Positions 1 through 64,000 of a stretch of 64,000 nt of DNA are shown here, piece by piece. The DNA comes from Mortierella sp. BCC40632 (lineage: Eukaryota > Mortierellomycota > Mortierellomycetes > Mortierellales > Mortierellaceae). The stretch spans positions 2,762,501-2,826,500 of the forward strand of contig WAEK01000007.1 of assembly GCA_011634665.1 (NCBI GenBank), read 5' to 3'. The translations under genes and the position numbers were made by a program. Within the stretch, counting starts at the first letter, position 1; every line of letters begins with the position of its first letter. The notes beneath the pieces are model-generated. The model saw only the letters and a list, made by a program, of their open reading frames with translations, ran no database searches and was not told where the DNA came from.

Positions 1-38
1 GAATCCTGTAACCCGAGTTCGACCCTCGGCACGGTCTC
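1..38 (+). tRNA. 3' fragment of a tRNA gene cut by the window edge (possibly tRNA-Gln)
   Basis: The first bases hold a good T arm: CCGAG, the loop TTCGACC and CTCGG, followed by a seven-base acceptor-stem strand (CACGGTC), a discriminator T and an oligo-T run that would end Pol III transcription. The bases GAATCC before it fit the 3' side of an anticodon arm, and the order resembles fungal tRNA-Gln(TTG), but the anticodon lies outside the window. It could also be the tRNA-like head of a SINE. The identity is a guess; the T arm is seen directly. Confidence 0.5.
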
Positions 39-629
39 ATTTTTGTTCATTTGTATAATCATTTTAGTAACCAGGATACTTCTAGTGAGGAGCAACTGCG
101 CGCCTCGTACAGTCTTTTTTTACAGGCCCCGTTAGGGGTTTTATTCGTCGGCGCGCACTCATACCACGGTCTGCGGACGTGGCCAGCTACTCGTACAGTC
201 TTTTATTTTTGGGTGGGGGAGTGGGACGAATTCATCCGCCTAATAGTATCCCTTCCCCACGGAGTTAGTATGGCAAATATTACACCAGGTTAGTGCGGAG
301 AAACTTACAGGGGAATAGCGCGGAGGTGATTTTACACGAGGTTAGTACGATTAAGCCTTTTTTTTAAAAGGAAGAATAGACAGAGAAGGAAACCCCGGAC
401 GACACAAGGAGAATAGTGGACAACCATGTTTCACGCGTATTGCAATCAGGTTAAAGGACATTCTGGAGACAGCGGTAATGAGACAACACACCAACAGGCG
501 ACAAAAGTGTATGACGAAGAAAGCTGCATTTAGGGTCTTTCAGAATGGATCCAGGAGGAGTACAGCTGCAAGGCAACTATCCTTGGACTAACAATTGTGG
601 AAGACATGCGACAGGTGCTGAGGTTGTAG

Positions 630-1637
630 TTGGCATCACAAATGCACCAGCGCTGGTTACGACAGAGCAGGACTAAGAAAACATCCAGGATTGGAGACGT
701 ATTGAATGGAGCGCCACACTGGATGTACTCCACGAGAAGAATCCACCGAGAAGTCTGTACACCAACGAGGGGACTGCAAGAGGAGGGCGCACAGGATCAA
801 GAAACTCCATGGGGTGCTCTCGACGCTGACGGAAATGAAGATGCGCCACCTAGACCTCTACGAGGATGACACGTGCAGGGTCTGTAAAAAAGAGACAGAA
901 ACGATGAGGCACGTTTGGGAATGCAGGGCTACAGTGAAGGAGCAAGGAGAGCATTGGAAAGGGGAAGTTGAGAAGGTCTAGGGGACTGGACGTACCCAGT
1001 TCAGGAAGGAGTTGAAGGCATGGGTAGAGCAAGGAAGGAGGAAAGCAGGAAGATCGGACTGTTCGAAGAAGCCATGCTTCAGGGAGAGGGACGAAGAAGA
1101 CTTGTGTGGGACTTACTGGATAGTATTTTTGAATACGACAAGGATATCTGACCAGGGGAGCGTGAAAGACGACAGGAGGGAGCGAGCAGCCCTCACACGC
1201 CCGGGGAGCGCGAGAGAGAACAGGAGGAGGAAGAGGTGATCAGGCCACACACGATTAGGGAAGCATACCAGGGATCGGTATTAGACGTGGTGGTCCAAAA
1301 GTGGAAGCAGATGCACAGGACGTCAACCAAGACAGCGAAGTATATGGCGACACGGTTCTTTGAGGCCATTGAGGAGTATGGTAGAAAGCAGATCTGGGGT
1401 CAAAGGTGTGAGACCACAGTGGAATGGGAAAAGTCCATAGGAATCACCGCGGTGAGCAAACGCGCTGAGAGACGCAACGGTAATGGAGGATACCAACGTA
1501 ACCATGGTGATTTCTCGGATTTGAACAATCCACTTCGGTTGAAGCCAGACCTCAGAGAGGCATATGAGGAAGTAGACGAGACAATGTTGGCGTATGTCTT
1601 ATGCAAGACAAAGTTGAGTGTGATGGAGAAGTTGTGA
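630..1637 (+). pseudogene. Remnant of a non-LTR retrotransposon (LINE) ORF2 C-terminus
   Basis: Overlapping frames carry a basic stretch followed by a CCHC knuckle near position 870-930 (CRVCKKETETMRHVWEC, spacing C-x2-C-x7-H-x4-C). This is the zinc knuckle found at the C-terminal end of many LINE reverse transcriptases. No reverse transcriptase core or endonuclease is visible, and the reading frame changes several times up to 1637, so this is a 5'-truncated dead copy. The stretch after 1690 (starting CTCATGCGTGCGTGGGTG) recurs in diverged form near 42050, which suggests a shared LINE 3' end. Confidence 0.5.
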
Positions 1638-1639
1638 AG

Positions 1640-3350
1640 TTGGAGAAAAGTGTTAGCGCAACGAGGCCACGTAGGGAGCTGGCATTACGACTACTCATGC
1701 GTGCGTGGGTGATGGCTGTTGAGTGTCTGGAGGCTGTTTAGATAGTTTTCATTCGCAGGTGCAATCCCGTTTTGGTACCAAAGGGCGACAAGGCGGATGG
1801 AGCTGGCCTGGTATTCTATAAACCTTACATGGCCGCGTGGAGTCTTTGTTAACAAAAAAAAAGGCAGGCCTCATGACGAGTTTTATTCGTCCGCGCGTCA
1901 CCCATCTCATGATCTGCAGACATAGCCAAATGCTCTCAAGACAATCTACTAAACAAATGGAAAAAAGAGAGAGAAAGAAAAGGTGAAGAGTTACGATATA
2001 GCTCCTAAGAATGCAGTGCGGAGAAGAGGAAACAGACCAGAGTACAGAACACCCACAGAGGAGCAAGTCAAAGGCGGGATTCACAACTAGCGCAAAGGAT
2101 CTGAAGGGTCCAAGAGCTGTGAAAACGGCTACCAATCAGGCAAGTCGATGTCTGCAACGTCCGCAAGCCTAACATCGAGTGGCTTCAGTCTTGTGCGCGA
2201 AGATAGAGAAGTGTACTCTCCTATGAAGGAGTCATAGCCAAGAGTTTAGTATTCTGTTATTGGCCTGGATAGAAGTGATATTCGTCAGCACGCGTCTGTC
2301 CGTGCTCTCCAAAGAACATGGCCACCACAGCCTCTTTCAGAAAAGAAAGGTTTTAAGCAATAAGGGGAAGCAGAGGAGGACGACCCAGAACGATATAGGA
2401 AGGAACAAAAATACAAAGCAGATAGGAGAATTCAAGACGGGACACAGAGGGCGAGCTATCAGAAAAGCCAGCCAAGGTCAGTTAGTCTTTTTTTTTTTTT
2501 TTTTTTGTCAGTGCGCGTCCGTCCATACTCGGCAGACATGATCACCACTGCCTCTTTTCTTCAGAAGAAAATCGGTCTAAATAAGAAGACGATCCAGAAA
2601 CAAATCAGTAAAAAGTACAACCCAGATGAAGAGAATACACAGTAAGGAGTCCAGGAGCGGCTCCCAATCAAAAGCATCACAAATATGCAATGTCTAGAGG
2701 CTTCTACTTCGCACGACTGGTTGGAAGTACTCAGTTTCCTTGATTTAGCCAGGTAATATGAGAAGAATGAGTACAAATCACCTATTTGTATTGGTGGTCA
2801 GCTGGGGGAGGGATTGAGATTTGGTGTATCTCTGGATAGTTTGGGTTAAGAGAAAACCCCTTTCTCTTCGTGTTTTGAGAGGGGGGTGTATCCATTTGGC
2901 GGCCATCTCCTGCCTTCCGTTGTCTGAGCAGGAGCATTGTGCCTCGACCATCTGTAAACAGGTTCGTACTAATCCTTTTCTGGCTGAACTTTTGCTAACG
3001 TATCTATTTCTTCTCAGTAAGTTATAGACAGATTACGCGAGCAGAGAAATTCTTGAGAGAGGTTTGCTGATGACAACTTCGATATGCCCTTTGGCTGTTA
3101 CAAGGAAAGTTGGAGGATTCGCCAATCACTTCACAATGCCCACTGCCACAAAAGGTAGCAGCGTGGGAGATCAAGAAACGAGCCCGCCTCTAAACCAAGT
3201 AAGGGCATATTTAAGGGAGACTATAACTAAGACAAATAATGCAGAGGGACAGCTGGCTTGTCCTGCTAAATCCAACTGATATGAAGATCAACAAAGTTTG
3301 TATCCAAATTCTCAAAATTTATAACCCAGTGCTTGATGCTTTAAAACTAC
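1640..3350. other. Non-genic stretch with LINE/SINE-like ends
   Basis: I see no supported gene here. A motif close to TTTTATTCGTCSGCGCGC following a homopolymer run occurs near 1880 and also near 139, and weaker versions (ATTCGTCAGCACGCGTCTG, GTCAGTGCGCGTCCGTCC) occur near 2278 and 2507 after a poly-T run. These look like repeated 3' ends of short retroposons. The short reading frames in this stretch show no family features. Confidence 0.4.
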
Positions 3351-3351
3351 T

Positions 3352-4958
3352 CTACTGGTGTGCAGGGAGGATCTTGCCGTGACATTCTCCAAATCCTACA
3401 CGGATACCATCCTTCTCACACCAGCCCGCAAGGATCATTTCATCGTTGTCTTGAAGGAACTTGCGAGTAATGCCGTCCTCCAACTGCAGCTCTTTAGCGC
3501 CGTTCCATGACAGCTCAAGCATTGATCCAAAAGAATCCTCAGTCGGACCAGAAATAGTTCCTGAGCCACAAAGATCACCAGTGCGCATGTTGCAGCCGTT
3601 GACTGTGTGATGGGCCAATTGTTGAGTGAAAGACCAGTACATATACTTGAGGTTAGATCTTGAGATGACGCTGTACTTTGATGCTTCAGCAGGCTTGAGC
3701 TTGACTTCAAGGTTGATATCGTAGGCTGATGCAGCGTTCTCAGAGAGATATGGGAGAGGCTCAGGGTTCTGAACAGGACCATTGACGGCAAACGGCTCCA
3801 ACGCGTCCATGGTGACAACCCAGGCAGAGATGGTGGTGCCGAAGTTCTTTCCGAGGAATGGCCCAAGAGGAACATATTCCCAAGCTTTGGTTGGAGGAAG
3901 AGTGATTGGTAAGCTATATCGTTCATTCATCTAATTTCAATAGCATAATTGCAGATAAACCAACTCCTACCTTGGATATCGCGTGCGCTCCAATCGTTCA
4001 TGAGAACCACACCAAAGATGTGATCCTTAGCCTTATTGATTGGAATGGGACTGCCAAGCTTGTTGCCGGTTCCAACGAGGAAAGCCTGTAAAGAAGAGTC
4101 TAGTTAGATTTGCGACATGACCGCAGCATTCATACCATTAGTAAAATACGTCAACTTACCATCTCAAGTTCACAGTCCATACGAAGACTGTTACCGAACT
4201 GTGGAGCCTCGCCCTTGACTACGGTCCGTTGACCTTTTGGACGGTGAAGCTCAGTTCCAGAGACTACAACGCTTGAGGCGCGACCGTGGTAGCCCACCGG
4301 TAAATGGGTCCAGTTTGGCATCAAGGCATTCTCCTTTCCACGGAACATAATTCCCACATTAGTGGCATGCTCCTTTGACGCGTAGAAATCTGTATAATCG
4401 CCAATTTCGGCAGGGAGGTGCATCTTGACGCTTGAGATTGGCACAAGTGCGCGCTGGCGGAGATCGTGGTTATCGCGGAGAGCGGTCTCTGAGGCAGAGA
4501 GTAACTTTTGGATAGCCAAGCGGGTAGCAGACCAGACAGGCTTGCCAAGAGACATGAAGCTATTCAGAGTGGCCTATATAGGTGGTAAAGGACGATGGGG
4601 ACTGTCAAGGTCTGACCTTAACTTCAACGACATGGATGCGATCTTGTGACCGATGCGATCTACATACCTGGGCAAACACATCTTGAGCATTCAAGTCCTG
4701 AATACCGGAGAAGAAGCCTGCCTTGGCAAGGACCGAGAGGTCGACAGCATAGTCGCCAATTCTAGTTGCTACACGAGGAGCAGGCTATGAATGGGAAAGG
4801 CTAGTAAGTGATACTTGCAGACTCGTGTAGACTTCCTCTCTTGAAATTGTGTGGGGAGGCTGAAACTATTCACTTACATTCTCAGACGTCGAGATGATCC
4901 CGAAAGGGATGTTGTGGAGAGAGAAGTCGGATTCGGGCTTGATTTCGATGAAGGACAT
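3352..4958 (-). CDS. FAH: Fumarylacetoacetase (fumarylacetoacetate hydrolase)
   Basis: Last enzyme of tyrosine catabolism, cleaving fumarylacetoacetate into fumarate and acetoacetate in the cytosol. Five exons can be read: 4958-4878, 4784-4668, 4573-4160, 4085-3971 and 3884-3352. They sum to 1260 nt and encode 419 residues, the same length as the human enzyme. Recognisable family segments are the N-terminal IPFGIIST, the active-site stretch [14 protein letters not shown], the metal-site part MDCELEM, then the segment [10 protein letters not shown] and the C-terminal GSGTISGP. All introns are short with GT-AG ends. The gene points away from the small membrane-protein gene at 5168, about 210 bp off. 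No break was found, so this is an ordinary, probably functional host gene. Confidence 0.95.
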
Positions 4959-5167
4959 GGTGTCGGATTTGTGGGGTTGGTTTGGACAAGGGTGGGAAAG
5001 AATGAGTAAACGAACCCTCCTTTTAAACGCACGTCGAATAAACCCCTTTACTCAATGAAGGGCAAACCGGCAAAGCGAGTTCAAGCCGATCCATTAAGGG
5101 GTTTTCCACAGTCAATTCCTCGACTTGGATCGATGCCAGGGCATCATCTGTCCACCAGGCCTTCTTG
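4959..5167. promoter_or_regulatory. Shared intergenic promoter region of FAH and the 5168 gene
   Basis: This 209-bp gap separates two start codons that face away from each other, so both promoters must lie in it or overlap the neighbouring exons. I see no clear TATA box or named factor site. The assignment rests on position only. Confidence 0.35.
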
Positions 5168-5512
5168 ATGCGAACCTATTTTGTCTCAGCGTCGCTCTCC
5201 TTCGCGTTTGGCTACTATGCCTGCCATTTCGCTGTACTCTCTACTTTCTACGACTTTGCTACTTCCTTCTCCGAGACCACACATAAGGTTCGTCAGATTG
5301 CTAATTGACCAGCGCCAACAGCATTCGTCCTAGCAACTCACATGGCTTGATCCCTTTGTACATTAGAGGCATATACTCTACGCGCTTCTAGTTCTGCTTG
5401 CTCTTTTCATCGTCATCCTAATTCCACTTGAGCGAATTGCCAACTTTGAAGCCCGCCGAGTACGTGTTTAGGAACTCATTTTAGGATTGGACTTGCTTTC
5501 CAGATGCCGTGA
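5168..5512 (+). CDS. Small putative two-helix membrane protein (73 aa), unknown
   Basis: Three exons, 5168-5287, 5367-5459 and 5504-5512, join in phase to give 73 residues. The donor of the first intron is the weaker GTTCGT. The product has two hydrophobic segments: roughly residues 4-28, and residues 42-60 (LYALLVLLALFIVILIP), followed by a charged end ERIANFEARRMP. The size and layout resemble small subunits of ER lipid or GPI-biosynthesis complexes, and it sits just upstream of GPI1, but I do not recognise the family. The coding call rests on in-phase splicing and hydrophobicity, so it is tentative. Confidence 0.45.
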
Positions 5513-5666
5513 AGTGTTGCTTAACTTTCTTGATCTATTTTCTCCAACTCGCTCTAGAAACACGACTACCCGTACCGCACGTCTGCAAGGGAGCATCTAC
5601 AACGCCGTGGCAGTTTCTAGTTTCATTTCTAGAATAACCTACTCTCTCAACCAAAGTCTGTCTAAA

Positions 5667-8600
5667 ATGAATCCGTCTGCGGCAATATCCAAGATATTCT
5701 GGCCCTCACATCTCTGCACTCAACATATAAGGACAGGGTTTATTGTTGGGTGGAATGTCAGAGGATTCACCGCCTGCATTGCCACCGTGGTGTCGGAGAT
5801 TGATGTAATAGAGTGCACAAATCGTAGAAGTACCCTGAGACGCAATGCGAATTCATGCTAATGTCTCTTGGACATTTGTATTTTATAATACTAGCTGGAG
5901 CAGTTTGTATCATGCCTTGACTTAATGGCCGCCGACCCACACGTTCAAGCGATCAACCGCGAGTGTGGAGTGTCCCCATCGGTTTTAGGGGTGATTATCG
6001 TGCCTTTTGCCGATAGTGCTGACGCTCAGACAGTGAACGAAAGTAACTCCAGACTTTTGGCCTCACCGTCATTGCTGAAACACAAAAAGACTGCCAACCT
6101 TTGGCTGACAATTGATATCAAGACAACCTATATCCCTTCCCTTCGGTATGGCGGTTTTTGAAAATACCAGTGTTCCTGGACTATATTGGGGCATCTTGAC
6201 TCCTCAGATTCTTACCTCTTTCGTTGGCATCTGATCCTTTTTAGGAGTCTTCATTGCTGTGGATTCCGCTACGGCAATGTTAGCTCCGAGATCATATTTT
6301 ACAAGCAGCCTGACCCAAGGCGATTCCAGTTCTTGTCGTTAGATCCGTTGGAGCTTGATATTTCCAAGATCAACGCTTCAGGGGCTCTCTTTGACGCCTC
6401 AATGAGCCCAAGGTCTTCTCAAAAGCGATTCAAATCTACTTTGGGCCATTCCCGTCAGTATTTATCTTCTTTTGGACGCACTGTCACGGATGATATGAGT
6501 GTTACGCTCTACCAAGTAAGAAAGCAGATTCCTGAAATGACTGTTATTACACCTCCGGGCTTAGAAGATCACGTTCCTCACCATCCTTTAGATCAACTCT
6601 TCTTTTGAAGTGGAGCAGATCATACATACAAAAGCGAAGAATTTACTCCGACGACGAGCAAGGAGCCGGAGCATGTCAGAAGCGGTACGAAAATCCGCAG
6701 TTGACCTTACAATCAAGGTCAGATCAAAAATGAGGTGTTTCTGGACGGGAATCCAACCTTCAATCCAACCTCTAGTTATCAAACCACTTCTAGTCGGACT
6801 TTTGGTTTTGCGTGCTTTTGTGGAGTTCACTCTCTGCGTCTTAAATTGGAGATTACCCTCTTGGGTATTTGGTGGAATCTCAGTGAAGGATATTACTACG
6901 ACAGGTCAGCAAGTTGACCTTCGATTGCAGCAAGCTTGCTTCTGGCCATGGCAGTATTTCATGGCTCGCAAGAGAGCCTGGACTAATACATCAATTACAC
7001 GAGCGCAGTACATTAGGTGAGGGCGAAATTTCTTACTAGAGGACAAGAGATAGGAAAATTTTGGTTCTTGAGATCTAATATTTTCTATCGGACTACAGCT
7101 TTTATAATAGCATGTGGCTCGTGGCGAACGATGTGATAATAGGAATAGCCTTTGGCTCGTTCCTTATCAGCAATAATGCCTACATGACAGAAGTCCTTCA
7201 ACGATATGTGAAAGTAAGACAGGTAGTTAAAGATAATTTTTCAGCGAATGGCAGCGTAAAGGGCATAGCTGCTAATTTTTTTTTACCGTCTTAGGACTAC
7301 ACCATCGACTCTATATCTGCTGTTCTCGAATGGCTAACTTCCAAGAACGAGTATCCAGCGGGACTGAAGCTCAATCCAGAATTAAACCCATTCCTTGGTC
7401 AGCTTTTCAAGTGGTTGATCGATATCTGGGCTGGTACGTGAACACTAGTAGTTATCCTGAAGTGAAATTACAAAAACCAAAGCAAAAATAAGGACATATC
7501 TTGCTTCGCCACTCAGCTGCCTATCCTTTACGACTCTAGACTTTATTACATCTCTTCAGCCGCTTGTACCAATTATAATCAACATGATCGGCTTGTCTGG
7601 AGCTTTTGGGGCTACCATGTCTCTCTCATTGATATCGGATTTGCTTGCATTCACCTCGCTTCATATTTACTGGTTTTATTTGGTTGCCGCCAGGATATTC
7701 CATTGGCAACTGATGATCCTCTACTCACTCTTCAACCTCTTCCGAGGTAAGATAAACGTGTCACTGTTACTCTACAATTTTGTTTTTCTCTGGCGATTCT
7801 GCTTATTGACCCAGGTCTCTGACTATGTTGACTTAGGGAAAAAGAGGAACACTCTGAGGCATCGTATAGACTCTTGTGATTATGATCTGGATCAACTATT
7901 GCTTGGCACTATTCTCTTCACTCTCCTGACTTTCCTCTTCCCGACCATTGTTGTGTACTATTTGACATTTGCCCTAGTAAGTTGTTTTTACCCAGTAGCT
8001 TCAGTATGAACTGTAATTTAGATAGGGCTCGTGGCCTTCGCTGTCTTCTCTGATGACTGATCAGTATTTTTACTCCTGTATTTAGAGCCGAGTTGCAGTA
8101 CTCTTTTTGCAGGCTACGATGGAAGCAATCCTGGCATGTCTGAACCACTTCCCTTTGTTTGCAATTATGCTTCGAGTCAAGGACCCCGACCGACTTCCTG
8201 GAGGCCTCCGACTTGACGTGTGCCCAGAGAGATTTTTCTTTGACCGTGCTACTCCATTACGATGGGTTGTCAGTTCCTTCAGATCAGTATCTGCTGACTA
8301 TCCAACTCACTATGGTGGTACTAGCAGTAGCTTAAGATATCCCCGCCCAAATGAGATTTACACGCGTTCATCAGCTCTTGCTGCTACTCTTCCATTGGAT
8401 GATCCAGCTCGTCGAGGCCAAGAAAACCATCCCGCTGGTCTGTCCTACCAATTGAATTCACAGGAGTATCAACAGATTTATAGTAACCAGGATCACTATG
8501 CCAGAGACGAAATCAAGCACCGAATCTCAGGAAGTGTATACCGTGATCAAGTGTCATTTGCTGACTCGTGTCCAGAAATTGATTCTCTGCCTCGCTCTGT

Positions 8601-9088
8601 CAGTTACCTACTGTTGACGGTATGTCTTTTTTTTTTTTTTTTTTTTTTTTTTGTCTGATGAATGGATGGATGCGCACAATTGTATGAGCAAGGGCAGGCC
8701 GCCTAACCCTTCGTCCCCTGTCTAGAACTTACCACTGCCTGCATCCGACATCTTTTTTCAGTACTCCGTCCTTTGGAAGAGACTGAATTCCCACTATTTT
8801 TCTTTGCACGTACTCAAGAGTCTGTTATCAGGTGATACCATTCAGTCAATTCCAAGACTGCAATATCCTATGTTGCCCGACAAAAGGTAGGCCGCAAAAT
8901 GTGTTCATAGAAACTAAAGAGGGGAAAAAACGAACTGCCATTGGTACCAGGCTCATCAAGACTATTGAACTAATCAATTTACTCTTTTCTTAAGGAGTCG
9001 GTTTACCATTCAGTCCATCAAGCCGACTCTTGCAAACTTTTGGATGTTTTGCCAAGAGATTCTTCTGAGCCACAGTGAGAAACAATGA
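5667..9088 (+). CDS. GPI1: GPI1/PIG-Q, subunit of the GPI-GlcNAc transferase
   Basis: Component of the ER-membrane complex that adds GlcNAc to phosphatidylinositol, the first step of GPI-anchor synthesis. Family features are clear: the N-terminal KIFWPSHL...GFIVGW, the EIIFYKQPDPRRFQFLSLDP segment, GLKLNPELNPFLGQLF, and the hallmark RIDSCDYDLDQLLLGTILFT followed by membrane helices around 7870-7975 and PGGLRLDVC near 8200. The first exon is 5667-5804, joining in phase to 5904. Later exons include ones ending near 6512, 8622 and 8886. The last exon ends with TGA at 9086. About ten short introns are present, one with a 24-base T run near 8630. I did not fix every middle splice site, so the exon map is approximate, but the gene appears intact. 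Confidence 0.88.
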
Positions 9089-9384
9089 TGGGTCTGGGAG
9101 AGAAAGGTTTTCCATCAATTTAATAAAGGTTTAATAATCTCACCAGTATCAGGCAAAGTAGTGTAGTCCCATATTTGACAAAGAGTTCGGAGCTGGAATG
9201 CTAGCACCTCAAGATTGTTTTGCATATCTATTTTACACAGATGAAGCAGTTTGTGAGGCATTCCATCAAAGATTCTTAGAGCGGGGGCTAAGATGGAATC
9301 AAGAAAACCAAGGTAAAGCACGTTCTATTTCAATTTGCTAGCATAAATCCCTAATTATGATCCAAGCAATAACCACGAAAACAC
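9089..9384. other. Tail-to-tail spacer between GPI1 and DBP2
   Basis: Both neighbouring genes end here, so the stretch should hold their 3' untranslated regions. A minus-strand frame at 9115-9321 is open for 68 codons but resembles nothing I know. No repeat is evident. Confidence 0.4.
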
Positions 9385-12058
<2,674 letters not shown>

Positions 12059-12279
12059 CTTGGTGTTTAATGCAGATCGAAGAAAAGGATGATTAGAAAG
12101 ACAAGAGGCAAGAGAAAAAAAGACAACCACAAACGCCGACGTGACGCTCGAAAGCCACGCATCCGCGGCTAGAATTACGTCACCGTAACCAGCGCGAACG
12201 CGCGGACAATCAAAAAGGCACATTCCTAAGAATGGCCAGAGCGTGTTGGCAACACGCAAAGAAAATAACTGCTAGTCTG

Positions 12280-12650
12280 CTAGTCTGCTAGTTTTGCTAG
12301 TTTTGCAATGCTTCCATTATCCGTTGGGGCACTTCTCTTTTTTCCTGCTCCTTTGAATCTCGGCTCGCTCTTCCATGGCAAGCTACCATCCGTGGCTCGG
12401 GGGTGCAAGTAGTCCGGTCTTTCCTGTTCTTCGAGGTGGCCTAGAACAACATTTGCGATGTTATGCGCACCCAGTATGTCCCGATGTATGTATTTTTGGC
12501 AATTTGTACAGTACAGACGCCTAATGCTCTCGGTTTGGGCGACATAGTTGAAGCACTCTGGACACTTCTTGGAGGTAAGGTACTCATTCGCCCCCACCAC
12601 TAAATACCCAAGCGACCGAGCCTAATATCAGACATCAATTCTACGTCAGT

Positions 12651-12704
<54 letters not shown>

Positions 12705-12949
12705 GGAGTGAGAGAGACTTACCAACTTGACAAAGTAAGACTGGAAAGTTCCATGGAGACTGGACAGCTTCCCCTGCGAAGAAAAGTTTCCAAGACCGAT
12801 CGCTATGATTGCTTTGTTTTCTTCATCTTTCCTTTCCCCTGTCCTTCCGTCGATCATACGGAGAAGCCCGTCCGCCAAGAGTCGGTATTCTTCCTTCATT
12901 GCTTTTTTTGCGAACCATTCCTGTCTTTTAAACTTTCCCGATCCGTTAT
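12280..12949 (-). pseudogene. Gene A, 3' part: C-terminal Fanzor (TnpB-like) RuvC-II/zinc/RuvC-III segment
   Basis: Two exons: 12947-12723, then 12621-12280, joined in phase across an intron that holds a (CTTT)n tract. The product starts with GSGKFKRQEW and a helical stretch. It continues with IIAIGLGNFSS, then GANEYLTSKKCPEC with the Glu of the rearranged RuvC-II site, a second CxxC (YCTNC) closing the zinc ribbon, and HRDILGAHNIAN with the RuvC-III Asp. It lacks the upstream RuvC-I part. That part lies at 20079-21242 on the same strand and becomes contiguous and in frame if the element 12950-20078 and one AT are removed. I therefore read this as the displaced 3' end of gene A, not as a separate gene. 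Confidence 0.8.
12654..12703. repeat. (AAAG)n microsatellite
   Basis: About twelve copies of AAAG on the plus strand lie inside the small intron of the gene A 3' part. On the coding strand this is a CTTT tract between donor and acceptor, so it adds pyrimidines to the intron and does not disturb coding. Confidence 0.95.
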
Positions 12950-12991
12950 CCCTTAAACCGTAAGGTTTGGTAGGCAAATTTGCCGATTTAA
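12950..12991 (+). repeat. Left terminal inverted repeat
   Basis: It begins CCCTTAAACCGTAAG and includes the perfect 12-base palindrome GGCAAATTTGCC, then GATTTAA. It pairs with 20043-20078 with a 5-base gap and a few mismatches. Confidence 0.85.
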
Positions 12992-13126
12992 AAAAATAAT
13001 AATGAGTGGTTAGATTCCATTGAGCGAGCACAAAATACAGGGTATGTTTGTTTCAAACAAGAAATACTTACTGAAACAGGATAAATAATGTCGAGTTCCA
13101 CACTCGACTTTGGCTTCCCATTGTTC

Positions 13127-15889
13127 CTATTGACTTCGGCGCAAGAACCATGGCCACTCCATCTTCGACAGCCAGTGGTGAACCGCCATTGCCATGTTTT
13201 GCCCACCATTCACGTCGCGGTTGCGTGCTGACTCATGCTTGGCTTCTGTGTTGGCTCCCGCTGCACTGGCTCTACTGGACTTGATGTTATGACACTCTGC
13301 CTTGCAAATTATCGATCTCTTGTTCTCCTCCGTGCTGTCGCCACAGAGACAACATCGCTGCGATGTGTTGTACTCGTCAACCAGACACACAAAAATACCC
13401 ATCCCTAGTGCCTATTAGGCAGCAGTATCATATTAAAATCATAGTCTTGACAAAAATCCTTTGTCCTACGCCTTTACTTACCATCTGGCACAGTCTCTCC
13501 AGCACGAGATACGTTCCACTCGTTCCACCATTAAATGGCTTAAACACTCCGTCTCCAATGGCAAGAATGACCTGTCGCTTGGATGGCAGACTGGGCTTTT
13601 GGCAGGGGTTCTTGCATCTCCTCTGCTGTCTCCAGATTGGCGATGCTAACAGCCGTCTGCAGAATATGTGAAAGGCGCTGGTCTATCTCTGATCGATGTC
13701 TTTGCTGCTTTTGGTACTTGAGGATCTTGTAGGACATGGATCCGTAGAATGCTCCAAGCAACCCATCAGCACCAAGTTTCGACCGGACATGCTCCTCACT
13801 GTTCTTGGAGAGTTGTCGCAGTCGTGACTCTTCTGGAACCTTGCCAGGGTCCTCAACGGTTACTGGAACAATCGCTTGCTCTGCTGTATTGATATCATCC
13901 GTCTCCTTGGCAAGCTGCATCAGGTGCCTGATCCACTTTGTGTGCCTGTTGTACGTTCCCCTGGACAAGTGGTGATTTGAAGCCCGGTCGGGTCGGGCGC
14001 TATCAACTATCACCGCTGTGATGAGCTCGGCAATCCCAGGGTCAACCCCAATCACCACACAGCTTTCCCGACAAGCCTGTCAACTGTCTCCTTATTTTTG
14101 AAGAGCTCGGTGACATACGGGATAGAATTCCGACCACCGTTGAGGGGGTGTGCAAGAGATTTGCTGGCTTTTGGACATGGGGTAGTACTGCCTGTCGCCT
14201 CTGCATCGCCTTTAGGACTCTGAACCTTTTTGGTCTTGGGATCCAGTGCGCGATAGGCAAGTAACCGGAGCTGATATCCGTCTGTTACGATTGTTCCACG
14301 CAAACAATGTTTGTGGTGTGGGTGTAGCTGCGGGTGTTCGGTATTGGCTGATTTTACATCTAGATTGCCCATCTGATGACATTTCGCTGCCTTCAGTGCA
14401 GTGATCCATTCTTTTGCCTTTCCGACAAACCGACTCTTCAGCTCTCCATAGCTCCTCTTGGCCGCAGTCCCCTCAGGTTGTTCAGTATTGCTCTTCCCTC
14501 GCCCAGGCAATTGTTTGGCTGCCTCTTCAAGCTCCTCTTCCGCTGTAGCAACCGCCAAGCCAAAAGAGTCAAACAGTCCCGGAAGCTGGGATGTCGATGG
14601 TCTCCCCAACACAGGTTGTTCTGTCATAGTTGGTCTTTTGTCTTCCTCCGACAAAGAGCCTGTAGCAGATCTCGCCTGGATGATCTGAAGCCCTCTTTGC
14701 CGCCTCAGCCTGAGTGGAGACTCCCAGCAGTTCTTTGATTATCCTTTGTTTTGCTTCGTTGACACGGTCCTGTCGAAAGATTGCGCGGACAAGATACTGC
14801 TCGGGGACTGTGGGGAAGGCTGTCGTGTCTCGAACAGCAGGGGCCAATTTCATCCGCTCCAGAGCTGGTAGTTGGAGGTTGAGAATCGTGAAGACCTCGG
14901 CCTGGCTGTACGCTTTCGACACTCCACTTTCCTCCACTGCTGCCAACAACGCTGCACCCTCTGTCGATTGGGCCCATGTCGGGTTTCTTTGGCGTACCTA
15001 TAAAAGTTATCATGGTTAGGATATGTTGAAATGCTGGACAATTCAAACTCTCAACATGGAAAGGTTCATGCTACTTACTCTGCTGATCAACTTTGGGACA
15101 AACTCGACAAATGTCTTGCGCAATAATTTGTGAAGACTCTGCCCCGACCCTTCAAAGAAGCAGTGGGGTACTTGGCCCTGAAGGTGCGACTGAAATTGTT
15201 GTCGCTGCTGATCAAAATCAGTCCCGGCTCTCTCGGCAAAGTCGCTGACCACTTCCTTGGCGAGGTTCATGCCTGGTGTCCCTCGCTTTGTCTTGTCACC
15301 GCAGTAGAGGTAAATTATAAGTTGTCGACAAAAATCCTCTGTGTCTACCGTCTGTAACCTTTTTCGATCCTCTACTTGATTGTCCCCTGCAGAATACATG
15401 TTTGCGACTGTCCTGGCAATGAACCATTGGATGACATAGAGTGCAAGTTTAGTGGCCTCTGAGTTGCACTTTGCTATCGCTAGCAGTGTGTCACCAATGT
15501 ACTGTGCGGCTGCTCTGCGTTCTGTTTCTGATATAGAAGGAAGCCGTTCTTTGAGAACTGATTCTACTCGCCACTGGATTGGATCGCGCTTCTGGGTGAT
15601 ACAGTCAGATGTTGAGTTTAATACTTGGTCAATCAGGTTACCGGGCGATACTCTATTAGATGCTCCTGCTTCCGACTTGCTTTCTGCTCCCAGGGCCGTT
15701 TGAACAGCAAGTCTTGTAGCCTTTGCCCTCTTCAGCTTTCCGCGTCGTCGTTTTGTTAAAGGCTCCAGTGGGGTCCTTGCCTCACTTGCTTCGATCGTTG
15801 TCAGAGAATTCGCATCTTGTTCGTTTCTGTCATTCTCATCGGTTGGCGCTTCTCGCTTTACAGCCCTAGTGAGAAAGATGGGTTAATCC

Positions 15890-15930
<41 letters not shown>

Positions 15931-17523
15931 CCTTAACCCAAGCTGCAACCTATATTGAAACTTGCCTTTTGAGGAGCCGCTTATCGTGAACTGGCTGCTT
16001 GCTCACAGAACACTCCCGTTGTGGATTTTTAGATGTACTGGTCTCGACTCCCGAACGAGCTGTGCGCCAATTGTCAGTCTCGCCTTGACCAACAGCTGGC
16101 TCAGAGATCTCTTCTTCCTCTTCTTCCTTTCTCGGAAAGTTGTCAATCATTCCCATACCACGAGGCTGGGTGATTTTGAGAGTCGGGACATTTCGTTCCT
16201 TGGTCATATGTCTTGTAGCACCGCTCTCGGCCTGGATTCGCATGGCGTTTTCATTCCGCTGTTCATCAGCACGCCGAAACGAGAACGAAGGTCTTGACAA
16301 CGCTTGCGCTGCCACTATGCCTATACAAGTTTGAAAAAAAAAAAAAAAAGTTGATCATTAAAATAATGTCCCCTGTCATCAACTGGCTGCAGGCTTTGGA
16401 GAAGATTCAGTCCTACCCTGCGCCACTGCTTTCTCTTTTTTAATCCTAGTGTTGAGCTTGCGAAGCTCCTCGGGGAATTTCTTGGCTGCACTCAACAACT
16501 GGTCCGATAGGCAAAGTATCTCTGAGGGCGTCGAGGGAGGCACTAGTGGTGTCTCCTCTGCGTGGATGAAAATTTTGGTCGCATCGTCAAACTGGCTTGG
16601 ATCCACTTCAAGAGCTTTGGCATACCCTGCTAACAGCGCTTGCACCGTCCTTTGACCTGCAGGCAATCGATCCCATAGTCCAACAAGAATTTTCTGGTTC
16701 TTGTTGATGCCATACCCCTTGACATTTTCGCAATAGTCGTTCCCCGAGGTGATCGCCACTGCTTGCCATACCACAAAGTCCGGAACCCTCAGTTGTCCCA
16801 GGGCCTCGTCGTTGATCGTGTACAGCCAGAATGTGGACTTGATAGCGCGGTCTTGACTGATCAAATGAATGTTGGGGGTAAAGAGCATATCGCTATCGAC
16901 TGTCGCTACATAGATCCGTTGTCAGACCCCAATGCTTCGCGCCTAATGCAGTTATCGGTCTCGCCAGAGCAAACATGAGCGCGGTGGCCAAGAGCCACGA
17001 GGTCATTGGCAACCTTGACCCGCATGCCCATATCGATCCGTATTGAACACTTCCAGGAAGCCATCATGTTCACAAATGCCCGGAGTAGGCGTCGGCGCAA
17101 GTTGCGTGCTGAGCGATCCCCACCATCAGGATACTCCTGGTTTGGTTGAATTGCTGCGTTGAATGCGGACAGAGAGCTGGAACATTGCTCACGACTATCC
17201 ACTTCATTTTGCGATCGATGTTTCCTGGCGACGACCTTTTCAGCGATAGGGAGTCCGTCGATGTGGATAATCGCGTCATTGGAAAAGCTGAGTTTGAGTT
17301 TCTTGCTTATTGCTTTGGCGATCCAGTCGGGCTCTTCGTCTGGCTCCTTGCCCCTGGAAGCCAGGCGCAGTAATTTCTTCTGGAACCAAAAAAGAATGGC
17401 AAGGAGATAGGATAAATAGAGTGCAAAGAGGTCGACGTGGACAGAAGGAAGCTCTTTCGGATCTACTGCAGACCGTAGGATACCAGCTTTTGCAATAGTC
17501 TTCCAAGCTTGTTTGACTGTCAT
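13127..17523 (-). CDS. Gene B: XPG/FEN1-like flap nuclease fused to a Fanzor (TnpB-like) nuclease
   Basis: About 1,350 residues in five exons: 17523-16417, 16320-15966, 15865-15079, 14997-13482 and 13411-13127. The second intron is GC-AG type. N-terminal part: an XPG-like fold with VDLFAL, IHIDGLPIAEK, SGETDNCI, VATVDSDML and the H2TH-like SGNDYCENVKGYG, so every expected acidic position is filled. Middle: an acidic and basic linker, then helices. C-terminal part: CLRGTIVTDGYQLRLL, RuvC-I VIGVDPGIAELI, IGDGVFKPF, VDEYNTSQRCCLCGD (rearranged RuvC-II Glu plus zinc cysteines) and NRDVNGGQNMAMA (RuvC-III Asp). Exon phases agree across the linker, so it reads as one protein. Four one-base frame changes lie near 16903, 14640, 14060 and 13600. 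They may be decay or assembly errors. By motif family it should cut DNA, with a guide RNA for the Fanzor half; no guide locus was identified. Confidence 0.75.
15897..15931. repeat. Poly-T tract in a gene B intron
   Basis: An uninterrupted run of about 34 T on the plus strand (poly-A on the coding strand) lies inside the GC-AG intron between exons 2 and 3 of gene B. Similar runs sit in or beside many elements of this window. Confidence 0.9.
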
Positions 17524-17574
17524 GTTTTTTAATGGCTTTGTAGGCTAGTTGGGTGAATGTGAGAGGGGGGAGAA

Positions 17575-18125
17575 GTGCAAACAAACAAAAAAAGGAGATT
17601 TTTGTTATTTTCAACAGCCCAAATGCTCGTGGATGTGGGAAAAAGGACTATTTTGGGGGGGGGAGGGGGAAAGGACTATTTTGAAAAAAGGACTCTGAAA
17701 AAAAAAAAAAAGGACTCTTTCGAAAAAAAGGACTCTTTTGAAAAAAAAAAAAAAAAAAAAAAAAGACAGGCGCTGCTAATACTTACACTGGCACAACCTT
17801 TTCAAAGTACCAAATGAGGCGTAAAACCGTTGCCAATTTGGTCCGCTCAGGCCTTCTCCTGAGGAGAGGCCCGTGCTTGATGTTCCATACTCACATGCAT
17901 ACTGCCCCAAAACCTACTGCCCCAAAACCTACTGCCCCAAATCCTACTCTCTCTCATATCCTACTCTCTCTCAAATCCTACTCTCTCAAATCCTACTCTC
18001 TCATATATCCTACTCTCATATCCTACTCTCTCTCAAATCCTACTCCCCTCAAATCCTCTCTCTCATATCCTACTCTCATATCCTACTCTCTCATATCCCC
18101 TCTTTTTTTTTTTTTTTTTTTTGGA
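17575..18125. repeat. Degenerate minisatellite between gene B and K1
   Basis: At 17640-17760 the plus strand repeats AAAGGACTMTTTYGAAAAA-like units, and at 17885-18100 it repeats AAATCCTACTCTCTC and CCCCAAAACCTACTG-like units, ending in a 22-base T run. Related units (GGACTATTTCG and AAATCCTACTTTTC, mostly in the opposite orientation) lie near K2 at 26090-26310. The arrays lie upstream of gene B and downstream of K1. Long open frames here come from the periodicity and are not genes. Confidence 0.8.
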
Positions 18126-18270
18126 CAAATAACACGCAACACTCGAGGAGTGAGAATACATTCGTCCGGGTTTATCGACAAAAAGGAAAAAGAAAAGAGG
18201 AAATACACATGCTCTGTTTGCTATTTTTCATTGGGCCAAGTCGTTATCTTCAGAAAATGAGACAATGCGC

Positions 18271-19263
18271 CTACGCCTGAATGCATTGCCTCATGAGGGT
18301 CACGACAGCCTCGATTTGCTTGTTGCGGTGAGGGGGGATAAGAAGAAAGACTGCAGCCAAGAAAGCCAAAAGGAAGAGGTGACCTCGTGTCTTTACAGCA
18401 GCCTTTGATAAATTGTATTTCACTACCAGGAGCAGGTACTTTTGCTGGATCGCCTCGCGGTCTGTGCATTGGTCATCGGCGTGTCTCTTTTTCCACTCAG
18501 TCTTGAACCTTGACCTCAGGTTGATCAGATGCTGGACAACTGCTTGTTGCTTGCCTTTGTTGCCACAGTGGCAATTGCAAATTGCTATGAACCGGTATTG
18601 GTCTCCCGCGCTGCACCACACCAATGCGTTTGCAAAAGCCACTATCGCCTGTTCTCTCGTTTGAGAATCGTGGATGTCGATGTCGCAAAAGATTTCGTTT
18701 CCTTCTTTAAGGATGATGTTTAGGGGATTCTCGCCTTTGATAGCATCTTGAGAGCGGAGCCAATTCAGGGCGGTAGAATATTTGAGGCGTCGCTGTAAAA
18801 TGGCGGTTGATGGCTGATATGCAACAGACCTCTGGTTCTCTTCCGGGATAGGATCATCCAGGTCAATGGACAGAGTAGGAGGAGACTCTAGTATGATTGT
18901 TTTGGGATAGCTTGGAGGTGACTGAATCTGTGTTGGCTGGTGTTCTCGACGATTGTTGTTCTCCACTTCCATATTATCTTTTGCTAGCCTGGCTTTGAGC
19001 CGTCCTATCGCACTGGCCACGGATGATGAGCAGGACCAAGACTTGGCTGCTTGACTGTCTAAGGCATAGACGGAAGGGTTGCGGGAATTGGTGGGGAATG
19101 GCATCATTCTCGCTCTGGCTCCGGTGTTCATGCCATGGTCAATATCTTCGACAGGGGTGCCGTAAACAATGAGATCCTGTGGTTGTTCCTGAGTCAAGGA
19201 GTCTTCAGTCACATTGATCTTGTTGTCAGTGTCAAGAATGCTGCTGTCAAAGACCATTTTCAT
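18271..19263 (-). CDS. K1: unknown protein, family repeated four times in this window (330 aa)
   Basis: An intact single-exon frame. The N-terminal half is acidic and low in structure (YGTPVEDIDHGMNTG, ALDSQAAKSW). The C-terminal half is shared with K2 and K3: LQRRL...ALNWL, NPLNIILKEGNEIF, AFANALVW, DQYRF, a basic segment LRSRFKTEWKKRH, KYLLLVVK, then a hydrophobic block HLFLLAFLAAVFLLIPPHR that could be one membrane helix or a buried core, and a C-terminal MRQC. It lies upstream of gene B on the same strand within the 7.1-kb element. I do not recognise a fold or function. Conservation across copies suggests it was under selection at some time. Confidence 0.65.
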   Translation of the reverse strand: MKMVFDSSILDTDNKINVTEDSLTQEQPQDLIVYGTPVEDIDHGMNTGARARMMPFPTNSRNPSVYALDSQAAKSWSCSSSVASAIGRLKARLAKDNMEVENNNRREHQPTQIQSPPSYPKTIILESPPTLSIDLDDPIPEENQRSVAYQPSTAILQRRLKYSTALNWLRSQDAIKGENPLNIILKEGNEIFCDIDIHDSQTREQAIVAFANALVWCSAGDQYRFIAICNCHCGNKGKQQAVVQHLINLRSRFKTEWKKRHADDQCTDREAIQQKYLLLVVKYNLSKAAVKTRGHLFLLAFLAAVFLLIPPHRNKQIEAVVTLMRQCIQA

Positions 19264-20042
19264 CAGTATCGGCTGGAAAGGGTAGCCATTATCTCTTTCT
19301 GCGGGGGGTGGGAGGGTTTTATTTTTTTTTTCTGGCCGGACCGCACGGACCTTCTATTGATAGACACAGTGGATGGTGCCAAGGCCATGGATCAGATCCC
19401 CAGCAGAAGTGAAACATGTATATGGGCTCCTTAAGTTGGTTCTGAGAACTGGATTAGAGGTGTTTGAGAGGGGACCCGACTACTCGGGGAGAGGAACCCC
19501 TCTCGGGTCTGCGATGCCTTTTTGGGATGTGCAGGAAAAAAATGAAAAAAGCTTATTCCATATGGAGTAAGGATGCGATTATGATTTTGTGAATCTCTGG
19601 TCTTCAACACTTAGAAGGAACAGAGAGTGTACAAGAGCCTCTCTGGCAATGATTTCAAACACAGGAACCAAAAAAAGGCGCGTTTGAAAGCAGCACTCCT
19701 ATTGAAGGTACAAACAATCTTGATCGCAATGAACAGACTGCCCACATGGCAGCAAGATAGAGACCGAGCTTTCCCCAAGTAGTGTAAAAACATACCCAAG
19801 CCATGTCGCGCTTAACTGAAACTAAACCTGTCATCATCGAGGGCTACCTGGACTTGAGATAAGAGGAGCACGTTTAACCATACGGGGATCAATCCAGCAG
19901 CTCAAGTTGAAGTGGATCGGGCTTGTGTCCATTCCTTGCTTCGGTGCGTAGTTTGAATTGCTAGTTTCTGACCTTAGAGATTGGGGGGATGTCTCATAAA
20001 AAACTTTTGAGAAAACTGCTGAAAACCATCAAAATGTTAAAG
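19264..20042. other. K1 upstream region with conserved K-element 5' flank
   Basis: Bases 19425-19570 match the sequence upstream of K2 (about 27000-27150) and the inverted copy at 39420-39545. The shared core includes ACCCGACTACTCGG and CCTCTCGGGTCTGCGAT followed by CCTTTTTGGGATGT. Because it sits upstream of two K genes it may hold their promoter. The rest of the stretch up to the inverted repeat shows no gene; the Fanzor C-terminus expected for gene A is absent here. Confidence 0.55.
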
Positions 20043-20078
20043 TTAAATGGCATTTTTGCCTAGCTTACGGTTTAAGGG
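20043..20078 (-). repeat. Right terminal inverted repeat
   Basis: Read on the minus strand it begins CCCTTAAACCGTAAG, then CT, AGGCAAAAATGCC and ATTTAA. It matches the left repeat at 12950-12991. Confidence 0.85.
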
Positions 20079-23000
20079 ATAGAATCGATCGAGGTATGGT
20101 TCGGCTTCGGAATAGCATCCAAAGTACTTGCTGATATCAGCATTTTGCCCACGTAGCGGGGGGAGCGAGGACTCGATTTGCATGACACTCGTGCAGGATC
20201 CACCTTCGGCCTGTTTCTTCCAATTGTGCTCTTTTCTTTGGTTTATCCAACGCCGAAGCCTGAAGAGTGGTTGGTAAATGGACTTCTGTTTGGCTACCAG
20301 ATTGAAATACTTTGGTTGCCGTTGCTCCAAGTCATCAATGCTCGCGATGGCGGGAACTTCTTGGGTGTTCATACGTTTTCGTTTCCCTCGTCGCTTCTTG
20401 CCCTTCCTGTTCCCTCCCCGTTTACCCCTTCGCTTGCGACGTTTTGGTAGAGTGGAGCGTAGAACTGTCGCACCTACAACACAAGTTTGACCTAAATCAA
20501 TCCCAAGGATCTTTACATGCTCACGAACTTGGTTGGGGGTGCACCCAAGTTTGTTCTTGACATCCTGTGCAGTCTGGAAAACATTCCGGACCTCCGTGAG
20601 AGGGTCGTCAGTGCCGTGGGTTGTGGAAAAAAGCCTGTCGGGGAGTAAACTCTTCTTGTATCGTTTAAACTTGACTGACAAGAGTTCTCTCAGCTTAAAG
20701 CCGAGTAGCTGCAGTCTGTGACCGTCGGTTCGAACCGATCCCCGCAAGAAATACCCTTTGGTTAGATACATTCTTGGATCAAAGTCTTTGTGCCGTAGCG
20801 TGTTGATGTGCTCTCTAATTGCGTTGTGTGTAGGCAGCTGAATTGCTCCAATGTATCCCAGTTTCCCTTGCTGACGGGTTGATAGGTTCGTTTGTTTGAG
20901 GGGAGCAATAAACTTAGCTATAAGTACACCAAAATCTGCACGCGGCATCCAGTCCAAAACAAGCCCAGACGGAGTAAGGTGCCAAGTGTCGTCGCTTGGA
21001 AACGACGCCTTTGACATAGTCTCCATCAGATAATAGGTACTTGGATGTTCACAGAGGAACGTTCCAAACTCGTACTCCGTGAATGTCACGGAGCCGTTTT
21101 TTATCGGCGACAGAGGGATGAGTCTCCAGGGGTTTCCACCAACTCTGTTTAAAAAGACGAAGTTTTCTACAGCTGACAAATTGTCCTTAATCTCGATGGA
21201 TATCTTGGGATCAACTTTACCGGTCCTTTGCATGTGAGCAAGCTACAAAAAGAAGAGCAGAGTAAGGTTTCAATTTAGGTTATGAACTGCCTTTAGTGTT
21301 TCTCAAAATAATGAATGCATTAAACGAATACGCGCACTACCTTTGCTTGTAAATCAAAAAATCTATTATTGTAGTGTTTCTGGAGTTGAACACGTAACTG
21401 CGTGGCGATACAGCGTGTAATCCCCTCAGGCTTGTATCCCCGCGTCCGACTTTACTGTCGGAGTGAAACCCCCTCCTCCATAATGCCTAAGGCCTTTAAC
21501 CTGTCCCAGAATCTCCTGGGGATTGTCGCTTGCGGTTCATTGCCTGTGTAAAGCGACCTCAGGAATGAGCGAACAAACAGATCAACCTTCTGCTCTTGAT
21601 TATCTGATCCATTTCTAGGCACATATGGCTTTATGGTTCGGACACATAGATGGTCTAGCAGCTCACGATCCTGCTGACTGACTTCAGAAGCAACGACAGT
21701 GTCGATGAACTTGCCAATAATTTGCTGAAAACGGCGTTTTATGATGTTGGCGTCATGAACGGCCTGGCGTAAACAGTCCAATATCACTCCTGCCACAGCT
21801 TGATCTTCTGGTAGTGCCGCATAGATGTTGCGCCGAAGACTTCCGAGTTCTAGCGCCACGGTCGGATGCTCTTGTTCTAGACCCTTCAAGTTCTCGTCGC
21901 GTTGTGGAAAACCTTTTGATAAAGTCGCTCGGAGACCATAACTGGTCTTTCTCAGAATTAGTTGGCTCGGTATCGGAACGGTTGGGAGGGTGCTTCCATG
22001 GCTTCTGCTCGTATTGTAGCATTATCTCAGGTGGTGGGTGTTCTTCGGGTTCACCTCTAGTTTTGTGTCTGTACCGTGTTCGGTCGGTGCCTGAGGTGAT
22101 GGTCCTGAATGGGTTAAAATCCTGACTGAGCCTGTGTCGCTGTTTGTGGGGCTGCATTCTATTATGTTAAACAAAGGACACAGCAGTTAAAATCAGGAAA
22201 TATCACATTCGCGGTCAACATCATAGAAGCTACAACGTACTTTTTCCCCTTGGATCGATTCTGCTGTTGTTGCCTCTGATGCTCTTTGGCCATTGTACAC
22301 AAGGCATCAAACTCTCCACGAAGGCCGTAATAATCCAAATCGTTCGGTATCGTCAAAGTCGCGTCCGATGAGCTGATTGGTGTTTGCCGCAGCTCGATGA
22401 AAACTTTGATACTCTCTTTAAACGACTCTCCAGTGAGGCCCAGCTTGATGCTCTTTAAGGATAAGTATCCGTCGATAATGTCGTTCGGGTCTATCAACCC
22501 AAAGAGCAGAAAACAAAAGTAGAAAGAAACGATAAGTTAAATAGTTGTTGTAGCAGAGAGCAGCTCAATTAAAGATACAGGTTTGAAACATGATTTACCT
22601 CCACTATTGTCCACATCGTCCTTGATTAACTTGTAGTTCGTTGCGACCCCAAACTGACGCAGATTCTTGCTGTAGTCGTTTGTTGTAACGATCCCGAGAG
22701 CAGTAAGCTGCGCCCGACTCAAACTTAGCTGCTCCAGAATCTGCGGAATATGATAGCAGTGGGTCCTTAGTCGAGATCCCTGTCCAACGGGTTGCCAAAT
22801 CGTTGAAACTGTCGAATAAATGAAGAAATCGCTGTCTATGGATACGACCACATCATCCACTCCAATGTTTTTGGCAATCTCGACATCGGCCTCACTAGGA
22901 CATTCAACTACTTTCCATCCTTGATCCCTCATGTAGGAGATAAAAGCACGTCGATCTTCTAGTCGCCAGTAAAAGGCCGACCTAAGCGACTTCCATACTT

Positions 23001-23482
23001 TTCGGAAGTGCTTTTTCCTTGGTCTTGAACCCTTGATGACGTGGGACTTGAAATCGTTGATTGCCTCTCGTGCTCGTACAAGAGCTTTATCACGCGACTT
23101 TTTACGATTCTCATGAGTCCTCTGTTTCTCCAGACATGGCGACCCATCAACATAAATGACAGTGTTTTCTTTGTCGCCTTTCTCAGAATTAAAAAAAGCT
23201 GGGTTAATAGAAATACTATGATGTCCTCAAACTATGCTCCCTCTCGTGGCAATTTCATTTACCTATTCTACGTATTGCGGATTCAGTAATGCTGTGTGCC
23301 TGCTGGACAGCATGGGTGCTATACGCGTAGCGGATGGTGGCGTAAAACGCGCCCAGAAGATCGACACAAATGGTTCGAGAAGGAGATGGCGTTTCGCAGC
23401 AGGAACAGCATGCTGGTTCCTCTCGGTTCCGAAAGCGCGAGAGCTTTCGTCGAATCCATTGCCAAAGTCCAATCACCCCCAT
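20079..23482 (-). pseudogene. Gene A, 5' part: XPG-like nuclease plus Fanzor RuvC-I segment
   Basis: Exons: 23482-23263, 23198-22599, 22490-22241, 22158-21341 and 21242-20079, with phases that fit. Exon 1 starts MGVIGLWQWIRRK, the classic XPG N-terminal signature, then ICVDLLGAF. Exon 2 has VIYVDGSPCLEKQRT, CPSEADVEIAKN, VVVSIDSDFFIY and VTTNDYSKNLRQFG. Exon 5 has FLRGSVRTDGHRLQLLGF, RuvC-I ILGIDLGQTCVVG, a strongly basic RKRRGKRGG patch, and FRLRRWINQ...ESSLPPLRGQ. Three lesions are seen: a one-base frame change near 21890, an in-frame TAA at 21452-21454, and the 7.1-kb insertion after 20079. With these it should be inactive today. It starts only about 80 bp from the MULE transposase, head-to-head. 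Confidence 0.8.
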
Positions 23483-23563
23483 CTTGATCAGTAACTGAGT
23501 CGGGAAAGTGGCAAGACGTTGAAGATTGCTCTGGTTGGAAACTAAGGACGCTCATTGAAATGA
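23483..23563. promoter_or_regulatory. 81-bp divergent spacer between gene A and the MULE transposase
   Basis: Gene A starts leftward at 23482 and the MULE frame opens rightward at about 23564. Any promoters must overlap in this short spacer or reach into coding sequence. I see no TATA box. A shared promoter would suggest that A travels with the MULE, but this is inference. Confidence 0.35.
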
Positions 23564-25730
23564 GTGACTGCTGTGCCTTTCATTTTAACTGCTGCGCAAA
23601 TCACCACGTCCTTGACAGTAAAGGACATTTTGCCATATTCTCCTGACTATGACATTCATGCCATTGTCAGCCCTCATCCCATCCCTGCCGATTCGGCTAT
23701 TCCTCTTCGAATGGTTTTCTCAGTCTACGGATTTAAACAGTTCTGGCACCAAGAAAGAGACGCCTTCCAATGACAACGCTGCAGTGAAGAGAACTCTCGC
23801 ATTATCGAGTTTGACAATGGTAGCTTGGACAGTCTACTTCCAACTCACAAGGAATTGCACATAGGGCCAGGCTGACTAAGGAGCTTCGACTGGACATGGC
23901 AATATGATTGCAGGCGACGGGCCTCGAGTAAAACACGCCCACAAGGAATCAGTTGGCACAGGATGCAAGGCACACATCAGAATCCAGAAGCCCATTGGAA
24001 AAGACTGTGTTGCCATCGAGTATCATTGGAGGCACAACCACGGAACTTTTATGTCGGACAGGGCACGTTTACCTTTGGGCACGAACGAGTTAAATTGGAT
24101 CAAGTCGAACGTCAACAAAGGCCCAGAAGACAATCTTTGTTCGGTAAGGCATTGCCACTCAATGCAACAAATACTAATACTACTTCCAACAAGCTTGAAC
24201 GCAACAGTGCTCTCTCCTCTGGTCTTTTGATCGACTACAAGGATGTGCATGGTGTGTTTTATCGTCGACAGATGAGAGAAGTCACCAAAGACCAGGATGT
24301 CTTCAAAAGTATCCATCTTTGGATCAGGGATATCAAGATGAGAGGAAGAGAAGGCATGTTCCAGATCGAGATGGAGGGTAAAATGAAGTCATACTTGGTT
24401 GCATGGTGTACAAAATTCCAGCTGGAGGTAGGCTTTAGTCCGTATTTACGTTGCTAACACTATGCTAGCGTTTTCATGGCTGATTCTAATCTACTTCCAT
24501 GTGTGATTGATCCCTTAGATTATGCAACGCAACCGCATCGTAGCTTGCATGGACTCCACACATAAGGTGACCAGGCCATTGATGCCTAATATCAAAAAGA
24601 TCAGAGAGGCCTCAGCTTTGTTCACCATCCTCGCCAAGGACGTCGTGTTACAGAAAGGCATTCCCATTGCATACTTGATTTGCAGTACCGAATCGACGTA
24701 AGAAATTGGCTTGCCAAGAGGTTAGTAACATGAAGCATTGTATCACCCCTAACTAACGTCTGTAGGTTTCTGCTCAAGAAATGGCTGAGCTGGCTTAAGG
24801 ATACATGCCAGTTTAAAGTGTCAAAGTTCATGATGGATTGCTCACCGGTAGAGACTGAGGCCGTACAAGCTATCTTTCCACAGACTGCCATTTATTACTG
24901 TCTCTTCCATGTGGCCCAGATATGGGAAAGGCGCATGAGAAAAGATTGCAATGTAGGGCAACTATCTTGAATGATATCAAAAGTCATTGACTAGTTCATT
25001 ACTTAATAGGTCTTTCTCACTGATAGAAGGAACACTGGCGCCAAATGGAACACGTGCTAAAAGCCATACGCGGTGGTAGATCCAATGACGAGCTGGATGG
25101 ATTGTGGCAAAAGTTCAGAGTCGCCTTTCCAGGAACTGAGCGCTTTTGTACTTTTCTGGAGAGAAACTGGCTTGCTCGTGTGAAGAGGGGAAAATGGGTG
25201 CTTTTCGTCCGAGAGGTATGCGGAATGGTTCGCTGTGACGGACGAGATGTCTAGACTTCCCCACTCATATACCTTTTTGTCGCCAATAAAACGATCAACA
25301 CATCGACACGAACAACCTGTTGGAATCTTGGTTCCATACTCTCAAGTCTCATTATCTCGATGGCAGGACTGGATACAGGGCTGATGTTGTCATGTTCATG
25401 CTACATGGAGAGATAGAAAGAGACTTCAAGGCTCAGCTTCTCAAGGTTGTTCATGACGTCCAAACAGTGAAACACTCTGAGTATGATAATGAGAGAGAAA
25501 AGGATGCCATGGCAGTGGATATCACCGGGGCCAAATCCATGATTTCAAAGAAGGCATCAGCTAAAATGGTATGTATCGAAAGAAAACTAGCCTCCCTAGC
25601 TTTTGTGAGATTTTTCCTGACTGATCGCTTGCCAGTTCATGGTCCAGTCATTTAGTGTTCCTGGAGTAGAATATTCGGTAGCCATGAATAGCGAGAATGA
25701 AGCTCTTTGTTCATGCACCTGTCCTGATTA
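23564..25730 (+). pseudogene. MULE-type transposase, 5' part
   Basis: Mutator-like transposase with a DDE catalytic core. Coding pieces read VKDILPYSPDYD and VYGFKQFWHQ near 23610-23770, a FLYWCH/WRKY-like zinc region GCKAHIRIQKP...EYHWRHNHGT near 23960-24050, then the catalytic core: IVACMDSTHK (first Asp, near 24540), FMMDCSPVETEA (second Asp, near 24830) with YYCLFHVAQIW, and NNLLESWFHTLK (Glu, near 25320). Several introns or frame changes separate the pieces. It ends at 25730 inside the SWIM zinc motif (CSCTCPDY), where a 1.6-kb element is inserted; the rest is at 27339-27693. Confidence 0.8.
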
Positions 25731-25939
25731 CTAGCCTAGTTTGCCCTGCGTACCGCAGGGATCCCCCATTGCATCTCTAACTGATGTTGGAGGCATAGTA
25801 AGTTGAGCTATCTCCTGTGAATATGAACAGGCATGCTTGGTGGGACGGATTGTCCTTGTAAATGGCTCCAGTGTATGTCTCTCAGTGCACGGTCTTCAAA
25901 CTGACATAATCATGAACTGTATGGAGAGAGAGAGAGAGA

Positions 25940-25960
25940 AGAGGAGAGAGAGAGAGAGAG
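25940..25960. repeat. (GA)n microsatellites in the K2 element
   Basis: Short GAGA runs occur near 25925-25960 and a longer one at 26346-26385. They are simple sequence with no coding role. Confidence 0.8.
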
Positions 25961-26089
25961 CTTTTGACATTCCTAAGACTTAAGCTGTTCGTTACGTAGT
26001 AGCTCTATTTTGCATAGCTGTGGCACGCAGGACCAAGCACTTGTATTCAAACTCCTGCCTTTGCTGAATTGAACATTTCTCAAATTGAC

Positions 26090-26312
26090 CTCTTTTCTAA
26101 ATGGTCCTTTTTTCAAATCCTACTTTTCCTCGAAATAGTCCTTTTTTTCAAATCCTAATTTTCTCGAAATAGTCCTTTTTCTAAATGGTCCTTTTTTCAA
26201 ATCCTACTTTTTCGAAATAGTCCTTTTTTCAAATGGTCCTTTTTTTCAAATCCTACTTTTCTCGAAATAGTCCTTTTTCTGAAATAGTCTTTTTTTTTTT
26301 TTTTTTTTTTTT
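26090..26312. repeat. Minisatellite downstream of K2
   Basis: Units of the form CGAAATAGTCCTTTTTTC and AAATCCTACTTTTC alternate about eight times and end in a 22-base T run. The same two units occur around 17640-18100 near K1, so they appear to belong to the K-bearing elements. Confidence 0.85.
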
Positions 26313-26346
26313 GGGTTTGTCCGACCAAAGTGGATGAAATGAAGTG

Positions 26347-26389
<43 letters not shown>

Positions 26390-26476
26390 GGGATGGATAC
26401 AGTAAAGACCGGACTACCGTTTTTTCAGAAACCTACTTTTTTTATTTCTTTTTTTTTTCTTTCAAACACCAAGTGT

Positions 26477-26995
26477 TTATTGATTAGCTTTGCATCGACC
26501 CATTAGGGCCACCACTGTCTCAAGTTGCTTGTTGCAATGGGAAGGAGTGAGGAGAAAGACCGCTGCCAAAAAGGTCAATAGGAAGAGGTGACCAGGTGTC
26601 TCAACATGTGCCTTTTTGAGTCTGTGTTTCATCAATTGGATTAGGTACTTTTCTTGAATCGCCTTCACCCCAGTACCTTGATTGCTAGCTCCTCTTTTAT
26701 TCATGGCACTCTTGAAGTTCCATCTCAGGTTTTTCATGTTTCGGCTTAGTGAGTGTCGCTGGTCGTCCTGGTCCGAGTGGCAGTCGCTAATGGCTTTGAA
26801 TCGGCCTTGATCGTTCGCCCTGCTAGAGTCGTACCACCACACCAGTGCCCGAGCAAACGCCTCTACTGCCTGCTTTCTTGCCTGAGGGTCATTGATATCA
26901 ATTCCATGAAAGACACTGTACCTGTCATGTCCTACTACTGTACATGGTCGAGAAAGCATGCCGACGCATAGAGAAACAGTGCGAAGCGAGGGCAT
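26477..26995 (-). CDS. K2: shorter member of the K family (172 aa)
   Basis: An open frame matching the C-terminal half of K1 and K3: VFHGIDINDPQARKQAVEAF, ARALVWWY, DQGRFKAISDCH, LRWNFKSAMNKRG, KYLIQLMKHRLKKAHVETPG, then the hydrophobic HLFLLTFLAAVFLLTPSH and the final MGRC. The acidic N-terminal half of K1 is missing, so it is either a 5'-truncated copy or starts on a new codon. No Fanzor gene lies in the same element. Function unknown. Confidence 0.6.
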   Translation of the reverse strand: MPSLRTVSLCVGMLSRPCTVVGHDRYSVFHGIDINDPQARKQAVEAFARALVWWYDSSRANDQGRFKAISDCHSDQDDQRHSLSRNMKNLRWNFKSAMNKRGASNQGTGVKAIQEKYLIQLMKHRLKKAHVETPGHLFLLTFLAAVFLLTPSHCNKQLETVVALMGRCKANQ

Positions 26996-27338
26996 GGGAT
27001 CCTCAAGTTGGTTCTGAGTAATCGATTAGAGATGTCTGAGAGAACCCGACTACTCGGTGAAAGGAGCCCCTCTCGGGTCTGCGATACCTTTTTGGGATGT
27101 ATAAAGATTAAAAAGGTCTACCCCACATGGAGTGAGAAAATGATTACGATTTCAAGTTTTTCTCGATGGTCCATGAATGAAAAAGCACATTTGAATGGAT
27201 GGATCTTACTCATTTTCAAAGGAGCATTTGCTCATTCACTTTGATGAGGACATGGGTTCGATTCAGAAGGGGCATCTTAAGGGATTTTCCTTCTTTGGGC
27301 ATCGATACCTTTTTAGGCTGTGTCAGTTACGTGCGTCA

Positions 27339-27693
27339 TCCTGATTATGCCAGACATCAGATACCCTGCAAGCACATGTATCTGATTTCAAAAATCTATG
27401 ACAGGTACAAGATCGCATACTTTGAGCGTGCCAGAACAATTCAAGCGCAGGAAGCAGTTCAAACTGGAGAAACTCTAGGACTTCCCCCGGAGAGCGTCAT
27501 CTCGCCGTATCTGATGAACCAATTGGAGGTGCAGAGAAATGGAAAGCGCAGTGAGGACAAAAGGAAGAGGGACGAAGCCAGAGTTGCTGAAATACGGGAC
27601 ACCAATGAACAGGTGAAAAGACTGTGGAGTCAGTTGGGTGTCATTATGGATGGCCCCAGGAAGCGGCACTGTTCATTGGCCCCTCTCAAATAA
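27339..27693 (+). pseudogene. MULE-type transposase, 3' part
   Basis: This continues the frame of 23564-25730 after the K2 element. It holds ARHQIPCKHMYLI, the last Cys and His of the SWIM zinc motif, then a helical, charged tail (SEDKRKRDEARVAEIRDTNE) and a stop at 27693. Apart from the insertion the C-terminus is open, which suggests the K2 insertion is fairly young. Confidence 0.8.
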
Positions 27694-27949
27694 TCCTCCA
27701 AACAAAAAATTAAAAAATTTAGCCATGCACCTGTGGAATTGCTGTGTCACAAATGAAGGACGGAGATCCTTGTCGTCTGAAGTCAGGTAGGTCCTTTGGG
27801 AAAGGGGATTGCACAGACAGATATACGCAACCCGTCTTACTTTGCCACCCCACTTTGTCCACCTCTTACCACTATACATACTTTAATAAAGCAGACTTGC
27901 TTGCACTTTCTTGGTCACCCTTTTCAAGTAGCCATTCTTATTCTTTTCA

Positions 27950-28185
27950 TCGAAGGGTCACTCTTCCTTTTTCGATCAAAGGGTCACTTTTTTTTGGAAG
28001 GGTCACTTTTTTTTTTTTTGAAGGGTCACATTTTCTTGAAGGGTCACTTTTTTTTTTGGAAGGGTCACTTTTTTTGGAAGGGTCACTTTTTTGGAAGGGT
28101 TTTTTTTTTTGGAAGGGTCTTTTTTTTTTTTTTGGAAGGGTCACTTTTCGACCAAAGGATCATTTTTCTTTTTGAAGGGTCATCT
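27950..28185. repeat. Minisatellite GAAGGGTCACTTTTTT downstream of K3
   Basis: Around ten units of GGAAGGGTCAC followed by T runs of varying length lie between the MULE 3' end and K3. As with K1 and K2, a T-rich minisatellite lies just downstream of the K gene, though the unit differs. The 27700-27950 stretch holds no gene I can support. Confidence 0.85.
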
Positions 28186-28188
28186 TGT

Positions 28189-29157
28189 CTATTGTTCGAT
28201 CTTGCATTGATCTAAAAGTGCCGCCACAGCCATAATTTGCCTTTTGCGATGTGGAGAGATAAGAAAAAAGGCCGCTGCCAAGAAGCCTAGTAGAAAGAGG
28301 TGACCAGGCGTCTTGACAGTTGCTTGCTTGAGTCTGTTCTTGACCAGCTGCATCAAGTACTTGTGTTGGAGAGACTTGGTAGTGGTCTCTGCATCATCGA
28401 CTCGTCTCTGGTTCCAATCCTTTTTGAATCTGCACCTCAAGTTCTTTAGGTGTGGACTCAATGATGGGCCTTGGCCATTGTTATCCAAATAAAAGTCGCT
28501 GATGGATGTAAATCGGTCCTGGTCATCCTTGTTGCTTGGTTCGTACCGCCAAACTACTGCCCTTGCAAACAACACGAGAGTCGTCCTTATCGCTTGCGGG
28601 TCATGGACATGGACCCCACGAAAGACTTCCTGCCCCTCGGCCAGGATGATGCTCACTGGATCATACTCTGCAATCGCACCTGGAGTGCAGAGCCATTGGA
28701 GCGTCTTGGATTGATTGAGCCGTCGTTGTAGGAGACGATTTGATGGTAGTTGTTCCCTACCCACGGTCTCCTCATCTTCTGTCGACTGAATCGACTCCAC
28801 AAGAGATTCTTCTGGGGCAACCATTGACTGATGTTCTTGGATGAGGCCCATTCTTTCTTCCACCGTTTCTTCAGTTGCATTACTGTCATACATGGCTGTT
28901 GGTGTCCAAGACTGGCCTGCCAGACTATCCAAGACATAAGTGCCTTGATATGACCCGATGAAGGGAAGCCGGGTCCACTCCTCCTGGCCAGATGATCCAG
29001 CCTGCTCGCCGTTGTTGTGAATGATGGGAAGACTGTTCTCAACACACTCTTCTTCCTCTTGAGCCAAAGACCCTTCTGTTTCTTTATCCATCTCGAATCT
29101 CTTGTGAATCAATGGACCACAAGTCATCGTCTGGACCGTCGGTGCTTTCAACGGCAT
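28189..29157 (-). CDS. K3: member of the K family (322 aa)
   Basis: An intact frame. The N-terminal half is acidic (ETEGSLAQEEEECVE, STEDEETVG) with a short YVLDSLAGQSW box like ALDSQAAKSW in K1. The C-terminal half follows K1 closely in layout: LLQRRLNQSKTLQWL, IILAEGQEVF, ARAVVWRYE, DQDRFTSISD, LRCRFKKDWNQRR, KYLMQLVKNRLKQATVKTPG, hydrophobic HLFLLGFLAAAFFLISPHR, and LLDQC at the end. It is transcribed away from F3, whose start is 265 bp off, so K3 and F3 form a divergent pair. Function unknown. Confidence 0.65.
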   Translation of the reverse strand: MPLKAPTVQTMTCGPLIHKRFEMDKETEGSLAQEEEECVENSLPIIHNNGEQAGSSGQEEWTRLPFIGSYQGTYVLDSLAGQSWTPTAMYDSNATEETVEERMGLIQEHQSMVAPEESLVESIQSTEDEETVGREQLPSNRLLQRRLNQSKTLQWLCTPGAIAEYDPVSIILAEGQEVFRGVHVHDPQAIRTTLVLFARAVVWRYEPSNKDDQDRFTSISDFYLDNNGQGPSLSPHLKNLRCRFKKDWNQRRVDDAETTTKSLQHKYLMQLVKNRLKQATVKTPGHLFLLGFLAAAFFLISPHRKRQIMAVAALLDQCKIEQ

Positions 29158-29421
29158 GGGTTGCTAGCAGTGTGGTCATTGCAATGGATCGGTTGGGGCC
29201 AAAGTCTCGACCCTTGACCCTTGACCAATTTAAAAGAATCCAAGCAAGGTGCATGGTCCTTCAGTCTACGCCAATGGTAGGCATGCTTTGGCCTTACCCA
29301 AACTTTGTGGTCCTTTTTTTTTTTTTTTTTTTTTTTTCCAAAGTGGGATAGAGTTTTTTCTAATATCCTCTTTTGACACTCTGTAGATGATTCTAACACA
29401 ATCAGCCAAGTACAAGAAGCG

Positions 29422-30731
29422 ATGGCAGAAGAACAGGACGACATGGACACCAGTATGCAGTCGATCCAGCCTGGAGATATTAGCGTGGAGCAGGAAGGAC
29501 CCTATGGTGCAGGAGGGGAGCAAATGAATGTCAGTTCCCAAAGCACAGACCCCGACATGGATACGCTGGAAAAGATGAGGCTACCGAAATCTCACAAGAT
29601 CACCTCCGCGCGGATCAACGACATTTCATTTTCCAAAAAATTCCAACGGAGCCGAGAAAAAAGATTTAGAGCGGATCGAGCTGCACAAAATGCTTTGAGC
29701 GAGATATCAAAGGAAGAGAACAGCCTGAAGCGGGCGTTGACAGCAGAAGAGATCGAGAAAGCCCAAAGAGTTCGACGCAAACAGAGAGAGACGCTGCAGA
29801 GATTCTACCAGTCAAAGCGCGCGCTGAAAGAGCGGCATACGCAAGATTTGCGAACGAGGAGAGGGTGGGCGATTCTTGGGTCAGAAGAGCGACGGTTTGT
29901 CAGTCGTCAGGGTAGAGAGGGACCGATTGTGGCGACTGGGCAAGTGTCGCAGGTGGATGGATACTGCAGCGAGTGTCAAAGATACCACCTTCCGCGAGGC
30001 ATAGGAGCAGAGCCATTTGAGCATGTCGCCGAGTGTCCCAAGAGAAAGGTAGTTGTGCTTCCGATTATGCTGACGGGGACAGCGGGGACATGTGTAGGGT
30101 CTAGGATAGGAGGACATGCACGACGTGGAGGCAACAAGTTGCGAAAGGAGCATGGGCGATACTGCCCCGTGTCGATGACGGACGAGTATCAGACGAGCAA
30201 AACGTATGTGTATTGCTTTCAACGAATGGAGCTTGCACGGTCGAGGAGGGTAGTGAATGGAGTGAGGAAGATGGTGAGGATTCATGGGGCGGTAGAGTGT
30301 GTTAACTCAGAGTGTCCATCGTTCAAGGTCGGCTACACGATGAAGGGACGAGACCAAAGTGCGGCGATGGCGATAGCGATATCAGGAGCGTCCATTCTGC
30401 TCAACCAGAACCCACTCCCACCATTCTCAAGGGCTTCCCAGGACGATGTCCTTTCTGCAATCCAAGAACGCCAGTCAAATACTGGATCGAAACAGCCTCC
30501 AACATCTATGCAGATGCAATGGTGGCCCCCGGCAGAGTCGGGACAATGGTGAGTACAAAAATCTCTTTTGCATGCATTCTTTTCTTCCTCTTGCTGCATG
30601 ATCTAATTTTTTAATTTTTTGTTTGCGATAATATTTGAGTAGACCCATTGAAAGATCTCAAAGACATAGTCGCCAAGTTGGAGGAGGCTGTGAATTTAGC
30701 CCAGGAAGGAGACAAGTTGCACGTCAAATAA
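29422..30731 (+). CDS. F3: truncated Fanzor-like protein (zinc ribbon and RuvC-II/III only)
   Basis: A 376-residue frame starting MAEEQDDMDTSMQSIQ. An acidic N-terminus is followed by a long basic helical stretch, a Cys/His cluster YCSECQRYH...HVAEC, GTCVGSRIGGHARRGG, then PVSMTDEYQTSK (RuvC-II Glu), the zinc region with VNSECPSF, and MKGRDQSAAMAIAISG (RuvC-III Asp). The RuvC-I Asp motif is absent, and the first zinc cysteine after TSK is Tyr here, so it should not cut DNA alone. A GTGAGT donor after 30550 may lead to a short terminal exon near 30644-30731 reading like KDLKDIVAKLEEAVNLA, but the phase is unclear. It may be a domesticated binding protein or just a relic. Confidence 0.65.
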
Positions 30732-30799
30732 ACAGTCTTATGACATATTTATCCTGACGCTCATAATACGTCACGGTAGTAATAGTGACGCATAGGCAA

Positions 30800-31641
30800 C
30801 GATCTCCAGATATTGCTGTCGCCATTGTTGCCTTGAACGATGGACACTCTGCATTCACCATCTTCCTCACACCCCTCGACCGCGCAAGCTGCGTTCGTTG
30901 AGGCAAATGCGCATGTTTTGCTCGCCTGGTACTCGTCCGTCATTGACACAGGGCAGTATCGGCCGTGCTCCTTCCGTGACTTGTTGCCACCACGTCGAGC
31001 TTGCCCCTCTATTCTCAACCCTACACATGTCACTGTTGTTCCCGTGAACATAATCGGAGGCAAAACTGTTTTCTCTTGGGACACTCGACAGCTTGCTGGT
31101 TCTGCTCCTATGTCTCATGGAAAGTATATTTGACAAGCGCTGCTTTGTCCATCTACTTGCGAGACTTGTCCAGCTGGCACAATGGATCCTTCTCTTCCCT
31201 GGCGACTGACAAACCGTCGCTCCTCCGATGAGAGAATCGCCTATCCTCTCCTCGTTCGCAAATCCTGCGTGTGCCCCTGTTTGCGTCGAGCTCTCTGTGT
31301 TTTCTCTATCTCTTGTGCTGCCAACACCCACCGCAGGGTTCTCTTTATTCGATATCTCGCTCAGAGCTTTTGTGCCACTTGATCCGCTTTCTTTCTTTTT
31401 CTCGGCTTCGTTGGTACTTTTTTGAAAATGAAATATTATTGCTCCACGCGGAGGTGATATTGTGAGATCTCAGTAGCCTCATCTTTTCTAAGGTGTCCAT
31501 GTCGGAGTCCTTGTTTTGGGAACCGACATTCATTTGTTCTCTTCCTATACCATAGGACCCTTCCGGGTCCAGATTATTACCTCCAGACTGGATGGGCTGC
31601 ATGCTGTTGTCCATGTCGTCCTGTTCTTCTGCCATCACTTC
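30800..31641 (-). pseudogene. F4: decayed inverted copy of F3
   Basis: The minus strand reads MAEEQDDMDNSMQPIQ from near 31635, then SFSKKYQRSREK, later CVGLRIEGQARRGG and PVSMTDEYQASKTC. The frame breaks several times and homology to F3 stops after ATAISG near 30803. It faces F3 tail-to-tail. Unlike F3, this copy keeps the first zinc Cys after TSK. It is a pseudogene. Confidence 0.75.
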
Positions 31642-31689
31642 TTGTACTTGGCTGATTGTGTGAGAATCACCTACATTGTAGAAAAATAT

Positions 31690-32095
31690 AAAATATAAAA
31701 AGACTTACTCATCAGGACCGAGTACGGATTAAAGTTGGTTACTGACTTCTGGAAGAGCTTGAAGTGGGCCCTGATCCGCTCAACGCCTACCCTTTCGGTC
31801 TTACTCATGGTCCTCAACTCATAGTTTGTACCTCCTATCACAACCGCACAAGCTCTCCATTCTTATTCCTCGACCATCAGCAGTGCCGATATGTCCAGTT
31901 TGTTACAATAACCTGGTTTCTTTTACATGCTCAGCGCATTGTCCTCCGATTTCGCCCCAGCACCAGAAGAGGGATGTGAACTGTTGGGAAAATTGAAAAT
32001 AAGGGACTCGCCTCCTCTTGCAATGACCAGAAAAAAATACTCCCCCTCCTCCCAGAAATAGAAATGACAACCTACTTTCCTACCGACAATGCTAA
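31690..32095. other. Spacer between F4 and K4
   Basis: About 400 bp in the position of the divergent F3/K3 promoter. Short frames such as VPPITTAQALHSYSSTISS do not match anything I know. No repeat stands out. Confidence 0.3.
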
Positions 32096-33060
32096 TGAGT
32101 GATCAAGTCGTCCGAGTGGCCTTGGGCGGTAGCAACCTTGACACTGACGAGATCGATGTGACTGAGGACTCCTTCACCAAGGAAAAAGAATAGGATCTCA
32201 TTGTTTACGGTACTCCTATCGAAGATATTGACCATGGCATGAGCACCAGAGCCAGAGTGAGAACGATGCCTTTCCCTATCAGTCTCTGTAGCTCTTTCAT
32301 ATAGGACCTAGATAGTGTAATAGCCAAGTCTTGGTCTAATTCGTCATTTGTAGCTAGTGTGATAGGACAGCTCAAAAGCTAGGCAAGCAGAAGGAAAAAT
32401 GGATGTGGGGAATGACAACCAATGGATGTGGGGAATGACAACCGTCGAGAACACCAACCAAAACAATCATACTAGAGTTTCTTCCTGCACTGTCCGCTGA
32501 TTCGGACGATCCTATCCCCGAGGAGAACTAGGGGTCTGCTGCATATCAGCCATCAACCGCCATCTTACAGCGACACCTCAAATACTCAACCATCCTGAAT
32601 TGACTCCGCTTTCATGGTGCCAAAGGTGGTAATTCTCTTGACATCACACTACATCGATTTCCACGATTCTCAACCGAAAGAGCAGAAGATAATGGCTTTT
32701 GCAAACGCATTGGTGTGGTGTGGCGAGAGTGATCAAAACCAGTTTATGGCAAGTTGCAATTGTCACTGTGGCAGTAAAGAAAAGCGATAGGCAATTGTCT
32801 CTGGTTAACCTGGGATCAAGGCTCAAGGCTAAGTGAAAAAGAGACATACCGACGACCAATACTTAGACTGCGAGGCGATCCTGCTCCTGGAAGTGAAATG
32901 CAAGTTATCAAAGGTTGCTGTTATGACACGAGGTCCCTTTGCTCTTTTGGACTGCTTGGCTGCAGTTTTTCTTATCCCACTCGCCGCAACAAACAAATTG
33001 CGACTGTTGTGGCACTCACGAGTCAATGCACACAGGCGTAGGGTACTGTCTCATTTTACT
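32096..33060 (+). pseudogene. K4: decayed member of the K family
   Basis: The plus strand keeps VTEDSFTKEKE, DLIVYGTPIEDIDHGMST, AFANALVWCGESDQNQF and CNCHCGSKEK, and later VKKRHTDDQYLDCEAI. These match K1 much more closely than K3. At least five stops and several frame changes interrupt it. It is divergent from F4, mirroring the K3/F3 pair, and is followed by a 34-base A run at 33119. Confidence 0.75.
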
Positions 33061-33113
33061 ACAATAGACCTAAGTGGATGCATTTTCATCCCTTGGGTAT
33101 TGCGTGTTGTTTG

Positions 33114-33118
<5 letters not shown>

Positions 33119-33155
<37 letters not shown>

Positions 33156-34540
33156 AGGAAAAGAGAGAGAGAATAGTGAGAAAGGGAACGGGGGGGACAA
33201 GTTCTTCGCGATAGCCTGTAATACATGCCTATTCGCCATTTATGAAAAGAGGTTATAATCGGAACTAGTGTTCTGACAGAACTGAGGTGAGTTCTAGTCC
33301 TCTCAATGCTGGCTCCGACGGTCCTCATATCAGGTCCATAGTCCTTACCTCCAAAATAACGGTATCCTGGATACCTAGATATTGAGCAGTGTTCAGCCTA
33401 TCTCACTTTCAGATACATTGAGCTGATCTCATGTAGCCACCGTGTGAGCTAAGTCTCAGTTACTTGCATGACTTCCAGAATCCTTAGCTAACTTGTTGAA
33501 CTGGTGCACCGCCTTATAAGCGTACCAAGTTGCTATTCTTGTGGCACAATTGTCTTCTGCACCTTAGAAACTCTAGCGAGTCCGCCAAAGTGCCAAGTAG
33601 TCTGGCGTTCCTTTTGGCCTCTCTGCTCTCTCGCTCTTTGGTACCCTTGATCGATTCACGACTTGGGTGGCTTCCGACTCTACTCTCTTCAAAATATAGG
33701 TGTTTTTCTGCAATGACTTGGCTCTGCTATTGTTGAACTTTTTTTGCAGTAAATAGATCCTCCACATACTTCACGATTTCTTTGCCGGCTCTGATTTTCA
33801 TCGAACATATAAATACAGGATAATCGCCCTGGCTATCATCATGCGAATTAATATTTTCTCATATAAACCTCTCTCTCCTCCTCAACACTCCTCAACGCCT
33901 CAACTCCTTCAGAGCAGAGTGGAAGGTTAAGCTGGTGAATCTTGGTTAAAAGTGGGTAGAGTAGATTCAGTGTGCGACCACGAAGTACCAGCTAAGAACT
34001 CTGGATACAGGAATAAAAGATGCACTCCGAATCGCTCGTTCTAAAAGAGCGAAGTTCAAACTCTCGGATGGCTGATGGTCATCGAGTATGAGGAGTAACA
34101 GTAGTAGAAGACCCGAGAATACAGTAGTCAGCAAAGAGATCGAGGTCAGCCAAATTAATCGCCTGCGACGCAAGAGCGTAGGAAACAAGAATCCGCCCTC
34201 ATCCAATGGCGGCGGACTTTCATATAATATTTCCATCAAGGAGCTGATATGAGAATACTGCAAATCTATTCTCTTGCACAAAGGTCTGAGGGTCCCTTGG
34301 AAAAGAAAGCTGTGCGAAACCACTCATAGTCTCCAATGGCACAAAATATCAAAGAGACTGAAGACGCGGCACCCATCTCCAGATATCCGGGAAGGAGGGA
34401 GGCAAGAATGGAGGAAATTACACAGAAATGCTGTGCTATGGCCAAATTGCGCAAATAGAAAAACGTGATAGCCTCATTAAGCCAACAAGTGTCAAGTTGA
34501 TGGAGAAATCCGAGCGTTTGCTCTTTTTCGAAATCTTGCG
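33119..34540. other. Spacer upstream of the kinase gene
   Basis: Starts with a poly-A run (33119-33152). A minus-strand pair of frames (34454-34266 and 34323-33967) would encode a hydrophobic protein with SLLTTVFSGLLLLLLLIL near 34100. It could be a small spliced membrane protein facing away from the kinase, but I see no convincing splice pair. The rest holds nothing I recognise. Confidence 0.3.
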
Positions 34541-36174
34541 ATGAACCATTTTACAGTCGTGCAAGAGCTAGGGAACGGATCTTTCGGCTCTGTTTTCAAA
34601 GCCCAAAACAAAGTAACCGGGGAATTGGTAAGTAGGAAGTCTCATTAATCAACATGGCGAAGCATTGTACCAACTTGATTCATCTGCAAGGGCGCTCGCA
34701 GGCTTTACCATCATACCGTTATGCATGGTGATGTAGGTTGCGATTAAGAAGCTGAAAAAGCGGTTTACCTCTCAAATCGAATGCAGGGCACTCAAGGAGA
34801 TCAAGGTGAGAGAAGCAGAGACAGACAGACAGAGACAGACAGAGAGCGAGCTATTTACGCAAGCTAACCCAGCGGTTCTCCTATTGTCTCTTACATCATA
34901 AGGCACTGGAGTGTCTCCGGACTGGTCCAAATGTCATCAAGATGCATAATTTTTTTCTTGAAAAGCGCGAGCTCTGCATGGTATTCGAGCTGATGGAAGG
35001 CAATCTCTACCAGCTAATAAAGCATCGTAATGGTTGCATCTTAGAGGATCCTCAGATCAAGAGTATGGTGTAAGTTGTTCGAGTCGTGCCGCGTGCCGTT
35101 CCACTGTGGATTTCTTGCGACACTGTCTTACTACTCTCTGCTTCAGATACCAGATTCTGAGGGGCCTCCACCATATACATTCGAGTGGGATAATGCATAG
35201 GGACATGAAGCCAGAGAACCTCTTAGTCCGTGGTGAGACTATCAAGATTGCGGATTTCGGGTTAGCCTTGGAGGTTAAGACTCGCCCGCCATATTCGACT
35301 TACGTTAGCACACGATGGTAACATTCGGAACCAAAGTCACGCTATGCAAAAAAAGCTATAATGTTGGCTCTAATATCGCTTAATTTGATAGGTATCGGGC
35401 GCCAGAGCTTCTATTGAAATCATCAGTCTACTCTCGAGCAGTGGATTTATGGGCTACAGGCGTCATTGCATCCGAGCTAGTTTGTCTAAAGCCTCTTTTT
35501 CCAGGAGTAAGCGATATCGACCAAGTTCACAGAATATGCACAATCCTAGGCGACCCCACACCACAGCCGGAGGAGAGAAGGCATATTGAAAGTCCTGGGT
35601 TTATGATTGGCGGCGAGTGGAGAGATGGATTACACCTGGCTGCTCGGTTAGGGTTCTCATTTCCTTCGGTAAGGCAACTGCTTTTCGAGTGTCTTCCGCT
35701 TTTCTTTTTGCAACAAATAACCGTTTTGATGCGAACCCGTAGGTCACTAGTCGACCACTACGAGATCTGATGCCAAACTTGTCGGCTGGTTGTCAGGAGC
35801 TTATCTATGGCCTTCTCCAGTACGACCCCCAGAACCGCACAAGTGCATTCCAAGCCCTCCACTGTTCGTGGTTCAAAGATTTGCCAGATATTAGCGAGTT
35901 GGATAATCTCACGGACGTCCCACATTATCCTGACAAGCGCCGTAGTGTCTTCTCTGGACTTCGCTCCAAAAGCAAGAAGGATGGGAAGGAGCGAAAGCGT
36001 GGCCTTTCTATATCAGTTCCATCTCACACACAAACTCGCTCATTTCCTTTGGATGTCTTAAGCAGCGAGAGCACAAATGGATTCTCGGACATTAATCCTG
36101 CTACCAGACAACCAGCACTTCAGACCGAGTTTGATTTGCCTGAAATTTCCCCGTTATCCCCTTTCTGGAGTTAG
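34541..36174 (+). CDS. MAK/ICK/MOK-type Ser/Thr protein kinase
   Basis: Six exons, 34541-34627, 34737-34805, 34903-35069, 35147-35317, 35392-35668 and 35743-36174, total 1203 nt and 400 residues with matching phases. Motifs: LGNGSFGSV (glycine loop), VAIKKLK (ATP lysine), [10 protein letters not shown] (C-helix), [11 protein letters not shown] (catalytic loop), [10 protein letters not shown] (DFG), [13 protein letters not shown] (P+1 loop) and ESPGF...[17 protein letters not shown] typical of the RCK group. The activation loop has S-T-Y where MAK kinases usually have T-D-Y. The tail after residue 300 is basic and Ser-rich. In fungi this group includes meiosis regulator Ime2. In species with cilia it controls their length. 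An intact host gene. Confidence 0.92.
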
Positions 36175-36786
36175 TATTTGGAACCCAACTTCAGATTCTA
36201 TTACAGTTAGACCCGAGGCGTGGGCTCCGAGGTTCTGGTTCGAGCATCCAGCACAAGAAACAACCTGGTTTAAATTCCAACTATCCAGGCGAATAATTTA
36301 TAGACTCCTCGGCCGCACATTGCTAGTTTCCTTGTAATATATGAAGCAGCGTCCCAACCCACTCAATTGATTTTTTAACGAGTTATGGATGCAAGTAACT
36401 GCCTGCGACTCCCCTTGTGAAGGCTTTTTTATCTGCGGACCAAATCAGTAGATGCTGTGTGATTCTACACTTTTATCAGACCTACAAGGGTTTGGCACAT
36501 GGTAAGGATCGAAGGAGCGCAATGTAGAACATGTTCTCCTTATGAACGATTATGGCCTTGTGTGCCCCTCATTTGGCCCTGTGAAAATTTTAGGCCACAA
36601 GTAAGGCCAAAATGCTTATGTTGAGATCACACGTATATTTGTCCCACTCAAATACTTCCCCATTAAAAAACCAAAAAAAAATTGCATAAGGACTTGGACC
36701 AATACTTTTTACCTCTCTTTTCCGTACCATTCTCACCCCTTCCTTAAACCTCTCTCCTCACTCCTTCACCTCATTTGCACTATTAT
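36175..36786. other. Intergenic stretch after the kinase
   Basis: No gene is evident. The last 60 bases are CT-rich (CTCTCCTCACTCCTTCACC) and precede an ATG at 36793, which looks like a fungal 5' leader for the next fragment. Confidence 0.4.
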
Positions 36787-36792
36787 TCCATC

Positions 36793-36978
36793 ATGGACAG
36801 CGTCAAGTTTGAGACCTCATGGCTTGATGCTGCACCGCAGCCTCCCCCTTTTTCACTGGACCATGCCCATCCAACAGGCTGCAGAGCCAACGAGAACCTC
36901 AGGAAAACCCTCAGGAATCTCATTCAGTTCAGTCTCGTGCTGCGATCGGCAAAGGGGGCACCAAGGACTCTCACATAG
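36793..36978 (+). pseudogene. 5' fragment of an unidentified coding gene, cut by a pentamer array
   Basis: After a CT-rich leader the frame MDSVKFETSWLDAAPQPPPF runs for 61 codons. Another frame then reads RAAIGKGGTKDSHIVCVGG up to about 37010. The sequence turns into the pentamer array at about 37055. It may be the N-terminus of a transposase or other repeat gene, but the family is not recognised. Confidence 0.35.
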
Positions 36979-37054
36979 TATGTGTCGGAGGCCCTCAGTG
37001 GTTCTGACGAATGCCAAGCTGAGCTGGTATTCAATGAGACACGTATCTAGTGTT

Positions 37055-37380
37055 CTTCAACTCAACTCACCAACTCACGGACTCAACTCAACTCATGAGT
37101 TGAGTTGAGTTGAGTTGAGTTCAAACTTTCTCCCAACTCGTGTAACATGAGTTGAGTTGAGTTGAGTTGAGTTGAGTTGAGTTGGAGTGAGTCGACTCGC
37201 TTACAGGGCGTAGATGCCCTGAGTTGAGATGAGTTCAACTTTTCAACTCATGAGTTGAGTTGAGTTGAGTTCAAACTTTTCGACTCATGAGTTGAGTTGA
37301 GTTCAGATTTTTTCCAACTCATGTGTGCATGAGTTGAGTTGAGTCGAACCTCCAACTCAACTCAACTCGACTCATGGGAA
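37055..37380. repeat. Self-complementary pentamer array (ACTCA)n / (TGAGT)n
   Basis: Runs of ACTCA are followed by runs of its complement, with CATG at several turning points (for example ACTCAACTCATGAGTTGAGT). Four to five such turns occur, so single strands could fold into long hairpins. A second array of the same unit lies at 40680-40925. Confidence 0.95.
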
Positions 37381-37906
37381 ACACTACACGTATCCCATTG
37401 TCCCTGAGGCCGTCGTACTTCATGGAGGCTCTGTAAAAAAATTCAATATCAACATTTACATTTCCTCCACTCAAGGAAAGTGCAAGGAGTTCCAGCTTCC
37501 TGGCGATGGATGTCAAACAAGGCCATCCATCGGACTCCTTCACAGAGTCGACTCTTTTCGAGGAGTCGGTCAGTTTCATGAACTGGTATCTGCAGTCCAC
37601 TAGTTTTTTCAAGAAACGCAAGGCCCAGTCGAGGGACGGAGTCCGATCAAAGTGGCCAACTTTAGAAATGAGAAAAGGAAGCCTGTCGCCAGGAAAAGAA
37701 AAAACCAATGTCGACAAAGGTCGTTGCCAAGTCGCCATCACTCAAGCTCTGTAAGTTGGAAATTGGTCATGTCAATCATTTCACTGCTCCTCAGCGAAAA
37801 CGAACAAACTTACTGACCCTTTCCAAAAAAAAAAAAAAAAAAAAAAAAAGATAGGCGTGAGCAACTTCAGATCAAGATCAATCAGTCGAAAGAATCAAAG
37901 AGAACC

Positions 37907-39087
37907 ATGTCAGCCGCCAAAGAGTTACTATTGGCACATGATACACCACGGGGTTTCCGGCAAAGGGTGTTAGATCTGCCAAAGGAAGAACAACCGGATT
38001 TACATTCGGACACCTCAGTTGATGACCTTCGCCACGGCCTTGAGTCTGGCATGTCGTTTAAATCTCTTTGGGTTCACACGGTCGAAAAACGCTTTGACAC
38101 TGACTGGGATGCGTCGACCGGAAAGGCTATCGTGGTGTCATCTACAGCCTTGTCATCACGGCTGAAAAGGAAAATGGAAGAGCACGGTGATGGCTCTGAC
38201 GAGAACCCCAACAACCCCGAAGATGACAGCGATCACGGCGATAGTACCTGAGAGAACGACGACGAAAATATTAGGGCGAGTACCACGACTCTAAAGAGAA
38301 TCGTGCGCCCAGAGCTACATGCTCATCTCGAGGATATTATCCAAATTGCCGAGAGTCGCCAAAGCGATATAACAAAGGTTGCTGACGAGCTCTCTGCATT
38401 CGCTCTCCAAGTCGTTTACATGGTAAGTTGTCAAGCTTATTATTTTTTCTTTAATTTTCCTTGCAATCAACTGTCTATCACACTACTATTTTTTTTTTTT
38501 TTTTTTTTTTTTTTTAGATTGTTCAAGGTGAACTCCACCAGAAGGCTCCCAAGAGCACTACAGAGCTCGATGTGCTCAAGCTCCTCCCCACGGGTTGCTG
38601 TAGCAAGAGCAACGCCAAGTTGATCGTGAACGTCGCACCATTGCCGCAAGGTCTACAAGAGAGTCTGGAGGCAGTTCTCGGAACTGAGGGTGTTAGCAAA
38701 GACCCAATCGCCTCTCTCTTGACATAACAGCATCTCCGAAACATATACTCGAAGTTCTTGGGCTCGCGTGGAACTTCAAAAGCAAAAGAGAGGGCACATC
38801 CTAAAACTTGGGCCACGCTCAACATGCTGATGGAGCACCCCGCGGATAAACTCAGAAACCCCAACGTCTCCGGGATCTCCACAACGATAACGCAACACCT
38901 GCGTCAACTCTCGATAAATATTGCCAACTTGTGGGATGGTAGTATCTACGCAAAGATGCTGGATTACTTACTCCACATCTTGCTCCGGGTATACCTCGCA
39001 CCCAAACGAGAAGCAAAATGGAGAGAGCGACGCTCCAAGACTGCAGATTCTCAAAAATCGGCAGCAAAGTCAAACAGTAGAGATTAA
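37907..39087 (+). pseudogene. X: unidentified multi-exon gene with two in-frame stops
   Basis: The frame starts MSAAKELLLAHDTPRGFRQR and continues through SVDDLRHGLESGMSFKSLWV and an acidic linker. An in-frame TGA follows at 38249-38251. It goes on with LHAHLEDIIQIAESRQSDI to a GTAAGT donor at 38422. After a T-rich intron it resumes at about 38518 (IVQGELHQKAP), meets an in-frame TAA near 38726, and runs through YSKFLGSRGTSK and LWDGSIYAKMLDYLLHILLR to a stop at 39087. Both stops are one C-to-T change from CGA and CAA. The helical style recalls the linker of genes A and B, but I cannot show homology. Probably a repeat-associated fungal family of unknown role. Confidence 0.45.
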
Positions 39088-39204
39088 AGATGGGTGGTGA
39101 AGCGACAGATGCATCAAATATCTGGGGAGCTTTGTCATTGGTCCTTCAAGGACTCGGATAACAACAATTCAGACTCACAGAGAGAGCACCGTATTGGGGC
39201 TACT

Positions 39205-39545
39205 TATAAATTACGCACGTAACCTGAAACAGCTTAAAAAGGTATCAGTGCCCAAAGGAGCAAATTCCATTAAGATATCCCTTCCGAATCGGCCCCATGT
39301 CCTCATTAAGGTAGAAGGGTCAATGCTCCTTGGAAAATGAGTGACTTCCATCCATTCAAAGCCGCTTTTCTTTCATGGACCATCGAGAAAAACTTGGAAA
39401 CATAATCGCACCCTTATTCCATGTGGGGTGGACTTAGTTTTATTTTGTACATCCCAAAAAGGTATCACAGACTTAAGAGGGGTTCCTTTCACCGAGTAGT
39501 CGGGTCCTCTCAAACATCTCTAATCGATTACTCAGAAACCTACTA
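39205..39545 (-). repeat. Solo copy of the K-element 5' end
   Basis: Inverted relative to K2: TTACGCACGTAACCTGAAAC at 39213 matches the K2 element terminus, and GAGTAGTCGGGTCCTCTC near 39496 matches the flank upstream of K1 and K2. No K coding sequence follows. This is a truncated or eroded copy, useful for marking the 5' terminus of the element. Confidence 0.75.
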
Positions 39546-40279
39546 AAGGACCATAGACAATGCTCACCTCACCCTTGCCCTAGACTAATGTACGCTGGCA
39601 TCATTTCTTGAGAGAAGACCAGCTTATCTCATTCTGTAGATTATGTTCTTGCTCCTCAGCAAAAGAGGGCCATGCATCGCATGCCATCATAGCCTTGCAC
39701 AAGCACAAAAGGTCGAGGGATCAGTCTATATGAAGAAACTCCAGTCCATGTGAGATGTGAGTCAGAAATATTCCCACGAGCAGTCTCCTGGCCGAGCACA
39801 GAATTCAAAAATTGCGTGTTGTCTACGCACTGTATTCAGAGACAGGTCGCGGTTTTTTTTTTTTTTTTAAATATTTCCCTTCATCGTTGTAAGAATTGTT
39901 GCTGAGAATGATCGGGTGTTCTTGCCCATATTCTTGGTCATATTCAAATACTTCGCGTAGAGTATCCTCGTCAAGTTGGGAGTCTACTCCAAAGTAATAC
40001 TCTCATTCGACACTCCCTACACCATCTTTTCTTTTCGCAAGTGCATAGAAATGTGTAAGAGAGGCAATGGATGCATGTTGTTCCTGCTAAGCAAAGACAT
40101 CGATATACTGAAGCGTCTTCAGGTATTTCAAAACCGACCAGGTCCTCATGTGCAATAGTATAAATACACCTCCTCTTTCCTTCACAATAAAGGGCAGTTT
40201 ATTCTCAAACCTCGTTGCTGTTATATGATAGCAAAGGATTTTTTTTTTCACCCTGACACCCTGATTATCGTATTCCAAG
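39546..40279. other. Stretch with no recognised feature
   Basis: Apart from a 16-base T run near 39853 I see no gene, repeat or element end here. Confidence 0.4.
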
Positions 40280-40680
40280 TTGGACACCCCGTCGCCCCCG
40301 TCGTCCCCACATACACCTCCATCACTATCTCCATTATCCTCCCCGAACCTCTCCCCCCTGCCCAACGATCCACTATCCCCCCTCGATCCCCTCTCCTCAG
40401 CCCTCGCCAATCTCTCCCTAACCATGAACACGGAACAAACCTCCACCCCCACCCATAAATACCCCCTTCCTGACAAGTTCAAGGATGGTCGTGATGGCTT
40501 CTCGGCCCTCGCTTGGATCAAGAACATTAAACGTTACCTCCTTGCCACCTCGGTCCCTGAAAAAATACAAACTATTGTTGCCGTGTCACTCCTCGGAGAC
40601 GACGCGGCAAACTGGTTTGATGGTTCCGGATTGGGGGACAACGCCGTATTTGCTGATTTCGAGAAAGACTTCCGGAAAAT
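40280..40680 (+). pseudogene. Truncated retrotransposon Gag
   Basis: A Pro/Ser-rich N-terminus is followed by the Gag-like segment KFKDGRDGFSALAWIKNIKR, then VAVSLLGDDAANWFDGSG and FADFEKDFRKI. This is the typical capsid layout of Ty3-type elements. Coding similarity stops abruptly at 40680, where the pentamer array begins, so the 3' part including any zinc knuckle and pol is missing. Confidence 0.65.
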
Positions 40681-40925
40681 AACTCAACTCAACTCACTAA
40701 ATCAATTCGACTCAACTCAACTCAACTCAACTCAACTTACTAACTCAACTCACGAACTCACGAACTCAACTCACGAACTCACCAACTCAACTCATGAACT
40801 CACCAACTCAACTCATGAACTCACCAACTCAACTCACTAACTCACCAACTAAACTCACCAACTCAACTCATGAGCTTGCCAACTCACATCATGAGCACGG
40901 CAGCTCAACTCGCAAACCCAGCTCA
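40680..40925. repeat. Pentamer array (AACTC)n
   Basis: ACTCA units with interspersed CACGA, CACCA and CATGA variants, the same unit as at 37055-37380 but mostly in one orientation. The frame through it (TNSTHELTNSTHEL) is a by-product of the repeat. Confidence 0.95.
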
Positions 40926-41282
40926 GCTCAGGTAATCTTTTCAGGAACTTTTAGGTGTTCTCATTGCATTTTTGTATGGAATTATGAATTTGTTTATTTA
41001 GCAAAGACTGATGCGAGGGCGGCCAACCAGTACGAGTGCCCAAGTCTATCTAGTGAGAGATTGGGACTGTTTGGTTCTATGAAAAGTATTACTAAAGACT
41101 AACAGGCTGGATCAATGAGCTAGACGAGAAATACCGAAGCGATTAATAGCCAGATAGAATCATTAAAAACACAGGTCAGTGCCTTCACATCCTATAGTGC
41201 AAAATAAATCCTCGGCTTGACTGATCCTGTGTGGGACATTGCAAGCAGTGCTCACTTTAGAGGAAGAATGTGTGTTTGTAAG
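40926..41282. other. Stretch with no recognised feature
   Basis: No gene or repeat can be supported here; it separates the pentamer array from the GA-rich microsatellites. Confidence 0.4.
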
Positions 41283-41318
41283 TTAGAAAAAGAGAGAGAG
41301 AAAGAGAAAAAAAAAAAA

Positions 41319-41385
<67 letters not shown>

Positions 41386-41463
41386 GAGAGATAGAGATAG
41401 AGAATAGAGATAGAGATAGAGATAGAGATAGAGATACAGAGATAGAGATAGAGATAGAGATAG

Positions 41464-41506
<43 letters not shown>

Positions 41507-41510
41507 TTGT
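41283..41510. repeat. Compound microsatellite (GA)n, (A)n and (GATAGA)n
   Basis: Two A runs (21 and 27 bases) alternate with GA runs and are followed by about fifteen GATAGA units. Low complexity only; the open frames in it are artefacts of the repeat. Confidence 0.95.
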
Positions 41511-41789
41511 GAGTTGTGTGAGTGTGTGTGAGTGTGTTTGCCGCAAAGATAATGAGCTCTATCATCTGTCAAGTGTGAAATAGCCTGGTCAAGAGTTATG
41601 GGTTGATGCTGTCCTTTGACAGGACGCACGCAAGCAAATCGAAACGATAAAAAAACGCAATAAGAAGGAGAGTGTATGCCATGGAGCCAGAAAGGTTAGA
41701 AACAAGGGAATAGTTGACAAGAGGTTCCGGAATAGAATATTATAGCATACAAAATATATATATTAAGTGTTGGAGTTGATGGAGCCAGA

Positions 41790-41935
41790 AGAGGTGGGGG
41801 CAAAGAGATGGAGACAGAAGAGATGGAGGCAAAAGAGATGGAGACAGAGGAGGAGATGGAGGCAGAGGAGATGGAGACAAAGGAGATGGAGGCAGAGGAG
41901 ATGGAGGCAGAGGAGATGGAGGCAAAAGAGCTGAA
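41790..41935. repeat. 15-bp minisatellite GAGATGGAGGCAGAG
   Basis: About nine imperfect copies alternate GGAGGCARAG and GGAGACARAG versions. It ends in a run of A. Confidence 0.9.
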
Positions 41936-42044
41936 AAAAAAAAAAAAAAAAAGGCGTATCGAGGAGGAGCACTGGTCAATAGGATTTGATGCCTTTTCCA
42001 GCTGATATTTTTGTATCTTCGCAACCTTAGCCAAGACTTGCAGC

Positions 42045-42180
42045 CCGCTCATGCGTACGTGGGCGATGGCTGTTGAGTATCTAGGGTTTCATAGGGCCTC
42101 GTGCGTGAGGGTAATCTCGTGTTTGCACCAAGTGGCAACGGGGCGGCTCTTGCCACCTGGGTCTTCTGTATTTTACATGC
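42045..42180 (+). repeat. LINE 3'-end-like repeat shared with 1690-1800
   Basis: CTCATGCGTACGTGGGCGATGGCTGTTGAGT matches CTCATGCGTGCGTGGGTGATGGCTGTTGAGT at 1693 with three changes, and the similarity continues weakly. These are probably two copies of the same retroposon tail. The sequences are given here only as short anchors at 42047 and 1693. Confidence 0.6.
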
Positions 42181-42693
42181 CAACGTGCAAAAAAAAGCAT
42201 CAATGCAACTTGTTCATTAGGCGCAACTGCCTACTAAGAGAATACTTTATTCGACCTCTCTTCTTGACATGTTCTCGCCTCACCTCTCTTATTTTACTTG
42301 TTCTCTCTCTCATATTTTTTTACCCCGTCCCTCCCTTTTGCATCTATTCTCTTTTCACACCCAGCATTCACACTTTCTCTCACGGTATCTCTTCTCTCCA
42401 TGGAATTCGGTCTTACTTTTCCTTGTGCAAACAACTACTCTCGCTATCACCAAATGTATCAATGTACACCTGTTTGCCTTTAAATATTTTTGGCCGCTCT
42501 CTGCTTCTCTTTCATTACCCTCCCTATTCCAGTTTTGCCAATGCCATGTTTGGTTTTGCTTAAATAGGGAGCGATACCCAAACCTGTTAAAAGATCCATC
42601 TTCCCAACTGCCCAAATACGATGGTTAGTATCAGAGACTCAGAAACACTCACTCAATTGATCCAAGAAGATTTCGCACAAATTGTTAAAATCA

Positions 42694-42738
<45 letters not shown>

Positions 42739-42764
42739 AAAAGATGAGTTGCCCATCTTACAAC
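42181..42764. other. T-rich stretch before the solo LTR
   Basis: Contains CT-rich sequence with an open frame (42051-42563) of low information and a 38-base T run at 42699-42737. I see no supported gene. Confidence 0.4.
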
Positions 42765-43473
42765 TGCCGCGTAGAGTCTAAGGACAGATGCTTCTAATCA
42801 ATAACTACTCTTCTTTTCTATCATAGAAGTACGGACCAAGTGAAGGCGTACTGAAGACTTACAAAGGACAGGTACGGAAGACTACAGAAGGGACTGGGAG
42901 ATAGCGACAACTACGAGGGGATTGCCTTCGACTCTAACTATTCTATGAATGCATAAAGGGAGGACGGAGATAGCTATCAATAAACGGGATCTTGAGGCAT
43001 GAATCCAATGCGGATCAAACTGGGATGGGTCCGTAAAGTCCTCGCATGTTGATCAAAGGAATCTTGCAAGAATGGCCACCGAAGGAGAGCCATTCAGGGA
43101 GCAGTCTTCGTCCGATCTTTTACTTTTCACCGAGTCTCATACTTACAGCTGGGGTAGCACCGTTAATGGGAAATGGCTCTTGAGTCCTGCCTTTTCTTTC
43201 AAAAGGAATCGAGGAGTCAATACTGCAGATCTGTTCAGGGTAGCTGGAGATGAGGACTGATTTAGTATGGGAGAGTGAAAAGATAATAGATCATGATCGT
43301 GATCGAGGTCTTGGGCTCGGTCAATACCTTGGGGACAGCGCGACAGGGACAGTTGCTAAAGCAAATGGACTTGAGGGACAGAGGAAAGAAAGCTGACTTT
43401 ATTACAGGGGGAGGGGAGGCTACTTTTTTATCCCCTAGCCTGGAAGACTAGGGATCGTAAATACTACACCGCA
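42765..43473 (-). repeat. Solo LTR of the element R family
   Basis: About 709 bp, inverted relative to the element R LTRs at 51781-52497 and 58761-59479. The flanking 4-bp duplication CAAC is at 42761-42764 and 43474-43477, so it arose by insertion and later LTR-LTR recombination. It keeps the antisense frame beginning MATEGEPFREQSSSD (43072-43260). Confidence 0.9.
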
Positions 43474-43620
43474 CAACCATGATGGCATTCTGGACCGGAT
43501 TAAGAAGGGATACACTGCTGGAGAGATTGCTACTATTATTTCAATACAGAATCCAGAGGTCTCTTGCTCTACAAGAATCGTGTCATGGTTCCAGACATCA
43601 AAGATATTAGACGAGACTAG
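43474..43620 (+). pseudogene. Possible transposase helix-turn-helix fragment
   Basis: Just after the solo LTR the plus strand reads HDGILDRIKKGYTAGEIATI then SCSTRIVSWFQTSK. The arrangement resembles the N-terminal DNA-binding domain of Tc1-type transposases, such as ISQLKAGYSVKNVARRLSV in M1. No catalytic part follows. The family is uncertain. Confidence 0.4.
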
Positions 43621-43760
43621 CAGTTGCCCGCGGCTCCGCTCGCGGTTTTTTTTTTTTTTTTAATTCGCCCGCCTTTATTGAGATCTATCACTACTTAAAT
43701 ATTTGGACTAGCACTTTACCCGTGGCAGGAAGCCCCGGGATCCGAGTATGACCCAGGGAT
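43618..43760 (-). repeat. Two Helitron-3'-end-like motifs
   Basis: On the plus strand ACTAGCAGTTGCCCGCGG at 43618, followed by a GC hairpin, and ACTAGCACTTTACCCGTGG at 43711. Read on the minus strand each is a GC-rich hairpin, a short spacer, then CTAGT, the layout of Helitron 3' ends. A close relative lies at 49075 and a weaker one at 25730. Confidence 0.5.
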
Positions 43761-43869
43761 AATTTCTAGGACTTCGTGGGATCACGGCAATCTTTTTTTC
43801 ACGAAAAACGGATGAGAAATGGGCGAGATATAGTTGGAAGAAGTATAGAGTCTACACTGACTATCTCTC

Positions 43870-46220
43870 CACCCCTTTTCAGAAACCCTGCATCAAACCC
43901 AACTGGTCTTTTGTGACACCTTGAACACTAACCTGTATCCCCCTTCTATTTGTCTTTGAATCTTACACTCGTCATAGGCTAGAGCGCCATTTGGATTAAA
44001 TATTTCCGAATAGAGTTGAACAACCCCTATCCCCCAGTCTATCACAGTTACCATGCTCGACCTTTCAAGGAGACCATCCCCGCACCAATCACTCTCGTCC
44101 ACCGCGCTCAAAACTCTCCCCCAACCGCCTCACGTAAAAAAATTGCTATCACCCCTGCCTCCTCTACAACAATGCAGCTCTCCCCTAGCACTTCTTTCCA
44201 GCCTCTGACAACGCCGCCGTCTCTTCTTTTACCTACCCTCTTTCATTCTCAATGTAATTGAAATACTTTTAATCGCAACTAATTGTCTCAGTTATTAAAG
44301 TCACCCCTAGCCCTAGTCCACCACCGCTATCATTTCATTACAGTCCACCCGTCACCGATCTTCCTCGCCTAAAACACCCATTAAATCCTCCACAACCATC
44401 TCACGGTCGCGATAAAGATATGCATCCTACTCAACCACTGCCACCCCTACATCTTTCCCCTGCCGGACTGCTTTTAATCTCTATCCTTTTCAATTCTCTT
44501 CCTCTTTCTATCTGTTCGCGTACACTCACACTAAGTTGGAATACAAATTATCGCCAATAATATCTCTAAAAATAGTAGACCACCCCTAGCTCCCCCCTCC
44601 CCGCCTGCCCAAGTCCTACCCAAGTTCTATGCCCCTCTCACCGTGGCGATCGTGCCCTTGACCACCATTCCTGTCTTCCACACATTGAATGAATCAATTA
44701 CTACTACATAGAGAAGATACACCCTTCACCCCTGCCTCCCCTACCATCCTGCATCTCTCACGCACCACTACCATTTCTTCCCTCATCCTACCGTTTCACA
44801 TGCACTCGCCAATAGATGATTCGCATTTTTGCTCGAATAGTTTTCGCATCTTAAGTGGAACCCCTATCTCAAACCCTAGCAAATCATTACCTCGTCCCAC
44901 CCATCGCAGCAATCGAGCCTAAGCCCATCAACTCTGTCCAATACATTAGGAACGTCTCAACTACTACCTCTTGGGAATGATATTCCCTCAACCCCTGTTT
45001 TCCCTACCACGCCTTATCTCTCCCTAACCACCTCTTTCGAACCACCTTGACCTTTCATCCCATACCCTACTTATTAACTTACACTCGACGCAAGTTGAAG
45101 CTTGTTTTTGCATGAATAATTTCGCAGCTAGATGAAGCACCCCTATCCCTAGCTCGTCCTTCAACTACAGTCCACTACTCTCCCCAGTGTGACTACCCCC
45201 CACACACACATACATACACACACATCATCACAGTCCTCAACAAACAGAACTTCCTCACAACCCACTACAGGTGAGATTCACTCTCCACCCCTGCCTCACT
45301 TTCGCCCTTACTCCTTTCCCCCACCACCTCCACGCTACCCTCCTCTTCATACCTCCTCACTTACGCTCATCGTCAGCTTGAGCGCCGTTTATCACAAACA
45401 CGCAAACAATTTTCCAAGAAAGAGATAACAACCCTGCCATAGCACATCACCACTGCTCAATACCCCTAACACCTATTGGTATGAAGTCCTTCTCTTTTTT
45501 AATTGGGCCGCCTTACAAAGCTAAAAGCCAACATACTTGCCTTCATTTGTTTGTTGACACAAAGGAATGATAATGACCCCCTATCCCCTACCCCCAGTCT
45601 ATCACAGATACCATCCCTCGCTGATGTCACTCGTCCACGATCTCTGATCTTCTCCCACCACCTTCTCATTGTTAGTATATTCGCTCCACAGTCATCTCTC
45701 CTTCCTTCTTTCTACCCTACCCCCCTCCCCTACCACACCTTTCCTGTTACCGAAAATGTATTCTCTTCTCAACCTCACTTACACTCATCTCAAGATTGAT
45801 CGCTGTTTGTCATAATCGTTTTCAAAAAAAAACCTGTCCAAAACCCATCCCCCCCCCCTCCGTCTCCCCCCTCCCAGCAACACTCACAGTCTCAAGCCCA
45901 CCATCATACCGCAACAGCTGTTCAGTAGGTGAGATATACCACTATTCGATACCACCACCAACTATCACTCATCACCCTGCCTTGTTACACTTCTTCATCT
46001 TACGGCTAATCGACCTACCCCTGTATGTTTGGGGGCACAAAGTAAACGCATTCCACCCCACCCTCCTCCCACCCTATTATCCGTCATACCTATCATCGCT
46101 GTTTCTGATCACCACCCATATCCCAACGTCCATACAGCCACTTCTCCAAAGTAGATACGGAAACCCCGCACATCACTCATTCCTTTTGCCCACCACCCCG
46201 ACCCCTCTTTCCATTCTGCT
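43870..46220. repeat. Decayed C-rich tandem array, period about 280 bp
   Basis: A block of the form TTACACTCRNCN-(T/A)GAGCGCC followed by an AT-rich 30 bases, then CCCCTAYCCCNAGTC, and a long CT-rich tail, recurs near 43960, 44240, 44520, 44795, 45075, 45360 and 45775. Units are very diverged, and no gene is visible. It looks like an old satellite or a tandemly repeated element. Confidence 0.55.
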
Positions 46221-46997
46221 TTCTAAAGTGCATCCAAAATTCGATCAATGATTTTTTTAGATGGAATCATTCCGCATTTACTCCTCAGTTCATGAGTCAT
46301 TCCTCATGTTGATTCGTAGAGAAGATCTACTTTGCGTACTTATGTGGTTCCGACTACAAAGGTCTACTCCAGGTATTGTAGCCATTCTCCGATCGAGCAA
46401 CATAGTCAAAAGTACTAACAAAATTTTACACGGGTTTAGTACAGGGTTTTTAGTCTTTGTTCATGGGCTGATAGTTTCGAATCCATTGAAGTTGGGAAAA
46501 AACCTTAGATACACAGAGTACGTCAGTCAATAGACATCACAATCTATCATTATGACTATTCCAGTTTGTCTTTTAGGCGGTCATATCAATGACTATGGCC
46601 AGGCACCTTTTTCACAAATAGGCTAAAAGTTGCAAAAAATTCTCAAAGTGGACGTTCTTCAGAGCGAGAGAAATCGTGACAGATATCCACACAGCCATTG
46701 AAATTTATGCACGCTGTAAGCTTTGCTTGAACAACTCCTTCTACATACCCAGCCGGGACAAGGTTGTTCGTTCGTTTGATCTATCAGCCCATGAACAAAG
46801 ACAAAATACCCTGTACTAAACCCGTGTAAAATTTTGTTAGTACTTTTGACTATGTTGCTCGATCGGAGAATGGCTACAATACCTGGAGTAGACCTTTGTA
46901 GTCGGAACCACATAAGTACGCAAAGTAGATCTTCTCTACGAATCAACATGAGGAATGACTCATGAACTGAGGAGTAAATGCGGAATGATTCCATCTA

Positions 46998-48624
46998 CAG
47001 TGGGCGCCAAAATGGTTTCAATAATTCTCAAATTTTCATATTTTAGCAATTTTCTACCCATCGAGAATATGTAAATGCACCTTGTTGCTTAGATTGAAAA
47101 CAATACCCAGAATGCCTTGTTCACGACAGTGTAAACAGATTTTCAATATGTTGTCAGAAAGGCGTGCTATGAGGTAAATTGTTGAAGCTAGATATTGGAA
47201 CCATTTCGCCACTTGGGCACGCCATTTATATTTATTGCTATTTCATCTCTTTTTTCACAATCGTTTGTCTTATATCTACAGTCAGTCAGAGAGATTAAAA
47301 GAAGATGAATAGATCTTGACAAGTTTGATATAAAATACGGGTGCAATCGCTCGAAAATGGTCGATATTCCTCCATCATGAAAAAAACGAAAGAAGACACT
47401 CAAAACTCTATCATAAGCCAGTTAAAAGCAGGCTACTCCGTCAAGAATGTCGCTAGACGATTATCAGTCAGCCCTGCTTCTGTTTCAAGGATCCGAACCA
47501 AGCATTTACCTACTCTACAAAGGCAACCAACAGGAAGACCAAGAATTCTCTCGGCTCGCTCCAAGAATGATCTCAACAGAAAGTTACTTTCCGGCATGTT
47601 GAAGACTGGCAAGCAGGTCCACAAGAGCCTCAATGGTGAAGGGACAGTTATCTCGTACAGATCAGTCCTTCGCAACCTCAGGGAGATCGGCTTTCAAGCG
47701 AAGAAAAAGTCAAAAAGCCTTTCCTTAGTAAGCGACACAAGCAAGCGCGGTTGGAGTGGGCAAGAGGTCATAAAAATTGGACCATCGATGACTGGAAGCG
47801 AGTGGTATTCTCAGATGAAACAAAGATAAACATCTGGAACTCGGACGGGATACAATATTACTGGGCTAAGCCAGGCGATCCGGTTCAACCATTTCATCTT
47901 CAACCTACTGTCAAGCATGGAGGTGGATCCTTGATGTTCTGGGGCTGTATGACGTCCAAGGGACTTGGCTATGGCTGTCAGATCTATGAAGGAACTATGA
48001 AAAAAAAGGAGGATTACATCAATATTCTCGACACAACATTGAAAGAAAGTCTCGAGTATTATGATCTCGGAAAAATGACTTCATTTTTCAGCACGACAAC
48101 GACCCCAAACACAAAGCCAAAGCAACAACCAAGTACCTGGAGGATCAGGATATTGAGGTTCTTCGATGGCCTGCACAATCAGCAGATTTAAATCCAATCG
48201 AGCATGTTTGGGACAAGCTGAAGGTTCAGATTGGTCAACGAGAGAAGCGGCCTACGAGTGTTCATGAATTGTGGGATATGGTGCTGGAGGAATGGGAGCT
48301 GATACCACAGGATATGATTGACAAGCTCTATGAGTCGATGCCACGAAGAGTAGAGGCCGTGTTGAAAGCGAAAGGGGGGAATACGAGGTATTGAAGAATT
48401 TTCCCGGACTAGTGGCAAAATGGTTTCTATGAGACGACAACATTGGAGGCGGCATAGCTCGCTCATGTGAAGTGATAAAGGCCCGCTTTCTTATTTCTCG
48501 GGTCCACCATTGATAAGACTTTCCTTTCTATTAGAATTGAATATGAAAGAGAAAGAAAGAATAAACGAGAAAATTAGAAAAAGCGAAATTTCTGAAAACA
48601 TTGAAACCATTTTGGCGCCAACTG
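46998..48624 (+). mobile_element. M1: Tc1-type DNA transposon
   Basis: 1.63 kb with inverted repeat ends CAGTGGGCGCCAAAATGG at 46998 and the complement of CAGTTGGCGCCAAAATGG at 48624, flanked by TA on both sides. It carries one transposase gene. A second copy, M2, lies at 51034-60369. Confidence 0.93.
47377..48394 (+). pseudogene. M1 transposase (Tc1, DD34E)
   Basis: About 340 residues from MKKTKEDTQNSIISQLKAGY. The N-terminal helix-turn-helix pair (NVARRLSVSPASVSRI) and GRPRILSAR are followed by the catalytic domain VVFSDETKINIWN (Asp), QHDNDPKH (Asp) and SADLNPIEHVW (Glu). Frame changes lie near 47735 and 48075. At the second, M1 has five A where M2 has six, so this lesion, at least, is a homopolymer difference. 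Confidence 0.85.
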
Positions 48625-48660
48625 TAAAAAAATCATTGATCGAATTTTGGATGCACTTTA

Positions 48661-49072
48661 CCTAACAACATCAATTCATTCGTATCATCTGTTGGAGCGA
48701 AGTCTTGAAGGGACATCGGGCAGGTGGAAAAAGAGAATAGGGAAGGAAGATATAAGGCGGGTGGAAGAAATAAGAAGGGAGAGAGTGAAGGAGACGACTG
48801 ACTGTTCAAATCATTCCCCTGAAATAATTGTGACCAGCAGCCTTTCTCCCCTCCCCCCTACCCACAAAGGCCGATAACCGACTAATCTTTTTCAAATAAA
48901 GAGTGCCAAAGACCCATAAGGCACCAGAAGCAAGATCCCGGTACCCATGGTCCTACTGGCTCTCAAGGAACCGCCCTCTTTATTTCAAAAAAATTCAAAG
49001 GTGACTGGGAAAAAGAAAAAGTGGCTTTCGTAAATCACGACACCGACACTGAGTTCCTTTAAGTAATAGAGA
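48661..49072. other. Stretch with no recognised feature
   Basis: Flank of the long-inverted-repeat element. Purine-rich in part (GGAAGGAAGATATAAGGCGG near 48740). No gene is supported. Confidence 0.4.
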
Positions 49073-49232
49073 GACTAGCACTTTGCCCGTGGCAGGATGC
49101 CCCGGGATCCCGGGATCCATAGTACAATCATCTAGAGTCTCAGGGGTCTATGGGGATCTTTGTTTTATGAAAATTGGTCAAGATTTGAGAGAGATATGTT
49201 TAAATGAAGACAGCTGAGGGGTATTCAACCTA
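49073..49232 (-). repeat. Helitron-3'-end-like motif and flank
   Basis: ACTAGCACTTTGCCCGTGG at 49075 then GGATGCCCCGGGATCC, very close to 43711. The similarity continues for about 40 bases, so the two are copies of the same element end. Confidence 0.5.
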
Positions 49233-50460
49233 TAGTGGTCAGCGAAAGTGTTCGCATGTTTTCTGTTTTGCTATATCAGTTTTCCTCCCTCGCTCATTTT
49301 AACTTATGCGATTCTCTTTTTTAAATGGTAGATTGCTTGGCTGATGGTCTCTATTTTGGCTGTATGTCAATCGATTTGAAAAAGATTTGGTCAAGATATA
49401 AACACCCTCTATTTCTTCACTCCATTCGAACACTTTATTTGAATCACTACACTTTTTTTGTTTGATGGAGTCGGACCAATTCTAGTTTCAATTTATTTGG
49501 CACCCTTTCAGTCGTATCACTTTCTCCATTCGACTAGGAAGACTCTCATACAATGAATGGAGGAAATCATCTGGGATCGATCCCCAGATATGATCGATTC
49601 TTTTCCCACAAGGTCTGTAGATTTGGTGCAGTCGTTTCGTATCTATCCAGAGCCCTTTTGATGTATGCCCATACATGCTCAATGATGTTGAGGTCGGCAG
49701 AGTTTGCAGGCCACTCAAGTCGTCGAATTCTTCTGCGTCTGAAGAAGTCTTGGATAATACGTGCAGTATGAACTTTGGCGTTGTCCTGTTGAAAAAAAAA
49801 ACTTGCAGCGTCCATTTGCCACCAGTTGCGAGAAGCGATTACATAGTCATCGAGTATCTCCAGATACACTTGCGAATTGATCCTATCCTTGATCCACTCG
49901 GAGTCCCCTACGCCAAAAAAAAAATGTAATGCAACCCCACATCATAATTTTCCCTCCTCCACCCTGTGGAACTCCTATCTTGTGATGTTCTCGCTTGCCT
50001 TTGTTTCGTTTTCGAGAGTAATAGTGCTTCCTTCCGTAGGACCCCATCCTACTAACTACAGTCTCGTCGGAGAACATAACGTTCTTCCAGTCCTCCACCG
50101 TCCAGTGCAAGTGATCCTTGGCAAACCGGACTCGATCTTTGCTTGTGCTTCTTCGTCAGATAAAGTTCCTTGCGCTTGACATACGAATAGAGACTATCTT
50201 TTTTTCAGATACTTCCTGATTGTCTCTATGTGAACGTCAACTCCGTCTGTTCCAAGAACGAGCTGCTTTCCCTCGAGAACAGTTGAAATTTGACCACTGT
50301 CCACTTGGCGAATAAGCATCCTCCTAGTGGCATCGCAAACTTTCTTAGGACGACCTATTATCGGATCAGGAATATTCTCCTTGTCCTCGTTCCTGATCTT
50401 ATCGATAGCTGCAAGGGAGATATGAAGCTCATTTGCCACCTGACGGATCGACCTTCCGTG
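49233..50460 (-). mobile_element. M3: second Tc1-type family, cut by element G
   Basis: The left end TAGTGGTCAGCGAAAGTG follows a TA at 49231. The transposase is on the minus strand and its N-terminus is cut off at about 50460, where LTR element G begins. The other end should lie beyond the window if G is a simple insertion. Confidence 0.7.
49488..50460 (-). pseudogene. M3 transposase (Tc1/mariner type), N-terminus missing
   Basis: Reads GRSIRQVANELHISLAAIDK (helix-turn-helix), RPKKVCDATRRML, then WKNVMFSDETVVSRMG (Asp), FFQQDNAKVHTA (Asp) and SADLNIIEHVWAYIKR (Glu) to a stop at 49488. Frames change near 50190, 50110 and 49900, the last two in T runs. The first helix-turn-helix is truncated by element G. 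Confidence 0.8.
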
Positions 50461-50625
50461 TGTCGCGTTTAACAGTCACGAACCTAGGTGCCCGTCACCT
50501 ACGGGCTTCCCTTTTTATTTGGCGAAGCGTAGATTTTAATAAAACAACTTCTTGTCTCGTTACTCACTCGTCCATACACCACCACATTTCACATTTTTTT
50601 TTAACGTATATTCTGAAGTTACAAC
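50461..50625 (+). repeat. Candidate 5' LTR/leader of element G
   Basis: Starts TGTCGCGTTTAACAG directly at the M3 break and contains a polyadenylation-like AATAAA near 50539 before the Gag start at 50626. The 3' LTR is outside the window, so the LTR border cannot be checked here. Confidence 0.45.
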
Positions 50626-51033
50626 ATGGCCAACACACGCACTCGTAAAGCCAACCTGATCCCCGAGAACGCCTCCATGGAGACTGATCATATTGCATCC
50701 CCACAACAAACAGGAGCTTCCTCCATTGTTCCTAACACCACCACGGAGGAGAACATAACGATTTCTGTAACCTCCATTACGGAACAAGCCAGTAATCCGA
50801 CAGAGCCTGAACACCCTATCACTGTAGGGATTTCCTCAATGGATCTTGATCCGTTGGACCCAGACCAAGCGCTCAAGGAACGTGTTGTCGAACTCAAAGA
50901 CATCATACAAGCGCTGGTGACAGAACAGAAGCAAGTGGTGGTACGTTACACCACGCGCAAGAAGTCTGTGGAAGCTGGAACCCTACAGGGGGAACAGTTG
51001 GAAGCTTCGTATCAACAAGAATGGCAAGACGTA
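50626..51033 (+). pseudogene. Element G Gag, 5' part
   Basis: Frame MANTRTRKANLIPENASM, Ser/Thr-rich then helical (ALKERVVELKDIIQALVTEQ), open to EWQDV at 51033, where Tc1 copy M2 is inserted at a TA. Removing M2 plus one TA gives EWQDV-QSRMNRADAELK in frame with 60370, so the insertion is clean. Confidence 0.75.
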
Positions 51034-51263
51034 CAGTTGGCGCCAAAATGGTTTCAATGTTTTCAGAAATTTCGCTTTTTCTAATTTTCTCGTTTATTCT
51101 TTCTTTCTCTTTCATATTCAATTCTAATAGAAAGGAAAGTCTTATCAATGGTGGACCCGAGAAATAAGAAAGCGGGCCTTTATCACTTCACATGAGCGAG
51201 CTATGCCGCCTCCAATGTTGTCGTCTCATAGAAACCATTTTGCCACTAGTCCGGGAAAATTCT

Positions 51264-51780
51264 TCAATACCTCGTATTCCCCCCTTTCGCTTTCAACACG
51301 GCCTCTACTCTTCGTGGCATCGACTCATAGAGCTTGTCAATCATATCCTGTGGTATCAGCTCCCATTCCTCCAGCACCATATCCCACAATTCATGAACAC
51401 TCGTAGGCCGCTTCTCTCGTTGACCAATCTGAACCTTCAGCTTGTCCCAAACATGCTCGATTGGATTTAAATCTGCTGATTGTGCAGGCCATCGAAGAAC
51501 CTCAATATCCTGATCCTCCAGGTACTTGGTTGTTGCTTTGGCTTTGTGTTTGGGGTCGTTGTCGTGCTGAAAAATGAAGTCATTTTTTCCGAGATCATAA
51601 TACTCGAGACTTTCTTTCAATGTTGTGTCGAGAATATTGATGTAATCCTCCTTTTTCATAGTTCCTTCATAGATCTGACAGCCATAGCCAAGTCCCTTGG
51701 ACGTCATACAGCCCCAGAACATCAAGGATCCACCTCCATGCTTGACAGTAGGTTGAAGATGAAATGGTTGAACCGGATCG
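51264..51780 (-). pseudogene. M2 transposase, catalytic 3' part
   Basis: The minus strand reads MFWGCMTSKGLGYGCQIYEG, FIFQHDNDPKHKAK (second Asp) and SADLNPIEHVWDKLK (Glu, 34 residues on), then a stop at 51264. This part has no frame change. The 5' part is at 59480-59989. Confidence 0.88.
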
Positions 51781-52497
51781 TGCAGTGTAGCATTTACGAT
51801 CCCTAGTCTTCCAGGCTAGGGATATAAAAGTAGCCTTCCCCTCCCCCCTGTAATAAAGTCAGCTTTCTTTCCTCTGTCCCTCAAGTCCATTTGCTTTAGC
51901 AACTGTCCCTGTCGCGCTGTCCCCAAGGTATTGACCGAGCCCAAGACCTCGATCAAGATCATGATCTATTATCTTTTCACTCTCCCATACTAAATCAGTC
52001 CTCATCTCCAGCTACCCTGAACAGATCTGCAGTATTGACTCCTCGATTCCTTTTGAAAGAAAAGGCAGGACTCAAGAGCCATTTCCCATTAACGGTGCTA
52101 TCCCAGCTGTAAGTATGAGACTCGGTGAAAAGTAAAAGATCGGACGAAGACTGCTGCTCCCTGAATGGCTCTCCTTCGGTGGCCATTCTTGCAAGATTCC
52201 TTTGATCAACATGCGAGGACTTTACGGACCCATCCCAGTTTGATCCGCATTGGATTCATGCCTCAAGATCCCGTTTATTGATAGCTATCTCCGTCCTCCC
52301 TTTATGCATTCATAGAATAGTTAGAGTCGAAGGCGATCCCCTCATAGTTGTCGCTGTCTCCCCAGTCCCTACTGTAGTCTTTCCGTACCTGTCCTTTTTG
52401 TAAGTCTTCAGTACATCTTCACTTGGTCCGTATTTCTATGATAGAAAAGAAGAGTAGTTATTGATTAGAAGCATCTGTCCTTAGACTCTACGCGGCA
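51781..52497 (+). repeat. Element R 5' LTR
   Basis: Contains GGGATATAAAAGTAGCC (TATA box near 51829) and GTAATAAAGTC shortly after, a possible polyadenylation signal. An antisense frame at 52186-51995 (MATEGEPFREQQSSSD) is kept in all three LTR copies. It differs from the 3' LTR mainly in lengths of C, A and T runs. Confidence 0.93.
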
Positions 52498-52586
52498 CCA
52501 CTTCGTTGGTGGAGAACCTGGGCAATCGTAAATCGTCCATCATAAAAAAAAAAAATCAAGGAAACAATCTTTTTTGTCCCCACCGA

Positions 52587-54639
52587 TGAACCCCATGCAA
52601 CCCCACGTGCCTGAGCCGGAATCGGCAGAAACTCGAATGCTTGCCATGTTGGAGCAGATTCGACAATCGCAAGAAGACAGTAATAGAAGAATGGATCGAT
52701 TGGAGTCTGATCTTTCTTCCCTTCGTAAAGGCCCTAGCGGTGATTTTCAACAATGGCGTGAGAAACCGCAGAGCTCGACTGAATCGCATGAGACTAGTGG
52801 AGATGAGTCATCGTTGAGCAATATGTCAAGGACCTCCCGACTTGGCGCCACGCCGCGCCCACCCGCGGAGTTAGGAGCCACTACGCCTCAAATGGTAACC
52901 GAGGCAAACAAAAAGAATCTTCCATGGTCGGAAGTTCGATCCCAAGGCCGACAACATAGACGAATGGGTAGATTATTTCAGAGCCTATCTGGAGTCCAAC
53001 ATTTGGGATTTGCCAGTGAACTTGCGCAACACCATTGCCATGAGGATGCTGGGGCAGGCTCTCGTCGGTACCACTGAACAATACTGGTTTGCGGAGATTC
53101 GGAAGGTGAAAAGCGATTGCATGGAAGTGTTGGACGAGCTTGAAGAGAATTTTATGCCGGATCACATCCGTTACCGCGTAGGTACTATCGAAGACGTACG
53201 TGCATGCAAGCAAGAAGGCGACGAGACCACTAGAGTATACCTACTCCGATTCGGGCGTGCAATCGCCCGCCATCGAAGAGCCATGAAGAAGAAGAGACAT
53301 GTCGTTGATGAGCAACAATTGATCCAGGCCCTGTATGCGGGCATCAAATCGAAAGATATCGCAAAGCAGGTGAAGTCCACCAAGACCATTGACCAGGCTC
53401 TCAATGAAGCTAGGAAAGCTGCTCAAGTCGAGAGCCATTGGGCTTGCCTAAGGGAGGACGATGGAAGTGTACGAGCCCCTGCCGAAAAAAATCCAGCCAT
53501 GTCGCCTATGGTCTCCAGGGCAGCCAAGGTCGAAGAGGAGTCGTCTCCGATCCCTGAAGTAAAGAATAGCGAACTGGATAGTTTAACCAAGGCCGTGAAT
53601 GAACTCCGGATCATGATCAACAGGCAACAGCCTCCCAACAATCAGCCTCGAGCTCCAGGACCTTCCCGCATGCGTCCAAAACGTCCCTTGAGCGAGATCG
53701 AGTGTTTCAATTGCCGTCAAATGGGACACTATTCGAATGACTGCCCTGAACCTCGAAGCAGGCGAACCATGTTGGCACAGATGGAATATTTCAACGAAGA
53801 AGACGTTCCGTATGACGAGTCGCTTGTCGGTAGCGTATTCTTGACCGAAGAAGAGTTCCGTGAATACTCCTACGAGCAAGATAAACGGGAGCAGGATTTT
53901 TCCCATGGGATGGTGAGCCACGGTCAGCCTCACTATCCGAATGAAAACCGACCGCCAGATCAACGATACACTTTCGCCACAGTAAAGCCGAGTGCCGGAA
54001 GAATACAGAAACGCCTCGAAGTGCCATCCCCGAGGAAGAAAAATGTTGCCGTTCACATCGGCAGCATTGAGGCAAGACCAGGTGTCTCGACTAGCCAGAG
54101 CAGCATCGCAAAATCCATTGGGACCATCAAAGGATGCTCCTCCAAAAATAGGTGTCCCCACTCCATCCTTGAAAAAAAAACCATCATTCGTCGGGGCAGC
54201 AGCCCCTCCTATTACAGTGGATCCTTCGCTTGTCGGGACTATGGCTCAGCCAGCAACGATGGATCCGAACATTGTCGAGGATATTGTGAGGCGATCTTAC
54301 GATAAAGACGATGTTGAGATGGATTCGGCGGAAGAGGAGGTTGCCAGCGAACATCCTCGAAGCAGGGTGAAGTTCGTAGAAGTGCCTACAGCGCGGCCTA
54401 TTGCCAAACGTCGAAGCGCCCGCCTGCACAAGGGAGTTGCAACAAGCACAAATAAGACCGAGGAAAAGAAGAAGCCGATCCAGGGTCTTAGAAAAAAATC
54501 CGAACCTGCCCCTGTAGCGATCGTTCCAAGGCCAGGAGAAAAAGCCACGTCCCAGAGCGCTGTCGAAGCAAAAGCAAGAATACGGTCCCTCCCAGCCCCA
54601 GTGAAACTGACGCTAGGACGTACTCCCCTTCGACATTGA
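52587..54639 (+). pseudogene. Element R Gag
   Basis: N-terminal coiled region (AMLEQIRQSQEDSNRRMDRL), a frame change near 52920, then the capsid part (ESNIWDLPVNLRNTIAMRML, ALYAGIKSKDIAKQV) and a zinc knuckle CFNCRQMGHYSNDC near 53705. An A run at 54172 shifts the frame before the stop at 54639. Confidence 0.85.
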
Positions 54640-54699
54640 AGCTTGCCTCCAGGCCACGATGGTCGAAAACCTGTCTATTGCAGACCTTGATCGGCATCA

Positions 54700-57600
54700 G
54701 CCCTCATATTCGTCGTATGTTGGGAAAGTCTTTTGAAAACAATCCCGCAAGAAAAACGATCGTACCTAATCCGTCAGCATCCTTCGCTGCGGCTCACCCT
54801 TGAAGAGGAAGATTATCGCACTTTTCTAGTAAAGAGCGAAGTGTCGGATTTCAACACCCATTGTTTCCCTGCATCGGTGTTAAATGAACCAGTCAAACCA
54901 TTGCTTGACGGGGGATCCTGCGTGAATGTGATAAGTCGGAAGTTCCTGGAGAAAGCGGGCGTCTCAAATGTATCGCCCCATTCATCCATCTCGATCAAGG
55001 GCATTAGTGGAAGGGCCCTAGTGAGAGGCGAAGTATCAGATGTCCCGCTGAATGTCGAAGGAATACTGATTCCGATTGGATGTGTTATCATGGACGACCC
55101 ACCGTTTGACATACTCCTAGGAAGAGCCTTCATGGAAAAAAATGCGAGGCACCACCGATTGGACTACTGGGAAATATATCTTCCATATGCATAATCGCCG
55201 GATCGAGGTTGACGCAGTTAGTGGATCCTCCCTCGGATTGTCAAGATAGGAGCGACAGCAGAAGACGAGAGTGTCGAAGAAATTGACACTGATGAGAGCG
55301 ACTTCTCAGATAGTGTCTTGTCAGATACGACGGACGAAGGCGAGGACTCTGAAAGTGATGGGGAAGAGAACCCGCAAAGTGCTCCTAATGAACGCCTCCC
55401 TGGACGAAGAATATCCTGATCTCCAAGAAATCACCATGCAGGAATTGGTTCAAGAGGATATTCAGGGAATGTTGCATCGGTATTCTTGATGGTACGAGTA
55501 CCTGTCACCCCCGACCTGCCGGACGTGCTCTTAGCCAGTCAGACAGAGGATGCCAAGGATCTGTTTCAGCCCGACTTTGTGAATAATCAGTATGGGTTCT
55601 GCCTGGAAGCTCCAAAATGCCGAAATATTTTGTCTGATACTCCTGTCAAATTACTGCCTGGTTTGGAGGAGCGAAAAGTATATGTCGGGGACCTTCCTGA
55701 AGTCGACAAGCATATCCCAAGGATTACTGAAATATTCCAACGGCATAAGGAATGCTTTCCTCTGCCGGGCGAAATGTCTCGTACGTTGAGGGTGGACAAA
55801 TTGCACTCACCAGCAGAGTTTCACATTGATCCGGAGGTGCCACTCCCCAAGGCATACGCAAAGAAGTATTCACCAGAGCAGGTACGCGTCTTGAACGAAT
55901 ATGTCGAGACGATGGTCAAGGCTGATAAAATGCGGAAGTCGAATAGTCCAGTCTCTTGCAACCCATTGCTGGTAAGCAAGAAAGATGGGTCTTATCGGGT
56001 TTGCGTGAATTTTATACCCGTCAACAAGATGATCCGACCAATGGCCTGGCCCATCCCCGACCCCATGACGGAGATATACAAGTTGCAGGGATGCGATTGG
56101 CTATCGTTCTGGGATTGCAAAGACGGCTACCTTCAATCACCTATCGCCGAAAAGTGTCGTTATCTCACGGCAGTCGCATTCCCCCAAGGCCTCTGGGGAA
56201 TATAAAGTGTTGCCTATGGGATTGTCTGATTCCATGCAATGGTATATCCGGCATATGTACGAGGTGTTCGACACGCCGATTTTGAAGGAGAATTTAGCCA
56301 CCTTTGTAGACGACATGGCTTTAGGCACCCTAGGCATCGACAATCATTTGGACAGTTTGGAACAGGCACTCTCCCGGATGGAAGAGTACAATGGATCATT
56401 CTCGGGAGCTAAGTCGGGTTTTTTGGTGAAGCAAAGGGAATTCCTAGGCAGAGTCGTCAATGGAAATACCATCAGCGCCGATCCGAAGAAACTGGCAAAG
56501 ATACAATACTGGCCAACCCCACGAAATGTGAAGGACCTCCGAGGTTTCATTGGCTTCGCATTGTTCATGGGTGATTTCGTTTCCTGCTTCGCTGAGAAAG
56601 CCCTCCCGCTATTTGAGTTGTATCGCTTCGACAAGAAACCACTCAAATTCGTTCAAGCCTGGAACGCGGATAGGAAGTATGCTCGATCGTTCGAGGAAGT
56701 ACAACAAGCTCTGTTGCACTCGCCGATCCTGATCATGATAGATCACCGTAGGCCAGTGATCGCCTCAGCCGACACCTCCGGATATGCAACGGGATATGTC
56801 CTGGCCCATGCCGCGGATCTGCTAGATGATGACAACATCTCGATCAAGACCCGATACCGGCCCATAGTGTTTGGGAGTCGGAAGTTGTCGAGCCCGGAGA
56901 CGCGCTACTCAGCCACGGAGAGAGAACTTCTAGGGTTGGCATACTGTTTGAAAAAAAAAATGAACATCTGTTGTCCGGCAAACGAATCCATGTCTTTATC
57001 GATCACAGGGCATTATTGTATCTGCATAATTTGCAGCACCGCAATGGACGCCTTACCCGTTGGAGTTTGCTAGTTGCAGAATTCAATATCGTAGTGCACC
57101 ACCGGCCCGGAAGGGACATGAAGGATTCGGATCCTCTTTCCAGGATCCGATCTCAGTTGGTGAAAGGATCGGAGGACATCGGTTTGGATGACGAGATACA
57201 TGACATGGACAGTGGTCGAGAAATGGCCAAGCGCGTCTTGCTTCTCTCTGGGGGACAGGAACCGTATGAATCCCTAATAGAGCATCTGACTGGAGGCGAC
57301 CTAGGACATCTGAGCAAGGGCATGAAAGAAAATATTGTCCAGCGAGCTGTGGATTATTTCATGTTAGGAGGAAAACTTTGGAGAAGATACACAGGTGGAA
57401 AGAGATCCAAACAGTATGTTCCTCCCAGCGAAGTACGAGGCGTATTGGATAAATGTCATGGTTCCTCTATTGTCGGCCATTTGGGGATCCAAGGCACTTA
57501 CCAGTTGGTAAACATAGGATACTTCTGGCCAGGGCAATATCAGGACGTCAAACGATTGGTAGAGTCTTGCGATACGTGTCAACGGTTCCAAAGAAAGGCA

Positions 57601-58441
57601 TCCTCAAGATACCGCCTACATCGAATCCCCCTCCCCGACAATCTTCACAGTGGTTGGGGTGGACACTGTAGGGCCGCTACCCGAGTCGAATGGGAAGCGA
57701 CATGTCCTGAATGTCATTTGTTATCTGTCCGGATGGGTCGAGTCCATTGCTTTAGCCAATCTCGAAGGTAAAAAACATTCGCCGGGCATTCCACCGCTAC
57801 TGGCTGTGTCGATACGGTCCTCCAGAAACCATCATCACGGACAACGGCTCTTCCTTGAGCGCGGGAGTCTTCCGAAAATACTGTGAGGACTACCAGATCA
57901 CTGTCATCACTGCGTCGGCATACCATCCACGGACTAATGGAAAGGTAGAAAATTACAACAAGTTCATGAACAGGCAGCTCGCGAGATGCTTGGAAGACAA
58001 TCAATATTCAGTTGATCGCTGGACGGACTGTTTGGACCACGTTACCTGGACATGGAGAATCCATCAACCACCGATAGGGGAGCGCCTCCTTATGAATTGG
58101 TATTCGGCCAACAACCCGCAATGCCTTTTGGATATGACCGTCAGTCGACACTGCTGAACGAAGAAGATGCGGAGCAAATCAGTCAGGAACGACAGGCTTT
58201 CGCTTGTTCCCTACGAGGAGAATTCAGAGAAAGGATTATCAAACAGCATGAGTTACTCGCTCGTTTCAGCAGAGATATCCCTCCCGTTAAATACAAAGTG
58301 GGTCAACCGGTTTTGCTCTACGACCATAAAGTAGCACAAGGACGATCGAACAAGTTGAAACCCAAGTGGAAAGGGCCATACTGGATACAGGCTTGTCTTC
58401 CAGGAGGGGCCTATCGATTATGTGGAAAAAAGATGGACAGC
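54700..58441 (+). pseudogene. Element R Pol: protease, RT, RNase H, integrase
   Basis: Protease near 54880-55130: LLDGGSCVNVIS in place of the usual DTG/DSG core, and DILLGRAF. Reverse transcriptase 55800-56450 with LVSKKDGSYRVCVNF and the FVDDMA catalytic box at about 56305. RNase H near 56765 (ADTSGYATGYVL). Integrase zinc motif near 57460-57575 (HGSSIVGHLG...CDTCQRF), then VGVDTVGP (Asp), a TDNGSS-like second Asp near 57845, and the Glu in NGKVENYNKF. At least five frame changes, so the copy is inactive as written. Confidence 0.87.
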
Positions 58442-58760
58442 TAATGCCTTACCGAGAGGGGCGATCAGTCAACCATCGCAGCATCACTCACTATTTGCAT
58501 CAGGGAGCATGGACAACAGCAGGAACGAGACATCAGAAGAGGGCCGGAGATAAAAAAAAGTGGGAGACGGATGGAATGAACAAGAACAAGAGAACACGGG
58601 GGTGAAAATGAACAAAAGGGAAAAAAAAAAAAAAAAAATAGTGCGCGGACGCGTCATCATAAAGGTTCAGTTTGGTTTTCATTTAAGAGAGGTAGAGCGA
58701 CTCACTTGGCAACTGGTCGATAGCCAGTTGTGAATCGAAGAGGCACGGGGATCAGAGAGG

Positions 58761-59479
58761 TGCAGTGTAGCATTTACGATCCCTAGTCTTCCAGGCTAGG
58801 GATATAAAAGTAGCCTTCCCCTCCCCTGTAATAAAAGTCAGCTTTTTCTTTCCTCTGTCCCTCAAGTCCATTTGCTTTTTAGCAACTGTCCCTGTCGCGC
58901 TGTCCCCAAGGTATTGACCGAGCCCAAGACCTCGATCAAGATCATGATCTATTATCTTTTCACTCTCCCATACTAAATCAGTCCTCATCTCCAGCTACCC
59001 TGAACAGATCTGCAGTATTGACTCCTCGATTCCTTTTTGAAAGAAAAGGCAGGACTCAAGAGCCATTTCCCATTAACGGTGCTATCCCAGCTGTAAGTAT
59101 GAGACTCGGTGAAAAGTAAAAGATCGGACGAAGACTGCTCCCTGAATGGCTCTCCTTCGGTGGCCATTCTTGCAAGATTCCTTTGATCAACATGCGAGGA
59201 CTTTACGGACCCATCCCAGTTTTGATCCGCATTGGATTCATGCCTCAAGATCCCGTTTATTGATAGCTATCTCCGTCCTCCCTTTTTATGCATTCATAGA
59301 ATAGTTAGAGTCGAAGGCGATCCCCTCATAGTTGTCGCTGTCTCCCCAGTCCCTACTGTAGTCTTCCGTACCTGTCCTTTTGTAAGTCTTCAGTACGTCT
59401 TCACTTGGTCCGTATTTCTATGATAGAAAAGAAGAGTAGTTATTGATTAGAAGCATCTGTCCTTAGACTCTACGCGGCA
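58761..59479 (+). repeat. Element R 3' LTR
   Basis: Preceded by a purine-rich GGGGATCAGAGAGG, a likely polypurine tract. It matches the 5' LTR except for a handful of homopolymer-length and single-base changes. Confidence 0.93.
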
Positions 59480-59989
59480 ATCGCCTGGCTTAGCCCAGTA
59501 ATATTGTATCCCGTCCGAGTTCCAGATGTTTATCTTTGTTTCATCTGAGAATACCCACTCGCTTCCAGTCATCGATGGTCCAATTTTTATGACCTCTTGC
59601 CCACTCCAACCGCGCTTGCTTTTGTGTCGCTTACTAAGGAAAGGCTTTTTTGACTTTTTTCTTCGCTTGAAAGCCGATCTCCCTGAGGTTGCGAAGGACT
59701 GATCTGTACGAGATAACTGTCCCTTCACCATTGAGGCTCTTGTGGACCTGCTTGCCAGTCTTCAACATGCCGGAAAGTAACTTTCTGTTGAGATCATTCT
59801 TGGAGCGAGCCGAGAGAATTCTTGGTCTTCCTGTTGGTTGCCTTTGTAGAGTAGGTAAATGCTTGGTTCGGATCCTTGAAACAGAAGCAGGGCTGACTGA
59901 TAATCGTCTAGCGACATTCTTGACGGAGTAGCCTGCTTTTAACTGGCTTATGCGATAGAGTTTTGAGTGTCTTCTTTCGTTTTTTTCAT
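59480..59989 (-). pseudogene. M2 transposase, 5' part
   Basis: Starts at the ATG at 59989. It reads the same helix-turn-helix domain as M1 (VKNVARRLSVSPASV), then VFSDETKINIWNSDG with the first catalytic Asp, and breaks at 59480 where element R is inserted. A frame change occurs near 59630. Confidence 0.82.
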
Positions 59990-60369
59990 GATGGAGGAAT
60001 ATCGACCATTTTCGAGCGATTGCACCCGTATTTTTATATCAAACTTGTCAAGATCTATTCATCTTCTTTTAATCTCTCTGACTGACTGTAGATATAAGAC
60101 AAACGATTGTGAAAAAAGAGATGAAATAGCAATAAATATAAATGGCGTGCCCAAGTGGCGAAATGGTTCCAATATCTAGCTTCAACAATTTACCTCATAG
60201 CACGCCTTTCTGACAACATATTGAAAATCTGTTTACACTGTCGTGAACAAGGCATTCTGGGTATTGTTTTCAATCTAAGCAACAAGGTGCATTTACATAT
60301 TCTCGATGGGTAGAAAATTGCTAAAATATGAAAATTTGAGAATTATTGAAACCATTTTGGCGCCCACTG

Positions 60370-61643
60370 TACAATCTCGCATGAACAGGGCTGACGCTGA
60401 GCTGAAGGCGTTACAAAGAACCTTCGACTTAGAGAGAGAGGCCAAGGCAACCAATGTGTATACGACCTACACAGAGGGCATGACAGATGAGGAAGAAGAG
60501 GCCCATGGTACAAAAGGGCATGGATTAGAAGTTGAACCACAACTCAACAACCACAAACATACGGCATTGAGAAGGGTCTTCAACTACAAGTCGATCCCAA
60601 TCATCAGCCATGAGTCGATGCAGATCGATTGGTCTCGAGTCCAATTTAAGGACAGAGCCAAGGCTCCCATACTGAGCATTAATCTGAACGGAGTTCCTAC
60701 ACAAGAGACTGCTCTGAAGGTGGTGACAGAAGTCATCAATTTCCTGGATAAATTCCGCAACTTCTACAAGAATGAGTTTACAAAGGACTTATTTGATGAT
60801 GTAGCATGGAGATACATGGGAAGAGCCTTAGAGCAGGAGAAGATGAGCGAGCAATTTGAAAAAGGCTATCATACGACCAGAGTACGGAGATCGAACCTTC
60901 ACCGATGTCTCTGAATGCGTTGCCCACCTATACAAGTTCGATAACCTACAGAGTGTGGTATGGTGCGTATGCAACTTTTCTCGTCCAAACCCAAGCCGAA
61001 TGAAGATATCCATACCTTTGTCGACAGACTAGAAGTCCTCATCAAGGCGGGTGGTGTACAAGATGGAAACAGTATCATCACCACCATAATCTCTTCGTTA
61101 CCGGATGCTGGTCAAGAAAGGTTGAGAGCCGAATTCAAACCCATCAGACAACTGACGGATGTACCAACGTTCCTCACTTACATGAGAGCCAATGCCAGCT
61201 TACTACATGGAGATCATTCAGATCCATGTGCCTGGTTGAGAGCCAGATACAACCAAAAGGAATCCTACAACCGTCGCAAAAATTGATGCAATCACACAAC
61301 CCACCTCAAGGTCTACACTAAGATCAAGAAAACCGTACCAAAGACCTAGTACTAAAAAGGTCGCAAACCGGAGGACACCTCGAACCCATGTAAATACCAC
61401 CTTTGCCAGTCGCTAGGACGAACTCACAGCGATCCACAATGCATGAGACACCAAGACCAAGCCCGTTTTGAACGAATGAACAAAACGAGATGGCCAAGAA
61501 AAGGACTGACTCCTAGTAATACAACTAGCAGAATGCAACTGGCAGCCATTGGGCCCAGACAAACCTACGTAGAAACAATTATGGGTGAAGAAAATGAGGA
61601 CCGATTACCTCTCGGTAAAGACGCAGATAATCTTGCGTTTTAA
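60370..61643 (+). pseudogene. Element G Gag, 3' part
   Basis: Continues with QSRMNRADAELKALQRTF, VYTTYTEGMTDEEEEAHGTK, SIPIISHESMQIDWSRVQF and FLDKFRNFYKNEFTKDLF. A frame change follows near 60890, then KPNEDIHTFVDRLEVLIKAG. A weak zinc-knuckle-like CKYHLCQSLGRTHSDPQC lies near 61392. It ends at 61643 (DADNLAF). Gag-like, but the exact family is not clear. Confidence 0.65.
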
Positions 61644-61676
61644 ATACAACTACAATAAAAGATACTGGCAAAAAAT

Positions 61677-62120
61677 TTATTCACAATAACGACATCCATC
61701 TTCACAGCAGAAAGGATCGAGAGTAGCTAGTTTCCATTGAAGTGCAAAAGCTTCCTGCCGCTCCTCGAATTCGATATCACGACGCTTCTCAAGGGATGCT
61801 TCCAAACGGTCGAGAGACTCCACATGCATACGCATCATCTCATCACTCATTTGCTGGGATTGGTGCACCAAAAGCTTCAATAACAGCGATCTGTTGACGA
61901 AAAAATTTCACAATCCTCCCAAGTAGGCTTTTGTGTAGCTCGGCACCTCACCCTCATTGTACTGCTCCTCTGCCAAGAGTGCGACCAAGGATTCATCAAC
62001 ATGGCGACAACGCTTGCGGAGACGACGTGAAGGTTGGGACGAAAGCTCCAAATCCTCATTATTTGAGTCTGGAGCACGACGCTTGTTGTTAACCACCTCG
62101 CGAGAGCCCAAGCTTGGGTT
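61677..62120 (-). CDS. Antisense frame inside element G
   Basis: On the minus strand NPSLGSREVVNNKRRAPDSN, SSQPSRRLRKRCRHVDESLV and, after a probable frame change or short intron near 61905, VHQSQQMSDEMMRMHVESLD and LEKRRDIEFEERQEAFALQW, ending CCEDGCRYCE. The basic patch (RRLRKRCRH) could be nuclear targeting, and the heptad-like part could be a coiled coil. It points against Gag. Whether it is expressed is unknown. Confidence 0.4.
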
Positions 62121-62527
62121 CGCATCACTCTTAGGAACAGAGCAGGAATGGGAAGAAGAGAAATTGTTGAGTAGTCATGTCGGGCGTGTTGAGGAATGGA
62201 GAATGGAGAAAAAGGAATTGAAGAAAGACATTACTCCTCCCTTTCAAAACTCATCGACAAGACGATCACGCCTTATTTCGATCAGATGATCCAATCACTG
62301 ATTTGGGGAGTAGAGGACAAAGACTCATCCCCTGAAATGATGTCACAGAAAAAGACTTTAATGGGGGTCAGGTTGAAGGACCAATCAGGAATCATGCGTA
62401 CCTAATGATCTGATGCAGAAGGAGGAAAGACAAAGAAAAAAAAAGAGATGCCTTTATTTTTTTCACACGTCTTTATCTTCAACCTCCCCGTCACCAAAAA
62501 AATCGACACCTACCCTCACACGCCAGC

Positions 62528-62872
62528 ATGTCTAGCAGCCCTTCAAACAGCAAAAATCCCACAGCTCTTGAACCGGCTAGCAGCGAAAACTCCACAACTC
62601 CTGACCCGTCAGTAGCCAACCCGACGAAAACGAGTCCCGGGAAAAGACCAAGGGAAGACACCATGCCCTATGCACATCATTTCCCCGAGTGCCACAGTAA
62701 CCAACACAGAAAACCTGCGCTGACCGGAAAAGAAACGCAAGATGATGAAGAGCAATCCGCAAACTACACTGATATTTTGCAGATCCCCGCACGCCGCCAA
62801 CTCAGTCCCAATTCCGTATACCAGGAATTAATTCACCCTCGCCGTCCTCATATGAATACAAACCTGTCGTAA
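62528..62872 (+). CDS. Small Ser/Pro/Thr-rich frame in element G
   Basis: 114 codons, MSSSPSNSKNPTALEPASSE then GKRPREDTMPYAHHF, and a stop at 62872. The style resembles the N-terminus of a Gag protein, so a second retroelement may start here. The stretch from 62880 to 63560 has further short frames without recognised motifs and a (CA)n run near 63354. Confidence 0.4.
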   Translation: MSSSPSNSKNPTALEPASSENSTTPDPSVANPTKTSPGKRPREDTMPYAHHFPECHSNQHRKPALTGKETQDDEEQSANYTDILQIPARRQLSPNSVYQELIHPRRPHMNTNLS

Positions 62873-63559
62873 CAACATATACTGCAGATGAATTACATGC
62901 CTTTAAGGCAGGGCTACGATGTACAGCTATACCAACTTTCGGAAAGCTTGGTTGAAATAACGAAACGAGGCATTACAAGGGACTCGAAGGCAGCCATGCA
63001 AATTGCACAACAACAGATGGATCAATTGCGTGCCAACAGCAACAGGGTGACCGAAACGATTTTACAAAAGCTACCCCACTGAGCTAATGATCCAGGATCG
63101 AAGAAGAGCACGCCGAGAGCAAAAACATCGAGCGTTGCCAAGCAGCACTCCTGACGTATTAATGCAGAGATACGTCGAGACCAGAACTCGCTGAGCACAT
63201 TATCGAGACGGAACATAACAGGGCTCTGAAGGCTCACCATCTGATGCTGACAACAATAATCGCGGAAGATAGTGAAGAGAAAGCAAGCACTCAGCTCCCA
63301 CCGAAGTCCAAGACAGACTAAATATAATTATAAAAGCACTTTTTACTTCCACTACACACACACACACAACAACAACGGTCAATCCCCACATACATATCAC
63401 TTAACCCACACTAAGAACAATAAAACACAAATGAACATACGCAGATGCACAATTACAGAGGCGCTGACACAAACGGCTGCCGGTAATACACAAAGGGCCA
63501 TACACGTCCCGAATTTCAACAACTTTTACCAATACTGCAATCCGAGGGACAGATAAACC

Positions 63560-63960
63560 TGTTCCAAGGACTACCGCTTGATGATAACCGACTGGCAGTA
63601 CCAATACAGATCGGTGCAGAGAAATACAGCATTGATAGACACCCGAGCCACTCACTCTATTGTCAGTAGGGTCTAACACACCAGTTAGGAATAGAGACGA
63701 CCGTAATCAAAGACAAATGCTACCAGTTGGCAGACAAAGATACTGACAGCCTGCGTTGTAACCACTAAACGTCTTACCCTACAATGCAATAATCGCACTG
63801 TGGAATGGCAACTAAGTGTATTACCAATGGAACGCCATGAGTTCATCATTGGCATGGACCTATTTACAAGACTGGGATTCTCCAATCCAACGGATTTTGT
63901 CCACCCAGCTCCACCACGCAAAGACTTTTTATGTTGTTCAAGACGAGAAGCCTTCGTTGG
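63560..63960 (+). pseudogene. Retroelement aspartic protease region, broken
   Basis: ALIDTRATHSIVSRV at about 63629 matches the retropepsin core, with Arg in place of the Gly of DTG, and is followed by a stop. Further on WQLSVLPMERHEFIIGMDLF and RLGFSNPTDF match the protease C-terminal part. Pol would continue beyond the window. It is inactive as written. Confidence 0.6.
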
Positions 63961-64000
63961 TGTCCGAGGAGAAGCCTCGATGCTGAACTTGATCCCACTG

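Follow-up and report, generated by a model that had tools for sequence, protein, structure and literature searches.

XPG-Fanzor fusion genes in transposons of Mortierellaceae: a predicted 5′ nuclease joined to a Fanzor-type nuclease

Results

We analyzed a window of 64,000 nucleotides from Mortierella sp. BCC40632 (C7:2762501-2826500) and searched the genome it comes from (49.9 Mb, 62 contigs). The window carries two XPG-Fanzor genes on the minus strand, gene A (17523-13127) and gene B (23482-12280). At the level of gene models, such a gene is predicted to specify one protein consisting of an N-terminal 5′ nuclease domain of the XPG/FEN1/EXO1 class and a C-terminal Fanzor-type (TnpB-derived) nuclease. 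The 7.1-kb element of gene A sits within gene B, and since this element also occurs outside gene B, the two represent nested mobile genes. By itself the nesting shows that one element jumped into another and nothing more. A preliminary description of this DNA had confined the two genes to 13127-23482, a range that leaves out the Fanzor C-terminus of gene B (12280-12948); the nesting, as well as the link of B-type genes with a Mutator-like transposase, was absent from it. Neither gene is intact in the window, and their function has therefore to be judged from relatives.

Gene B comprises six exons. Exon 1 (23263-23482) holds the start of the XPG domain (MGVIGLW...VDLLG) and ends in a GT donor with agreeing phase. 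Exon 2 (22599-23198) encodes the XPG core with VDG, SEAD, DSD and NDY motifs, exon 3 (22241-22490) the C-terminal part of the XPG region and exon 4 (21341-22158) the linker into the N-terminal half of the Fanzor part; the homologue of exon 4 is a single exon in loci L022 and L023. Exon 5 lies in two pieces. The first (20080-21242) covers the REC/WED part with a TDG motif and RuvC-I (GIDLG), and the second (12723-12948), located after the insertion, reads NGSGKFKRQEW...FVKL. Exon 6 (12280-12621), placed by PF07282 and by alignment, carries the alternative RuvC-II glutamate (NEYLTS), the zinc cysteines and RuvC-III (HRD). The XPG_I profile (PF00867) scores 26.4 bits at 22537-23226 (cut-off 24.9) and the TNB profile (PF07282) 39.3 bits at 12280-12621 (cut-off 26.3). 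Splice sites and phases agree throughout exons 1-4, and the phases between exons 4 and 5 and exons 5 and 6 agree by hand count once a 1-bp indel is discounted. Three kinds of damage were found: exon 5 is split by element A just below 20080 and resumes at 12948, exon 4 contains a TAA at 21452-21454 that the copy on C1 has likewise, and exon 4 differs from the C1 copy by a 1-bp indel.

The element that interrupts gene B, element A (12949-20079, minus strand), was delimited by its copies L010, L011 and L009, by their shared ends and by the reading frame of the empty site. It measures 7,131 bp (measured by script, with one flanking base per end) and has the terminal inverted repeats CCCTTAAACCGTAAG and CTTACGGTTTAAGGG. 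Outside gene B, copies are present on C3 and C27, and also on C11, where the far end is disturbed. Removal of element A together with a 2-bp AT duplication restores the in-frame sequence DRFYNGSGKF, and relatives have FYN at this site. A TA duplication is less likely because it would give a stop, a comparison that covers only three independent sites; TATA surrounds the insertion at all three (window, L010 and L011). No recognised transposase was found in element A. Upstream of gene A, element A contains a 360-aa open frame (18271-19353, minus strand) that lacks a Pfam match and belongs to a repeated family with 88 matches in the genome. Members lie near several Fanzor elements and also elsewhere; two further ones are located in the window at 26477-27025 and 28189-29163 (minus strand; frames of 182-360 aa), the latter again without a Pfam match. 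A 391-aa open frame at 29377-30552 (plus strand) has no Pfam match.

In gene A, the XPG part starts at 17523 and the Fanzor part extends to 13127. Its TNB score of 23.1 bits is just below the cut-off, and its XPG part has no Pfam match. Copies of the gene A type are nevertheless matched by a profile of the B-type XPG domain (L011, E 1e-11; L010, 1.5e-9; L009, 5e-5). The two linker introns (16321-16416 and 15866-15965) have GT-AG and GC-AG ends, respectively. Their phases agree in the window copy, as the preliminary description had it, and an uninterrupted stretch of 560 aa leads from the DSD motif through the linker and both introns towards the Fanzor half. The four other copies of gene A lack one or two bases immediately ahead of the first linker intron, so that the linker phase cannot be transferred to them as they stand. 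Conversely, the window copy shows 1-bp indels relative to these four, for example at 16924, where the XPG frame is intact in L010 and L011. As every copy has indels of its own, decay and residual assembly errors are alike possible.

Next to gene B lies the remnant of a divergently oriented Mutator-like transposase (23622-25655, plus strand; PF10551, 21.6 bits, cut-off 27.6) with relatives at L013, L017, L026 and other loci. It is interrupted near 25.7 kb and followed by a diverged C-terminal piece at 27181-27693, with only about 70% similarity to the C1 copy. Within this transposase family the MULE domain scored 21.3-21.6 bits (below 27.6) and FAR1 19.0 bits (below 28.1), and SWIM exceeded its cut-off of 19.6 in L017 (28.9) and L026 (23.8). 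An element of about 6.9 kb, present in four copies that are 97.5-99.1% alike (L015, L016, L017 and L029), contains a B-type fusion together with a divergently oriented gene matching FAR1-like, MULE and SWIM profiles. The same layout was found at L026, at L020, in the window and on C1. Fourteen B-type loci carry an XPG domain and offer 4 kb or more of upstream sequence; at eight of them a divergent Mutator-like transposase adjoins the fusion. None was found beside L021, L022, L023, L025 or L033, a degenerate locus, and at L028 the only fragments lie on the same strand.

Mutator-like elements generate target duplications of 8-11 bp. We found duplications of 8 bp at C1 (by script) and at L015, L016 and L029 (by eye); none was seen by eye at L017, and the window copy of gene B's element has no left partner of a target duplication. 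Terminal inverted repeats were not detected at four B-type copies except for an 11-bp match in L016, in a search that short repeats escape. In view of the lack of clear inverted repeats, we refer to the B-type elements as Mutator-like only. The right terminus is the exact point at which the window and C1 sequences part, and the C1 copy is flanked by a duplication of its own. The simplest reading is that gene B and element A moved as a unit, and segmental duplication as the origin of the nest on C1 was dropped on these grounds.

At the right end of gene B's element (12150-12260, minus strand), a strong hairpin lies beside the terminus ...GATGCGTGGCTTTC. This terminus is common to the window, C1 and the four ~6.9-kb copies, and the loci at which it was found include L012. 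The hairpin is present at two B-type right termini (fold z -6.0 in the window, and -5.6), and no unusual fold was found at the right ends of L014 (z -0.43) and element A (z -0.02). A guide-RNA scaffold would be expected at such a terminus, and the hairpin could be one or, equally, a structure bound by the transposase. TGACGT-like motifs are located a few tens of bp from the insertions at window position 12150 and at L013, L015, L016 and L029, and also within the right end; a target preference near promoters is one possible reading of this pattern.

PF07282 gave 48 hits in the genome, and the XPG domain of gene B as a query gave 60 hits, which merged to 47 loci; these locus counts are lower bounds. 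For 23 of the 48 TNB hits, the same strand carries a B-type XPG domain within the 5 kb upstream, against 0.11 expected, and only two pairs within 5 kb show any other arrangement. Spacing is regular: 2.6-3.2 kb separate the two domains in 21 of the 23 pairs and 0.5-0.7 kb in the remaining two. In the window and on C1, the insertion has moved the two domains of gene B further from each other. Of the 26 A-type Fanzor loci, 21 are likewise preceded by an XPG domain (20 at 1.3-2.0 kb, one at 39 bp). These data strengthen the earlier argument that the architecture is not due to chance. By hand, we counted 41 fusion loci that are regularly spaced or contain a known insertion (21 + 2 + 20 - 2, as two loci, on C5 and C17, are common to the B-type and A-type lists), many of which are damaged copies. 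The "two copies" first described therefore understate the number, and they do stand for two deeply diverged lineages: A-type and B-type are about 20% identical in the XPG half as well as in the Fanzor half. The two halves show joint descent. Purifying selection was found in one A-type comparison, and constraint was weak in a closer A-type pair (0.015/0.032 and 0.116/0.175). A further A-type subfamily occupies C20:84101, C4:2275823, C9:1225530 and C24:325728; all four are paired with a Fanzor, and three of them have long open XPG frames (479 aa).

Pairing with both types of XPG domain leaves 16 of the 48 TNB hits without a partner (hand count). Nine of these (L014, L018, L019, L024, L027, L030, L031, L032 and L034) match only beyond residue 455 of the fusion, and L021 retains fragments of the XPG region; the truncation check covered these ten. 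We therefore rejected XPG-less Fanzors as a class of their own, since most examined unpaired hits look 5′-truncated.

Twelve proteins (P0001-P0012) came out of two protein searches, in each of which candidates were selected by words in common with the query and just under 8,000 of them were scored; every genus represented belongs to Mortierellaceae. Both parts are present in P0001 (Mortierella sp. AD094, 1315 aa), P0002 (Dissophora globulifera, 1166 aa), P0005 (Entomortierella parvispora, 1320 aa; it begins inside the XPG region and is named "putative transposase") and P0007 (M. alpina, 1329 aa; its TNB match is partial). P0006 is partial and carries the database name "Rad2 nuclease", and P0011 has an unrelated N-terminus and was excluded from alignment A4. 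No A-type relatives from elsewhere were found among 7992 candidates scored, and no viral relatives were confirmed in the viral contigs searched. Mortierellaceae transposons carry XPG-Fanzor genes as an established family.

Could the fusion be an annotation artefact that joins two co-linear neighbouring genes? Frameshifts in or near the linker of several copies would fit this idea. It is countered by the regular spacing at the counted loci, by a conserved linker motif and by introns that are phase-consistent in L026 and in the window copies. L026 assembles from six exons into a protein of 1346 aa without internal stops, and its four splice alternatives are all open (1339-1357 aa). Moreover, L022 and L023 each have a single open exon that corresponds to residues 267-640 of P0002, whose XPG fold spans residues 2-308; this exon hence bridges the XPG fold and the Fanzor half. 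Finally, single-gene models exist in four other species: the preliminary description had been staked on both domains sharing a transcript elsewhere, and P0001, P0002, P0005 and P0007 join them as gene models. Together with the co-location, the spacing and the bridging exons, these models led us to reject chance neighbours and artefact alike, the latter being hardly credible. The fusion as first proposed is borne out by these lines of evidence together with the domain matches.

The substrates of XPG/FEN1/EXO1 enzymes are 5′ ends, flaps and bubbles. Besides gene B, XPG_I exceeded its cut-off in P0011 (27.5 bits); scores below it were obtained for L026 (15.0), P0001 (16.1), P0005 (19.5) and P0007 (23.5), and no match is listed for P0002 or gene A. 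Six acidic columns, which we take to be the metal-binding positions of FEN1, are kept in 14 of 14 A-type and B-type sequences, in line with the earlier reading of these residues. By the fold criterion applied, the XPG half has an XPG/FEN1 fold; the stretch with the DSD motif (residues 180-193) is poorly modelled in the structure model. The XPG half is a predicted 5′ nuclease.

TNB scores above the cut-off were also found for L026 (44.4 bits) and P0001 (51.9), and P0007 remained below (16.7). Published Fanzor criteria comprise DPG in RuvC-I, as opposed to D-Phi-G in TnpB, the alternative glutamate and a TDG motif in the WED domain (sections of PMC10711439). The alternative RuvC-II glutamate is present in all eleven aligned C-terminal exons including those of gene A and gene B, and the Fanzor active-site residues noted earlier in both genes are thus retained. 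RuvC-I reads DPG in gene A, L035 and L036 (3/14) and DLG or DAG in the other 11 Fanzor halves, among them gene B. By position, the WED motif is TDG in eight of 14 sequences, gene A and gene B included, and TNG in six, such as L026. As judged by motif, A-type members carry DPG, the alternative glutamate and TDG; B-type members are best called Fanzor-like because of DLG or DAG in place of DPG. Both structure models gave low confidence for the Fanzor half, the part in which kinked REC2 helices and an overall Fanzor1 fold would be expected; the second, built on 399 aa of gene B, had a pLDDT of 47.6 and was set aside. A profile of A4 found no TnpB or Fanzor chain in the PDB at E 0.01, and a Fanzor-only profile matched LaTranC with E 0.0027. 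The Fanzor half would be an RNA-guided enzyme, and it is a putative nuclease.

Discussion

How might a transposon benefit from such a fusion? TnpB leaves 5′ overhangs, and a published proposal has it cutting the donor joint to bring about copying back of the element (PMC8612924). As our best explanation, held tentatively, a guided cut of the empty donor site combined with 5′ end trimming by the fused domain leads to homologous repair that restores the element. The transposase would first excise the element. A guide RNA made up of the element's right end and flank would then direct the Fanzor part to cut the empty donor site, and the fused 5′ nuclease would trim the 5′ ends of the break, whether flaps or overhangs. 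In other Fanzor1 systems, such RNA extends some 15 nt past the target duplication into the flank (PMC10711439). The trimmed break would thereby be committed to homologous repair from a sister or allele still bearing the element. Coupling a guided cut with 5′ processing would favour homologous repair; both end trimming and element retention are what we infer. SpuFz1 leaves 5′ overhangs, whereas GtFz1, NlovFz2 and MmeFz2 reportedly leave mixed, blunt and 3′ ends (parts of PMC10432273), so that 5′ overhangs should not be assumed here. Against this explanation stand A-type elements without a recognised transposase, the right ends of element A and L014 with no unusual fold, DLG or DAG in 11 of 14 Fanzor halves, weak constraint in the closer A-type pair and poor structure models. 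The broader idea of a natural two-nuclease RNA-guided enzyme, which would make a guided double-strand cut and process the 5′ ends at once to promote homologous copying, is possible and somewhat more doubtful.

The presence of a divergent transposase at eight of 14 B-type loci and of 8-bp target duplications would also suit a role in transposition itself. Here the XPG half would trim flaps, hairpins or gaps that the Mutator-like transposase leaves at element ends or at a new insertion, and the RNA of the Fanzor part would hold the fused XPG domain at the element. We consider this unlikely, as the fusion is kept in A-type elements without a recognised transposase and as L021, L022, L023, L025, L028 and L033 lack the divergent gene. 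Alternatively, the XPG half might mainly bind DNA structures or recruit factors of R-loops, replication or repair, with cutting being unimportant. PpFz1 offers a precedent, having an added FRI domain that binds the host protein cyclophilin (PMC11423790, in part), and XPG cutting is itself a prediction. Retention of the six acidic columns in all 14 sequences, although the XPG halves of the two types are only about 20% identical, speaks against a mere binding module and makes this reading equally improbable. Given that a single genome harbours 41 loci of several subfamilies and that one lies nested inside another, the fusion might furthermore serve against rival copies: guides would target related elements or empty alleles and the XPG half would hinder rejoining, resulting in drive or competition between elements. 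This seems more improbable still, since nesting alone reflects one jump into another element. Guided cutting of the empty donor site followed by 5′ trimming remains our preferred, tentative explanation.

A natural fusion in many copies would permit a direct test of the benefit that transposons draw from Fanzors. Were the guided break to be repaired by copy-back, a 5′ end processor fused to the cutter would be expected. If the two-nuclease reading is true, fungal transposons would own a built-in homing or retention device, and the fusion would be a ready-made cut-and-resect genome editor and a natural model for editors biased towards homologous repair.

We found no description of an XPG-Fanzor fusion in the literature searched, which agrees with the preliminary description; one paper, PMC12719977, names Fanzor as well as flap endonuclease and may or may not refer to a fusion. 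In the passages of the Fanzor literature covered here, the effector has a single nuclease, RuvC. Like Fanzor1 (SpuFz1, PpFz1), the fusions have a RuvC domain with the alternative RuvC-II glutamate, a C4 zinc ribbon and a TDG-type WED motif and are cargo of eukaryotic transposons (sections of PMC10711439). Unlike Fanzor1, of which most are 600-700 aa (PMC11423790), they are about 1,170-1,350 aa long with an added 5′ nuclease-type domain, and the B-type has DLG or DAG instead of DPG. In contrast to XPG/RAD2/FEN1/EXO1 proteins, the XPG domain here resides in a transposon protein, fused to a nuclease of the RNA-guided type. The fusions resemble TnpB of IS200/IS605 in the proposed guided cut of the element-free donor site and subsequent copy-back (PMC8612924); TnpB probably leaves end processing to the host, whereas here a 5′ nuclease-type domain is built in, presumably for that role. 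Fanzor1 proteins are known from Mutator-type elements of related fungi, the Mucoromycota; these elements, ROr-4, PBl-3 and MCi-4, have terminal inverted repeats and 9-bp duplications and lack a MuDR transposase, and the passages of that paper covered here make no mention of an XPG domain (PMC3627910). In B-type elements, by contrast, the duplications measure 8 bp, a transposase is encoded divergently, inverted repeats were not found and the Fanzor part is fused to XPG. Fanzor1 in fungal Mutator-type elements is thus known, and what is new, within the literature searched, is its fusion to an XPG domain.
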